NCBI GenBank assembly: GCA_013151635.1
Contig: JAADHV010000103.1
Location: 1 to 49,232, forward strand
Length of the DNA: 49,232 nucleotides
DNA from: Deltaproteobacteria bacterium
GTDB taxonomy: Bacteria > Desulfobacterota > Desulfobacteria > Desulfobacterales > Desulfobacteraceae
Direction: 5' to 3'
Shown here: positions 1-49,232 of the stretch, in pieces
Layout of the letters: each line of letters begins with the position of its first letter
Position numbering within the stretch: position 1 is the first letter of the stretch
Made by a program: the position numbers and the translations under genes
Notes under the pieces: model-generated
Seen by the model: the letters and a program-made list of their open reading frames with translations, nothing else
What the model was told of the DNA's origin: nothing
Databases searched by the model: none

Positions 1-1
1 G

Positions 2-277
2 ACGGTGAAGTGTCTTGCTTCCAAAGTTATGGCCATGAATATAAAAAGAATCTCTTCTGACTGGCTTAATGTCTACAATTATCCACTGTATTTGCTGGAG
101 ACATTTGTTGAGCAAGACCGGTTTAAAGGTACGTGCTACAAGGCTTCCAACTGGATACAGGTAGGAGAAACAAAAGGTACGTCTAAAAAAGGCCATAAGC
201 ATTTGAAGCATGGTAAAATCAAGGATGTTTACCTTTATCCCCTCAAAAAAAACTTTAAAAAGCTGTTGATAACCTGA
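2..277 (+). CDS. DUF4338 (DruA-like) protein, C-terminal fragment, cut by window start
   Basis: The reading frame is open to the window edge, so the N-terminus lies outside; the GTG at 5 is probably not the true start. The visible 90 residues carry the family's C-terminal landmarks: a YPLYLLETFVE segment, RFKGTCYKASNW, a GETKG turn and the terminal VYLYPL motif. DUF4338 is the family that includes DruA of the Druantia defence system, but most members are found alone or beside transposases. Here it lies 14 bases upstream of a small ORF and a broken transposase, so I read it as mobile-element cargo rather than a defence operon. Its function is unknown, and whether it is intact upstream cannot be judged. 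Confidence 0.6.
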   Translation, partial: TVKCLASKVMAMNIKRISSDWLNVYNYPLYLLETFVEQDRFKGTCYKASNWIQVGETKGTSKKGHKHLKHGKIKDVYLYPLKKNFKKLLIT

Positions 278-290
278 AGGCAACACCAAG

Positions 291-479
291 ATGACACCTC
301 TTGATAAATTCAATATCAGCAGTGTCAGTAAAAAACTCAATAAAATTAATGTTAAACTCTCAGTAGCCAATAATATTCTTTTTCCTTGCCTTGTTCTTCT
401 TTCAAATTACACGTTTAAGAAACGGTTTGTAAGGATCTCGCCTAATAGAGATATATCCAAGGCGGATTTGCAAACATGA
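291..479 (+). CDS. small hypothetical protein between DUF4338 and transposase
   Basis: This is a 62-residue basic ORF that I do not recognise. It begins 13 bases after the DUF4338 stop, and its TGA overlaps the next ATG as ATGA at 476-479, the arrangement usual for translationally coupled genes of one element. No clear domain, signal peptide or membrane helix is visible, only a short hydrophobic stretch around residues 28-38. It may be an accessory protein of the same mobile element or a piece of decayed coding sequence. Moderate-to-low confidence that it is a real gene. Confidence 0.3.
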   Translation: MTPLDKFNISSVSKKLNKINVKLSVANNILFPCLVLLSNYTFKKRFVRISPNRDISKADLQT

Positions 480-976
480 TCACTTCTCTAATTGATTTTT
501 CCTTTGTCAGGTCCCTGTGTGCTTCGTGCTACAGCATTAAAAGTCCGCCTGCCTATGATCCTGTCTCTCTTTTTTTGCTTGAAATGTTCCGGTATATTGA
601 CCGACATCAAAACATGGACAAATTTCTTGAGGTTTTGAGGGACCATGACCGGGGCAGAGCCTACCGAACCTATGCAGGAATTTATGGTGATATCCCCACC
701 AAGGGAACCTTCTCCAATTTTAAGGACAGGCTTGGTGGAGGTCTGTACAATCAAATTTTTCATGTGTGATATCTTCAGCTTAAAATGATTTCGTTCAATA
801 TCATTGCTCATGATGGCACTCTTTTCCCGACAAGAGCCCGGTACAAAGGATGTACCTGGTTTTCTGACAGGTACTCATACATTGATGTCCATGATATTGT
901 GTTCCGGGTGGAAAGACAGATTATGTACCGGGTCAATAATCTTATAATAAACTCAATCTTTTTAAGGGTCTATTGA
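476..976 (+). pseudogene. transposase pseudogene (DUF772 / IS1182-IS5-like)
   Basis: Frame 476-769 encodes the N-terminal DUF772-type domain of a DDE transposase, with PPAYDPVSLFLLEMFRY, a GRAYRTYAGI segment, GTFSNFKDRLG and YNQIFHV. A TGA at 767-769 stops it. The same frame resumes with ISFNIIAHDGTLFPTRARYKG, which directly follows this region in intact relatives, and then degenerates until a stop at 974-976. The catalytic core is missing, so the gene is dead. Both halves share one reading frame, so the first lesion is a nonsense change or an in-frame deletion. It belongs with the DUF4338 fragment upstream to one degraded element. The exact IS family cannot be fixed by eye. Confidence 0.75.
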
Positions 977-1343
977 TCAGTCTATTCATGACTCAACGTT
1001 TTATTATCGTCAATTGAAGATTTCTCCAACATTTTTTGTCTGTTTTTTGATCCAGGCACCATTTTTTTTGCTGATATTTTATTGAAAATATGATTGCAGC
1101 TTTGTTTTATGTTCAGAACGTCTGACACAACCTGTTTCTGGCGGCAGCATTAAACACCCTCTAATTAGCGGGTGTTTTGCACAGCTCCGCCCTGTCGGTT
1201 ATTGCATCGCAGTCCAAGATATCTGTGACTATATAAGAGAGATATGGAAAAATCAATCAGGGAAAACCCCTGATTTTAGCAATATTTTAAAATTTATCAT
1301 AAAAAATCATGGGGCAGGAAAAGGGTCCTGTCCTCTTTAAAAA
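977..1343. other. gene-free stretch between element remnant and recD2
   Basis: No ORF with recognisable content is present. It holds an 8-bp inverted repeat AAACACCC (1152-1159) / GGGTGTTT (1170-1177) with an AT-rich, partly palindromic loop, and a second hairpin at 1255-1275 listed as the recD2 terminator. Part of the left half may be further decayed transposon sequence. Confidence 0.5.
1246..1275 (-). terminator. probable rho-independent terminator of recD2
   Basis: AATCAGGG (1255-1262) pairs perfectly with CCCTGATT (1268-1275) around a 5-base loop. Read on the minus strand, the stem is followed by GATTTTTCC. It lies about 70 bases beyond the recD2 stop. Confidence 0.5.
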
Positions 1344-3848
1344 TCAAGAAATCAATAATTCCGACAAAGCTGTCTGCCTTTTATTGATATCTTGATTCTT
1401 AACTGCCATTGCAAGGGCTCTTCTTGTGCCGACAAAGACTGCCAGCTTTTTTGCCCTTGTAATGCCGGTATAAATCAAGTTCCTGAAAAGCATTTTAAAA
1501 TGCTGGGTGAGGACCGGAATGATTACAATTTCGAATTCACTGCCCTGGGATTTGTGTATGGTTATGGCATAGGCCAGATCAAGTTCCATGGTATCATTTT
1601 GCTTATAATGGACCTGCCTGTTATCAGGGTAGAAAGCAACCGAACAGGTCAAATTAACAGTATCAATATCTTTTATAATGCCGATATCACCGTTAAATAC
1701 GCCTAAGTCATAATTATTGCGTCTGTGAATGACCCTGTCTCCAACTCTGAAAACCCTTTCCCCAACCTTTAATTGCCGTTTGCCCCTGGCACAGGGATTT
1801 GAAACTTCCTGGATCACTTTGTTTAAACTGATGGTTCCAAGGCTTCCTCTTGTCATTGGAGAAAGGATCTGTATTTCCTTGTTTCCAAAATATTTAGGTA
1901 TCCATTCCCGGTAAAGTTTTTTCACAATATCCAAAGCTGAAAATCCGTAATGCAAAGAAGACCATGGATGAATTTTTTTCACAATAGAAAGTAATTCTTC
2001 GACCTTTGTTTCAGCTTTATAAACTTTTTCCAGGTCCACATATTGAAATTTTTTGGGGATTGTTATCTCTGTTTCATAAGGCACCACAGGTTCCCGGGCC
2101 CGGAATTCAAAAAAATCAGACTGGTCAGGTTTTCTTGGTATATTGTTTTCCAGTTCAGGAAGTTTCAGATCATAAAATTTTTTTACTTTCGCGATAAAAT
2201 TTATCTGCTCTTTGGTTGCTTCATCCGAATCAAGGAACAGGCAATCGGTTTTATCCTGCCATATTCCAGGGCTTTTAAATGGTGATTGAATCCAGGGTAT
2301 TTCCCCTTTATTAATCTTATGGGCATATTTAATGATCATGGATTCTTTTGCCTGCCTGAATATCTTGGTCAGTTTAAATAAGGGAACAACCCCTGATGAA
2401 ATAATATCTTTTAAAACATTGCCTGCCCCAACTGACGGCAACTGGTCGGAATCTCCAATGAATAGAACCTGGGCATTTTCAGGAACGGCCTTAAGCAATG
2501 ATGCCGTTAAGTTGATATCAAGCATGGAGCATTCATCAACGATTAAAAAATTTGTTTTTAAAGGCGTTTGTTCATCTTTTTTGAATTTGCCGCCCTGCCA
2601 GCCCAGCAGCCTGTGAATTGTTCTGGATTCTTTCCCTATAACATCAGTCATACGTTGAGCAGCCCTTCCTGTGGGCGCGGCTAAAACAACCTTTAGACCC
2701 ATGGCTTCAATTAATTTAACAATTACAAGAGTGGTCGTTGTTTTCCCGCATCCCGGCCCACCTGTAAGAATTGAAAATTTTTTGCAGACAATGCCTTTTG
2801 CAGCATCTGCCTGTTCATCGCTTAAAGAAATATTTTTTGCTTTGCAGTATAAAGTTATCCAGCGCTCAACCCTTGCCTTTTCAACTTCCGGTGGATCACC
2901 GATATCAGAAAGCCTTTTTGCAACATAGAGTTCATCAAAGTATAAAGATTTTGAATAATAGCATTGTTCAAAAGTGCCGTCCTGAAGTCCAAGATGACGA
3001 ACCATCAGAAGTTCTTCTGTTTCCATATTCTTTAACAGGCAAGACAGTCTGCCTGTTAAATCCAATTGCAGTAATTCTTTGACCTGTTCGTTGATTTGGG
3101 TGGCTGTCAGATAACAATGGCCGAAGTTTCTGCTCGCAGCAAGCACATGCTTTATTCCTGCCATGATTCTTTGTTGGCTGTCAGGCTCAAGCCCGATGCT
3201 TAATGCGACTTTATCAGCAGAGAAGAAGCCTATCCCATAAAAATCATTTGCCAGCCGGTAAGGATCTTCAGTGACAATCCTTATGGCTTCATCGCCGTAT
3301 TCTTTATAAATCCTGACAGCAAACAAAGTGCTTATGCCATGGGATTGCAAAAACATCATGACTTCCCGGATCGCCTTATGTTCTGTCCAGGCCCTGCTTA
3401 TCATATCAAGTTTTTTATGGGCGATCCCTGGAACTTCAGTAAGCCGTTCGATGTTTTTTTCAAATATATCAAGCGTTTGCCGGTTAAAATGCCGGACAAT
3501 TTTTTTTGCGGTTTTGGGGCCGACACCTTTTATAAGCCCTGATCCAAGATATTTTTCCAGTGCAGCCGTTGTAGCAGGTTTTTTTTCTTTTGCAAGGCTT
3601 GCCTGGAACTGGCGGCCGTATTTGGGGTGAAACGTCCATGACCCTTGAAACTCCATTGTAGCACCGGCAAAGACTTTTGTCTGATGCACAATCACGGTTT
3701 CCTGGCCATGAGGATTATTAAAGGGTATCAGTCTCAGGATTGACCATCCGTTATCAGGGTTATGAAAGGTTACCCTGTCCACGATCCCTTTTAAAATTTC
3801 ATTTATAATGCCGGTTTGATTCACAGGCTGATCTTTTATTTTATTCAC
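1344..3848 (-). CDS. recD2: RecD2-type ATP-dependent DNA helicase
   Basis: RecD-like superfamily 1B 5'-3' helicase of the RecBC-independent RecD2 type, 834 residues (usual length 720-850). The N-terminal half has a helix-hairpin-helix region around GVGPKTA (108-114). The helicase core shows Walker A GGPGCGKT (363-370), DEC box (438-440), motif III GDSDQLPSVG (465-474), a KIFRQA segment (495-500), HKSQGSE (765-771) and motif VI YTGITRAKK (793-801). Roughly residues 540-630 form an insertion unlike the compact core, with no motif I can name. The start is GTG, with a GGTGA-like ribosome site just upstream. It lies 18 bases after the crotonase gene and is probably co-transcribed. Expected role: DNA repair or replication-fork processing. 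The identification is firm. Confidence 0.95.
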   Translation of the reverse strand: MNKIKDQPVNQTGIINEILKGIVDRVTFHNPDNGWSILRLIPFNNPHGQETVIVHQTKVFAGATMEFQGSWTFHPKYGRQFQASLAKEKKPATTAALEKYLGSGLIKGVGPKTAKKIVRHFNRQTLDIFEKNIERLTEVPGIAHKKLDMISRAWTEHKAIREVMMFLQSHGISTLFAVRIYKEYGDEAIRIVTEDPYRLANDFYGIGFFSADKVALSIGLEPDSQQRIMAGIKHVLAASRNFGHCYLTATQINEQVKELLQLDLTGRLSCLLKNMETEELLMVRHLGLQDGTFEQCYYSKSLYFDELYVAKRLSDIGDPPEVEKARVERWITLYCKAKNISLSDEQADAAKGIVCKKFSILTGGPGCGKTTTTLVIVKLIEAMGLKVVLAAPTGRAAQRMTDVIGKESRTIHRLLGWQGGKFKKDEQTPLKTNFLIVDECSMLDINLTASLLKAVPENAQVLFIGDSDQLPSVGAGNVLKDIISSGVVPLFKLTKIFRQAKESMIIKYAHKINKGEIPWIQSPFKSPGIWQDKTDCLFLDSDEATKEQINFIAKVKKFYDLKLPELENNIPRKPDQSDFFEFRAREPVVPYETEITIPKKFQYVDLEKVYKAETKVEELLSIVKKIHPWSSLHYGFSALDIVKKLYREWIPKYFGNKEIQILSPMTRGSLGTISLNKVIQEVSNPCARGKRQLKVGERVFRVGDRVIHRRNNYDLGVFNGDIGIIKDIDTVNLTCSVAFYPDNRQVHYKQNDTMELDLAYAITIHKSQGSEFEIVIIPVLTQHFKMLFRNLIYTGITRAKKLAVFVGTRRALAMAVKNQDINKRQTALSELLIS

Positions 3849-3866
3849 AGTATCTTCACCCGAAAA

Positions 3867-4646
3867 TTATTTTTCCTGCCACAAAGGATTCCGTCTTTCA
3901 AAAAATGCATTAACACCTTCTTTTGCATCATTTGTCGTGCAAAGCCTTGCAAAGGCTTCATTCATATAGGCAAACTGGTCTTCATAATGCATATCCTGGG
4001 AATGGTAAAAGGCGGTTTTTGCAATCTGGACGGCAATGGGGCTTTTTTGGGCAAGTTCCCCTGCCCATTGAACCGCTTTTGAGTCTAATTCATTTTTGGG
4101 AACGATTTTATTGATTAAACCAAGCGATAGTGCTTCATTTGCCTTGATTAACTTTCCATAGAGCAAGAGTTCCAACGCCTTTTTCCGGCCCACACATCTT
4201 GCTACAGGAATGACGGGGCCGACACAGTTGAGTCCGACATTGATCGCGGTAAGGCCCATGCGTGAATTATCCGCAGCAATAACAAGGTCTGCGGCAGCGA
4301 TCAGCCCCATCCCGTTCGCAGCTGCAACCCCGTGAAGCTGTGCAATAACAGGGGTCTTTAATTTTGAAATGGTAACAAGGGGCCGTTCCATTTTTTCAAT
4401 CCATTCACGGTATTCAATTGCTGTTTTACCCTCAAGTTCATTTACATCAATCCCGGCACAAAACGCTTTGCCCGCACCTTTTAAAAGAATTACCCTGACA
4501 GATGGGTCAGAATCAAGCTCCCCTAGTGCCTGATTAAGCTCCCGGGACATACAGGTACTGAAGGTGTTCATACTTTCAGGGCGGTTTAGAGTAATTGATG
4601 CGACATGGTTTTCACTTGTTTCAATAATAATTTCTTCAAATTGCAT
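3867..4646 (-). CDS. enoyl-CoA hydratase/isomerase (crotonase) family protein, ECHDC3-like
   Basis: Crotonase-fold protein of 259 residues, a normal length. The two oxyanion-hole regions are clear: FCAGID (62-67) and GVAAANGMG (106-114). The glutamate matching rat Glu164 is present at E159 (ALEL). The position of Glu144, normally in a GxPE context, is Ala134 in GLTAINVGL. That pattern matches ECHDC3-like members rather than classical enoyl-CoA hydratases, so hydration of enoyl-CoA should not be assumed and the reaction is open. The gene starts with ATG and precedes recD2 by 18 bases in an apparent two-gene unit. The fold is firm; the substrate is unknown. Confidence 0.85.
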   Translation of the reverse strand: MQFEEIIIETSENHVASITLNRPESMNTFSTCMSRELNQALGELDSDPSVRVILLKGAGKAFCAGIDVNELEGKTAIEYREWIEKMERPLVTISKLKTPVIAQLHGVAAANGMGLIAAADLVIAADNSRMGLTAINVGLNCVGPVIPVARCVGRKKALELLLYGKLIKANEALSLGLINKIVPKNELDSKAVQWAGELAQKSPIAVQIAKTAFYHSQDMHYEDQFAYMNEAFARLCTTNDAKEGVNAFFERRNPLWQEK

Positions 4647-4776
4647 GATAATTTTACCCCTTTTTCGTCAGTATTAATTATATTTTTTTAAGGTAGCAGT
4701 TATACGGATCAATTAAAAGGAGTGATTTTTTCATAAGTTATGATAGGAATGAATGGTAATTTAAGGTTAAAGGGCG

Positions 4777-4819
4777 CACCCTGGCATGTGAACAGGCAAT
4801 TATCTGTTTCGCCAGGGTG
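4777..4819 (-). terminator. hairpin terminating the ORP-like operon
   Basis: CACCCTGGC (4777-4785) pairs perfectly with GCCAGGGTG (4811-4819), and inside it AACAG (4791-4795) pairs with CTGTT (4804-4808). It begins 22 bases beyond the stop of the last operon gene. On the minus strand the following T content is weak (CGCCCTTTAACC). On the plus strand TTTTATT follows, but no plus-strand gene precedes it. Confidence 0.5.
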
Positions 4820-4841
4820 GTTTTATTCGCACTTTAATGGA

Positions 4842-5201
4842 TTACCAGTGGCTGTCCTTGTTGGCACCATCGGCAAAAATAACATTGCCCTGCTTAAACT
4901 TCTGAACCACATCAATTATCCGGCCGCTTTGATCATTTGCAACTTTTACACCGGCCGCTTCCAGGGTTTTAAAGGCATTCGGGCCACAAAACCCTGTCAG
5001 CAGCACTTTGGCTTCCTTGTCATTTATCATTGCCGCAGCCTGGATACCGGCACCCTTGAAAGCATTTTTGTTTTCATTATTATCAAATGCTTCAAATTCA
5101 AGCGTTTCAGTATCTACGACCAGGATAAAAGCTGCTCTTCCAAATCTTGGATCGATCTGGGAATCCAGTGTATCACCCTGTGAAGTGACAGCTATTTTCA
5201 T
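4842..5201 (-). CDS. NifX/NifB-fold protein, orange-protein (ORP)-like
   Basis: A 119-residue member of the dinitrogenase iron-molybdenum cofactor family (PF02579). It opens with MKIAVTSQG, then IDPRFGRAAFILVVDTET, and has the GFCGPNAFKTLEAAGVKV core. In Desulfovibrio the ORP of this fold binds a Mo-Cu-S cluster and works with two MinD-type ATPases like those upstream here. I chose ATG at 5201 because AAGGAG lies just before it. A longer frame back to 5291 would overlap the previous gene and adds an unrelated tail. It is the last gene of a five-gene operon. Cluster binding is inferred from family and context. Confidence 0.8.
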   Translation of the reverse strand: MKIAVTSQGDTLDSQIDPRFGRAAFILVVDTETLEFEAFDNNENKNAFKGAGIQAAAMINDKEAKVLLTGFCGPNAFKTLEAAGVKVANDQSGRIIDVVQKFKQGNVIFADGANKDSHW

Positions 5202-5226
5202 TTTAACCTTCTCCTTTACTGCTTTA

Positions 5227-5613
5227 TTACATCTGTCCGCCGCCCCCGCCGCAGACCTGATCATTACTGATCCGGGCCAGGTTGCCAGCAATAAGATCCT
5301 TTACTACAGTTCCTATCCCGGGGCGCTGGTCATCATGGTACACGTCAATACCCACCTGCCTGAAACCCATCAAGGGCCGCATGCCAATACCGCCCACAAC
5401 CAGTGCATTTACCCTGTTTTCAGATAAAAGGTTAACCGGGACCATACAACCGCCCTGGACATGTTCCTGGTTTCGGAGAATTGATACGTCTTTAATTTCA
5501 CTGTCTTCCACGTCAACCAGAGTGAATACGTCACAATGTCCGAAATGGCCGGATCTTGTTCCGTCAAGTCCGCCCTGGCCGTTTGAAGGTATTGCTATCC
5601 TTCCGTTTTTCAT
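5227..5613 (-). CDS. NifX-family protein with CGGGGGQM tail, ORP-like
   Basis: A second PF02579 protein of 128 residues. It shows IAIPSNGQGGLDGTRSGHFGHCDVF, in which the HFGHC segment is typical of one ORP/NifB-associated subfamily, then ALVVGGIGMRPLMGF, and ends with CGGGGGQM. The cysteine-glycine tail recurs in such small metal-cluster proteins and may help hold metal, which is an inference. It lies 13 bases after the ATPase gene and 25 bases before the next NifX-like gene. Two different members side by side suggest a heteromer or a carrier and acceptor pair. No catalytic function can be assigned. Confidence 0.8.
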   Translation of the reverse strand: MKNGRIAIPSNGQGGLDGTRSGHFGHCDVFTLVDVEDSEIKDVSILRNQEHVQGGCMVPVNLLSENRVNALVVGGIGMRPLMGFRQVGIDVYHDDQRPGIGTVVKDLIAGNLARISNDQVCGGGGGQM

Positions 5614-5626
5614 AACTTCATAACTC

Positions 5627-6529
5627 CTATAAATGTTGTAGTATATTATTGGCCACAGGGGTATTAAACAAAGGGAAGGATAAAATCTTATCCCAAACTT
5701 GCCTCACTTCAATACCGGTCTGTGAATCCGGGTTGTATTCAAAAATATTTTTTTCCTGTACCATGGACTCGGTAAAGGTCCTATCAAAATGGATTCTGCC
5801 AACAACGGCAATATGAGTTTTTTTTGCAAACTCTTCAATTTTTTTTGTTTGATCTAAGTTTAGATCAAACTTGTTGATACAAACCATGGCAGGAATGTTA
5901 AAACGCTTTGAAAGCTGTCCCACTCTTTCCATATCATGGAGCCCTGAAACTGTTGGTTCTGCAATGATCAGGATGGCTGTTGCCTGACCGATGGAAGCAA
6001 TAACCGGGCACCCTATGCCCGGAGGGCCGTCTGTTAAAATCAGATCAAAATTTCCTTTTTCTGCAATTTTTTTTGCTTCCTGCCGTACAAGGGAAACAAG
6101 TTTTCCTGAATTTTCCTGGGCAATGCCAAGTCTTGCATGGACCATGGGGCCAAATCTTGTATTCGAAATGTACCATTGGCCGCAAAGCTTTTCCGGGAAA
6201 TCAATGGCCTGTTCAGGGCATAGATCAACACAGACCCCGCATCCTTCGCATTCAATGGGATCAATTTCAAATAGTTCCTTGACAGCATCGAACTTGCAGA
6301 TCTCGATACATCGACCGCACCCAGTGCATTTATCAGGGTTGATCACTGCTTCATAACCACCTTTAAAATTTGATGATACTTTAAAATCAGGTTTTAAAAT
6401 CAGGTGAAGGTCTGCTGCATCAACATCAGCATCACACATCACCATGTTTTCAGCCAGGGAGGCAAAAGCGGAGGTAATGCTTGTTTTCCCTGTACCTCCT
6501 TTTCCACTTAAAATAACAAGTTCTCTCAT
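5627..6529 (-). CDS. MinD/CobQ-type ATPase with inserted 2[4Fe-4S] ferredoxin domain (ORP complex type)
   Basis: A 300-residue deviant Walker ATPase: P-loop GKGGTGKTS (9-17), DADVDAADLH (33-42) and a TDGPPGIGCP switch region. A ferredoxin insert follows the first strand-helix unit, with cysteines 68, 71, 74, 78 and 94, 97, 100, 104, enough for two [4Fe-4S] clusters. Relatives in Desulfovibrio (DVU2103/DVU2104 type) belong to the orange-protein complex, linked to cell division. Its start codon overlaps the upstream paralogue's stop as ATGA (6526-6529), so the two ATPases are translationally coupled and probably form a heterodimer. Likely role: ATP-dependent assembly or positioning of a metal-cluster protein. 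Confidence 0.9.
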   Translation of the reverse strand: MRELVILSGKGGTGKTSITSAFASLAENMVMCDADVDAADLHLILKPDFKVSSNFKGGYEAVINPDKCTGCGRCIEICKFDAVKELFEIDPIECEGCGVCVDLCPEQAIDFPEKLCGQWYISNTRFGPMVHARLGIAQENSGKLVSLVRQEAKKIAEKGNFDLILTDGPPGIGCPVIASIGQATAILIIAEPTVSGLHDMERVGQLSKRFNIPAMVCINKFDLNLDQTKKIEEFAKKTHIAVVGRIHFDRTFTESMVQEKNIFEYNPDSQTGIEVRQVWDKILSFPLFNTPVANNILQHL

Positions 6530-7380
6530 TTTTCTTGTCTCCCTTTTTCCACCAATTGCGAAATTTTGTTAAACAAGTTCTGAAATTTTTCTTTATATTC
6601 AGGGAGTTGCTCGACAACCATCTGGCCTTTAGAATAAATTTTGGCAATTTTTTTATCAAAAGGGATTTCCATTAATATGGGCAGGTTTTCTTTTTCTGAA
6701 TAAATTTTTACATCATCATTGCCCAGGCCTGCCCTGTTGATGACAAGCCCGTGGGGTATGCCAAGAATTCTTACGGTTTCAACGGCAAGTTTCAGATCAT
6801 GGAGTCCAAAAGGTGTCGGCTCTGTTACCAGGAGGATAAAATCAGCTTTATTCATTGCTGCAATTACAGGACACGATGTCCCCGGGGGCGCATCAATGAT
6901 TGTGACAATATCCGGGTTGGTATAGGATCGTATTTTTTTAATAATCGGGGGAACCATCACCTGGCTGATATCAAGTCGGCCATGGATAAAAGAGATACCA
7001 TTTGACGACCCATGCTCAACTTCACCTAAGGATCGTTCTTTTTCCATGACAGCATTTTCAGGGCAGACTTCAAAACAGCCGCCACAGGAATGGCAAAGGT
7101 TCTCAAAACAAAGGACATCTTTTTTTAAAACAGCAATAGCACCAAACCTGCAAATATTCATGCATTTTTTACAAAAACTGCATTTTTCAAGGTCAATTTC
7201 GGGAACAGGAGCGATAACCGATTCTTTTTTTTCTATTACCGGATTTAAAAAAAGATGTGAATCAGGTTCTTCAACATCACAGTCGAAAACTTGTACCTTT
7301 TGATCTATAGAGCGTGCAAGGTTGGTTGAGACAGTTGTTTTCCCTGTTCCTCCCTTACCGCTTGCAACACTGATAATCAT
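6526..7380 (-). CDS. MinD/CobQ-type ATPase with inserted ferredoxin domain, paralogue
   Basis: A 284-residue partner of the ATPase downstream. P-loop SGKGGTGKTT (8-16 region), DCDVEEPDSH, ferredoxin cysteines 67, 70, 73, 77 and 96, 99, 102, 106, and an IDAPPGTSCP switch region. The two ATPases are clearly homologous but diverged, which suggests two subunits rather than a recent duplication. The start codon shares one base with the stop of the receiver-like gene (TGATG at 7378-7382), and the stop overlaps the next gene by four bases. Expected to act with the two NifX-like proteins as in the ORP complex. Confidence 0.9.
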   Translation of the reverse strand: MIISVASGKGGTGKTTVSTNLARSIDQKVQVFDCDVEEPDSHLFLNPVIEKKESVIAPVPEIDLEKCSFCKKCMNICRFGAIAVLKKDVLCFENLCHSCGGCFEVCPENAVMEKERSLGEVEHGSSNGISFIHGRLDISQVMVPPIIKKIRSYTNPDIVTIIDAPPGTSCPVIAAMNKADFILLVTEPTPFGLHDLKLAVETVRILGIPHGLVINRAGLGNDDVKIYSEKENLPILMEIPFDKKIAKIYSKGQMVVEQLPEYKEKFQNLFNKISQLVEKGRQEK

Positions 7381-7784
7381 CAGTCCTGTTCTCCTCTCGA
7401 TTTATCCTGTTGTCCTGCAATCAAGGTGATCCGGTTCAAATGGTTCAAAAGATTTTGAACATGCTCTTTACCGGGTGCCGGAGGAAATTGCATGAGAACG
7501 CCCAGCCCTTCATAGGCTTTATGAAAATCATCGTGGGATAATGTGCTTGCTGCCACACTGTTCATCATGGCATTTTTAACAAGGGCTTTTTCAATAAGCT
7601 CCCTGCCTGTCATGTCCGTCAGGTGTTCATGGGTTATGAAAAGGTCAAATTTTTCCTTTGAAAACATTAAAAGGGCGTTTTGAGCGGAATCCGTCCATTT
7701 AGCAGTTATTTTTTTTTCCTGGAATGCTGTTTCAAGTTCTTTGAAAGTGCTTTTTTCAGGGCTTACCAGAAGTATATTAATCAT
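7380..7784 (-). CDS. degenerate receiver (pseudo-response-regulator) protein, first gene of ORP-like operon
   Basis: A 134-residue protein with the outline of a CheY receiver: MINILLVSPEKSTF at the first strand and DLFITHEHLTDMTG at the third strand. The phosphoacceptor aspartate position appears to be His52, and the usual acidic pair after strand 1 is missing (SPE). Phosphotransfer is therefore unlikely, and it may be a docking or adaptor protein. A strong AAAGGAG lies before ATG 7784. It is the first gene of the operon and is translationally coupled to the ATPase genes. The known Desulfovibrio ORP operons use a sigma-54 regulator; this unit carries a pseudo-receiver instead. Fold confidence is moderate. 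Confidence 0.6.
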   Translation of the reverse strand: MINILLVSPEKSTFKELETAFQEKKITAKWTDSAQNALLMFSKEKFDLFITHEHLTDMTGRELIEKALVKNAMMNSVAASTLSHDDFHKAYEGLGVLMQFPPAPGKEHVQNLLNHLNRITLIAGQQDKSRGEQD

Positions 7785-8329
7785 ATATGTTTTATCTCCT
7801 TTGTTTTTTTGGTTTATGTGTCATTTTTATAATTTATAAAAATTGCAAGCCATGTGCCATGAAAGTTAATAAGTATGATTTTGGATAATAATTTAATAAT
7901 TTTAATGTGTTATATGATAATATGATTTATTCGGACATTTAAAAGATAAGGAAATAGTTGCAGTTATGCGACCATTTGAATCGCCGGTTCTTTTCCCATA
8001 CCCGCCAGGATTGGCAACTCTTTCAATCCTGTATGCTCTCAAAGCCATTTCCATATATTTTAAAAAATGGCCTCTTGAAAAATTTTTAATATATATGGAA
8101 TATTGCACAAACGCGACATACTTCGTTGGGGAGAAGTGCTGTTTTGATACCTTGGGGGAGGGAGTGAAAAAAAACCTTAATGATTAATCATTTCTTTCTT
8201 TTGTTTTCTTGACTTACTCAATCAGTTTAACTAAAAATAGAAACCAGGAAAGTCCAAATCATTGATATCGGAGGTTCTATTGGAGTCCCATATTTTTGTT
8301 AATACCCTGAATTGTTATAGTGTGTTCTG
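7785..8329. other. 545-bp AT-rich intergenic region between divergent transcripts
   Basis: Holds the promoters of the ORP-like operon (-) and of the HDOD-PP2C gene (+). It contains an inverted repeat TTCCATATAT (8049-8058) / ATATATGGAA (8091-8100). An open frame at 7966-8187 has no plausible ribosome site or recognisable content. Confidence 0.5.
8209..8237 (+). promoter_or_regulatory. possible sigma-70 promoter of the HDOD-PP2C gene
   Basis: TTGACT (8209-8214), a 17-base spacer and TAAAAA (8232-8237). The -35 is good and the -10 mediocre. It is followed by a GGAGG (8270-8274) that serves a short leader frame rather than the main gene. Confidence 0.35.
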
Positions 8330-10048
8330 ATGGTGCAGGCTTTTTATCATGATCTTGAGCCTGAAGATTTGCCAGCCCCCGGCAAACAGGCCATGCAATT
8401 GATTCAGTACTCATTGCGTGACGATACCAGAATAGATATGTTGACCCGGTTGATATCTGTAAACCCTGCATTAACAGCCCAGCTTCTTGGGATTGTCAAT
8501 TCGGCTTTTTTCGGGCTTCGCCAAAAGGTAAAAACTATCTCCGGTGCTGTGGTTGCCATGGGTCTTTCTAGCCTTAGAAACCTGGTGTTATGTTTTGCTG
8601 TGAAAGAAGCTCTTTCAAAAAAAGAGATCCCGGGTTTTGATATCGATATTTTTTGGGAAGACTCAATTCGAAGAGGGGTTGCAGCAAAGCAGCTTGCCTG
8701 CCTTTTGAATGGGCCGGCTGAAGAAGCTTTTACCGCCGGAATGCTACAGGATATCGGCTTGATGGTTCTTTTTTTTATGGAGCCTGAAAAAGTTGACAGA
8801 TGGCCATTGCTAAGATCAAATCTTCCCTGGCGCCGTTATGAAATGGAGGAAGAATTATTCCATACCACCCATGACAGTGTCGGGGCGTTGCTGGCCGGAA
8901 AATGGAACCTGCCTGAATCCTATACCCTGGCAATAGGTTATCATCATTTGTCCTTTAATAAAAATAAAATCTTAAACTATGGCCGGTCAAAAAAGCCGTC
9001 TGTCCTGGCCGGAATCATGCATTTGTCTGATTTATGCAATGCTTTTTATACCTGCCATGATAAATCAGGGGCCATGACCGCGCTTAAGAAGAAATCCAAA
9101 ATGCTTTTTGCCTTAACAGGTGATAAAGTGGACTCTCTTTTATCCTTGCTGCCGATCCGGGTTAAAGAAATGTCTGATACATTGAATATCCCTGTTGACT
9201 CCCAGGTTGATTTTGAAACAGTGATGGGGCAGGCCAATAGAAAACTGGTTGAAGATAATATAAGTTACCAGGAACTTACCTGGCAGTTGCAGAATTCATT
9301 AAAACAGAGGGATGAATACGCAGCCAGGCTGGAAGCGGAACTTGATATTGCAAGGGAAATTCAAAAAAGCCTTCAACCTGATATCGGAAGGATTCATCAG
9401 GTCGGGGCGTTTAATATTCCGGCTTTCCATTTGTCAGGTGATTTCTATGATTATTTTACCAAAGAAGACGGTACCATTTGTTTCTGCCTCGGGGATGTAT
9501 CAGGTAAAGGAACATCAGCAGCATTGCTTATGGCAAAAGCCATATCCCTTTTCAGGTGTTTATGCAAAGTGGTTGATGATATAAGCACGATTGCCCAGTT
9601 AATGAATAATGAGCTTTGTGAAACTGCGGTCAGGGGTATGTTTGTCACATTTGTCGGGGGCTGGCTGGATCCTGCAACCAATGACCTGAATATTGTCAAT
9701 GTGGGGCACCTGCCGCCATTTATAGTGGACGACAGGAAAATTACAAAAATCGAGCCTGCTGATCCCCCCTTGGGAGTACTTCCTGGAGTAATGCATCCTG
9801 CAAGACTGTTTTCCATAAAAAACAGCCGCTTGTATCTTTATACGGACGGGTTTACAGAAGGGCGGTTAAAAAAAGGTGAAAAAAAAGACATTGGCCGTGA
9901 ACTTGGATTAAAAGGTTTTTTAAGGTGGCTTGTCCAGTCAGGAACAATGCCGCTTGAAGATCAGATAGCCTGGATAAAAGACCGTTGCAAATCGCATCTG
10001 GAGCCTCAGTCGGATGACCTGACATTTATGGTCTTGTCCGGGGAATAA
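8330..10048 (+). CDS. HDOD domain - PP2C (RsbU/SpoIIE) serine phosphatase
   Basis: A 572-residue cytoplasmic signalling protein. Residues about 14-215 are an HDOD domain: LPAPGKQAMQLIQ, ISVNPALTAQLLGIVNSAFFG, GMLQDIG and YHHL. A coiled linker (about 315-348, ending DIAREIQKSLQP) leads to a PPM/RsbU phosphatase at about 350-570, with SGDFYDYF (D371), LGDVSGKGTSAALLMAK (D389), LYTDGFTE and a C-terminal SDDLTFMVL. Such enzymes dephosphorylate STAS anti-anti-sigma proteins. ATG 8330 is the first start after an in-frame TAG at 8318 and has no good ribosome site of its own. A 16-codon TTG frame with GGAGG upstream ends in TGATG overlapping this start, hinting at coupled translation. It stands alone and converges with the LysM gene. 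Confidence 0.9.
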   Translation: MVQAFYHDLEPEDLPAPGKQAMQLIQYSLRDDTRIDMLTRLISVNPALTAQLLGIVNSAFFGLRQKVKTISGAVVAMGLSSLRNLVLCFAVKEALSKKEIPGFDIDIFWEDSIRRGVAAKQLACLLNGPAEEAFTAGMLQDIGLMVLFFMEPEKVDRWPLLRSNLPWRRYEMEEELFHTTHDSVGALLAGKWNLPESYTLAIGYHHLSFNKNKILNYGRSKKPSVLAGIMHLSDLCNAFYTCHDKSGAMTALKKKSKMLFALTGDKVDSLLSLLPIRVKEMSDTLNIPVDSQVDFETVMGQANRKLVEDNISYQELTWQLQNSLKQRDEYAARLEAELDIAREIQKSLQPDIGRIHQVGAFNIPAFHLSGDFYDYFTKEDGTICFCLGDVSGKGTSAALLMAKAISLFRCLCKVVDDISTIAQLMNNELCETAVRGMFVTFVGGWLDPATNDLNIVNVGHLPPFIVDDRKITKIEPADPPLGVLPGVMHPARLFSIKNSRLYLYTDGFTEGRLKKGEKKDIGRELGLKGFLRWLVQSGTMPLEDQIAWIKDRCKSHLEPQSDDLTFMVLSGE

Positions 10049-10064
10049 TTGTTTTTAAAAAAAA

Positions 10065-10841
10065 TTATTCTGATTGCTTGATTGCTTTGATATTTTTTTG
10101 AATGGTTTTTGCCTGATTTAATAATTCTGTAATCTTTTTATATTCCGGGTCCATTTTTTGAACAAGTTCCCATTCCAAAATAGCCAGATTCAGGTTTTGT
10201 TCGTCATATAGTTTCATGCCGGATTTGTAATGGCGTTCTTTATAAAGATTCCGGCTTTTTGTAATCATGTTTTTACACGGGGAACAATTTTTATTAAAAG
10301 TCAAAGCTGTCTGGAAATTTTCAATGGCATCAAGAAATTTTCTCTTTTTGAAAGCTTCTAATCCAAGCTGGTAGTGAGTCTTGGAAATGTTGGCCATTGA
10401 ATCCTTGTTTTTCGGGTCTGCCTTTTTTTCCGGCTTCATTGATGTATTTGTATCCTGTCCATCGTTTCCTGCCTGTTTGATAAAAGGATATTTTTTCAGC
10501 TCTGGTATCTTGATTTTCATGCCTGCACGAATGCGGGCAGCGTCTTTGATATTATTCATCCTGGCAATGATGGATGATTGATTGAAATTGCCATAAAAGG
10601 TTTTTGAGATTTTCGAAAGGGTTTCACCTTTTTTTATGATATGCCAGATATATTTTTGAATATCCTGGTTGTGCACAGCTTTCAGGGGCTTCCTGGCTTT
10701 TATATGTATTTTTTCTTCTTTCATGGGTATCGTGGGTTTTTTCCGGGGGCTTGCACAGCCCGCAAAGAAAAAGCAGACCAGTATGGCAATACAAAAGCTT
10801 TTGTGTCTATTGCTTATTTTCAAAAATGTATTTGTTCTCAT
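10065..10841 (-). CDS. LysM-domain lipoprotein with TPR-like C-terminus
   Basis: A 258-residue exported lipoprotein: basic N-terminus, hydrophobic segment and lipobox FAGC with Cys29. Residues about 64-112 are a LysM motif (WHIIKKGETLSKISKTFYG up to MKIKIP), expected to bind peptidoglycan. A charged low-complexity linker follows, then about residues 150-245 with two TPR-like repeats (YQLGLEAFKKRKFLDAIENF and YKSGMKLYDEQNLNLAILEW). It is the last gene of the four-gene signalling operon, nine bases after the cyclase. It probably sits at the inner face of the outer membrane or in the periplasm. Its link to the upstream cyclase is by position only. Confidence 0.85.
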   Translation of the reverse strand: MRTNTFLKISNRHKSFCIAILVCFFFAGCASPRKKPTIPMKEEKIHIKARKPLKAVHNQDIQKYIWHIIKKGETLSKISKTFYGNFNQSSIIARMNNIKDAARIRAGMKIKIPELKKYPFIKQAGNDGQDTNTSMKPEKKADPKNKDSMANISKTHYQLGLEAFKKRKFLDAIENFQTALTFNKNCSPCKNMITKSRNLYKERHYKSGMKLYDEQNLNLAILEWELVQKMDPEYKKITELLNQAKTIQKNIKAIKQSE

Positions 10842-10849
10842 GATGTATA

Positions 10850-12271
10850 TTATTGTCTTAAAGTTTCAGACTCAGACCTTTTTTTACCGGGAAAAATAAG
10901 TTTAAAAACCTGGATTTTAATTTTCCGGCCTTTAATGGGTATTAAACCTTTTTCCTTGAATTTAAAATTGCCGGATTTGTTCAGCATATCATATGTTCCC
11001 CTGCTTATCAGGATTTCGCCGGGGCCGGCAAGGGAGGTCAGCCTGGATGCAATATTGACATTGTCGCCAATTACCGTGTATTCCATTTTCTTTTTGGAAC
11101 CAAGGTTGCCTGAGACCATTTCTCCTGTGTTGATACCAATTCCTATTCTTAATGCAGGGGCTGTATTTTTATTTGCAAGGGTTTCTATGAGATCCATAAT
11201 CTCAAGCGCTGCTTTCACGGCATCCTTTGCATGATCAGGATCCTTTTTTGTAATGCCGAAGATAGCCATGGCAGCATCCCCGACAAATTTGTCAATATGC
11301 CCGCCATGGCGAATGATAATATCAGTTATCTGTGTGAAATGTTTATTGAGCATGTCAACAATATCTTCAGGCGCCTTGTCTTCTGAAAGGGCTGTAAATC
11401 CCCTGATATCCGTGAATAATACCGTGGCCTCTTTTAAAGAGGCTTTCATCCAGTGGCCTGAAGGGTTTGCAAGGATCATATCAACAATCTCGGGGGCAAC
11501 ATACCGGCCAAACGAATCTTTTATTTTTTCCTTTAGCTCAATATCCATTGCCATTTGGTTAAACGCATCTGCAAGCTCGCCTATCTCATCATTGCGGCTG
11601 ATGGCTGCCTTTTGCCTGTAATCCCCTTTGCCGAATATTTCCACGCTCTTTTTTAATTTGTTAATGGGGTGTGAGAAATAAACACTGAAACCCAGGCTCA
11701 ACAGGAGTGCCAGGAAAATAATCACAATGAATGATATCAGGATATATTTTTTAGACTGGGCGATATTTTTTTCAATGATGTTTTGAGAAATGACAATACG
11801 GGCATTTCCAATGTCAACATTTTGATATTCCAGGGGTTTTTCCAGGAATAAAAATTTTTCCCCATTAATCTCAAATGTGCTGAGAATAACGCCCTGTGGG
11901 TTTGTGCTTATTTCCAAAAGGCCTTTTGGCGGTTTATAGGTCTTGTTTACCTTATCAAGATCACTGTGGGCAACAATTATGTTTTTCTGGTTGGCAATGC
12001 TGGCCCAGGCTATCTGCTCATTCTCCGAAATATTTTTTACCAGTTGAAACAATGCAAGATCTTCTTCAGCCAGAAGTTTGTCTGGGGCATTTTTGGCCAT
12101 GATATGCAAAAGGCTTTCCCCAAAAGTAATCAACTGGTTTTTAAATTGCTTTTTCTGGACATTTAATACTATAAACCCGATGGATGATGTGATGGCAATT
12201 ACCAGCAGGCATGAAAAAACTATCAGCTTAATAAATATCGGGATTTTTAATTTTGCTTTTTTTTTCAACAA
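10850..12271 (-). CDS. membrane-bound class III adenylyl cyclase with HAMP
   Basis: 473 residues: TM1 about 11-37, a periplasmic sensor region about 38-175 (single-Cache size), TM2 176-198, HAMP about 198-250, and a class III cyclase domain about 282-460. Metal-binding aspartates are D288 (FTDIRGFT) and D332 (KFVGDA). K328 and D403 (VIGDNVN) match adenine-specifying positions, and N406 and R410 match transition-state residues. All key residues are present, so it should make cAMP. The TTG start overlaps the end of the RsbW-like gene by seven bases (12265-12271). A cyclase coupled to an RsbU/RsbW pair suggests that an external signal is linked to partner switching. The sensor ligand is unknown. 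Confidence 0.9.
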   Translation of the reverse strand: MLKKKAKLKIPIFIKLIVFSCLLVIAITSSIGFIVLNVQKKQFKNQLITFGESLLHIMAKNAPDKLLAEEDLALFQLVKNISENEQIAWASIANQKNIIVAHSDLDKVNKTYKPPKGLLEISTNPQGVILSTFEINGEKFLFLEKPLEYQNVDIGNARIVISQNIIEKNIAQSKKYILISFIVIIFLALLLSLGFSVYFSHPINKLKKSVEIFGKGDYRQKAAISRNDEIGELADAFNQMAMDIELKEKIKDSFGRYVAPEIVDMILANPSGHWMKASLKEATVLFTDIRGFTALSEDKAPEDIVDMLNKHFTQITDIIIRHGGHIDKFVGDAAMAIFGITKKDPDHAKDAVKAALEIMDLIETLANKNTAPALRIGIGINTGEMVSGNLGSKKKMEYTVIGDNVNIASRLTSLAGPGEILISRGTYDMLNKSGNFKFKEKGLIPIKGRKIKIQVFKLIFPGKKRSESETLRQ

Positions 12272-12678
12272 TTAAGTTTCTTTACCATTTTTATTTTATT
12301 GAATCCTTCCCGGGTGCGGCTGTATTCAACTATATCCATAACCTGTTTGATAATATAGAGGCCAAGTCCCCCTGGTTTAAGCTGGCTGGTGTCTCTTGGC
12401 TCAATCGAGTTGATATCAAATCTGATACCGCTGTCAATAATTGAGATGGTAAGAAGATTTGTCATAAGGTTAAAGCATACATCAATTTTACGGTTATAGT
12501 CATTTTTATAGCCGTGTCTTATTATGTTGGAGCAGGCCTCATCAACAGCAAGAATGATGTTTCCGGCAACTTCTTTTGAAATACCGGCTTTTGAAGCTAT
12601 ATCTGCCATTGCACTCCTGATACATTTCAGGTTCTCAGGATGCGAGCTTACGCATAGATGAACAGGCTTTAATTCCAT
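12265..12678 (-). CDS. RsbW/SpoIIAB-type serine kinase (anti-sigma factor-like)
   Basis: A 137-residue GHKL ATPase of the anti-sigma-kinase family. N-box VDEACSNIIRHGY (E47, N51), G1-type DSGIRFD and G2-type GGLGLYIIKQ are visible. These kinases phosphorylate a serine on a STAS protein and can bind sigma or other partners. It is five bases downstream of the GAF-PP2C phosphatase gene (TAA at 12683) and overlaps the cyclase start by seven bases. No sigma factor gene is in the window. The nearest STAS gene is in the divergent mla operon (16160-16507). Confidence 0.85.
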   Translation of the reverse strand: MELKPVHLCVSSHPENLKCIRSAMADIASKAGISKEVAGNIILAVDEACSNIIRHGYKNDYNRKIDVCFNLMTNLLTISIIDSGIRFDINSIEPRDTSQLKPGGLGLYIIKQVMDIVEYSRTREGFNKIKMVKKLNC

Positions 12679-12682
12679 AATA

Positions 12683-14065
12683 TTAATCCGTGCTGAATAC
12701 CAGCAGGGTTAAATCATCGCTTCTGCCTTCCGTGACTGTAAATTTGTCAACTTTGCCAGTGATGCCTTTAACAATTAAATCCGGGTCGTTGGGCCGGGTT
12801 TCAATCTCTTTTAAAAGCCTTTTAATCCCGAATAATTCTCCATCAGCGTTTTTTGCTTCAATAACGCCGTCGGTATAAATAGTGACGCTTGAATTTTTTT
12901 CAAGTTTAAATATTTCCTGTTCATATTCAACATCCGGTATAATGCCAAGCGGCGGGCCCTTTTTGCTGTCATGGCCCAAAAGACTTACACCCTTGTCATT
13001 TGAACAGACAGGGGACATATGACCTGCATTGGCTATCCTTATCCGGTCTTCAACCGTATCCAGAAGCATGTATACAAGGGTTACGAACATGCCCCTTTTT
13101 GCCCTTTCACAAAGAACCTTGTTCATCTGGGTTACAAGTTCCCCGGGGTCGGGATATAAAAGGGTATAATATTGCAGATCACTGGTCAGCCTTGCCATAA
13201 AAAGAGAAGCTGAGATTCCTTTGCCTGAAACATCACCAAGGACAATTCCAAGCTTATTTGAGGGCAACCGGAAAAAATTGTAAAAATCACCCCCGATTTC
13301 AAGGGCAGGCTGGTTTAATGCGGCAAACCTGTATTTATCCACCAAGGGAAGCTCTTTTGGCAAAAAGCTTTCCTGAACTTCCTTGGCAAGCTTTAAATCC
13401 CTTTCAAGAGTTTCTTTCTGCAAAATGATTTTATGCATTTTGGCGGTGTCAATGGCCACAGCAGCACTGCTGCTGATGGTAATCAGCATCTCAAGTTCTT
13501 CATCAGAAAAGAAAAAAGGGTTGGCAAGTTTGTTAATTACCTGGATAATGCCGATTATTTCACCCCGGACCTTAAGCGGCACACACAGCATGGCGCGTGT
13601 ACGGTAATTTGTTTTCCTATCCCATTCAGGGGAAAATTCCGGATGAAGGTATGCATCCTTAATGTTGAGGGGTATTCCTGTCCCGGCAACCAGCCCTGCA
13701 ATTCCATGCCCTTTTTTCAACCTGTATATTTCCTTGATTTCATCGCCGACATCCCCAAGGGCAATCTGGAATGTCAGATCTCCTGTTTTTTCATCTAATA
13801 GAAGCATGCTGACCGCATCGGCTCCAAAGGCTTTTTTTGTTGCCCCCATTACATTGGAAAGAAGTTTTCCAATGGAAAGTTCAGAGTTGATTAAATTGGC
13901 TATTTCAATGCAGTTGGACAAACGTTCAACTTTATTGATACAGGCTTTAAGGTCTGATGAATGATCCGTAATCATAAATTGGGCTATATTCTTATCTGCT
14001 GCCATATCATGATTTTTATATAAAGCCTTTAAGGCTTTGTCAATCTTTGTAATTATCGTTGACAC
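12683..14065 (-). CDS. GAF domain - PP2C (RsbU/SpoIIE) serine phosphatase
   Basis: 460 residues. GAF domain about 55-212 (SIGKLLSNVMGATKKAFGADAVS, RTRAMLCVPLKVRGEIIGIIQVINK), helical linker about 212-235 (LKLAKEVQESFLP), then a PPM phosphatase about 240-458 with GGDFYNFF (D260), LGDVSGKGISASLFMA (D278), YTDGVIEA and SDDLTLLVF. It should dephosphorylate a STAS protein in opposition to the RsbW-like kinase encoded next. The start is GTG at 14065 with no strong ribosome site. It is the first gene of the operon and is separated by only 63 bases from the divergent mlaF. The GAF ligand is unknown. Confidence 0.9.
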   Translation of the reverse strand: MSTIITKIDKALKALYKNHDMAADKNIAQFMITDHSSDLKACINKVERLSNCIEIANLINSELSIGKLLSNVMGATKKAFGADAVSMLLLDEKTGDLTFQIALGDVGDEIKEIYRLKKGHGIAGLVAGTGIPLNIKDAYLHPEFSPEWDRKTNYRTRAMLCVPLKVRGEIIGIIQVINKLANPFFFSDEELEMLITISSSAAVAIDTAKMHKIILQKETLERDLKLAKEVQESFLPKELPLVDKYRFAALNQPALEIGGDFYNFFRLPSNKLGIVLGDVSGKGISASLFMARLTSDLQYYTLLYPDPGELVTQMNKVLCERAKRGMFVTLVYMLLDTVEDRIRIANAGHMSPVCSNDKGVSLLGHDSKKGPPLGIIPDVEYEQEIFKLEKNSSVTIYTDGVIEAKNADGELFGIKRLLKEIETRPNDPDLIVKGITGKVDKFTVTEGRSDDLTLLVFSTD

Positions 14066-14128
14066 GGCAAATAGGGTAAGCTATTTATTATCAATATCAA
14101 AAAAACAGACAAGTGACAGACTCAACCT
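14066..14128. promoter_or_regulatory. 63-bp divergent promoter region, RsbU operon / mla operon
   Basis: Both operons must start within or beside this short AT-rich gap, so their promoters are back to back or overlapping. I could not assign confident -35/-10 boxes. Confidence 0.4.
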
Positions 14129-14914
14129 ATGATTAAAGTAGAAAATCTTGTAAAAAGATATGGCAATGTCACAGCATCAAACCATTTGAATTGTCATTTC
14201 AAAAAAGGAAAAATCACTGTTATTCTCGGGGGAAGCGGTTCCGGGAAGAGTACCCTTTTAAGGCAGATTACAGGGCTTGAAAAACCTGATTCAGGGGCTG
14301 TGTATTTTGAAGGCATGGACTTGACATCCCTTGGGAAAAAAAAATTATATAAGCTCAGGAAAAAAATGGGCATGCTGTTCCAGGGTTCCGCTCTTTTCAA
14401 TTACCTGAATATCTTTGAAAATATAGCATTCCCTTTGCGTGAACACACAAAAATTGCCGATAATATTATTAAAACAATTGTAACGATGAAACTTGAAATG
14501 GTCGGGTTAAGAGGGACTGAGGATCTCATGCCCTCCCAGCTGTCAGGTGGTATGATGAAAAGGGTAGGGCTTGCAAGGGCCATTGTGATGGACCCTAAAA
14601 TCATATTTTATGATGAGCCTACCTCCGGCCTTGACCCTATTTCAACCGGTGTGATTGGTAAGCTTATCAAGGATTTTAACCAGGCTTTGAATATTACATC
14701 CGTGGTGGTTTCCCATGATATTGAATCCAGCTTTAAAATTGCCGATAATATTATCATTCTTTTTTACGGTGATATTATTGCAGAAGGCACTGTGGAAGAA
14801 ATAAGAAACAGCGATGATTTAAGGGTGAAACAATTTATCAACGGGGAGCCAGAAGGCCCCATCCCCTTTACCCGTACGGATAAGAACTATTTAGATGAGA
14901 TTTTGTTTGACTAA
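14129..14914 (+). CDS. mlaF: Mla-type ABC transporter ATP-binding protein
   Basis: A 261-residue ABC ATPase of the phospholipid/MCE transporter type. Walker A GGSGSGKST (34-42), LFQGSALFNYLNIFENIAFPLREH (the MlaF-typical Q-loop region), signature LSGGMMKR (138-145) and Walker B plus D-loop IIFYDEPTSGLDP (158-170). It energises lipid movement between inner and outer membrane with MlaE and MlaD, which are encoded next at 15-17 base spacing. It is first in the order F-E-D-STAS-C. ATG is used with no obvious ribosome site. The family call is firm. Confidence 0.92.
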   Translation: MIKVENLVKRYGNVTASNHLNCHFKKGKITVILGGSGSGKSTLLRQITGLEKPDSGAVYFEGMDLTSLGKKKLYKLRKKMGMLFQGSALFNYLNIFENIAFPLREHTKIADNIIKTIVTMKLEMVGLRGTEDLMPSQLSGGMMKRVGLARAIVMDPKIIFYDEPTSGLDPISTGVIGKLIKDFNQALNITSVVVSHDIESSFKIADNIIILFYGDIIAEGTVEEIRNSDDLRVKQFINGEPEGPIPFTRTDKNYLDEILFD

Positions 14915-14929
14915 AGGAGCGTTGTAAAT

Positions 14930-15697
14930 TTGGAGATTGCAGCATCACTTGGCCGTTTTACTTTAAATCGCCTTCAGATTCTTGGCAGGAGTGGAATTTT
15001 TTTGTTCACTTCTATTTTCCAGGCATTTTCCCTGCCGTTAAGGATAAAGCGGCTTGTCAAAGAAATTGAATTTATCGGATCAAAATCATTTTTGATTGTT
15101 TTTGTGACCGCCCTTTTTACCGGCATGGTTCTCGGCATTCAGGGGTATTACTCGCTGAGCCAGTTTGGAGCGGATGCTGCCCTTGGCATCATGGTCTCCC
15201 TTTCTATCATAAGGGAACTCGGGCCGGTGCTTTGTGCTCTCATGGTAACCGGGAGGGCAGGCTCAGCCATTACAGCGGAAATAGGCATCATGAAAATTAC
15301 GGACCAGTTTCCGGCCCTTGAAATGATGGCCATTGATCCGCTTAAATATGTGATAAGTCCTAAAATTTTTGCAGGAATTCTTTCTTTGCCTCTTTTGACG
15401 GCCTTTTTTGATCTTGTCGGCATTGCCGGCGGATACCTTGTCGGGGTGAAACTTCTAGGGGTCAGTGAAGGTGCTTATCTTGGCAAAATGGTGACAGCCG
15501 TCACGTTTACAGATATTTACGGGGGAATTTTAAAATCCCTTTGTTTCGGACTTTTAATAACCTGGATATCATCGTTTATGGGTTTTACAGCCGAACCTAC
15601 TACGGAAGGTGTGAGCCGCGCAACCACCAATGCGGTGGTTTTGACTTCGCTTTCAATCCTTATTGTGGATTATATCTTGACATCTTTATTACTATAG
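14930..15697 (+). CDS. mlaE: Mla-type ABC transporter permease
   Basis: A 255-residue MlaE/permease-family membrane protein with about five to six hydrophobic segments. Family landmarks are FVTALFTGMVLGIQGYY, REL-GPVL, VTGRAGSAITAEIG-MKITDQ-ALE, and an EGVSRATTNAVV C-terminal motif. The start is TTG at 14930 with AAAGGAGC about nine bases upstream, and no ATG lies nearby in frame. It forms the membrane channel for the ATPase and MCE proteins encoded on either side. Confidence 0.92.
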   Translation: MEIAASLGRFTLNRLQILGRSGIFLFTSIFQAFSLPLRIKRLVKEIEFIGSKSFLIVFVTALFTGMVLGIQGYYSLSQFGADAALGIMVSLSIIRELGPVLCALMVTGRAGSAITAEIGIMKITDQFPALEMMAIDPLKYVISPKIFAGILSLPLLTAFFDLVGIAGGYLVGVKLLGVSEGAYLGKMVTAVTFTDIYGGILKSLCFGLLITWISSFMGFTAEPTTEGVSRATTNAVVLTSLSILIVDYILTSLLL

Positions 15698-15714
15698 GAT
15701 TTAAATTAATTATC

Positions 15715-16152
15715 ATGTATGGAAGAAAAACAGAAATATCCGTAGGTATTTTCATGATGGTGGGCATAGCCTGCCTGGTATATTTATCCGTTAACCTTGG
15801 CAATGTTGATCTTTTCGGGTCGGATTCTTATACTATTGATGCAAGGTTCGGTTCCATAGAAGGACTTGAGGTGGCAGCATCTGTTGAAATTGCAGGTGTG
15901 CCTGTGGGTAAGGTTAAAAAAATTACCCTGGAAGATGATGAAGCCCTTGTACAAATGGAAATAAAAAAGGGAACAAAAATTACAGATGATACCATTGCTT
16001 CCATTCGTACAAAAGGAATTATAGGAGACAAGTTTGTCAAGTTGTCACCAGGCGGTTCTGATGAAATATTGCAAGATAAGGACTCTTTGATGGATACAGA
16101 GTCTGCCATCAGCCTGGAAGAATTAGTCAGTAAATATATTTTTGAAAAATAA
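15715..16152 (+). CDS. mlaD: MlaD-type MCE-domain lipid-binding protein
   Basis: 145 residues: one N-terminal membrane anchor (about 9-27) followed by an MCE domain (about 38-113; IDARFGSIEGLEVAASVEIAGVPVGKV, TIASIRTKGIIGDKFVKLSPGG). It should form the periplasmic hexameric ring on MlaE. ATG 15715 was chosen because the longer frame from 15541 lies inside mlaE and adds non-family sequence. It ends with a short C-terminal helix. The 17-base gap to mlaE and eight-base distance to the STAS gene mark one operon. Confidence 0.9.
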   Translation: MYGRKTEISVGIFMMVGIACLVYLSVNLGNVDLFGSDSYTIDARFGSIEGLEVAASVEIAGVPVGKVKKITLEDDEALVQMEIKKGTKITDDTIASIRTKGIIGDKFVKLSPGGSDEILQDKDSLMDTESAISLEELVSKYIFEK

Positions 16153-16159
16153 CAGGCCT

Positions 16160-16507
16160 ATGAGTTTTAAAATTAAAAGCAAAGAAAAAGAAAACATCGG
16201 TGTCATCACCGTTGAAGGCGAAGTTGATATGTTCACATCACCAAGTTTGCGTGACAAGCTGCTTCCTTTTTTTGAAAAAGAAGTTAAAGGTATTATTGTC
16301 AATCTTAAGGGGGTTTCATTCATGGACAGTTCCGGTATTGCAACTCTTGTGGAAGGCCTTCAATGGAGCAGGAAAGATGACAGACAATTTATATTGACAG
16401 GATTGGGTGAAAATGTTTTGAATGCTCTTTGCCTTACAAAGCTGGATAACGTGTTCAATATAAAAACAAATGCAGATGATGCATATAAAAAATTGTGCGA
16501 ACGTTAA
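16160..16507 (+). CDS. STAS-domain protein (MlaB-like or anti-anti-sigma factor)
   Basis: A 115-residue single STAS domain. GVITVEGEVDMFTSPSLRDKL and VSFMDSSGIATLVEGL give the diagnostic motif; Ser57 in DSSG matches the serine phosphorylated in RsbV/SpoIIAA. ATG 16160 is preferred over a TTG at 16142 that lies inside mlaD. In E. coli a STAS protein (MlaB) is an essential subunit of MlaFEDB, so its place here fits MlaB. Its RsbV-like serine motif also makes it a possible substrate of the RsbU/RsbW pair encoded divergently. Both roles could be true; the sequence does not decide. Confidence 0.85.
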   Translation: MSFKIKSKEKENIGVITVEGEVDMFTSPSLRDKLLPFFEKEVKGIIVNLKGVSFMDSSGIATLVEGLQWSRKDDRQFILTGLGENVLNALCLTKLDNVFNIKTNADDAYKKLCER

Positions 16508-16536
16508 AAGATTGGATGTACTACAGGGAGGTATCA

Positions 16537-17142
16537 ATGAAACAATCTAAAATTGCTGTTCTTGTCCTTATTTTTTTTTCGGCCTGTGTGTTTTTTTCTG
16601 CACAAGATGCTTTGGCGTCACCTGCCCGGGACCAGTTGAAACTGACCATTGATCAAGTCCTTGAAATATTGCAGGATCAATCCCTGAAAGGAGAAGAACA
16701 TACAAAAGCAAGAAGGGCATCCCTTCGCAGAGTAATCCATGAAAGATTCAGTTTTGCCAAGATGTCACAATTGAGCCTTGCAAGGCACTGGAGAAAAAGA
16801 AGTAAAGAAGAAAAGAAAATCTTTATTGGGCTTTTTGGAAAACTTCTTGAACAAACTTATATATCCAAGATGGAAGCCTATACCAGTGAAAAAGTGGTTT
16901 ATGTTAAAGAATTTGTGAAAAAAAAGAAAGCCCAGGTTTATACTAAAATCATTACGGATTCAGTTGACATTCCCATTGATTATCGAATGTATAAAACAAA
17001 GGATGGCTCCTGGATGGTATATGATATTGTGATAGAAGGCGTCAGCCTGGTTGGAAATTACCGGTCCCAGTTTGACCAGATCCTGCAGAAAGATACTTAT
17101 GAAAAATTATTGGGAGAGCTTAAAAAGAAAATTGAAAGTTGA
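16537..17142 (+). CDS. mlaC: MlaC-type periplasmic phospholipid-binding protein
   Basis: 201 residues with a clear signal peptide (about 1-27, ending DALA|SPA) and the MlaC/Ttg2D family fold: VLEILQDQSLKGEE, RRVIHERFSFAKMSQLSLARHWR, LLEQTYISKMEAY and WMVYDIVIEGVSLVGNYRSQF. It ferries lipids between the inner-membrane MlaFEDB complex and the outer membrane. ATG 16537 follows an AGGGAGGT ribosome site; the frame upstream overlaps the STAS gene and lacks a signal peptide. It is the last gene of the operon and converges with the PAS gene three bases later. Confidence 0.92.
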   Translation: MKQSKIAVLVLIFFSACVFFSAQDALASPARDQLKLTIDQVLEILQDQSLKGEEHTKARRASLRRVIHERFSFAKMSQLSLARHWRKRSKEEKKIFIGLFGKLLEQTYISKMEAYTSEKVVYVKEFVKKKKAQVYTKIITDSVDIPIDYRMYKTKDGSWMVYDIVIEGVSLVGNYRSQFDQILQKDTYEKLLGELKKKIES

Positions 17143-17145
17143 TAT

Positions 17146-18150
17146 TTAATTGATTTCCGATGACCTGTCTATATCAAAGATGGTCCCTTTTATGTATTCC
17201 TTTGTTTTATACCGGGTAATATTGGAAAGCTTTTTTGTTATTATTCCAAGCTTTTCTGTCTGGGATAATATAATGTTGATAAAATTTATATTTGGATCAT
17301 CTTTTTCTATGTGCAGTTTGAGAAGTTCCAGGTTGCCGAGAATGACCTGTAACGGCTGGTTCATCTCATGGCAGATCCCGCCGGCTGTCTCTATTGCTGC
17401 AAATGCTTTTTCGGTTTTTTTTAAATCGGTAATATCATTGGCAAATGCACAAATTCTATCCACTCGACCTGATTTATTAAAAACCGGGTGCAGGTTGATA
17501 TCATAGTGCCGCCCGTCACGGTCCTTCTGGTAATTAATGGGATTTTGAGTTGTAATTACTTCATTCACAAGTAATGTAAGCATTGAAAGATCATTTTCAC
17601 TAAGAAATATTTTAAAATTTTTACCTGTCGTCATTTCATCGGGGCTTTTCTCAAACAGCATTGCTCCCGGAGCATTAAGGTCGATAATATCCCCTTTGAT
17701 GTCAAAAAGGTAGACCAGGCTGTTTGTGGCATTGATCATTGCCCGTATGGTACTTTCATTTTCCTGCAGTGTTTTTTTGGCAAGTTTTTTTTCGCTTATG
17801 TCATGAATGATGGAATAAAGAAACCTGTTGTTTCCAAATTCAATTAGACCGCTGTAAACCTCAACATCTCTAACCTGACCGCTTTTCAACCTGTGGCAAA
17901 AATTAAAATAGTTACGCTTCTCAAGCTTGGCATCCCGCATTTCTTTTTTTATGTCTTTTTTTGAAAGGGTATTAATTCCTGAGATATTTTTACGGAGCAA
18001 TTCTTTTCTTGAATATTGATAAAATTTTTGTGCGGCCCTGTTGGCATCAAGAATAGCACCGGTTTCAGGATTTATGATCAGCATGATTGAATAAGAATTT
18101 TCAAACAGGCTTTTATATAAGGCCTGCATTTTTAATACTTCCGGTGACAT
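17146..18150 (-). CDS. PAS-PAS protein with histidine phosphoacceptor domain but no ATPase domain
   Basis: 334 residues, cytoplasmic. PAS1 about 10-120 (SIMLIINPETGAILDANRAA, YSIIHDISEKK), PAS2 about 133-245 (VYLFDIKGDIIDLNAPGA, FANDITDLKK), then a HisKA-like helical pair about 255-315 with H-box GGICHEMNQPLQV (H261). The protein stops 73 residues after the histidine, where a HATPase_c domain would begin, so it cannot autophosphorylate by itself. It could be a phosphotransfer partner, a target of another kinase, or a truncated kinase. The C-terminal end coincides with the convergent mlaC end, which fits truncation. Confidence 0.85.
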   Translation of the reverse strand: MSPEVLKMQALYKSLFENSYSIMLIINPETGAILDANRAAQKFYQYSRKELLRKNISGINTLSKKDIKKEMRDAKLEKRNYFNFCHRLKSGQVRDVEVYSGLIEFGNNRFLYSIIHDISEKKLAKKTLQENESTIRAMINATNSLVYLFDIKGDIIDLNAPGAMLFEKSPDEMTTGKNFKIFLSENDLSMLTLLVNEVITTQNPINYQKDRDGRHYDINLHPVFNKSGRVDRICAFANDITDLKKTEKAFAAIETAGGICHEMNQPLQVILGNLELLKLHIEKDDPNINFINIILSQTEKLGIITKKLSNITRYKTKEYIKGTIFDIDRSSEIN

Positions 18151-18317
18151 TTTTCCCTGCCTTGCAAGATGTTTATATCCTGTTTTCCCTTAATAAGGAT
18201 ATATCATAAAGGAAAATCCAAGAAAAGGCCCAGGGGTATTTTATTGGAAGTTGATAATTAAAAAAGGGTGCTTATCCTTCAATTTAACCCATCAAGTGAA
18301 AAAATGGATAAATCATT
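18151..18317. promoter_or_regulatory. divergent promoter region
   Basis: 167 AT-rich bases between the PAS gene (-) and the epimerase gene (+). It contains an inverted repeat TATATCC...GGATATA spanning about 18173-18203. No confident promoter boxes were assigned. Confidence 0.35.
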
Positions 18318-19223
18318 ATGAAAAGAATACTGATCACAGGTGCTTCAGGTTTTATAGGAGAAAGACTTGCCAGGCTTTTTTTATTAAAAGGATACCATGT
18401 AACCGGCACCGGAACATCTTTAATCCATCCGCTTTCAAAAAAGTTCCGGGAATTTGACTGGGTAAGTGCTGACACAGCAATTGAAGGAAACTGGCAGGAA
18501 TGTGTTGACGATGCTAACATTATTATCAATCTGGCAGGTCGGAATATTTTCCGGTATTGGACGAAAAAATACAAAAAGGCCATTTATGATTCCCGGATAT
18601 TGACAACCAGGAATATTGTCAATGCCATTGAAAAAGGGAAGACACAAAAGCTTTTAACCGCCTCTGCCGCAGGGATTTATGGAGATTGCAAAGATGACTT
18701 GTTAACCGAAACACGAACGCCGGGAAAGGGATTCCTCGCTGATGTCTGCAAGGCTTGGGAAACAGAAGGGTTAAGAGCTGTAGCAAAAGGAACCAGTGTC
18801 TCTGTCATGCGCTTTGGTGTTGTGCTTGGAAATAAAGGCGCCTTGCCTTTGATGATTCCTGCCTTTAAATTATTTGCAGGCGGTCCCTTGGGGACCGGCC
18901 TTCACTGGTTCCCATGGATACATGTCAAAGACCTTGAAAAAGCGATTGAATTCATTGTTGAAAATGACGGCCTTGATGGCGTCTTTAATTTCACAGGGCC
19001 AAGACCTGTCCGCCAGAAGGAATTTGCCGGAGCTTTAGGCCGTGTGTTACACAGACCTGCATTTATGCCTGCCCCGTCCTTTCTTGTAAAGACAGTAATG
19101 GGGGAACTTGGTTCAGCCCTTTTGCAAAGTCAAAGGGCAATCCCTGAAAATCTCATGGGCGCAGGATACCCATTTTTATTTTCAAATGTTGATTTAGCGC
19201 TTGAGAACCTTCTTGGAAGATAA
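18318..19223 (+). CDS. NAD-dependent epimerase, TIGR01777/SDR39U1 family
   Basis: 301 residues, the normal length for this atypical SDR group. Rossmann motif GASGFIG (8-14), NLAGRNIF, YDSRILTTRNIVNAI, SAAGIYGD, the family signature HWFPWIHVKDL, and FNFTGPRPVRQKEFAGALG. The catalytic tyrosine position lies in the AAGIYG segment. The substrate of the family is unknown. A second, longer member fused to a START-like domain is encoded at 31025-32428. It stands alone upstream of the rubrerythrin-like gene with 140 bases between. The ribosome site is weak. Confidence 0.9.
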   Translation: MKRILITGASGFIGERLARLFLLKGYHVTGTGTSLIHPLSKKFREFDWVSADTAIEGNWQECVDDANIIINLAGRNIFRYWTKKYKKAIYDSRILTTRNIVNAIEKGKTQKLLTASAAGIYGDCKDDLLTETRTPGKGFLADVCKAWETEGLRAVAKGTSVSVMRFGVVLGNKGALPLMIPAFKLFAGGPLGTGLHWFPWIHVKDLEKAIEFIVENDGLDGVFNFTGPRPVRQKEFAGALGRVLHRPAFMPAPSFLVKTVMGELGSALLQSQRAIPENLMGAGYPFLFSNVDLALENLLGR

Positions 19224-19363
19224 ATTTTTAATTGAAAATCGAAGGGATTTGCATATATAAATGGTATTTAAATTTTCATGGATATGGTATATAATTTGCA
19301 TTTTAATAATTTATTTACAAAATAAAAATAATTAAAAACATTAAACAATCGAGGAGAGAAAAC

Positions 19364-19825
19364 ATGGAATTCGGATCAATTGATGAAATATTGGAATTTG
19401 CCATAAACGGCGAAAAAGAAGCTGTTGAATTTTATTCTTCTTTAGCTGAAGAAGCAACCAGGACGTCTCTTAAAGAAACATTTAAGAGATTTGCAAAAGA
19501 AGAACAAAAACATGTTGAGCTTCTTTCAGATATGTCCGGTAATAAAGAAAAAATTGATTCCTACGAGTTTAAAGAAATTGTAGATCTTAAAATCAGTGAT
19601 TATATGTCGGATATAGAGTATGAAGAGGGTATGCCCATGCCTGAAATCCTTAAAATTGCCATGAAAAGAGAAGAAAAAGCGGTTAAGCTTTATTCAATGC
19701 TTGCAGATCAGACAGATAATGAAAAAACCAGAAAAGTGTTTATGATTCTTGTCCAGGAAGAATCAAAACATAAGCTTGCTCTGGAATCCATGTATGATGA
19801 TTATCTGGCTGATCAGGACAATTAA
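19364..19825 (+). CDS. rubrerythrin-like diiron ferritin-fold protein
   Basis: A 153-residue four-helix ferritin-like protein. The first diiron half-site is visible as NGEKEAVEFY and EEQKHVE, the second as KREEKAVKLY and EESKHKL, the paired E...ExxH pattern of rubrerythrins. The C-terminal rubredoxin domain of classical rubrerythrin is absent, so electrons must come from a separate partner. Expected role: peroxide reduction or iron handling. Strong GAGGAGAG before the ATG, AT-rich upstream region, and a terminator right after it make a single-gene transcript likely. Confidence 0.9.
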   Translation: MEFGSIDEILEFAINGEKEAVEFYSSLAEEATRTSLKETFKRFAKEEQKHVELLSDMSGNKEKIDSYEFKEIVDLKISDYMSDIEYEEGMPMPEILKIAMKREEKAVKLYSMLADQTDNEKTRKVFMILVQEESKHKLALESMYDDYLADQDN

Positions 19826-19839
19826 TTTTTGTTATAATA

Positions 19840-19879
19840 AAGGGTTGACAGTCAAATTATCAGCCCTTGCTTGTTTTTT
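19840..19879 (+). terminator. rho-independent terminator after rubrerythrin-like gene
   Basis: AAGGGTTGA (19840-19848) pairs with TCAGCCCTT (19860-19868), with one G-T wobble, followed by GCTTGTTTTTT. It begins 14 bases after the stop. Confidence 0.75.
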
Positions 19880-19943
19880 CCCATAGTGTTTTAAAAGTCT
19901 TTTCTAAAATATAAAGAACAGTGTGTGACGATAAGGAAGAAAA

Positions 19944-21311
19944 GTGGATTTAAAAAATCTTTTCAGACCATCGACAATGGCAGTTATCGGAGTGTCCACA
20001 TCCCAGGATAATCATCCGGCTAACGTGATCTATAATAAAAATCACCTGCGATATCCTGTGAAAACATTCCCGGTGAATCCAAAAGGGGGGATTCTTAATC
20101 GGGAAATACTTTATAAAAGTGTCGGCCATATTCAGGAAGATATTGATATGGCAGTCATTGCAGTTCGCGCGGAGCATGTCCCAAAGGTAGTTGAGCAATG
20201 TATTAAAAAAGGAGTTGGCGGGGCTGTGATCATTTCCGGCGGGTTTTCCGAATCAGGGAATTTTGATTTGCAAAAGAGGGTTGTTGATATTGCAAAAGAG
20301 GCTTCTTTCCCTTTTATCGGCCCCAATTGTCTCGGGATATATGCTCCTGATTATGTGGATACTTTTTTCCTTCCGGGTGAAAGGATTATCCGCCCGGACA
20401 AAGGCAATGTGGGTTTTGTAAGCCAGAGCGGTGGAGTTCTGGTTGACCAGATGGTTAAATTTGCAGGCCAGGGGATTGGTGTATCGCTTGCTGTCAGCAT
20501 AGGAAACAAGGCACATATCAGGGAAACAGATATGCTGGACTGGTTTGACAGGGATTTGGCAACAAAGGTTATTACTTTTTATATTGAAGGCTTTGAAAAA
20601 AAAGAAGGGCGGAAATTTATTCAAAAAGCCGAGCAATGTTCTAAACCTGTGGTTGTTTTAAAGGCGGGCAAAAGCAGGAAAGGCATAGAGGCCGTCTCAA
20701 GCCATACAGCTTCCCTGGCAGGAGATTACAGGGTTTTTTCCGAGATTATGAAACAATATTGTGTGGCTGAAGCAGATAATGAATATGAACTGACTTCTTT
20801 TTGTGAGGCATTAAGCTGCTATCCCAAAGGAATTAACGCAAATGTAGGCATTATTTCTTTAAGCGGCGGACATGGTGTTATCGCGGCTGATGCCTGCGAA
20901 CTGTACGGTATATCAATACCCGCCATAGATCAGGAAACAATGGATATTATCAAGGGAAAGTTATCGCCCGGAATCAGGGACATTGTTTCTCTTGAAAATC
21001 CCCTGGATCTTACCGGAAGCTCGGTGGACAGCGATATCGTGGCTACGGCAAGGTATTTATCAAGGGATAAAAACATTGACTGTGTCCTGGCCCTGCTGAT
21101 TCCTTATTCGCCTGGAGTATCAACCGATATCGGGGCAAAATTAAGCCAGGTGGCAAGAAATGAAGACAAGCCAATGATTGCCTATGTCCCTAATGAAGAT
21201 AAATATAAAATCATCATAGAGGGGTTTGAACTTAATAATATTCCTGTGGCCTCCTCTGTGGAGGGGGCAGTCCTGATGGCAAAGGCATTAAAGAGGTGCA
21301 GGCCATGTTAA
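19944..21311 (+). CDS. ADP-forming acyl-CoA synthetase, alpha (CoA-binding) subunit
   Basis: 455 residues: CoA-binding Rossmann domain (about 5-130), succinyl-CoA ligase-like domains (about 140-450). IGPNCLGIY, FVSQSGG, SIGNKAHIRETDMLDW and SSHTASLAGDYRVF are visible; the histidine in SHTASLAG is the one phosphorylated in this family. With the beta subunit it converts acyl-CoA, ADP and phosphate to acid, CoA and ATP, or the reverse. The start is GTG at 19944 with AAGGAAG upstream. It overlaps the beta gene by seven bases. Acetyl, aromatic or another acyl substrate cannot be told from sequence. Confidence 0.92.
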   Translation: MDLKNLFRPSTMAVIGVSTSQDNHPANVIYNKNHLRYPVKTFPVNPKGGILNREILYKSVGHIQEDIDMAVIAVRAEHVPKVVEQCIKKGVGGAVIISGGFSESGNFDLQKRVVDIAKEASFPFIGPNCLGIYAPDYVDTFFLPGERIIRPDKGNVGFVSQSGGVLVDQMVKFAGQGIGVSLAVSIGNKAHIRETDMLDWFDRDLATKVITFYIEGFEKKEGRKFIQKAEQCSKPVVVLKAGKSRKGIEAVSSHTASLAGDYRVFSEIMKQYCVAEADNEYELTSFCEALSCYPKGINANVGIISLSGGHGVIAADACELYGISIPAIDQETMDIIKGKLSPGIRDIVSLENPLDLTGSSVDSDIVATARYLSRDKNIDCVLALLIPYSPGVSTDIGAKLSQVARNEDKPMIAYVPNEDKYKIIIEGFELNNIPVASSVEGAVLMAKALKRCRPC

Positions 21312-21985
21312 AGAAAAACATCAAAGAAATCATGGAAAAAAGTAAACTGTCAGGGTGGGTATTGGAACCGGATGTAAAGGCATTAATGAAATTGCAGGGG
21401 CTTGATATCCCGGATTTTGTTCTGACTAATTCCTTTGAGGAGGCAGACCGCTTTTTTAAAAAATCAGGTGGTCCTGTTGTTGCAAAAGCCGTGTCAAAAA
21501 AAATTCTTCATAAAACAGAGCATGATGCAGTTGTTACGGGGATTTTTTCAAGCGGGCAGCTTAAAATTGAAATGGCAAGACTGCAAAAGCTTGAAGGGTG
21601 TGAAAATATCCTTGTTGAACAGATGATTAAGGGTATTGAGCTTATCATCGGGGCGAAAAATGATTACCAGTTCGGTGCCGTTACAGTCCTTGGCATTGGA
21701 GGCACATCTGTTGAAATTTACAATGATACTGCTATCAGGATGGCTCCTTTAAAGCCGGGTGATGTTTATTCAATGGTGGAATCCCTTAAGGCAAAAGAGA
21801 TTGTAAAAGGCTACAGGGGCAGGCCCGGGGTGAATATGGAGAAACTTACACATTTGATGGTCGGTTTCTCTTGTCTTATCATGGAAATGGAAGATGATAT
21901 TGAATCAGTTGATTTAAATCCTGTGATCTGTACAAAAGACCGGTGCGTCATAGCTGATGCAAGGATTATGTTGCAGCGGTCATGA
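21305..21985 (+). CDS. ADP-forming acyl-CoA synthetase, beta (ATP-grasp) subunit
   Basis: A 226-residue ATP-grasp protein, the length of separate beta subunits in archaeal ADP-forming acetyl-CoA synthetase. GPVVAKAVSKKILHKTEHDAVVTGI contains the family KAV...ILHK motif; ILVEQMIKGIELIIGAKND, FGAVTVLGIGG and SVDLNPVI follow. It completes the enzyme with the alpha subunit. I prefer ATG 21305 (overlap ATGTTAA with the alpha stop) with GAGG upstream; GTG 21296 is an alternative that adds three residues. Two separate subunits instead of the fused form common in bacteria is worth noting. Confidence 0.92.
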   Translation: MLKKNIKEIMEKSKLSGWVLEPDVKALMKLQGLDIPDFVLTNSFEEADRFFKKSGGPVVAKAVSKKILHKTEHDAVVTGIFSSGQLKIEMARLQKLEGCENILVEQMIKGIELIIGAKNDYQFGAVTVLGIGGTSVEIYNDTAIRMAPLKPGDVYSMVESLKAKEIVKGYRGRPGVNMEKLTHLMVGFSCLIMEMEDDIESVDLNPVICTKDRCVIADARIMLQRS

Positions 21986-22054
21986 TTGTGGCAGCTGTGT
22001 GTCGATACATACTTGTATCATGAGACAGGGAAAATAAAAAAAATTGGAAAGCTT

Positions 22055-22846
22055 ATGCCTGGTAAAAAAAAATTAAAAATAATATCATGGAATGTAAACG
22101 GGTTACGGGCAGTGATGAAAAAAGGTTTTGCAAAGATTATTTGTAACCTTGATCCTGATATCCTTCTTCTCCAGGAAACAAAACTCCAGAAACACCAGCG
22201 AACCAATGAGATGATCGAACTTCATTTTTATGAATCGTTCTGGGCTTATTCAACTGAAAAAAAAGGATACAGCGGGGTTGCGGCCTATTCAAAACCCGAG
22301 CCCTGCAAAGTTAAGACATCGTTTCTCAGACCTGAATTTGACAGTGAGGGTCGAATCATACAGCTTGATTATGATGATTTTATATTATTTAATATTTATT
22401 TTCCAAACGGTCAGATGAGCGATGAGCGGCTTAAGTATAAACTTGATTTTTATGATTTTTTTTTAACCTATGCAGATACTTTGAAGGCCAGGGGAAAAAG
22501 CCTTATTATTACCGGTGATTTTAATACGGCCCATAATGAAATTGATTTGAAAAACCCAGTGCCTAATTCCAAACGGTCAGGTTTTTTAAGAATTGAAAGA
22601 GATGTCCTGGACCGGATGGTTGACATGGGCTATGTGGATACATTCAGGCATTTTTATCCTGAAGAAGTTAAGTATTCCTGGTGGTCATACCGGTTTAACG
22701 CAAGAAAAAACAATGCAGGCTGGCGTATTGATTATTTTTTTGTAACAAAAGACCTTATCGATAAAGGCATTGTCAAACAAGCCTTTATCGATAATGATGT
22801 ATTTGGATCAGATCATTGCCCTGTAGGCATAACAATAGAAATCTGA
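22055..22846 (+). CDS. xth: exodeoxyribonuclease III / AP endonuclease
   Basis: A 263-residue exonuclease III-family enzyme. LKIISWNVNGLRA, ILLLQETKLQ, YSGVAAYSK, LFNIYFPNG, IITGDFNTAHNEIDLKNP and the terminal GSDHCPVGI carry the metal and catalytic Asn, Glu, Asp and His residues. It repairs abasic sites and trims 3' ends. ATG 22055 was chosen because MPGKKKLKIISWN gives the family N-terminus; the frame open back to 21986 adds unrelated sequence. It follows the acyl-CoA synthetase pair and converges with the DUF2231 fragment nine bases later. Confidence 0.93.
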   Translation: MPGKKKLKIISWNVNGLRAVMKKGFAKIICNLDPDILLLQETKLQKHQRTNEMIELHFYESFWAYSTEKKGYSGVAAYSKPEPCKVKTSFLRPEFDSEGRIIQLDYDDFILFNIYFPNGQMSDERLKYKLDFYDFFLTYADTLKARGKSLIITGDFNTAHNEIDLKNPVPNSKRSGFLRIERDVLDRMVDMGYVDTFRHFYPEEVKYSWWSYRFNARKNNAGWRIDYFFVTKDLIDKGIVKQAFIDNDVFGSDHCPVGITIEI

Positions 22847-22855
22847 TGGTGAGTC

Positions 22856-23143
22856 TTAGTCTTTAAATACAAGTTTTCCCCCGATATGACCTGCAACACC
22901 GGCAGCTGCCAGCATAATGACGTTTATCAGGATAAATACCCAGGCTTTGGGCGATGATAAAATTTTGGGGTCTGCCAGGTACCAGACAAGGCTTATCGCG
23001 CATGAAACCGTGGTCAGGGCGGCTGCCAGGATTTTTAATTTGAAAATCAGTGTCAGGGTACCATTATATTTTTTTTTCCATTCCAGAACACCCGTAAAAA
23101 TCACAAAAGGAAGGGCAATGATGACAAAGACCTGGTTAATCAA
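22856..23143 (-). CDS. DUF2231-like membrane protein, C-terminal part after frameshift
   Basis: A 95-residue frame with three hydrophobic helices (VFVIIALPFVIFTGVLEW, IFKLKILAAALTTVSCAISLVWYL, WVFILINVIMLAAAGVAGHIGGKLVF). It matches the C-terminal two-thirds of DUF2231-type membrane proteins, whose first helix is encoded in the other frame just upstream. The apparent TTG start sits inside a tandem 8-bp duplication (23141-23156). Removing one copy joins the two frames as FAKTALINQVF. So this is most likely the back half of one interrupted gene, not a separate protein, although coupled translation from the TTGA overlap could still make it. Confidence 0.7.
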   Translation of the reverse strand: MINQVFVIIALPFVIFTGVLEWKKKYNGTLTLIFKLKILAAALTTVSCAISLVWYLADPKILSSPKAWVFILINVIMLAAAGVAGHIGGKLVFKD

Positions 23144-23541
23144 TGCTGCAATGCTGTTTTGGCAAAAATATCAGAGCTGAACATCAGGGCCGCAAGCCAG
23201 AGAATGACAGAAGCCGGAAGTATCCCGTTCGGTGTATGCACGGAAACCGGGTGGGCATGGTGTTTGACCAGCAATGATTTGATTTTTTCAAAACCGGTCC
23301 TGGCAGGTGGGTGTGTGGGTGTTTTTTTTTCTCCACCGGGGCAGAGAGCGGGTTTGGCTGTTACGGTCTTCCCTGTTGAAGCTGGTTTGGTCGGATTTTT
23401 TTTCCCGGGTATTTTTTCAGGGATGGAAGCCTCATCAATCTCCACAAACCTGCTTGCATCCGCCCCGCAAACCGGGCATTTTGCAGGTGGTGTGTCTCCT
23501 GTGTGAATATATTTGCAGACACTGCATTGCCAAACTTTCAT
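23140..23541 (-). CDS. rubredoxin-like domain + first DUF2231 helix, N-terminal part of interrupted gene
   Basis: 133 residues. The N-terminal 35 are a rubredoxin-like zinc/iron ribbon (CSVCKYIHTGDTPPAKCPVCG, two CxxC pairs), followed by a basic Pro/Lys-rich linker and the beginning of a DUF2231 membrane domain (HPVSVHTPNGILPASVILWLAALMF). The frame then ends early at FAKTALQH. The domain continues in the next frame at 22856-23143. Intact relatives are one membrane-anchored rubredoxin-like protein of about 225 residues, which would carry electrons at the membrane. It is the last gene of the grx-FTR-citrate synthase operon, 20 bases after citrate synthase. Confidence 0.75.
   Translation of the reverse strand: MKVWQCSVCKYIHTGDTPPAKCPVCGADASRFVEIDEASIPEKIPGKKNPTKPASTGKTVTAKPALCPGGEKKTPTHPPARTGFEKIKSLLVKHHAHPVSVHTPNGILPASVILWLAALMFSSDIFAKTALQH
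23141..23156 (-). repeat. 8-bp tandem duplication causing frameshift
   Basis: CAATGCTG occurs twice in direct succession on the plus strand (23141-23148 and 23149-23156). Deleting one copy restores a continuous frame across the DUF2231 gene. Confidence 0.85.
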
Positions 23542-23561
23542 TTAAATAATCCTTTTTATTG

Positions 23562-24743
23562 TTACCGGTCATCCATATCTGTAAACACGCATTCATCAGG
23601 CCCGCAATAGTCGCCGACATATTCTGCCCCTGGCCTGTAAAGCGAAGGCTTCGGGGCTGCCATGGCAAATTGTTCTTCAATTACATGGGCTGACCAGCCG
23701 CTTACCCTTGAAATGGCAAACAGGGGCGAGAAAAGATCAGTGGCAATTCCCATGGCGTAAAAAAGGGATGCACTGAAAAAATCCACATTACAAAATATAT
23801 CTCTTTGCTTTTTGGCTTTAAAGGCAGCCTTGCCTTTTTTCTCAAGTTCCCTTGTAAGCTCATACCAAAGGGTTTGATTTGCGATCTGCCCCATTCGCTT
23901 GCTCATGGGGGCAATGATTATGGCCCTGGGATCGTCAGTCTGGTAAACTGCGTGCCCAAGTCCCATTATCAATCCACCCGAGCTTAACAGATTATCAATG
24001 TATGCATCAATCCTGTCGACAGATCCGATTTCCTTTAACATTTCCATGACCCTCACATTGGCACCACCATGAAGGGCGCCTGAAAGAGAACCTATGGCAG
24101 AAGAAACGGCAGCATAAATATGGGCCCTTGTTGATGCCACCTGCCGTGCCGTAAAAGTTGATGCATTAAACGAGTGTTCTGCGTGCAGGACAAGGCTTGT
24201 ATCAAAAAAACGAGCTGTTTCATCATCGGGTATTTTACCATTCAGCATGTAAAGGAAATTTGCGGCATGGTTTAAATTATTATCCGGTGGAACAGGCTCC
24301 TTTTTGTTCCTGATCCGGTCCCATGCAGCCGTAATAGAGGCCATTCCTGAGATTAGGTTTTCAGCGCTGCAAAGTGTGTTTTCAATTCCTGGTTCGGAGA
24401 CTTTATGATCGTTTTGCATCAATAAAGGTGTCGCCATTTGCAGGACATCCATGGGGTTCATATCAAAAGGCAGTGTTTTAAGAAACGAAAAAATATTTTC
24501 CGGTATATTCCGTTTTTGTTTAAGGCTCTGGCTGAAGTTTTCCAACTCCTGTTTTTTGGGAAGCCTTTCATACAATAAAAGGAAACTGACCTCTTCAAAA
24601 CTTGCGTTCCTGGCAAGATCTTCAATCAAAAATCCGCGGTAGATAAGCTTTCCCTCTTTTCCCCGGACATCACAGATTTTAGAGCTTGCTACATCAACAC
24701 CACGAAGGCCGGTATTTATGACAGATAATGTACAATCGTTCAT
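23562..24743 (-). CDS. gltA: citrate synthase
   Basis: A 393-residue citrate/methylcitrate synthase family enzyme. Catalytic histidine in LSGALHGGANV, second histidine in IMGLGHAVYQTDDPRA, aspartate in FCNVDFFSASLFYAMG, and HAEHSFNASTFTARQVAST are all present. The residue after the second catalytic histidine is Ala where most bacterial enzymes have Arg (GHRVY); DPRA, which contacts oxaloacetate, is kept. In an acetate- or aromatic-oxidising sulfate reducer it would feed the citric acid cycle. It sits 11 bases after the FTR-like gene in a redox operon, which may link its expression or activity to thiol state. Confidence 0.93.
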   Translation of the reverse strand: MNDCTLSVINTGLRGVDVASSKICDVRGKEGKLIYRGFLIEDLARNASFEEVSFLLLYERLPKKQELENFSQSLKQKRNIPENIFSFLKTLPFDMNPMDVLQMATPLLMQNDHKVSEPGIENTLCSAENLISGMASITAAWDRIRNKKEPVPPDNNLNHAANFLYMLNGKIPDDETARFFDTSLVLHAEHSFNASTFTARQVASTRAHIYAAVSSAIGSLSGALHGGANVRVMEMLKEIGSVDRIDAYIDNLLSSGGLIMGLGHAVYQTDDPRAIIIAPMSKRMGQIANQTLWYELTRELEKKGKAAFKAKKQRDIFCNVDFFSASLFYAMGIATDLFSPLFAISRVSGWSAHVIEEQFAMAAPKPSLYRPGAEYVGDYCGPDECVFTDMDDR

Positions 24744-24754
24744 GAGTCTCTCCT

Positions 24755-25084
24755 TTAAAATATTTTTTCAGGGGGCCTTCTTTCCGGGACATATTCCGAT
24801 ACGATTTCGTTGTTATGAAGACCCTTGGAAATATAAAGACCGCAGAAGCAGGCCCCGAATTCTTCCAGATCAGCTTCCCTGTATTCACAAGGACAGATAA
24901 TGTCTTTGTCCTGTTCCCGGTTGCTGCATGCGAGCCTGCACGGGCAGGCCATATATCCATACCGTTCTTTATTCAAGAGAAGGGATTCAAGAAGCTCCAT
25001 TACAAGATCGTTGTCCTTATTAAAATATATCCCTTTTGCCTCCTGGGATTTTTTTAGCGCTGCATATAGTTGTTCAGGTTTCAT
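24755..25084 (-). CDS. ferredoxin-thioredoxin reductase catalytic-chain-like protein
   Basis: A 109-residue protein with the FTR catalytic pattern CPC (47-49) ... CPC (64-66) ... CFC (79-81), plus C53. In FTR these hold a [4Fe-4S] cluster beside a redox-active disulfide and move electrons from ferredoxin to thioredoxin. Spacing (CPC-X14-CPC-X12-CFC) differs slightly from the plant enzyme but resembles versions in anaerobes. No variable chain is encoded nearby. The start overlaps the glutaredoxin-like gene by 11 bases, so that small protein is its likely disulfide substrate. The family call is strong; the electron donor is inferred. Confidence 0.88.
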   Translation of the reverse strand: MKPEQLYAALKKSQEAKGIYFNKDNDLVMELLESLLLNKERYGYMACPCRLACSNREQDKDIICPCEYREADLEEFGACFCGLYISKGLHNNEIVSEYVPERRPPEKIF

Positions 25085-25340
25085 TTTTAATCCCCAAAGC
25101 CTCCTTTATTTGTTTTTCTTTATATCCTACAATAACAATATCGTTAATTTTAATGGTGGGAAAAGAACAGCGGGGATTCAGCTCTTTAATATCTGCCAGA
25201 ATGGCTTTCCTTTCTTGCCCCTCCAGGTCATCCACCTCAATATACTCATATTCCACATTACATTCGGACAGGAGTCTTTTGGTTGATTTGCAGTGGCTGC
25301 ATGTGCTTAATGCATATAATGTTGTTTTGTCCTTTGCCAT
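25074..25340 (-). CDS. glutaredoxin-like protein
   Basis: 88 residues, a glutaredoxin/thioredoxin fold with TLYALSTCSHCKSTKRLL (active-site CSHC), cis-proline region CSFPTIKIND and VGYKEKQIKEALG. ATG 25340 follows AAAGGAG; the frame open to 25361 contains that ribosome site, so the longer start is unlikely. It is first in the operon grx-FTR-citrate synthase-rubredoxin/DUF2231. The overlap with the FTR-like gene suggests that the pair forms a ferredoxin-driven thiol reduction system. Confidence 0.88.
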   Translation of the reverse strand: MAKDKTTLYALSTCSHCKSTKRLLSECNVEYEYIEVDDLEGQERKAILADIKELNPRCSFPTIKINDIVIVGYKEKQIKEALGIKNET

Positions 25341-25437
25341 TTTTTTCTCCTTTGATGGCATAAGTATTAAAAAAACTTGGTCCAGGAAACTTTTGAATAC
25401 TGAATACTAAACTTTGCACGATTTATGCCAGATTTGC

Positions 25438-25455
25438 AAGTTTAAAGTTAAACTT
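25438..25455. promoter_or_regulatory. 18-bp palindrome in divergent redox promoter region
   Basis: AAGTTTAA-AG-TTAAACTT is a perfect palindrome around two bases, between the divergent glutaredoxin and rubredoxin-FMN genes. Direct repeats TTTTGAATAC (25391-25400 and 25458-25467) flank it. Operator candidate for the redox regulator of this region; the regulator is unknown. Confidence 0.45.
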
Positions 25456-25534
25456 CATTTTGAATACAGCTTTGCTAAAACAGGAATGAATGGTATCCTT
25501 TACAGAGTCTCAAATTCAAAAAAGGAGAAAATAA

Positions 25535-26695
25535 ATGAACCAGTGGTATTGTTCTGTTTGCCATGAAGTATTAACAAGTGAAAATAAACCCGGTACATGT
25601 GAAATCTGCCATGCAGACGATAGAATGATCCTAAATATGAAGGAAGTCCCGAAATCCCTTGAACAGGTCAGGGATCTGGCCAGGAAAAAACTTAAAGGGA
25701 TCTGCGCCGCATATCCTTCCTGTGACGGGAATTTTGATAAAATCTGTCAGAGAGAGGCTTATGGAAAACCCATAGGGCTTGGCGGGGCAGGGCAGGGGCG
25801 GTCTTTCAGGGCAAATACCAAGGCTCTTGCAGATATTCAATTGAACATGTCTGTTTTAGGGGACCATTTTGAACCGGATACTTCCTGTTCTTTTATTGGT
25901 ATTGATCTTGATTTTCCCGTACTGGCCGCATCCACGGCAGGAGCCCAGAAGTATAATGATGCTCTGGATGAAACAATGTTCTGCACATCTGTGTTAAAAG
26001 GATCAAAAGAGGCGGGCACCATAGGACTCAGGGGAGACACATGGTTTTATACTCAAGAGGATAACCCGTCACTGAATGCCATGAAAGCCTGCGGGGGATA
26101 CGGTATACCCATATTCAAACCACGGTCGCAGGATGTATTGAAAAATTTGATTGAAAAAGCTGAAAATCTTGGCTGCAAAGCAGTTGGTGTGGATCTGGAT
26201 GGCTGCGGTTCAACCATTATGGCCCTGCACGGACAACCAGTGTTTAAAAAAAGTGCAAGAGAGATTGAAGAACTGGTGAATTTTACTAAACTTCCTTTTA
26301 TTGCAAAGGGCATAATGCTCCCTGACGAAGCGCAAAAATGTGCAGATGCAGGAGCTTCTGTCATTGCTGTATCCAACCACGGGGGCCGTGTGCTGGATTC
26401 AACCCCCGGTGTTGCCGTAATGCTGCCTTTGATCAGAAAGAAACTCGGGGATTCTGTTACGATTACAGCGGATGGCGGCGTAAGGACAGGATACGATGTG
26501 TTGAAAATGCTGGCCCTGGGTGCTGATGCAGTCCTTTTAGGAAGGGATATTATAAGGGCGGCTGTGGGCGCAGGAACACTTGGGGTGAGACTGCATCTTG
26601 AGCATATCAAGAAAACATTGAAAAAAGCCATGTTTATGACCGGAACCAGAAACATCAAGATGGCTGATTCAAGGATTATATTTAAATCCAATTAA
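25535..26695 (+). CDS. FMN-dependent alpha-hydroxy-acid dehydrogenase-like enzyme with N-terminal rubredoxin-like domain
   Basis: 386 residues. Residues 1-30 form a small rubredoxin-like ribbon (C6, C9, C22, C25). The rest is a TIM barrel of the lactate/glycolate oxidase (LldD) type: FPVLAASTAG, FIAKGIMLPDEAQKCADAGASVIAVSNHGGRVLDSTPG with the catalytic His in SNHGGR, and the FMN phosphate region ITADGGVRTGYDVLKMLALGADAVLLGRD. An extra cysteine-rich segment (CAAYPSCDGNFDKICQREAYGKP) lies between. Fusion to a ribbon suggests that electrons pass to rubredoxin or flavodoxin instead of oxygen. Strong ribosome site (AAAAGGAG). It leads a three-gene redox operon. Confidence 0.88.
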   Translation: MNQWYCSVCHEVLTSENKPGTCEICHADDRMILNMKEVPKSLEQVRDLARKKLKGICAAYPSCDGNFDKICQREAYGKPIGLGGAGQGRSFRANTKALADIQLNMSVLGDHFEPDTSCSFIGIDLDFPVLAASTAGAQKYNDALDETMFCTSVLKGSKEAGTIGLRGDTWFYTQEDNPSLNAMKACGGYGIPIFKPRSQDVLKNLIEKAENLGCKAVGVDLDGCGSTIMALHGQPVFKKSAREIEELVNFTKLPFIAKGIMLPDEAQKCADAGASVIAVSNHGGRVLDSTPGVAVMLPLIRKKLGDSVTITADGGVRTGYDVLKMLALGADAVLLGRDIIRAAVGAGTLGVRLHLEHIKKTLKKAMFMTGTRNIKMADSRIIFKSN

Positions 26696-26710
26696 ACAAA
26701 AGGGGGGAAA

Positions 26711-27151
26711 ATGAGTAAAGTATTAATTGTTTACGCATCAAGGACTGACGAAACAAAATCCATCGCGGAATTGATAGCAGAAGGTGTCCGGATTTCAGGA
26801 CATGAGGCTGAAGTTAAAAAAACAAGCGAAATAAAAAATGAAGACGATTTAAAAGGGTATGACGGATATGCATTTGGTTCTGCTACTTATCACGGAGAAA
26901 TGATAACATCCATGAAACAGATTTTGTTTTTAGCAGAAAGGGCAGAGCTTAAAGGTAAACCCGGTGGTGCTTTTGGGGCCTATGGCTGGAGTGGTGAGGC
27001 ACCGGGAAGAATATTTGAGACAATGGAGAATATTTATAGTATGAAAATGGTATCAGGCCCCTTGATGCTCAAGGCAAGCTGGATAGAGGGCGGTATCCAG
27101 GCTGCCCGGGAATACGGGAAAAGCATTACAAAAAGGTTGAGCCATCGGTAG
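26711..27151 (+). CDS. flavodoxin
   Basis: A 146-residue flavodoxin domain. FMN-phosphate loop VYASRTDETKSIA (residues about 7-19), the FMN-binding YDGYAFGSATYHGE segment and GGAFGAYGWSGEAPGRIFE. Sequence style is close to the flavodoxin domain of FprA proteins rather than to classic Desulfovibrio flavodoxin. It lies 15 bases after the FMN enzyme and 17 bases before the rhodanese fusion, so it is a likely electron carrier for these partners. Cytoplasmic. Confidence 0.88.
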   Translation: MSKVLIVYASRTDETKSIAELIAEGVRISGHEAEVKKTSEIKNEDDLKGYDGYAFGSATYHGEMITSMKQILFLAERAELKGKPGGAFGAYGWSGEAPGRIFETMENIYSMKMVSGPLMLKASWIEGGIQAAREYGKSITKRLSHR

Positions 27152-27168
27152 AATAAGGAGGGCGCGTC

Positions 27169-27975
27169 ATGGTTAAGGAGTTGAGTGCTAAAATATTACA
27201 ACGCTTTATAAAAGACAAAACCGAAGAGGAATACCTTATTATTGATGTAAGACAGCAAAATGAATATCGTCTGGATCATATACCCGGTGCTGAGAATATT
27301 CCCCTGGCTGAAATTCAATTTGATCCGTTTGTATTTGATGACGACAGGAAATTGATTTTTTATTGCAGGAGCGGGGGCCGCTCAAAGGTTGCTGCCATAT
27401 TTGTGGCAGAAGCCGGGTATGATGAAAAAAAATTGTATCATCTCAAAGGAGGCATGCTTGAATACTCGGGGAAGATTATAAATGACATGCCCCGGGTTGA
27501 CCTTTTTCCTGCAGACATTACCCCGGCAGGTATCATGGAGAAATCCATTGATCTTGAAAAAGGAGCCTTTTATTTTTATACACACGTAAAAGACCAATTT
27601 AAAGGATCTGAACTTTACCATGTGATGAAAAATATGGCAAAGGACGAAATATCCCATGCCAAGGCCATTTATAATAAGATGAAAAAAAGAAATGATATTG
27701 AAATGGAGTTTGACCTGTTCTTTAATTCCTGCAAGGGCGATATTATAGAAGGCGGAAAATCCTTGAAAGAGGCAGGAAAATTTTTTTCTGATATATCAAA
27801 TACTATTGATATCGTAGATTTTGCCATTGATCTGGAATTTTCAGCCTATGATTTATATAAAAACATGGCTGAAAATTTTAAGGAAGAAAGTTTAAAAGAA
27901 ATGTTCTACACACTTGCCCAGGTTGAAAAAGAACACATGGAAAAGATGATTCAGTTAATAGAATTGTGTGAGTAA
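27169..27975 (+). CDS. rhodanese - rubrerythrin-like ferritin domain fusion
   Basis: 268 residues. Rhodanese domain about 1-108 with DVRQQNEYRLDHIPGAENIPL and active-site loop CRSGGRS (C66). Residues about 118-266 are a ferritin-like four-helix domain: DLEKGAFYFYTHV, AKDEISHAKAIY, DLEFSAYDLYKNM and VEKEHMEKM, the E...ExxH diiron ligands. Joining a persulfide-carrying domain to a diiron peroxidase-like domain suggests sulfane sulfur or polysulfide chemistry coupled to oxidant removal. That is an inference; the fusion itself is plain. Last gene of the FMN-flavodoxin operon, with AAGGAGG before its ATG. Confidence 0.9.
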   Translation: MVKELSAKILQRFIKDKTEEEYLIIDVRQQNEYRLDHIPGAENIPLAEIQFDPFVFDDDRKLIFYCRSGGRSKVAAIFVAEAGYDEKKLYHLKGGMLEYSGKIINDMPRVDLFPADITPAGIMEKSIDLEKGAFYFYTHVKDQFKGSELYHVMKNMAKDEISHAKAIYNKMKKRNDIEMEFDLFFNSCKGDIIEGGKSLKEAGKFFSDISNTIDIVDFAIDLEFSAYDLYKNMAENFKEESLKEMFYTLAQVEKEHMEKMIQLIELCE

Positions 27976-28357
27976 GGATTCCTGGGTTTTGCCATGCGCT
28001 TTTTGAAAGCGCGATAAATAATTAAAAATTTTAAATAAAGGCTTGAAAAGATAATTGTTTTTCTGATAGTATACCTTTTCAGGATCTCAAGTCCGATTTT
28101 TATTTTCAATATTTTAGTTTTTATTTTATTTGGTACATATTTGTATTGTTCATTGCAGATCGCTGATACGATTATCTGAGACATGAATGTCTCTTGCGCC
28201 TTTTTGTATTATTTATCGCATTTGTCAAATGTTGCGATTCAGTGAGCCAGGGAGTTTTTCACATGAATCGCATGAATTTTTATTCAATTGGTATGATGTT
28301 TGCTCAATACTGATTTATATAATAAGGACATAATAAAAAATCCAGGAGGGATAAAAA
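27976..28357. other. 382-bp regulatory-looking region upstream of the small ORF and dfx
   Basis: AT-rich with several symmetrical elements: GCGCTTT (27996-28002) / AAAGCGC (28006-28012), without a T-run and probably the end signal of the upstream operon; a perfect GAGACAT-GA-ATGTCTC palindrome (28178-28193); and an imperfect CATTTG/CAAATG hairpin near 28220. No coding content recognised. Confidence 0.5.
28178..28193. promoter_or_regulatory. 16-bp palindrome upstream of small ORF / desulfoferrodoxin
   Basis: GAGACAT-GA-ATGTCTC, a perfect inverted repeat about 165 bases before the 68-aa ORF. Candidate operator or structured leader. Confidence 0.35.
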
Positions 28358-28564
28358 ATGGCTGAACCTGTTATTGGAAAGAAAAAGGAAACTGCCAAAA
28401 CACCCAATTTGTATTACGCCATGAAATCGCATCATGAGGTTTATTATCAAATGGCCTCTATTTTCAAGGCGGCCACCCATGATGAAGACAAACTGGCAAA
28501 AAAGATTTTCACCGGGGTTTTAGCAGGCAATCAACCTGAAATATTTATGGAAAATTCTTTGTGA
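28358..28564 (+). CDS. small hypothetical protein upstream of desulfoferrodoxin
   Basis: A 68-residue protein I do not recognise. A strong AGGAGG lies eight bases before its ATG, which argues that it is translated. It is basic at the N-terminus (GKKKETAK), then helical (MKSHHEVYYQMASIFKAA) with a His-His pair; there are no cysteines, signal peptide or membrane helix. It shares the MAE- start with the next gene, 112 bases downstream, but no other similarity. Context in an oxygen-defence island suggests a stress role, but that is only by position. The C-terminus may be truncated. Confidence 0.5.
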   Translation: MAEPVIGKKKETAKTPNLYYAMKSHHEVYYQMASIFKAATHDEDKLAKKIFTGVLAGNQPEIFMENSL

Positions 28565-28676
28565 ATGGCATTTAAGGCTCTAGCTTGATTTGATATCCAG
28601 TTTAAGATTTTTGGATTCTAAATTTTATTTTTGCCTGTTAAAACAATAACTAAACATAAAAAAGGAGAAAAAAACA

Positions 28677-29057
28677 ATGGCTGAACAATTTGGTATTTAT
28701 AAATGCGCTAAATGTGGGAATATAGTACAGGTCCTTCATGGGGAAAAACCACCGGTCATGTGTTGCGGCCAGGCAATGGACCGTCTGGTTGAAAACACTG
28801 TGGATGCGGCACTGGAAAAACATGTGCCGGTAATTGAAAAGATTGAAGGCGGATACTTGGTTAAGGTTGGCAGCGTTGCCCATCCCATGGGCAGTGATCA
28901 CTGGATAGAGTGGATTGAACTTGCTTTGGAAGATAATATGTTTGTACAAAGAAAAATACTGACACCAGCAAGTACGCCGGAAGCAGAGTTTAAAACCGGT
29001 GCTGCAAAAGTTGTGGCAAGGGCTTATTGCAACCTTCACGGCCTTTGGAAATCCTAG
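28677..29057 (+). CDS. dfx: desulfoferrodoxin (superoxide reductase, two-iron type)
   Basis: 126 residues, the standard length. N-terminal desulforedoxin domain with C10, C13, C29, C30 (CAKCG, MCCGQ). Superoxide reductase domain with the EKHVP loop (E47, K48, H49), H69, H75, C118 and H121 (YCNLHGLW) forming the catalytic Fe(His)4Cys site. It reduces superoxide to hydrogen peroxide using electrons from rubredoxin, one of which is encoded at 43889-44047. Strong ribosome site (AAAAGGAG) and a strong terminator downstream. Confidence 0.96.
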   Translation: MAEQFGIYKCAKCGNIVQVLHGEKPPVMCCGQAMDRLVENTVDAALEKHVPVIEKIEGGYLVKVGSVAHPMGSDHWIEWIELALEDNMFVQRKILTPASTPEAEFKTGAAKVVARAYCNLHGLWKS

Positions 29058-29092
29058 CGTGATTCAGTACCTGATTCCGATAACGGATAAAG

Positions 29093-29138
29093 AAAAGCCC
29101 TGTAGCGCTGATAAAACCTGAAGCGCTGCAGGGCTTTT
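29093..29138. terminator. bidirectional terminator between dfx and ferritin-like gene
   Basis: AAAAGCCCTGTAGCGCT (29093-29109) pairs with AGCGCTGCAGGGCTTTT (29122-29138) over 17 positions with one G-T wobble. The A and T ends serve both strands of this convergent pair. Confidence 0.85.
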
Positions 29139-29159
29139 AAAATTTGATTTTAAAAAAAA

Positions 29160-29633
29160 TTAATAGTATTCTGTTAATTTCCCTGCAAGAAGCCTGATAT
29201 GGCTCATTTCTTCCTTGATGATATCGTCAATTTTTGATTGACCAAGCTTTGGCGGAACCAGTTCTTTTATTCCAAGATAAAATGCAATGGAATCTTTCTC
29301 TGCCTGAATGGCACAGCCCAATATACTTTTTAAGCTTTTACCGGGTTGCTCTTTTTTAAAAAAAATCCTTGTGTCAGCCAGAGCTTTTAGATAAAGGGCA
29401 TTTTCATCATCCGGGTCAAAGGTTGTTGAAAATGATTCCTGATCTTTTAATCCTTTTTGCATATTGGCAAAGGTTGTTTCATGATTGTCTTCCATTTTCG
29501 CAAGCCCTAGGAGAAATTCTTTATGCTGTTCCCCCTTAACCTGTTTTGCAGCGTTCCTGTAAAATATTGCTCCATTTTGTTCAATTTTCACTGCCATTTC
29601 AAAAATATCATTTGCATTAAAATCGTTAGGCAT
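29160..29633 (-). CDS. rubrerythrin-like ferritin-fold protein
   Basis: A 157-residue ferritin-like protein. Diiron ligand pattern: KIEQNGAIFYRNA, MEDNHETTFANM, QAEKDSIAFYLGI and EEMSHIRLLAGKL. Like the product of 19364-19825 it lacks a rubredoxin domain; the two are distant paralogues. It lies 24 bases after fprA and is probably co-transcribed, matching a role downstream of oxygen or peroxide reduction. GGAGGG sits five bases before its ATG. Confidence 0.85.
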   Translation of the reverse strand: MPNDFNANDIFEMAVKIEQNGAIFYRNAAKQVKGEQHKEFLLGLAKMEDNHETTFANMQKGLKDQESFSTTFDPDDENALYLKALADTRIFFKKEQPGKSLKSILGCAIQAEKDSIAFYLGIKELVPPKLGQSKIDDIIKEEMSHIRLLAGKLTEYY

Positions 29634-29657
29634 TTTTCCCTCCGGGTTATCTTCTTT

Positions 29658-30854
29658 TTAAGATAACCTTTCCTTTAAGGTTCTAGCTATTTTTACGCCC
29701 AGTTCAAAGCACCTGTTCAGGTCCGCTTCATCCGGAACGTATTGTACTTTAACACCATCGTCAATAATATCCAGTTTCATTTCAGAAAAATCCTTATTAA
29801 GAATTTTTACTGCTTCCCCGCTCCATCCGTAAGAACCAAATGCAGCTGCAATTTTATTCTGTGGTCTTAAGCCCTTGATGTATGTCATGACATCTGCGAT
29901 CACGGGGAAAATGCTGTTGTTCAGTGTCGGGGAACCCACAGCAATGGCGCCTGCTTCAATAATTTCCGTCATGATATCACTTCTATGCCATTTCCTTGTG
30001 TTCATCAGCCTTACATTCACATCTTCAGATTCAATGCCGCTGGTAATTGACCGGGCCATCTTGGTTGTACTGTCCCACATGGAATCAAAGATGACAACAA
30101 CCTTGTTTTCCGGTTCCTGCCGGGACCATTTGTCATAGGCCTCAATGATTTTTGACGGGTTGTCCCGCCAGAGGATCCCATGGTCCGGGCAAATCATGTT
30201 AATCTTCAGATTCATTTTTGCAACATCTTTTAAAAGCGTCTGAACCCTTGGTGAAAAGTGAAGAAGAATATTGGCATAATATTTTCTTGCATGGGGGATG
30301 ATTTCATCTCCTATTTCATCATCAAAAAACTTGTCTCCGGCATAGTGCTGCCCAAAGGCATCACTGGAAAACAAGATAGCATCATCCACAAGATAGGTGA
30401 ACATGCTGTCCGGCCAGTGAAGCATTCTTGTCTCAAGAAAAGAAAATGTCCTGTTCCCTGCTTTAAGCTCATCTCCGCTGCCCACAACCTTAAAATTAAA
30501 GTCGCAGTGAAAATGGCTTTTCAGGTTCTTTGCCCCCATCTTTGAGCAATATACGGGTTTGTCTTTCCCAATTAACTGCATGAGTTTCGGGATACCCCCG
30601 GAATGGTCCATTTCCGTATGATTGCTGATAAGCATATCAATTTTTTCCGGATCAATAATCCTGCTGATATTGGAAATCAGTTCATCTGAAAATTTTTCTT
30701 TTACCGTATCAATGAGAATATTTTTTTCACCAAGTACAAGGAATGCATTATAGGTTGTACCTTCATAAGTGGAATAGCCATGGAAATCCCTTATATCCCA
30801 GTCACGGCATCCGACAGAATATATCCCATCCGCTATTTCAATGGGTTTATACAT
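29658..30854 (-). CDS. fprA: A-type flavoprotein, rubredoxin:oxygen oxidoreductase (FprA/ROO)
   Basis: 398 residues, full length for class A flavodiiron proteins. N-terminal metallo-beta-lactamase domain with NHTEMDH (H79, E81, D83, H84), MLHWPDSMFTY and SSDAFGQH diiron ligands and CPDHGILW. C-terminal flavodoxin domain from about residue 253 (VVIFDSMWDSTTKMARSI, GSPTLNNSIFP, AFGSYGWSGEAV). It reduces oxygen to water, or NO to N2O, with electrons from rubredoxin. No C-terminal rubredoxin is fused, so the separate rubredoxin must serve. GGAGG before the ATG. First gene of a pair with the ferritin-like protein. Confidence 0.95.
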   Translation of the reverse strand: MYKPIEIADGIYSVGCRDWDIRDFHGYSTYEGTTYNAFLVLGEKNILIDTVKEKFSDELISNISRIIDPEKIDMLISNHTEMDHSGGIPKLMQLIGKDKPVYCSKMGAKNLKSHFHCDFNFKVVGSGDELKAGNRTFSFLETRMLHWPDSMFTYLVDDAILFSSDAFGQHYAGDKFFDDEIGDEIIPHARKYYANILLHFSPRVQTLLKDVAKMNLKINMICPDHGILWRDNPSKIIEAYDKWSRQEPENKVVVIFDSMWDSTTKMARSITSGIESEDVNVRLMNTRKWHRSDIMTEIIEAGAIAVGSPTLNNSIFPVIADVMTYIKGLRPQNKIAAAFGSYGWSGEAVKILNKDFSEMKLDIIDDGVKVQYVPDEADLNRCFELGVKIARTLKERLS

Positions 30855-31024
30855 TTAATTTATACCTCCCTGATTGAAAATTAATCAAGCAAAACAGTTT
30901 ATAAAACCCTTTTTTAGTACCCTCGATATATGCAAAGAGTGTGCCTTGAAATCCGAGTGTTTTTTCCTGGGAAAAAGGGTTTTAACTTGAAGATTATTAT
31001 TATAATATAAGATGCTTAAAATCA

Positions 31025-32428
31025 ATGAATCATTTATTCATAAAAAGTAAAATTATGAATCATAATGTTTATATAAAAAGAACAAAAATTAATGTGCCCG
31101 TTGAAAAGGTTTTTGCATGGCATGAAAGCAAAGGGGCCATATCAAGGCTGACACCGCCATGGGCGCCCTTGAAAATGATCGACCATAAAGGCCGTGGCAT
31201 TCAAAAGGGAGTAAAAGTCGTATTCAGACTGCGTATTTTTAATATACCCATGACCTGGGAGGCAGAGCATACAGATTACCAGGAAAATAAGTTTTTTAAA
31301 GACAGGCAGGTTAAAGGGCCGTTTGCCAAATGGGAACATACCCACAATTTTATACCGGATGGCAGAGCTTCTTCAATCATGGAAGACAAGGTCGAGTTTA
31401 AATTGCCCCTCGGGTTTTTGAGCCGGCCTTTTTATTTTTTTGCATTAAAAGAGTTTGAAAGAATGTTCAGTTACAGGCACAGGGTGTTAAAGTATGACCT
31501 GGAACATAATGCAGGCAAAACAAAAAATAAGAGAATCCTTGTTTCAGGTGCCAGTGGAACCATAGGAAGCATACTGGTCCCCTTCTTGCGGACCTTGGGC
31601 CACAAGGTGATCCGGCTTGTCAGGAAAACCTCAGACCTTTCAAGTGACGAATTGTTCTGGGATCCGTACAATGATACTCTTGATCTTGACAAGGCAGGAC
31701 CTATTGATGCTGTGATAAATTTAAACGGCATTGATATTTCAAGGGGACGATGGACGGCAAAACAAAAGAAACGGATTATTGACTCAAGGATAATTCCAAC
31801 CCGTTTTCTTGCAAGGAAAATAGCAGGGCTTGACCCAAAACCCCTGGTCTTTATTTCTTCTTCTGCCATAGGATTTTATGGAGAAAGAAAAGATAAGGTC
31901 TTAATCGAGACAGATGATATGGGGGAATATTTTATTTCAAAAGTATGTAAGTTATGGGAAGATGCCTCGGTTGATGCACAAAACTCCGGGATCAGGACTG
32001 TTCAGCTCAGGACAGGTGTTGTGCTTACTCCTGCCGGCGGTGCCCTTAAAAGGATGGAACGGCCTTTCAGGGCAGGATGTGGTGTAAGACTTTCCCATGG
32101 CAGGCAATATATGAGCTGGATCAGTATGGACGATGCATTGTCAGGCATTCTGCATATTTTAAACAATGATAAAATCAAAGGCCCTGTTAACCTGACAGGC
32201 CCCAATCCTGTTACAAACCTTGAATTCTCAAAAACATTGGCCAGGGTTTTTTCCAAAAAGGTGTTTTTCCGTCTTCCTGAACTCCTGGCCCTGGCCTTGT
32301 GGGGACAAATGGGCAAAGAAACTCTTTTAGCCAGTGCCAGGGTAAGGCCTGGAAAGCTTTTGGACAACGGGTTTTCGTTTCAGCATGAAACACTTTTTTT
32401 TGCATTAAAAGACATGCTTGGACGTTAA
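31025..32428 (+). CDS. SRPBCC (START-like) domain - TIGR01777 epimerase fusion
   Basis: 467 residues. Residues about 12-160 are a polyketide-cyclase/START-like ligand-binding domain (VPVEKVFAWHESKGAISRLTPPWAPLKM). Residues about 168-465 are a SDR39U1-type NAD-binding epimerase (SGASGTIGSILVPFL, NLNGIDISRGRWTAKQK, SSSAIGFYGER, RQYMSWISMDDAL, NLTGPNPVTNLEF). A stand-alone homologue is at 18318-19223. The added domain may bind a hydrophobic substrate. ATG 31025 or 31055 could be the start; neither has a clear ribosome site. Followed at 40-50 bases by a membrane protein gene. Confidence 0.88.
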   Translation: MNHLFIKSKIMNHNVYIKRTKINVPVEKVFAWHESKGAISRLTPPWAPLKMIDHKGRGIQKGVKVVFRLRIFNIPMTWEAEHTDYQENKFFKDRQVKGPFAKWEHTHNFIPDGRASSIMEDKVEFKLPLGFLSRPFYFFALKEFERMFSYRHRVLKYDLEHNAGKTKNKRILVSGASGTIGSILVPFLRTLGHKVIRLVRKTSDLSSDELFWDPYNDTLDLDKAGPIDAVINLNGIDISRGRWTAKQKKRIIDSRIIPTRFLARKIAGLDPKPLVFISSSAIGFYGERKDKVLIETDDMGEYFISKVCKLWEDASVDAQNSGIRTVQLRTGVVLTPAGGALKRMERPFRAGCGVRLSHGRQYMSWISMDDALSGILHILNNDKIKGPVNLTGPNPVTNLEFSKTLARVFSKKVFFRLPELLALALWGQMGKETLLASARVRPGKLLDNGFSFQHETLFFALKDMLGR

Positions 32429-32480
32429 TGATAAAAAATATAAAGTTTTAATATAAAAATAATTTAAGGTGGCCCTTAAA

Positions 32481-33584
32481 ATGAGTATCAAATTAAGAAT
32501 TCTATTTTCAGTTTTAATGATTGTAGCTCTTATTTTCGGGTTTGTTCATATTTATTTCCCTTGTGACAATTATAGTTTTGAAAGACTTCATATCTTTCTT
32601 TTTAACCTTTGCACCGGTGGCACCATACTTTTATATTACACACAGGGCCGGGTAAAAATATCCGGAACCGTCAAGCTTTTTTTCGCAGGCTCCCTGATTT
32701 ATGCATTTTCAGCCTTTTTTAAAATTTATCCTGTAACCCTTATTATTTCAATTTTGCTGTTCGTGCTGGTGGAAAAAATCAGGATTGAAAAATTTTCTTT
32801 TTTCCCCATACTTTTTTTTAAGCCCAAAGAACCTGTATCGGATAAATTTCACCAGGCATCACTCCTGTGTCTTTCCATAGGTATTTTTATGGCGTCCATT
32901 GTTATTTTGAATAACGAATATTTCAAGCTTGTGACCATGGAAAAGCTGACCCTTAACACGTTTTTCCTAGGGTTTTCTTTTCCATTGTCATTGATTACGC
33001 TTTCCATTGTTTTTTCCATGCTCAAAAAAATTGAAGGGTCGTCTGTAAAGGTGCTTATGGAAGTTTGTTTCTGGACCATTACCTTAGGGGTGATCATTTT
33101 TTTCGGGTTTATTTTATTTGAGAGGTTTATCCCCCAGATTTTTGTAACTTTTGCACTTTTTATGGCAGTGATCACCGTGTTCTACCTTTATTTGAAATTT
33201 GCAGATAATATTCAGCAGAAACTTTTTTTAACTTCAGGAATCGTATTCCTTATTTTTACAGCCATAACAGGCATTGCATACATATTCATACAGATGTCCC
33301 AGGGGTATGATCCCCAAAAGACAAAATGGCTGCTTCATATGCATGTATTTGCGTCCCTATACGGCTGGAACCTCTGCGGCCTGTCGGTTATATGCAGGTT
33401 TGATGATTTTCCCATAAAACTGCATTCTTTATCAGTAATTTTTATTCACTGGCTGACGGCCATTGTTCTTGCCCCTCTGGGTGTTTTTTACGGCGGGTTT
33501 GCAATCCTTGCCATTATTGGATATTCTTTTATTACGCTTACGCTTTTTTTCAGCACGAATAAAAGGAAACCAGCACATGAGTAA
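32481..33584 (+). CDS. polytopic membrane protein of unknown function
   Basis: About 367 residues with roughly ten hydrophobic helices across the whole length. ATG 32481 follows AAGGTGG; GTG 32469 is an alternative start. Possible metal or heme ligands are clustered in HMHVFASLYGWNLCGLSVICRF near the C-terminus, but I see no known redox family signature. The gene overlaps the DHH phosphoesterase start by eight bases, so the two are translationally coupled and may work together. I do not recognise the family. Inner membrane. Confidence 0.75.
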   Translation: MSIKLRILFSVLMIVALIFGFVHIYFPCDNYSFERLHIFLFNLCTGGTILLYYTQGRVKISGTVKLFFAGSLIYAFSAFFKIYPVTLIISILLFVLVEKIRIEKFSFFPILFFKPKEPVSDKFHQASLLCLSIGIFMASIVILNNEYFKLVTMEKLTLNTFFLGFSFPLSLITLSIVFSMLKKIEGSSVKVLMEVCFWTITLGVIIFFGFILFERFIPQIFVTFALFMAVITVFYLYLKFADNIQQKLFLTSGIVFLIFTAITGIAYIFIQMSQGYDPQKTKWLLHMHVFASLYGWNLCGLSVICRFDDFPIKLHSLSVIFIHWLTAIVLAPLGVFYGGFAILAIIGYSFITLTLFFSTNKRKPAHE

Positions 33585-34566
33585 TCTGGAAAAGTCAAAC
33601 CGGTTCTTAACCCTTTTTTCATGCAGTTCCAGGGTCCTTGTCGTGATCAATGCCGACCCTGATTCCATTGCCAGTGCCATGGCGGTTAAAAGGCTTTTGT
33701 GGAGGAAGGTGCAAGAAGTATCCATTGCTTATTTTAACAAGATAAGCCGGCCGGATAACCTTGCAATGATCGAATTTACGGGAGCCGGCCTTGTTAAACT
33801 TGATGATATAAAAAAAGATGATTTTGACATGTTTGTGGTGGTTGACTCCCAGCCGGACCATAATGAACGCTTTCATGAATTTGACTATGATGCCATTATT
33901 GATCATCATCCCTTGACCTGCGATAAGGCAAAATATGTTGATATCCGACCGGATTACGGTGCTTGTTCAACCATTATGACGGAATATTTAAAGTCGAAAA
34001 AGGTAAAACCTTCTTCAAGGCTTGCTGCGGCACTTATGCTGGGAATTAAAACAGATACTTCGGATTTCACACGCCAGTCAACCCTGAAAGATATCAGGGC
34101 ATTCCAATACCTTTATAAATTTGCTGATAATAATATTGTAATCAAGGTTGAAAGGGCGATATTAACACAGGAAGATCTTGATTTTTTAGGGTATGCCATA
34201 AAACAAAGAAAAATTATTAACAATCGTTTTTTTTTCCATGCAGGCAATATCACCCAGCCTGATAAGCTTGTGGTTGCAGCAGATTTTTTCCTGACCATCG
34301 CAAGGGTAAACTGGAGCATTATTTCAGGTGTATATGAAAAGAAACTGGTCATTATCATACGAAATGACGGCCTGAGAAAAGGTGCGGGAAATACGGCAAA
34401 AGAAGCCTTTTCCATGTTTGGCTCTGCCGGGGGGCATAAGACAATGGCCAGGGCAGAGCTTGATTTGAAGCATATCAGGAAACAGATTAAAAAAATTAAT
34501 AAAAAAACCCTTGCCAACTGGATTATATCTGTTATTGAGAAAACAGCCGGCAAGAAAATAGAATGA
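33577..34566 (+). CDS. DHH-family phosphoesterase
   Basis: A 329-residue DHH/DHHA1 protein of the NrnA/RecJ-like superfamily. Metal motifs: NADPDSIAS (25-33; the usual first His replaced by Asn), VVVDSQP (D90), DHHP (109-112). The C-terminal DHHA1 domain carries the GGHK motif near residue 295. Family members cleave oligoribonucleotides, pAp or cyclic dinucleotides. ATG 33577 overlaps the membrane protein gene (ATGAGTAA), with AAAAGGA upstream. With an adenylyl cyclase in the window a nucleotide-signal role is thinkable, but not shown. Confidence 0.88.
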   Translation: MSNLEKSNRFLTLFSCSSRVLVVINADPDSIASAMAVKRLLWRKVQEVSIAYFNKISRPDNLAMIEFTGAGLVKLDDIKKDDFDMFVVVDSQPDHNERFHEFDYDAIIDHHPLTCDKAKYVDIRPDYGACSTIMTEYLKSKKVKPSSRLAAALMLGIKTDTSDFTRQSTLKDIRAFQYLYKFADNNIVIKVERAILTQEDLDFLGYAIKQRKIINNRFFFHAGNITQPDKLVVAADFFLTIARVNWSIISGVYEKKLVIIIRNDGLRKGAGNTAKEAFSMFGSAGGHKTMARAELDLKHIRKQIKKINKKTLANWIISVIEKTAGKKIE

Positions 34567-34656
34567 TTTTTAAAGGGGTGGATCATCAAACAAAAGCCTG
34601 ACAGGGAAAAAGCCTTATCGACAAGTGAACAAAGGTACAGAACCCTTGTTGAAACC

Positions 34657-35460
34657 ATGGGTGACGGCTTAAGTGAAATTGATGAAAACATGATAACAAC
34701 CTATGCAAATGAGATGCTTGGTCAGATGTGGGGACGCTCAAATGACGAAATTATAGGCAAAAAAGTCGATCAATTCCTGGATGACGAAAACAAAGCAATC
34801 CTTTTTAAACAACTTGAAAAGAGGAAAAAGGGGGAGAGCGATCCTTATGAAATCGTCTGGATAAAAAAAGACGGGTCTGAACTTCATACGATTATGACCC
34901 CCACCCCTTATTTTGACTCCCAGGGTAATTTTAAGGGCAGTTTTGCCGTTATCACGGATATTTCGAAACAGAAAAAAGAAAAAAACCTGCTGGAGCTTAG
35001 AGTCAGGCAGAGAACCAGGGAACTTGAAAATAAAACAAAAAGCCTTGAAGAAGTAAATACGGCTTTAAGGGTGCTGCTAAAGAAAAGAGAAGAAGATAAA
35101 ACCATTCTTGAAGAAAGAATGCTGTTAAACGTGAGGGAACTTGTAATCCCTTATATCGAGAGGATAAGGGATTACAGGCTCAATGATAGGCAAAAGGGAT
35201 GTCTGGATATTATTGAATCAAGTTTAAACGACATTGTCGCACCGTTTTTGCATAAGCTTTCCCTTGAATTTTTAAGCCTGACTCCATCTGAAATCCAGGT
35301 TGCCAACCTTGTGAAATTCGGCAAGACAACCAAGGAGATAGCCCGGATTCTGAATTTGTCCGGTAAAACCATTGAATTTTACCGCAAAAGTATCCGGAAA
35401 AAGGTTGGTATCACAAATAAAAGCATAAATCTTAGAACTTTTTTAACATCCACCAAATAA
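34657..35460 (+). CDS. PAS - LuxR-type HTH transcriptional regulator (start uncertain)
   Basis: 267 residues from the first ATG. PAS domain about 1-105 (YEIVWIKKDGSELHTIMTPTPYFD, FAVITDISKQKKE), a charged coiled coil about 108-150, and a LuxR/FixJ helix-turn-helix about 205-262 (LTPSEIQVANLVKFGKTTKEIARILNLSGKTIEFYRKSIRKKVGI). The PAS domain begins upstream of this ATG: the open frame from 34567 encodes SEQRYRTLVETMGDG, the usual PAS entry, yet has no ATG, GTG or TTG. An AAAGGGGTGG ribosome-like site precedes ATC codons at 34582 and 34585. So the true start may be non-standard or mutated. It closely follows the DHH gene. Confidence 0.85.
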   Translation: MGDGLSEIDENMITTYANEMLGQMWGRSNDEIIGKKVDQFLDDENKAILFKQLEKRKKGESDPYEIVWIKKDGSELHTIMTPTPYFDSQGNFKGSFAVITDISKQKKEKNLLELRVRQRTRELENKTKSLEEVNTALRVLLKKREEDKTILEERMLLNVRELVIPYIERIRDYRLNDRQKGCLDIIESSLNDIVAPFLHKLSLEFLSLTPSEIQVANLVKFGKTTKEIARILNLSGKTIEFYRKSIRKKVGITNKSINLRTFLTSTK

Positions 35461-35468
35461 CTGCCACA

Positions 35469-35546
35469 GGCAGACTTGATATTTCATCCTTGGTCTGCCC
35501 ACGACAAAACATGAAAGTCGCAGTTTTGGTTTGCAAAGACTTTCAT
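35469..35546. terminator. two hairpins between convergent genes
   Basis: GGCAGAC (35469-35475) / GTCTGCC (35493-35499) and ATGAAAGTC (35511-35519) / GACTTTCAT (35538-35546), both perfect. They lie between the LuxR-type regulator (+) and the TPR gene (-), so they are likely transcription end structures. T-runs are weak. Confidence 0.45.
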
Positions 35547-35638
35547 ATAAACAGGTATATTCTCAGCAGTTCCCGTTTGAGGGTAGCCCCCCCGGCATTA
35601 CCGGATTATTTGAAGATTCAAGCCGTCGAGCCCAGGGC

Positions 35639-37306
35639 TCAGTTTTCAAGAGAGTATTTTACAAGAGATATGGGTTTTCCAGCTTTGGTCGTAACATATT
35701 TGCCGGCAGCACCACCGATATTAAGTTCCGTGCCAGCCGACATCCCCCTTCCAAATTTCCATTCGAGATAGGTACTGCATGAAAGACTGCCGCTGGCAAT
35801 GTTTCCAATGGTTTTTTTAAAAAGGTTACCTCCCTTTGATACCTTCAACTGATATTTATAAATGTTAGTGGGATGAAGTCGGATTTCAGTGTCAAACCAG
35901 GGATCTGTGATACTGATCTTAGTGGAACCCTGGCCTCCTCTTGAGATGCAGATCTTGTATGTACACACAGGCTTGGAAAATTTCTCTTTGTCCAGGTTCT
36001 TAAAAAAGTCCTTATCCGATTTTATTCGCTCATTGATAAGGTTATCCAAAAATCGATCCATATCCGGGTCTGCTTCTATCTTTCCGCACATTTCATACAT
36101 CTCGCCTGCAATACCATAAAATATATTGGCGGTTTCAAGTGCCCCGATTGAGGCAAAGTCTTTGATCAGGTCCAACCGGTTATTATATGACTTGGAATCA
36201 ATCTTTGCTACGACATCTTTTCTTTTCTGCATATGGGCAAGGCCGGTAGAAATGAATTTTTCTATGGGGTTTCCTCCGGGTGGAGACCCCCCTGCTTTTT
36301 CAACTAGCCCGTCACCCATCCTGACCAGTAGATATGCCTGCTTTTTAAAATAGCCGCAAACGGCATCACCTTCACCCGCGAAAGCAGAGGTATCATAGGA
36401 GTGAACCATATCTATCACTTCATTTCTCCAGTTCCGGTTATCCAGGCTTGAACCGTTATTTGAGGGAAATGACGGGTTAAATACATATTGAGGCTCCTTA
36501 TTGAGTTCTTCTGCTTTTCTGTCTTCCAGCAGATCCAGCGCATCTTCAAGCCCGGAGGCCGTATTTTTTTTTTGTTTACCGATAATCTGGTACTTTTTCT
36601 CCTCTTTTTTTAATTTTTTCAGTTCATCGAGTATTTCTTTGTATTTTTTCAGTCCCGGCTGAAAGGAAACCGCAATCATCATTTCATTAATGGCTTCATT
36701 ATACCGGTGAAGTTTCCGATAGCTATAGGCCAGGTTTACATAGATTGAGCTGTCTGCCGGGTCGAGTGTTTTTGCATAGTTAAGGATGGCAATGGCATGT
36801 TCATACTCTTTGCATGCATTCAGGGTAAATCCGAGGTTGCTGATATTTGAGGGGCATTTCATGTTCATGAGGGATGCTTTTGCAAATCCCCATTTTGCGA
36901 TAAACAGATGATTTTTAAGCATGGCTTTTACACCAAAAATATAATAAACACCAGACTGGTTCAATGCTTTTGCTTCTATGGTATTTCCAACATCTTTTTT
37001 CCCATATCCTATTGCAGGGCAAGGGCCTGCCATCCCCGGAAGCGGCAAGGTGTTCAGGTGATATTCTTTTTGAAGCCTGTTTTTTATTAACGACATCGCC
37101 TGCAGCCCATGGATGGCGGTAATCTGTTTTTCAGCATCTTTCTTGATTTTGACAACCATGGTGTTGAGTTCCTGAATCGAAAGCGCCTTGGAAAATGCCC
37201 GGGTATTTGGTGAAATGATAAGAATAAGGGATATCAGGATTCCAACCGGCAAAAAACGGATCAATTGACGATAAAAGGCCAAATGAAAGAATTTACATGC
37301 TTTCAT
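35639..37306 (-). CDS. exported TPR-containing protein of the CsgG-like operon
   Basis: 555 residues with an N-terminal membrane/signal segment (about 16-36, FLPVGILISLILIISP). Residues about 150-235 contain TPR repeats (NLGFTLNACKEYEHAIAILNYA, VNLAYSYRKLHRYNEAINEMM), followed by a lysine-rich helix and a large C-terminal part without a recognisable domain. Near the end, VCTYKICISRGGQGSTKISITDPWFDTEIRLHP may be a beta-rich domain. It ends in a GAGCCC/GGGCTC hairpin overlapping the stop. It lies 13 bases after the second CsgG-like lipoprotein. Its role with those lipoproteins is unknown. Periplasmic or outer-membrane location is inferred. Confidence 0.75.
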   Translation of the reverse strand: MKACKFFHLAFYRQLIRFLPVGILISLILIISPNTRAFSKALSIQELNTMVVKIKKDAEKQITAIHGLQAMSLIKNRLQKEYHLNTLPLPGMAGPCPAIGYGKKDVGNTIEAKALNQSGVYYIFGVKAMLKNHLFIAKWGFAKASLMNMKCPSNISNLGFTLNACKEYEHAIAILNYAKTLDPADSSIYVNLAYSYRKLHRYNEAINEMMIAVSFQPGLKKYKEILDELKKLKKEEKKYQIIGKQKKNTASGLEDALDLLEDRKAEELNKEPQYVFNPSFPSNNGSSLDNRNWRNEVIDMVHSYDTSAFAGEGDAVCGYFKKQAYLLVRMGDGLVEKAGGSPPGGNPIEKFISTGLAHMQKRKDVVAKIDSKSYNNRLDLIKDFASIGALETANIFYGIAGEMYEMCGKIEADPDMDRFLDNLINERIKSDKDFFKNLDKEKFSKPVCTYKICISRGGQGSTKISITDPWFDTEIRLHPTNIYKYQLKVSKGGNLFKKTIGNIASGSLSCSTYLEWKFGRGMSAGTELNIGGAAGKYVTTKAGKPISLVKYSLEN

Positions 37307-37319
37307 TATAAATACCCAC

Positions 37320-37982
37320 CTAATTTAACCGGGTCACGATATAGTCGACAGCATTGTCAATACAGAGGCGGATAGCGCTGCCAATGGGGGTATTATTGTA
37401 AATTTCCAGATAATACAATGGTGACAGGCCCATATACTTTAACATGCTGGTGCTTAAATTTACATCAGATGTTTTTCCCTGGACCGTAGTACTTGCCAGT
37501 ATTCTGGATGTTCTTGCGTCCACAAGTTTCATGTCAATGGCCACATGGGCCTGATTCACCCCGCCAACAATTGTTGTCACTCCACGCTGATAGGGCTTGA
37601 ACTCTGTCACGGTTCCATAGATTAACACCTGTGCGCCTTCGAGTTCACCCGTAGGGACGGCTGTTTCTTTGCTGACGATACCTGTTGTACCTAATCTCTG
37701 TTCTAAAAGGACATCCCGAAGTTCTTCTCTTTCGATCACGATAAACTGATTGGTCCTGAATAAAGACGTGGTAAGCATGGCCTTCATCCCCCGGCCAACA
37801 TCATATTTTGTCTTGTTTTCAAATCCCATCACGGCAATTCTTAATTTATTCCGGGTCGCGGATTGGGACTGCGCCTGGGAAATGCTCGGGCCCCCGGTAA
37901 CCTTGACCTGCGCTGACGGGCCACAACCTGAAAAAAAAATCAGAAAGCAGGCGGCCAGTGGGAACAGTTTTTTTCGTATCAT
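37320..37982 (-). CDS. CsgG-family lipoprotein (short)
   Basis: 220 residues: lipobox FSGC (Cys20) and a CsgG/curli-assembly domain: LRIAVMGFENKTKYDVGRGMKAMLTTSLFRTNQFIVIEREELRDVLLEQ, VPTGELEGAQVLIYGTVTEF, DMKLVDARTSRILASTTVQGK. In E. coli CsgG forms a nonameric outer-membrane pore for curli subunits. No curli subunit or CsgE/F is encoded nearby, so this is a CsgG-like protein of unknown cargo. Spacing of nine bases to the upstream paralogue and 13 to the TPR gene marks one operon. Confidence 0.88.
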   Translation of the reverse strand: MIRKKLFPLAACFLIFFSGCGPSAQVKVTGGPSISQAQSQSATRNKLRIAVMGFENKTKYDVGRGMKAMLTTSLFRTNQFIVIEREELRDVLLEQRLGTTGIVSKETAVPTGELEGAQVLIYGTVTEFKPYQRGVTTIVGGVNQAHVAIDMKLVDARTSRILASTTVQGKTSDVNLSTSMLKYMGLSPLYYLEIYNNTPIGSAIRLCIDNAVDYIVTRLN

Positions 37983-37991
37983 CCGTGCTCC

Positions 37992-38963
37992 TTAATCTGT
38001 TTGATGGAAATAGTTGGCCGGTATTTTTGAAACCAGAAATATGACTGCTTTATCAACCATTTTCCTTAAGGCATCTTCAACCGGTGTATTATGGTACATT
38101 GAAAAACTTTTGGGAAGCGCTCCTGCATTTGTTGAATATTTAGTAGCTCCGAACCCAATATTTGTCGAAGTCCCTTCCACGGTTGTGGCAGCGACAATTC
38201 TTGAGGTCCTGGTATCCACCAGGCGGATTTCCATGGCTGTTGTCGCACTTTCCCACGAGGCATCTGTGTCAAGGCTTTCATTGTCAGAACCCAGTCCTGC
38301 GGCTTCAGAAAGAACACTTGATATAATACCCCCTATATTGCCACCGGACTTCTTTGCTTCAAGCGTATTCAAGGAGCCGATCAGCATCAGCTCTGCGCTT
38401 TCTATATGGCCAATGGGAATCTTGGTTTTACTCCCGACCCTGGAAGTATGGGAAAATTCCTGTTCCCAGCTGATTTCGTTGATGGTCTGACGTTCCAGAA
38501 CGATGAACCTGTTTGAATTAAAGAGGCTGTTAATTATCATGTCACGTACACCACCCGCTACAGGGTCTGAGATGGTTTTCATATAAGGAGATGTTGAGGC
38601 TTTAGGATATTTGGGGGCCTTGGGGGGCGGCCCTGCTTTTTTTGTGCCAACTTCATTAAGCCGTGCCTGGTATTGCATCAGTGTGGCCTGGTATTCCATC
38701 ATTTTTCCCTGATAAGCCATCAGCGCGTTTGTATCAGGCATGGCAGCCTGCACCTGCAACATTGCACGGCTCATCTGAGCCTCATATCCGGCTGTATTGT
38801 TCACAAACTGGGCAACGACTATCCTGGCTTTCGGCCCTGTAGCTGAAACTTTTTGAGCTTCTGCTACACTTGGACTTTCAGTCTTCTTTACTGTCCCGGA
38901 CACACACCCCATTAAAACGAGAAAAAGGAAATAGATAAGCAATTGCCTCTGGAAACGAATCAT
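37992..38963 (-). CDS. CsgG-family lipoprotein (long, with coiled-coil insertion)
   Basis: 323 residues, lipobox LMGC (Cys20). The CsgG core is recognisable (ARIVVAQFVNNT, MIINSLFNSNRFIVLERQTINEISWEQ, IPIGHIESAELMLIGSLNTLE, EIRLVDTRTSRIVAATTVEG). Early in the fold, after ARIVVAQFVNNTAGYE, it has an insertion with three consecutive seven-residue units that start with YQ (YQGKMME, YQATLMQ, YQARLNE), then a proline-lysine linker. ATG 38963 follows AAGGGAG; the longer frame to 38999 lacks a good start context. First gene of the operon. A heptad insertion could mediate assembly with the shorter paralogue or the TPR protein. Confidence 0.88.
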   Translation of the reverse strand: MIRFQRQLLIYFLFLVLMGCVSGTVKKTESPSVAEAQKVSATGPKARIVVAQFVNNTAGYEAQMSRAMLQVQAAMPDTNALMAYQGKMMEYQATLMQYQARLNEVGTKKAGPPPKAPKYPKASTSPYMKTISDPVAGGVRDMIINSLFNSNRFIVLERQTINEISWEQEFSHTSRVGSKTKIPIGHIESAELMLIGSLNTLEAKKSGGNIGGIISSVLSEAAGLGSDNESLDTDASWESATTAMEIRLVDTRTSRIVAATTVEGTSTNIGFGATKYSTNAGALPKSFSMYHNTPVEDALRKMVDKAVIFLVSKIPANYFHQTD

Positions 38964-39168
38964 TTTTAAACTCCCTTCGCAAAAAAATATGAATTGCATA
39001 ATTAAAATTTTATAGTGAAATCCGGGTATGATGTCAAGCCATGCGAGGAGAGATAAAAGTTTTATTAATGGTTTGGTGATAAATTATTTGAAAAATTTTA
39101 AAACCTGCATAAATCCCGTACCGGTCCGGGCTGGTTTTTCCAATATTGATCTCTTGGTGGTATTAACC

Positions 39169-40962
39169 TTAAAAATAATACCAGATCGTTTTATAATCAT
39201 CAATATTTTCCCCGCGTCTTTCTAATTTTTTTAAATAATCATAAATTGAAACGTCGGTATCAATATAAGTATCAGCCAATGAAAGATTTTTTTCCCAGGG
39301 ATGGAACTCATACACGCGCTTCCCGTTTGGAAGAATGGTCAGCAAACTGTGATCCTGGCCGGCCCGGATGTAATTTTTCCCCAGACCCGGAACATTATAA
39401 ACGGCTTCATCCGTTCGCACCAGGCCGGGAAGAAGACGTGCCTCTTCTTCAATTTCCTGTTGCAAACGTGCCAGAGGCACACGATAATTTCGAGTTTCTT
39501 CTTTGCCTTTGGTGTTAAAAGAATAATAAGGATCGACGCCAATAAGGCGCAGGTGCCGCCGCAGCGCGGCCAGCTCAAACCGGCGGCTGTTTTCAATAGT
39601 AAAAACAGCCTGGTTGTAAACGGACATGCCTTTTAAGCGAATTTTTTGCACAGCTTCCATTGCTTCCGGTGTGATTTCATAAGGATGCTCGAAATGCGTC
39701 ACAAGAACGATTTCCCTTTTACCGGGAACGTGATATTTTGCAATGATGTTCACAAGGGAATCGGTGTATCGTTGCGGCAGGACGACCGGGGTACGGGAAC
39801 CGATACGTATTCTTTCTATATGTTCTAATTTTGCAAGTTCGGAAAGGATAAAGTCGATGCGCTCGTCCTGCATGACCAGGGGATCGCCGCCCGTTACAAG
39901 CACTTCGTTAATCAAGGGATGTTCCCGCAGCCAGTCTATGGCTTGCATGATTTTACTCTTTGTGGCCATGGCGCGTTTGGCATAAACATCGTCAATTTCC
40001 CAGTTTCTCTGGCAATAAACGCAAATTTGACTGCATGTATTATAAGGTTTAAAAATGACGATCATCGGATAGCGGCGGGTAATCAAGTCAATGGGGGACG
40101 TATCATGTTCCAGCATAAAGTCAAAACTAGTTTCACGATCATCCCGATGGGCCAGCATGGCATCTACATAATTGAGCGGGGGGATAACCTGCGCACGAAC
40201 TGCATGATCACGCTTGCGGCCGGGCGCGCGATCCATAAGAGAAACATAATAGGGTGTAATCCCAAAAGGCAATTTACCCCCGCGTGCTTTTTTTATGGCG
40301 GTTTTTTCTTCATCCGTTAATGTGATGAGCTTTTCGAGTTCACCGGCACTTCGGATAATGTGCCTGATCTGCCAGAGATAATTGTTCCAGTCTTTTTCGG
40401 ACGCCCTGTATTGTGCGAGAATAAATTTACGATTCTCCGCTCTTAGTTGAATAATATCCTTGCCCAGGCCGGAAGGATATTTTAAAATATAATCTTTATT
40501 TTTACGCCCCAGTTCATCAAGCTGGGCTGAGCGCAGCAATGCTGCCTGCCGACCATGCAAATTTGTAAATCCGGGTATTTTTTCATCATTGCAGATCCCG
40601 CTTTTGCCGTGTATCCCCAAGAAAAGATGGATCATTTCTTCAAAAAAACCATCATCCAGGTCTGCGGGCAGATCATTATTATATCCATTTGCGAGAAGCC
40701 AGAGAAGCTTGGTAATACTGAACTCGGACAAACGTTCACTACGAACTGAAATAATTCTTTCTAAAGCTTGCAGGCATTTATTTTGCAATACCCATTCAAG
40801 AGGTTGGCTTTTCTGCAAGTTCTTATTCATCATTTGTGATATTTCATCCACATAAGCCCGTAAAAGATTTTGTGCTATTTCCGGATTCCGAGCGTCTTGC
40901 AGAAGAACTTTTATTGTTGGATTTAATGTAAACAAGCGGGAAATATATTTTTTATCAAACAA
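39169..40962 (-). CDS. KamA-family radical SAM aminomutase-like protein with long N-terminal extension
   Basis: 597 residues, against about 400-470 in classical lysine 2,3-aminomutases. Radical SAM cysteines C310, C314, C317 (CSQICVYC) in the KamA-type CxxxCxxC pattern, then VLVTGGDPLVM, RIGSRTPVVLPQR and THFEHPYEI. The PLP-lysine region is PGLGK near residue 545 where lysine aminomutases have PGGGGK. The first 230 residues are an added helical region with no family I can name. TTG start at 40962 with GGAGG six bases away. It stands alone. GC-rich codons such as GCG/GCC look somewhat more frequent than in neighbours, so transfer is possible. Substrate unknown. Confidence 0.88.
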   Translation of the reverse strand: MFDKKYISRLFTLNPTIKVLLQDARNPEIAQNLLRAYVDEISQMMNKNLQKSQPLEWVLQNKCLQALERIISVRSERLSEFSITKLLWLLANGYNNDLPADLDDGFFEEMIHLFLGIHGKSGICNDEKIPGFTNLHGRQAALLRSAQLDELGRKNKDYILKYPSGLGKDIIQLRAENRKFILAQYRASEKDWNNYLWQIRHIIRSAGELEKLITLTDEEKTAIKKARGGKLPFGITPYYVSLMDRAPGRKRDHAVRAQVIPPLNYVDAMLAHRDDRETSFDFMLEHDTSPIDLITRRYPMIVIFKPYNTCSQICVYCQRNWEIDDVYAKRAMATKSKIMQAIDWLREHPLINEVLVTGGDPLVMQDERIDFILSELAKLEHIERIRIGSRTPVVLPQRYTDSLVNIIAKYHVPGKREIVLVTHFEHPYEITPEAMEAVQKIRLKGMSVYNQAVFTIENSRRFELAALRRHLRLIGVDPYYSFNTKGKEETRNYRVPLARLQQEIEEEARLLPGLVRTDEAVYNVPGLGKNYIRAGQDHSLLTILPNGKRVYEFHPWEKNLSLADTYIDTDVSIYDYLKKLERRGENIDDYKTIWYYF

Positions 40963-41272
40963 CGGTTTCCTCCAAATTCTATTCTTAAATATTCTCTCTG
41001 TCTTTTGCTCCTGAAAAATGTGTTCGTAAATTTGTGAAGCCTCATAGGATAGGAGAAAATAAACAGAAATGCAAACAATTATTTCAAATATTATGATGCC
41101 TTATTGCAGACTGTTCTATGACTATAGAAACATACCAGGTATATTTTATACCTGGTATTTCCCTGAAATATACCTCTTGTGCCCCAATTTTTCTAAGGGT
41201 ATGAATTAGCTGAAGAGCCCGACCGTCTGAAAGGACTGATAATTTAAATTTTTATTAAAGGAGATCATTAAA
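40963..41272. other. 310-bp divergent intergenic region, kamA-like / dctP
   Basis: AT-rich and non-coding. It contains promoters for both directions and the perfect hairpin/operator at 41132-41158. Nothing else is recognised. Confidence 0.5.
41132..41158. promoter_or_regulatory. 27-bp palindrome upstream of dctP
   Basis: ATACCAGGTATA (41132-41143) and TATACCTGGTAT (41147-41158) form a perfect 12-bp inverted repeat around TTT, 115 bases before dctP. The symmetry and AT-rich centre suit a dimeric repressor operator. It could also be a hairpin, but the T-run needed for a terminator is lacking. Confidence 0.5.
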
Positions 41273-42286
41273 ATGAAAAAGTTCCAGTGTTACCGGATTA
41301 TTCCCATTTTTTTAGGTGTGTTTTTTTTTAGTTCAATCCTTTGGGCCAAACCCATTAAGTTAACCTATTCCAATTTTTTTCCTCCAACCCATATCCAGAG
41401 CAAACTCGCCCAGGCCTGGTGCGATGAAATAAAAAAGAGAACCAAAGGGAAAGTCGTTGTTGAATATTATCCCGGACAGACTTTGACCAAATCAAGCCAG
41501 GTTTATGACGGGGTTGTCTCAGGGCTTTCCGATGTTGGAATGGCATTGTTTGCCTACACCCGGGGAAGATTCCCGGTTATGGAAGCCGTTGACCTGCCCA
41601 TAGGTTATACAAGTGGTGTCCAGGCAACCAAAGTTGTGAATGAGGTATATAATGAATTCAAACCAAAGGAATTATCAGACACCCGGGTTATGTACCTTCA
41701 CGCCCATGGAGCAGGACTTCTTCATACAAAGACAAAGCCTGTCCGGACCCTGGAAGACATTAAGGGGATGAAACTTCGCGGCCATGGCACAAGCGCACTG
41801 GTAATCCGGGCCCTTGGCGGTACTCCGGTTTCCCTTCCCATGCCTGAACTTTATCAAAGCCTTCAAAAAGGGATTGTCCAGGGCGCACTTTACCCCATTG
41901 AGGTAAACAAAGGCTGGCGAATGGGTGAAGTTACCGATTATCTGACCATGAGTACGTCTATTGCCTATACCTCATCTTTTTATGTGGTGATGAACAAAGG
42001 AAAATGGAATTCAATACCGGCCGACCTTCAAAAAATTATCAGTCAAATTAATCTCGAATGGATTGTAAAGCACGGCAAGGCCTGGGATGAAAGCGACAAG
42101 GCAGGCCTCAAGTATTTTAAGAGCCTTGGGCATGAAGTAATACAACTTTCCGATGCTGAATCCAGGAGATGGCAAAATAGAGTTGCGCCTGTTATAGATC
42201 AATATATTGATAAGATGAATAAAAAAGGATTTGACGGTAAAAAAATTGTTGAATTCGTGAAAGAAAGCCTGAAAAGGAATAAATAG
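41273..42286 (+). CDS. dctP: TRAP transporter solute-binding protein, DctP family
   Basis: 337 residues with a clear signal peptide (about 1-25, ending ILWA|KPIKLTY). DctP landmarks: LAQAWCDEIKKRTKGKVVVEYYPGQTL, DVGMALFAYTRGRFPVMEAVDLP, TLEDIKGMKLRGHGTSALVIRALGGTPVSLPMPELYQSLQKGIVQGALYP, in which the arginine in KLRG binds the carboxylate. It binds an organic acid in the periplasm. No DctQ/DctM genes lie in the window, so the membrane subunits must be elsewhere. AAAGGAG before the ATG. It leads an operon with a PaaK-like ligase, which suggests that the acid taken up is then activated with CoA. Confidence 0.92.
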   Translation: MKKFQCYRIIPIFLGVFFFSSILWAKPIKLTYSNFFPPTHIQSKLAQAWCDEIKKRTKGKVVVEYYPGQTLTKSSQVYDGVVSGLSDVGMALFAYTRGRFPVMEAVDLPIGYTSGVQATKVVNEVYNEFKPKELSDTRVMYLHAHGAGLLHTKTKPVRTLEDIKGMKLRGHGTSALVIRALGGTPVSLPMPELYQSLQKGIVQGALYPIEVNKGWRMGEVTDYLTMSTSIAYTSSFYVVMNKGKWNSIPADLQKIISQINLEWIVKHGKAWDESDKAGLKYFKSLGHEVIQLSDAESRRWQNRVAPVIDQYIDKMNKKGFDGKKIVEFVKESLKRNK

Positions 42287-42305
42287 TTAATAAAGGATGA
42301 GCTTA

Positions 42306-43655
42306 ATGAATCGCCAAGAATACTGGAACCCGGTTCTGGAGACAATGCCCCGGGAAAAACTTCAACACCTGCAGTTTAAAAAGTTCAAACGGATATTAAA
42401 CTTTGCCTATGCCCGTTCAAAATTTCATAGAGCGCTATATGATATGGCAGGACTGACCCCGGAAGATATTTCCTGCTTTGATGATATAAAAAAGATTCCC
42501 AAGGTTGAAAAATCCATGATGAGGGAGATTCAGAATAAAGACCCCTTCCCTTATGGGGATGCCCTTTGTGTTCCTATAAAAGAGGTTTCAGTCTTCAGGC
42601 AGACCAGCGGGACCACGGGGCAGCCTGTTTATCAGCCCGATACCTGGCAGGATTGGGAATGGTGGTCCGAATGCTGGTCTTTTACCCTGTGGGCCCAGGG
42701 ATATCGTCCTGAAGACCGTGTCTTTCTTCCTTTTGGATATAATATTTTTGTTGCTTTCTGGGCCGGGCATTATGCTGCTGAAAAGCTTGGCTGCGAAGTC
42801 GTCCCCGGTGGAGTTCTTGATACCAAGGCCCGTATTTTAAAAATAAAAGAACTTAAACCAACCGCCATGATGGCAACCCCTACATATGTTTTGGGAATGG
42901 CGGATACGGCAAAAAACAAGATGGGAATTGACCCAAGAGAACTTTCCATAAACAAGATTACCTGCGCAGGAGAACCGGGAGCCAGTATTCCCAGTACAAA
43001 AAAAAGAATGCAGGACGTCTGGGATGCCAGGGTTTATGATCACTCAGGCGCGACGGAAATAGGTGCATGGTCATACGAGTGCAGGCATCAGCCCTGTGGT
43101 ATGCATGTTAATGAAGCCATGTTTCTTGTAGAAATAGAAGATCTTAATACTGGAAAGATCATAGAAGAACCAGGGCAAAAAGGAAAGATGATCATCACAG
43201 CTTTAGACAGGATGGCACAGCCATGTATCAGGTTTGATTCCAAAGATGTGATTGAATGGGATCCCGAACCATGTCCATGCGGCAGGACATTCCGGCTGAT
43301 CAGGGGCGGTGTAATCGGCCGGGCAGACGACATTACAAAGGTGAAAGGGGTGCTTTTATCTCCCGGGGCCATTGAAGAAGTGGTCAGATCCCTTGACGGG
43401 CTGGGTGACGAGTTTGAAGTTATCGTGGACAAACAAGGGGATGTTGACAGGGTAAAGCTTAAGGTCGAGCTTATGCACGGGAAGACAAGATCGAGCATGG
43501 AAAATATTTTGAAAGACCAGCTTCGATTGAAAACAAACCTGGGCTATCAAATTGAATTCTATGACTATGGAACCCTGCCAAGGTATGATGTAAAGGCAAA
43601 AAGATTTAAAGATCTGCGAAAAAAAAATATCAGTGAAAGGGAATGCAGGTTATGA
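42306..43655 (+). CDS. phenylacetate-CoA ligase (PaaK)-family acyl-CoA ligase
   Basis: 449 residues, an AMP-forming ligase of the PaaK group. VFRQTSGTTGQPVYQPDT is the AMP-binding P-loop; ITCAGEPGASIPSTKKRMQDVWDARVYDHSGATEIGAW, ITALDRMAQPCIRFDSKDVIEW, and the zinc/cysteine region CPCGRTFRLIRGGVIGRADDITKVKGVLLSPGAIEEVV follow. It makes an aryl- or acyl-CoA from acid, ATP and CoA. ATG 42306 follows AAAGGA at good distance; ATG 42297 is the alternative. It lies 10-19 bases after dctP. The substrate could be phenylacetate or another aromatic acid. Confidence 0.9.
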   Translation: MNRQEYWNPVLETMPREKLQHLQFKKFKRILNFAYARSKFHRALYDMAGLTPEDISCFDDIKKIPKVEKSMMREIQNKDPFPYGDALCVPIKEVSVFRQTSGTTGQPVYQPDTWQDWEWWSECWSFTLWAQGYRPEDRVFLPFGYNIFVAFWAGHYAAEKLGCEVVPGGVLDTKARILKIKELKPTAMMATPTYVLGMADTAKNKMGIDPRELSINKITCAGEPGASIPSTKKRMQDVWDARVYDHSGATEIGAWSYECRHQPCGMHVNEAMFLVEIEDLNTGKIIEEPGQKGKMIITALDRMAQPCIRFDSKDVIEWDPEPCPCGRTFRLIRGGVIGRADDITKVKGVLLSPGAIEEVVRSLDGLGDEFEVIVDKQGDVDRVKLKVELMHGKTRSSMENILKDQLRLKTNLGYQIEFYDYGTLPRYDVKAKRFKDLRKKNISERECRL

Positions 43656-43843
43656 AAAATGCCCCGGACTTGATCGAGATTAATAATAAAATTTTTAAAA
43701 TAAAACAATTGCTGAAAGAGCTTGAAACAGATGCAAAAAAATTTCCAGCATTATCGAGGAATTCCAAAAGAGCCCTGGCAAGCATAAAAATGCTGGAATT
43801 AAATATTTCAGATATCCTGGAATTTGACCTGGGAGAGCCTTAA
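43652..43843 (+). CDS. small helical protein coupled to the PaaK-like ligase
   Basis: A 63-residue, lysine- and leucine-rich, probably all-helical protein. Its ATG overlaps the ligase stop as ATGA (43652-43655) and a terminator follows directly, so it belongs to the dctP operon. I do not recognise it. No cysteines or signal peptide. An in-frame ATG at 43643 is an alternative start. It may be a small accessory subunit of the ligase. Confidence 0.6.
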   Translation: MKNAPDLIEINNKIFKIKQLLKELETDAKKFPALSRNSKRALASIKMLELNISDILEFDLGEP

Positions 43844-43850
43844 AACCATA

Positions 43851-43880
43851 AGGGCAGCCTAAAGTCCGGCTGCCCTGTTT
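43851..43880 (+). terminator. terminator of the dctP operon
   Basis: AGGGCAGCC (43851-43859) pairs perfectly with GGCTGCCCT (43868-43876), followed by GTTTATT. It also separates the convergent rubredoxin gene. Confidence 0.75.
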
Positions 43881-43888
43881 ATTAAGGT

Positions 43889-44047
43889 TTATTCTTTTTC
43901 AAAATCGTCCTTTTCAGCGCCGCATATCGGGCAGCACCAATCATCGGGAAGATCTTCAAAACTTGTTCCGGGGTCAATACCATTGTCCGGGTCACCATCG
44001 TCAGGATCATACACATAACCGCAAGGTCCGCAAACATATTTATCCAT
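43889..44047 (-). CDS. rub: rubredoxin
   Basis: A 52-residue classical rubredoxin: start [19 protein letters not shown], end [17 protein letters not shown]. The iron ligands are C6, C9, C39 and C42 (CGPCG, CPICG), and Tyr11, Tyr13 and Trp37 mark the conserved core. AAAGGAG precedes the ATG at 44047. It lies 60 bases downstream of cydB on the same strand and probably shares its transcript. It is the likely electron donor for FprA, desulfoferrodoxin and the rubrerythrin-like proteins. A longer frame at 43882-44130 overlaps it in another reading frame and is spurious. Confidence 0.95.
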
Positions 44048-44107
44048 GCTAAAATCTCCTTTTTATTAATTAAACAATTAAATATTATTTTCCTATGCAT
44101 ATTTTTA

Positions 44108-45136
44108 TCAATATGCTTCATCCATATCAAGGTCTTCCTGGGTAACGGGGTCTTTAAAGAAATTATAGGCCCATGCCTGGTATATAATAACTATTGGAAT
44201 AACCACCAGCACAACACCAAGCATGATTTTCAGTGTTAAAGGACTTGAAGATGCGTTAAACGCTGTTAACGAAGCTTCTTTGTCCATGCTGGATGGAAAA
44301 AGCCTTGGGAAAAGTCCGGCTATGCCGAAAAATATAGCGCCGGCAATGGTCAGGGCCGATGCAAACCATGCTTTAAAAAAACTTTGTTTCGCAATAAAAA
44401 ATCTTGTTGCAAACAATGCGATCACAGTCACAAGGATAATCAGGAACAAAACCGGGGTTTTAAAATAATTTGCATAGAGATCTGTTGCAAAATAGCTTGC
44501 AATAAGAAAAATTACTGCGACAGGAACCAGGACAAGCCATATTTTCCGGGAAACGGCAATGCTTTTTTGCCGGAGTTCACCTGTGGTTTTAATGTTGAGC
44601 CAGTTTGCACCATGCTGCAAAAATAGAAGGACAAATAAAATTCCTCCCAGAAGCCCGTAGGGGTTCAGCAATTTTAAGGTGTTGCCGTGGTAAAGGCCAT
44701 CGCCGTCAAAGGGGATTCCTTGAAAAATATTTGCAAAAGCCACACCAAAAAGAAGTGCAGGTAAAAAACTGCCAAGGAATATAAAAGTGTCCCAGAGTTT
44801 TTTCCAGGCCGCATTTTCAATTTTGCCCCTGAATTCAAAGGCAACGCCCCTGAAAATGAGTGAAAATAATATCAGCATTAACGGGGTGTAAAGAGAAGAA
44901 AACATGGTGGCATATACCTTGGGGAATGCAGCAAAAGTTACGCCTCCTGCTGTCAGGAGCCATACTTCATTCCCATCCCATAACGGCCCTATGGAATTAA
45001 TCATGACTCTTTTGTCCCGGTCGGATTTTCCAAGAAAAGGGTAGAGGGTTCCGACCCCGAAATCAAACCCGTCTGTCATAAAGAACACGGCCCATAAGAG
45101 TCCCCACAAAAAAAACCAGATAGATTGAAGTAGCAT
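44108..45136 (-). CDS. cydB: cytochrome bd-type oxidase subunit II
   Basis: 342 residues with about eight to nine membrane helices. Landmarks: FLWGLLWAVFFMTDGFDFGVGTLYPFLG, INSIGPLWDGNEVWLLTAGGVTFAAFPKVYATMFS and the long region with GVAFEFRGK. It forms the oxidase with CydA and reduces oxygen to water with quinol. It lies 20 bases after cydA. Its presence in an anaerobe fits oxygen removal at low concentration. Confidence 0.95.
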   Translation of the reverse strand: MLLQSIWFFLWGLLWAVFFMTDGFDFGVGTLYPFLGKSDRDKRVMINSIGPLWDGNEVWLLTAGGVTFAAFPKVYATMFSSLYTPLMLILFSLIFRGVAFEFRGKIENAAWKKLWDTFIFLGSFLPALLFGVAFANIFQGIPFDGDGLYHGNTLKLLNPYGLLGGILFVLLFLQHGANWLNIKTTGELRQKSIAVSRKIWLVLVPVAVIFLIASYFATDLYANYFKTPVLFLIILVTVIALFATRFFIAKQSFFKAWFASALTIAGAIFFGIAGLFPRLFPSSMDKEASLTAFNASSSPLTLKIMLGVVLVVIPIVIIYQAWAYNFFKDPVTQEDLDMDEAY

Positions 45137-45156
45137 ATTTTAACTCCTGTAATATT

Positions 45157-46467
45157 TTATTCTGTTGTGGCCGCAGGGCCTTGTTTGGCATATTTGGTGA
45201 TCAGATAAAAGCCTATGGCACCTAATAAACCATAAACCGTTATAAAACCTGTCAGGGAAAATAGAACCTGGATCCCGGCAATTGGGGATGCAGCATGGGC
45301 TGTTTTAAGAATCCCGTACACAATCCATGGCTGCCTGCCCACTTCTGTTACCATCCACCCCATTTCAATGGCAATATAGGGAAGGGGGATAGAGAAAAGC
45401 ATAAGCTTTAAATAGGTTGGGCTTTCCATGAGCTTGTCTCGTCTAAACCAGCCGTAAAGGGTAAGCATGATCAAGAGTGTGCCTATGCCCACCATTGTCC
45501 GGAAGCCTATAAAAACAGGCAGAACGGGCGGGCGTTCATCTTTTGGAATATCTTTCAGCCCGGTAACTTTAGCATTAAAATCATGGAATCCTAAGAAACT
45601 TAACATACCCGGTATCGAGCCGATTTCAATCCTGTTTTTTTCCTGTTTTTCATCAGGAATGGCAAACAGGACAAGGGGTGCCCTGGCCTGGGTTTCCCAG
45701 TGTGATTCCATGGCCGCGAGTTTGGCAGGCTGGTTTTTGGCGACATTAACACCGTGGAAGTCTCCCACAATTGCAACGAAAATTGAGCAGACAAGGCCAA
45801 CAGTCAGCCCAATTCTAAAGGATTTGGTGAAGAGTTCAACATGCTGTTTTTTAAGAAGGTGGTATGCTGAAATTCCCATGATAAAAAAAGCGGCAAGGAG
45901 CAGCCCGGAAGGAAGCATGTGAAAGATTTCAAGAATGCTGTGATAATTAAAAATAACTGCAAAAAAATCAGTGAGTTCAGCTCTTCCGTTTCTAATGGCA
46001 TATCCCACAGGGTGCTGCATGAAACCGTTTGCTGTCAGAATCCAGATCCCTGAGAGATTACCGGCTGCTGCAATGACCCACATAACCCTTGCATGGGCTT
46101 TGGCTGAAAGTTTTTTCCAGCCGAAAACCCAGATGCCGATGAAGGTGGATTCAAGAAAGAATGTTACAGATGCCTCAATAGCCAGAAGAGAGCCAAAAAC
46201 ATCACCTACATATTGAGAATACCTTGACCAGTTGGTGCCAAATTGAAATTCAAGGGTGATGCCTGTGACAACGCCCAGAGCAAAATTAATTAAAAAAAGC
46301 TTGCCCCAGAATTTCGTCATTCTTAAATATACCTTTTCCCCTGTTTTTGCATACCTGGTTTCCATGTAGGCAATAATAATCGTAATTCCAAGGGTTAAAG
46401 GCACAAAAAGAAAATGGAACATGGTTGCTGTGGCAAATTGCAGTCTTGACAGGAAAACCGGGTCCAT
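45157..46467 (-). CDS. cydA: cytochrome bd-type oxidase subunit I
   Basis: 436 residues with nine or so helices. FHFLFVPLTLGITIIIAYMETRY carries the N-terminal heme ligand histidine; NYHSILEIFHMLPSG and the GRQPW motif (MVTEVGRQPWIVYG) are typical. At 436 residues it is shorter than E. coli CydA (522), so the quinol-binding Q-loop is of the short type. GGAGG precedes the ATG. It is the first gene of the cydA-cydB-rubredoxin unit, with a palindrome 39 bases upstream. Confidence 0.95.
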   Translation of the reverse strand: MDPVFLSRLQFATATMFHFLFVPLTLGITIIIAYMETRYAKTGEKVYLRMTKFWGKLFLINFALGVVTGITLEFQFGTNWSRYSQYVGDVFGSLLAIEASVTFFLESTFIGIWVFGWKKLSAKAHARVMWVIAAAGNLSGIWILTANGFMQHPVGYAIRNGRAELTDFFAVIFNYHSILEIFHMLPSGLLLAAFFIMGISAYHLLKKQHVELFTKSFRIGLTVGLVCSIFVAIVGDFHGVNVAKNQPAKLAAMESHWETQARAPLVLFAIPDEKQEKNRIEIGSIPGMLSFLGFHDFNAKVTGLKDIPKDERPPVLPVFIGFRTMVGIGTLLIMLTLYGWFRRDKLMESPTYLKLMLFSIPLPYIAIEMGWMVTEVGRQPWIVYGILKTAHAASPIAGIQVLFSLTGFITVYGLLGAIGFYLITKYAKQGPAATTE

Positions 46468-46980
46468 AAATGCCTCCGAATCAACTAAAATTTTTATGTA
46501 TTAAGATTATCATGATAATGCTTGGTCTGGTTCCACCTTTAATTTTTATTCATCTGAATTTTTTTGTTTAAAAAAAGCAATTAATATGCCAGCAAAGAAA
46601 AACGAAACTAAGATTAATATTTAAAGCAGGTGGATATTTGTACAATAAATGATTCGCAGGCTTATTACAAGGCCGTTTTAAAAAAATAACAGGATTTGGC
46701 AACCTCATGCCTTAAAATTGATTATCATTGAGGTAACCCGATGTGCCCTGTATCAAAAATAGAGCTTCAAGACACTAACGTATCAGCATCGTGAGACATA
46801 AGTAATTGATATCATATAAAGTCAGGGCTGAATAACTTTATTAAATTCAAAATACCGGCAGGTTCCTGGAAACCCACATCCTGTTATAAATTTTAACGTC
46901 GGCATAATAATCCTCTAATCATATACTCACATGAAACGTGTTAAATCGGGTTTAATTTGAATTTAACGCAAAGGGAAAAA
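46468..46980. other. 513-bp non-coding region upstream of cydA and the phosphodiesterase gene
   Basis: AT-rich divergent promoter region. Apart from the 46506-46519 palindrome I see no repeat, RNA gene or credible ORF. A stretch near 46840-46880 has higher GC and may be decayed coding sequence. Confidence 0.4.
46506..46519. promoter_or_regulatory. 14-bp palindrome upstream of cydA
   Basis: ATTATCATGATAAT is a perfect palindrome, 39 bases before the cydA start. Its GATAAT/ATTATC halves resemble Fur-family boxes, but this is only suggestive. Confidence 0.4.
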
Positions 46981-47814
46981 ATGAATAAAACACTGCTAGT
47001 CCTTATTGATGGGTTAAGGGGGGATGCCATTGAAAAAGCCCATGCCCCGACACTGGATTACCTTATCGGGGAAGGGTCTTCCAGCTTGAAGGTTAAGACT
47101 GTCCTCCCATCTCTTACCCTGCCGTCCCATTTTTCCATTTTTACATCCCTTGACCCATATTCCCACGGGGTTTTAACCAACACATCCCTGCCGGATACGT
47201 CTTCTCTGGGGCAGAGCCTGTTTTGTCATGTAAAAGCCCACTCTGGCACGGTCTCTTCCTTTTACAGCTGGGAAAAAATAAGGAACCTTGCCATGCCCGG
47301 AACCCTGGACCACTCATTCTTTCATCGCCTGAATAAGGAAAAGGATCTCATCCTCCTGGCAGGTGCTGCATCCAGTCATATTCTTACCCGGAACCCTGAT
47401 TTTGCTTTTATCTATTTTGAATGGACAGATATGATAGGTCACCGGTTCGGATGGATGTCCCCTGAATATATAAAAGCAATTGAACTGACAGACCGTGCTC
47501 TGGGCTTGATGGTTGAAAGTATTCATTCTACCGGGCGGCAGGGCGGGTATCACCTGATTGTCTTAAGCGATCACGGCGGAAAAGGTAAGCATCATATGGA
47601 AAATACCCCGCAGATCACCCAGGTTCCGTTTATAGCCTGGGGCCATGATATCCGTACAAATTACAGGATTGTGGACGACATCCATCTGTTGGATATCGCA
47701 CCCACCATTTCCGGTATCATGGACATCCCGCCCCATTTTGCCTGGCAGGGAAAGCAAATTCCAAGAATTATTTTAAAATCACCCCGTCATAAGCCATTGG
47801 CAAGGGTCGCCTGA
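46981..47814 (+). CDS. type I phosphodiesterase / nucleotide pyrophosphatase-like protein
   Basis: A 277-residue alkaline-phosphatase superfamily enzyme. LVLIDGLRGDAI (D10 metal), nucleophile T46 in PSLTLPSHFS, FEWTDMIGHRFGW and LSDHGGKGKHH give the two-zinc active site. It is shorter than most members and lacks a signal peptide, so it seems cytoplasmic. Substrates in the family are nucleotides, phosphodiesters or phosphonates; none can be assigned. ATG 46981 follows AAAGGGA; TTG 46957 is the alternative. Monocistronic as far as seen. Confidence 0.88.
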   Translation: MNKTLLVLIDGLRGDAIEKAHAPTLDYLIGEGSSSLKVKTVLPSLTLPSHFSIFTSLDPYSHGVLTNTSLPDTSSLGQSLFCHVKAHSGTVSSFYSWEKIRNLAMPGTLDHSFFHRLNKEKDLILLAGAASSHILTRNPDFAFIYFEWTDMIGHRFGWMSPEYIKAIELTDRALGLMVESIHSTGRQGGYHLIVLSDHGGKGKHHMENTPQITQVPFIAWGHDIRTNYRIVDDIHLLDIAPTISGIMDIPPHFAWQGKQIPRIILKSPRHKPLARVA

Positions 47815-47900
47815 AACAAAGCTGTTTTGTAACCTGAAATAAAATTTGGATGGGATCATGAACAGCGCAAATGTAATTTGCATTTGATTGTGAATAACAC

Positions 47901-48123
47901 CCGTTTTTTAAAGTAAATTGCGCGGCATTAAGTGAAAATATTCTTGAAACTGAATTGTTCGGCCATGTAAAGGGTGCCTACACTGGCGCTAACACTAATA
48001 GGACAGGGAGATTGAGGCTGCACACAGGTTGGTGCAAACAATTCTATTTCCATTGATGCCAGAATTATTACGGCAACAAATAAAAATCTTGAAAAATTGA
48101 TTTATAAAGGATTGTTATGGTAA
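47901..48123 (+). pseudogene. remnant of a sigma-54-dependent (NtrC-family) activator
   Basis: Frame 47901-48053 reads [18 protein letters not shown] then [19 protein letters not shown], the start of the sigma-54 AAA+ domain including the GAYTGA loop that touches sigma-54. A shifted frame (about 48040-48123) continues with DARIITATNKNLEKLI, which in intact proteins comes some 40 residues later. So the Walker B region is deleted and the frame shifted, and no start or C-terminal domain remains. It is a clear gene fossil between the phosphodiesterase and the CheY-like gene. The 365-base gap 47815-48179 holds nothing else of note. Confidence 0.85.
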
Positions 48124-48179
48124 AAAACAGCTTCCGGCAGTACCTGCGCCGGGAATAAAACATTTACCCGGCCCTGCGG

Positions 48180-48572
48180 CTATCCAAGTAAACCTATTTT
48201 CTTCATTTTTTCAACCATGGCATCTTTGTTGAAAGGTTTTATTACATAACCATCACATTTTCCTACACAGGCCTTGACAGTCTTAATGTCAGAGTGGGAG
48301 GTTACCATTAAAATTTTTGCTTTTTCTTCAGAGTCAAGGCCTCGTTCTTTTTCTAATTCCCTGATATTGGATAAAACCTGGGTTCCACTGATGTCCGGCA
48401 TGGAAATATCAAGAGTGATTAAATTGTAAAGCTTCCATTCTTCAAGCGCAGTTTTTACAGCGCTGATGGCTGCTTTTCCATTTTTTACGCCATCGCACTG
48501 TCCAAAATCAGCAACGAGTTTCATCATTTTTTTTCTGCTGACAAGTTCATCATCAACAACAAGAATTTTCAT
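48180..48572 (-). CDS. CheY-like single-domain response regulator
   Basis: A 130-residue receiver. Acidic pair in LVVDDE, phosphoacceptor D55 (LITLDISMPDISG), switch threonine in MVTSHSD and lysine in YVIKPF are all present, so it should be functional. No output domain. No kinase gene is adjacent in the window. AAAGGA lies upstream of the ATG. A CCGGG/CCCGG hairpin at about 48148-48171, just beyond the stop, may end transcription. Confidence 0.92.
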   Translation of the reverse strand: MKILVVDDELVSRKKMMKLVADFGQCDGVKNGKAAISAVKTALEEWKLYNLITLDISMPDISGTQVLSNIRELEKERGLDSEEKAKILMVTSHSDIKTVKACVGKCDGYVIKPFNKDAMVEKMKKIGLLG

Positions 48573-48878
48573 CCTCTGATTTTCCTTTCATTTTCATTTT
48601 ATATATTTTCAAAGAAAAAAAGGGCCAGTTATACTATCTATTTAGAACAAAATAGAAATTGTATTAATTTTTATCGAATTATGATTGTTTTCAAGCCCAT
48701 TGTTTTTGAGTATAGCATTTTTTTATAGATTTTTAATGAAGTTTATTAATTTATTTTTTGGATCAGGCCAAGTCCAACGCCGGAAACTGTAAAAAAGGCT
48801 TTAAGCACCTGTAAGAATGCTGTTATAGTGGATCCATAATTTAAATATCATATCAAAATTTACGGGAGATTAAAAAAT
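48573..48878. other. 306-bp AT-rich divergent intergenic region
   Basis: Separates the CheY-like gene (-) from the SAM hydrolase gene (+). It contains A/T-rich promoter-like sequence and no credible ORF or strong repeat. Confidence 0.4.
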
Positions 48879-49232
48879 TTGGTTAAGATAGAAACCAGAC
48901 CTATCGTGCTTTTAAGTGATTTTGGACGGCAGGATATTTTTACAGGTATTCTGAAAGGGGTTATTGCTGCAATCAGCCCTTTATCAAAAGTTATTGACCT
49001 GACCCATGAAGTCAATCCCCAGGATATCGGCCAGGGGGCTTTTCTTTTGAATATATCCTTTCCGTATTTTCCAAAAGGGAGCGTATTCTGTGTAATTGTT
49101 GATCCTGGTGTCGGGTCGGCCAGGAAAGGTATCTTAATTGAAACAAAAGATTATTATTTTGTAGGCCCTGATAACGGTGTGCTGTGGATGGCGGCAAATC
49201 ATAACAAGATAAAAAGAGTCATCCATTTGACA
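48879..49232 (+). CDS. SAM hydrolase (S-adenosyl-L-methionine hydroxide adenosyltransferase, DUF62), cut by window end
   Basis: The first 118 codons are visible. IVLLSDFGRQDIFTGILKGVIAAISP, VIDLTHEVNPQDIGQGAFLLN, FCVIVDPGVGS and YFVGPDNGVLWMA are the DUF62 motifs. The enzyme splits S-adenosylmethionine with hydroxide into adenosine and methionine, and is related to fluorinase/chlorinase. The start is TTG at 48879 with GGGAGA about ten bases upstream; no ATG is available. It runs off the window and the C-terminal half is unseen. It stands divergent from the CheY-like gene. Confidence 0.9.
   Translation, partial: MVKIETRPIVLLSDFGRQDIFTGILKGVIAAISPLSKVIDLTHEVNPQDIGQGAFLLNISFPYFPKGSVFCVIVDPGVGSARKGILIETKDYYFVGPDNGVLWMAANHNKIKRVIHLT

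Follow-up and report, generated by a model that had tools for sequence, protein, structure and literature searches.

A candidate partner-switch module linked to the STAS subunit of Mla-like lipid transporters in Desulfobacteraceae

Genes and protein families at the locus

The window analysed here is a stretch of 49,232 nucleotides from a Deltaproteobacteria bacterium of the family Desulfobacteraceae (GCA_013151635.1, JAADHV010000103.1), and lies on contig C44 in a genome of 4.2 Mb. Open reading frames (ORFs) and Pfam domains place a phosphatase gene and a kinase gene head to head with the gene series mlaF-mlaE-mlaD-STAS-mlaC. The reverse strand carries the gene for a GAF-SpoIIE phosphatase of the PP2C type, which is RsbU-like (positions 12683-14065; GAF 63.5 bits, SpoIIE 153.4 bits), and that for an RsbW/SpoIIAB-like serine kinase with a HATPase_c_2 domain (12265-12678; PF13581, 95 bits). 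The original prediction of these two proteins, encoded together and divergently from an mla operon, is thus confirmed in its genes, strands and domains. Two accessory genes follow on the same strand: one for an sCache-HAMP-adenylate cyclase identified with Pfam (10850-12271), which shares 7 bases with the kinase gene, and one for a LysM-TPR protein (10065-10841), the terminal gene of the phosphatase-kinase-cyclase run. An HDOD-SpoIIE protein encoded on the forward strand (8330-10048) is a second possible phosphatase, and is a convergent neighbour retained in part of the genus.

The forward strand carries mlaF, encoding the ATPase (14129-14914), whose C-terminal extension YLDEIL resembles the MlaB-contacting extension of E. 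coli. It is followed by the permease gene mlaE (14930-15697; Pfam MlaE, 258.4 bits), mlaD for the MCE protein (15715-16152; TIGR04430, 152.4 bits against a cut-off of 135), the gene for an RsbV-like STAS protein of 115 aa (16160-16507; 81.7 bits against a cut-off of 53.45 for the anti-sigma factor antagonist model TIGR00377), and mlaC for the periplasmic lipid-binding protein (16495-17142; Pfam MlaC, 160.8 bits). Two figures in the original prediction depend on the choice of start codon. The divergent intergenic region (14066-14128) measures the proposed 63 bases if the phosphatase begins at the GTG at 14065, but in two relatives (G008 and G022) the PP2C ortholog begins some 20 codons downstream of this GTG, and with the corresponding later start, possible at the ATG at 14005, the gap would be 123 bases. 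The putative acceptor serine in the DSSG motif of the STAS protein is Ser57, as first numbered, when counted from the ATG at 16160, and Ser63 when counted from the TTG at 16142. A promoter consensus scan of positions 13900-14300 found one site, no more than in shuffled sequences (mean 1.5), so there is no evidence for a promoter in the divergent region.

Beyond exceeding the cut-off of the antagonist model, the STAS protein reaches only 22 bits with the MlaB model NF033618, below the curated cut-off of 90. A profile made from 20 relatives retrieved TM1442, RsbV and SpoIIAA first among PDB entries, with MlaB only at 2.4e-4. For the predicted structure (mean pLDDT 81), the best PDB fold match was RsbV from an RsbV/RsbW complex, and MlaB first appeared at rank 43. 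Judged by these profile and predicted-structure matches, the STAS protein matches antagonists of the RsbV/SpoIIAA type and not the MlaB model. The best PDB match for the kinase profile was RsbW of B. subtilis (E 1.6e-22), and the kinase scores below the RsbW equivalog cut-offs. MlaF, MlaE, MlaD and MlaC are present together (Pfam ABC_tran, MlaE, MlaD and MlaC). The MlaD equivalog model and TIGR00056 are reached; the perm_MlaE_1 model is narrowly missed by MlaE (306 vs 315), and MlaF and MlaC fall far short of their own models. Taken together, these model scores and structure and profile matches point to an Mla-like transporter with an RsbV-like STAS subunit.

It had also been claimed that the phosphatase-kinase operon lacks a STAS gene and that the mla STAS gene is the only one in the window. 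Both statements hold: the operon runs on into the adenylate cyclase gene, and the mla STAS protein is the sole PF01740 match on the contig. The genome as a whole has nine STAS matches, five stand-alone HATPase_c_2 kinases (ORFs below 200 residues) and eight SpoIIE matches over cut-off. Because these other partner-switch parts exist, the absence of a STAS gene from the phosphatase-kinase operon is not proof that the mla STAS protein is the kinase target. A separate rsbV-like gene whose product binds the kinase had been named as an observation that would count against the prediction. Other RsbV-like genes do exist, but three have their own adjoining kinases (contigs C51, C15 and C102); elsewhere, C40 encodes a phosphatase and a kinase with no STAS protein, and C27 encodes a small STAS protein without an adjoining kinase, near a dnaK-like gene.

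Conservation of the linkage within the family and beyond it

We searched 116 relatives, of which 70, counting the window's genome, belong to its own family. At the thresholds used, a kinase ortholog was found in 31 of the 70 and an mla operon with this type of STAS gene in 33. Both were found in 30, the kinase only in one (G022), mla only in three (G007, G015 and G023), and neither in 36 (Fisher p 2.8e-15, with kinship ignored). The original prediction proposed a survey of whether the head-to-head arrangement is conserved, and we see that it is. The kinase gene is divergent to mlaF in 28 of the 29 family genomes with a visible flank, window included (29 of the 31 kinases), and elsewhere the kinase-STAS pair is co-operonic with other MCE transporters. 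The phosphatase gene lies in between in 16 of the 28 divergent loci and not in 11; in G001 it is fused with the kinase gene into a single ORF. Weak BLAST hits pointed to phosphatases beyond mla in G048 and G060; these candidates were rejected, since their ORFs fail the SpoIIE profile. An adenylate cyclase gene adjoins the kinase in only four further family genomes (G006, G013, G018 and G022). From these layout counts, the kinase is the constant partner, with the phosphatase and cyclase variable.

The discordant family genomes differ in kind. In G015 and G023 the locus runs into a contig end, with a phosphatase fragment still visible in G015. The complete genome of G007 retains the mla-STAS operon and the acceptor serine, yet gave no kinase match at 1e-15. 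G022 has the cassette without a STAS gene and no mla genes in view; the neighbouring ORF is SDR-like. In a scan that reached close relatives only, nine loci from named organisms (Desulfobacula and Desulfotignum MAGs among them, some being the same contigs as our numbered genomes) included seven in which the kinase gene is head to head with mlaF, the other two being cut. With such relatives, the host is most probably a sulfate reducer resembling Desulfobacula.

Whole-genome searches beyond the family covered one phylum. Loci were picked by STAS similarity, and neither the kinase nor the transporter played a part in selection. When 395 genomes of the phylum were searched with the STAS profile, 49 matched at 1e-16, six of them much more strongly (1e-37 or better vs 1e-23). 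Among 55 genomes of a single class, 19 matched at 1e-26, and two of the six strong ones were among these. Searches around G135 (3 genomes) and G389 (23 genomes) gave no additional strong case. Genes for STAS, kinase and MlaE/MlaF occur together in 18 of the 23 extra-family genomes with a linked-type STAS gene. One of these 18 (G373) is divergent, with MlaA and MlaC following, and 17 have the genes on a single strand. The order phosphatase-kinase-STAS-MlaE-MlaF is found in 13 of the 17, with an MCE gene next in all except G533, which is cut; in G135 the ends of the phosphatase, kinase and STAS genes overlap. The order in G389 is kinase-STAS-MlaE-MlaF-MCE. Three loci begin kinase-STAS-MlaF (G512, G513 and G514), with MlaE and MCE next in the first two and the contig stopping after MlaF in G514. 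No phosphatase was labelled near the kinase in G389 or in G512-G514. The mlaE match of G543 is divided between two overlapping ORFs.

The five remaining extra-family genomes comprise one with STAS and mla genes and no adjoining kinase (G481), two with phosphatase-kinase-STAS and no mla genes in view (G539 and G540), and two with a lone STAS gene (G544 and G545). Together with G007 and G022 of the family, these are the exceptions to the linkage. Of the 24 annotated weaker STAS matches from the 395-genome search, which are short loci, 17 lack mla but have genes for all three of phosphatase, kinase and STAS; four have kinase and STAS, two STAS only, and one (G325) STAS and MlaE but no kinase.

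As controls, we checked all ORFs in 36 MlaE loci lacking a STAS gene of the linked clade (20 from the order or family, 16 from the phylum), and none had a stand-alone kinase. This rules out the kinase as a general feature of Mla operons. Recurrence across genera and families, together with the alternative layouts, likewise rules out a chance closeness of kinase and mla genes. Among the control loci, L196 has an unrelated STAS protein, L185 a weak STAS match within a 278-residue ORF, and L177 a 514-residue sensor-kinase-like ORF.

Conserved residues and phylogeny

Acceptor and catalytic residues are conserved. The acceptor serine follows an aspartate in all 53 collected STAS proteins (52 with DSSG, one with DSAG). 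The Glu and Asn of the kinase N-box are present in 51/51 sequences; in the G1 box the Asp is found in 50/51 and the Gly in 46/51, with Ala replacing it in the other five. All 36 aligned phosphatase orthologs keep the metal-binding aspartates.

Residues Tyr261, Leu265 and Leu266 of the E. coli MlaF C-terminal helix are reported to be inserted at the MlaF-MlaB interface, and YLDEIL is the counterpart of this helix in the window. With a tail pattern composed after inspection of the linked tails, the motif was found in 32/32 MlaF proteins of the window's own type (including G007 and G481, which have no adjoining kinase) and 14/16 of the co-operonic type, against 6/34 from loci without a linked STAS gene, among which only L185 looks genuine. 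Loci L103, L106, L117 and L118 were excluded from this comparison, and three rows labelled head-to-head (G012, G015 and G023) show no kinase in the locus. This distribution speaks for the STAS protein docking on MlaF.

In trees that include 28 background kinases, the linked kinases group as a single clade, with support of 98/97 with 35 rows and of 90/87 with 46 rows (not starred), four near-duplicate family rows being omitted from the latter. The background comprised the weaker STAS matches of the 395-genome search, four outgroup loci and pairs from the window's own genome, and the G022 kinase was counted with the linked family rows although it is not beside mla. The STAS rows also form one clade (95/97), which is partly built in, since the loci were chosen by STAS similarity. 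For GAF-PP2C, 23 of 24 rows fall in one clade (100/100). The G373 protein lies outside in the best tree, though a single clade is also compatible with the data (p 0.33). Unlike the kinases, the MlaE permeases of these loci do not group as a single clade (AU p 2.6e-54) and occupy at least three separate places in their tree. This suggests that one cassette has apparently been joined to several transporter lineages. By these phylogenies and gene orders, a link among the kinase, phosphatase and STAS proteins is well supported, and the simplest reading is that a single kinase-STAS cassette retained its MCE transporter partners or acquired them repeatedly.

Proposed control of the transporter and comparison with known systems

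The residue equivalent to MlaB Thr52 in RsbV and SpoIIAA is the kinase target, and our profile alignment is consistent with this. E. coli MlaB binds MlaF via a helical face with Thr52 near its centre, and the phosphomimic T52E reduces MlaF-MlaB binding (Kolich 2020). The T52A substitution abolishes ATPase activity and leaves assembly unaffected (Kolich 2020, Thong 2016), so the site may matter beyond binding. Phosphoregulation of MlaB has been proposed, with no kinase named (Thong 2016, Kolich 2020), and the regulation of MlaB activity has been called an open question (Kolich 2020). We recognised no description of a kinase for MlaB or Mla in open-licence literature, preprints excluded, within the accessible text of the sources (cf. 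PMC7367683, PMC5016091, PMC8256260). The idea of MlaB phosphorylation is thus already in print, and the novelty here lies in candidates for a dedicated kinase and phosphatase.

We infer a partner switch in which the unphosphorylated STAS protein would dock on MlaF, as E. coli MlaB does, so that the transporter stays assembled and active. The RsbW-like kinase encoded next to it would phosphorylate Ser57, at the centre of the docking face, and so weaken MlaF binding or activity. Upon a signal sensed by its GAF domain, the GAF-PP2C phosphatase would strip the phosphate, and the transporter would again be active. Phosphorylation is suggested by the equivalent RsbV/SpoIIAA residue being a kinase target, and the sense of phosphate as 'off' by the weakened MlaF binding of T52E. 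By sequence and by analogy, we think it probable that the genes encode a partner switch in which the STAS subunit of an MCE/Mla lipid ABC transporter plays the part of RsbV, MlaF being released or inactivated by the kinase and restored by the phosphatase. Counting against this are the exceptional genomes, the loci with no phosphatase between kinase and mlaF or labelled near the kinase, the T52A result and the G1-box changes in a few kinases.

Information could instead flow the other way: the kinase would act as an anti-sigma factor, and the STAS subunit of Mla, left free or bound depending on the state of the transporter, would release a sigma factor and so report envelope lipid state to transcription. 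The nearest solved relatives of the kinase, RsbW and SpoIIAB, are indeed anti-sigma factors, and the STAS protein matches their antagonists. However, the STAS gene is embedded in a transporter operon, the MlaF tail is conserved, and none of 20 proteins encoded nearby at eight linked loci has a sigma-factor domain (a partial neighbour set, in which four matched nothing), making this reading rather unlikely. A second alternative keeps the components and reverses the sign: the kinase would sequester the STAS protein by tight binding, or tune the ATPase, and phosphorylation would release the STAS protein, so that phosphate means 'on'. Partner switches operate through competition for one STAS face, which counts in favour of this, as does the loss of ATPase activity, but not assembly, in E. 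coli T52A. The weaker MlaF binding of T52E favours the opposite sign, and the catalytic residues of the kinase are conserved; we consider the alternative unlikely. That the kinase and phosphatase target another RsbV-like protein, mla proximity reflecting co-regulation or shared history only, is very unlikely: although the genome has further small STAS proteins (one, on C27, without an adjoining kinase), the cassette stands without mla genes in G539 and G540, and a divergent layout is by itself no proof of a shared pathway, the STAS gene sits between kinase and transporter genes on one strand in 17 genomes, and the cassette joins several MlaE lineages.

The finding is real and larger than originally described: a probable partner switch with a transporter subunit as antagonist. 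It is quite likely that the cassette is dedicated to MCE lipid ABC transporters, with a transporter subunit as its RsbV-like target, that several lineages have recruited it, and that it would provide direct, reversible phospho-control of inter-membrane lipid traffic. For the open question of MlaB regulation, the loci offer specific candidates for the kinase, the phosphatase, the phosphorylated residue and the target, and they suggest that a switch familiar mainly from the control of sigma factors may directly govern a membrane transporter.

Three known systems invite comparison. SypE/SypA of Vibrio fischeri, compared here by its description in a review, likewise has a STAS output whose serine is phosphorylated and dephosphorylated by a kinase/phosphatase and whose unphosphorylated form is active; unlike in our proposal, the review gives the target as unknown and describes no transporter-subunit role. 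The RsbU-RsbV-RsbW and SpoIIE-SpoIIAA-SpoIIAB systems of Bacillus share the PP2C phosphatase, the HATPase_c_2 serine kinase and a single-domain STAS protein with a DS acceptor, and provide the closest sequence and fold matches; here, by contrast, no sigma factor was found among the 20 neighbours scanned at eight loci, and the STAS gene lies in a lipid transporter operon. E. coli MlaFEDB-MlaC has the same F-E-D, STAS and C genes and the MlaF C-terminal extension, and MlaD of the window is over its cut-off. MlaB is a short STAS protein with Thr52 and no known kinase, whereas the protein described here is RsbV-like, 115 aa long, and encoded with a kinase and a phosphatase adjoining.

Unusual mla loci and lone STAS paralogs

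In genome G051, the mlaF and mlaE genes are separated by an ORF that we take to be transposase-like (locus L119, 9355-10563). In genome G261, an ORF of 278 residues that matches STAS weakly (locus L185, 3936-4769) lies divergent to an mla operon; there is no kinase near this ORF in L185, and the MlaF of that operon retains the C-terminal motif, a tail (YLDEIL in the window) like that contacting MlaB in E. coli. Additional lone STAS paralogs are present in four genomes of genus g11 (loci L145, L146, L147, L148 and L149). These share 47-59% identity with the mla STAS protein, and neither a kinase nor mla genes adjoin them within the fetched stretches.

Neighbours of the kinase operon

In the window, an sCache-HAMP-adenylate cyclase gene and the RsbW-like kinase gene share a 7-base overlap (together 10850-12678), and this cyclase was found adjoining the kinase in only four family genomes besides the window's own. 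An HDOD-SpoIIE protein (8330-10048), encoded convergently to the kinase operon and neighbouring it in some members of the genus, may provide a second phosphatase. In genome G001, phosphatase and kinase form a single continuous ORF, a natural fusion (locus L108, 8542-10269).

Kinase loci beside transporter-like genes

Elsewhere in the window's own genome, contig C102 carries an 843-residue ABC exporter-like ORF and a cNMP-binding-like ORF (assigned by eye), followed on the same strand by a kinase-STAS pair (locus L152, 2900-6791). On contig C40, a phosphatase of response-regulator-SpoIIE type is encoded together with an HATPase_c_2 kinase, without STAS (locus L154, 4189-9278), with pstS-pstC-pstA-pstB-like genes, named by eye, directly downstream on the same strand. 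The C40 locus may be a further kinase-transporter neighbourhood.
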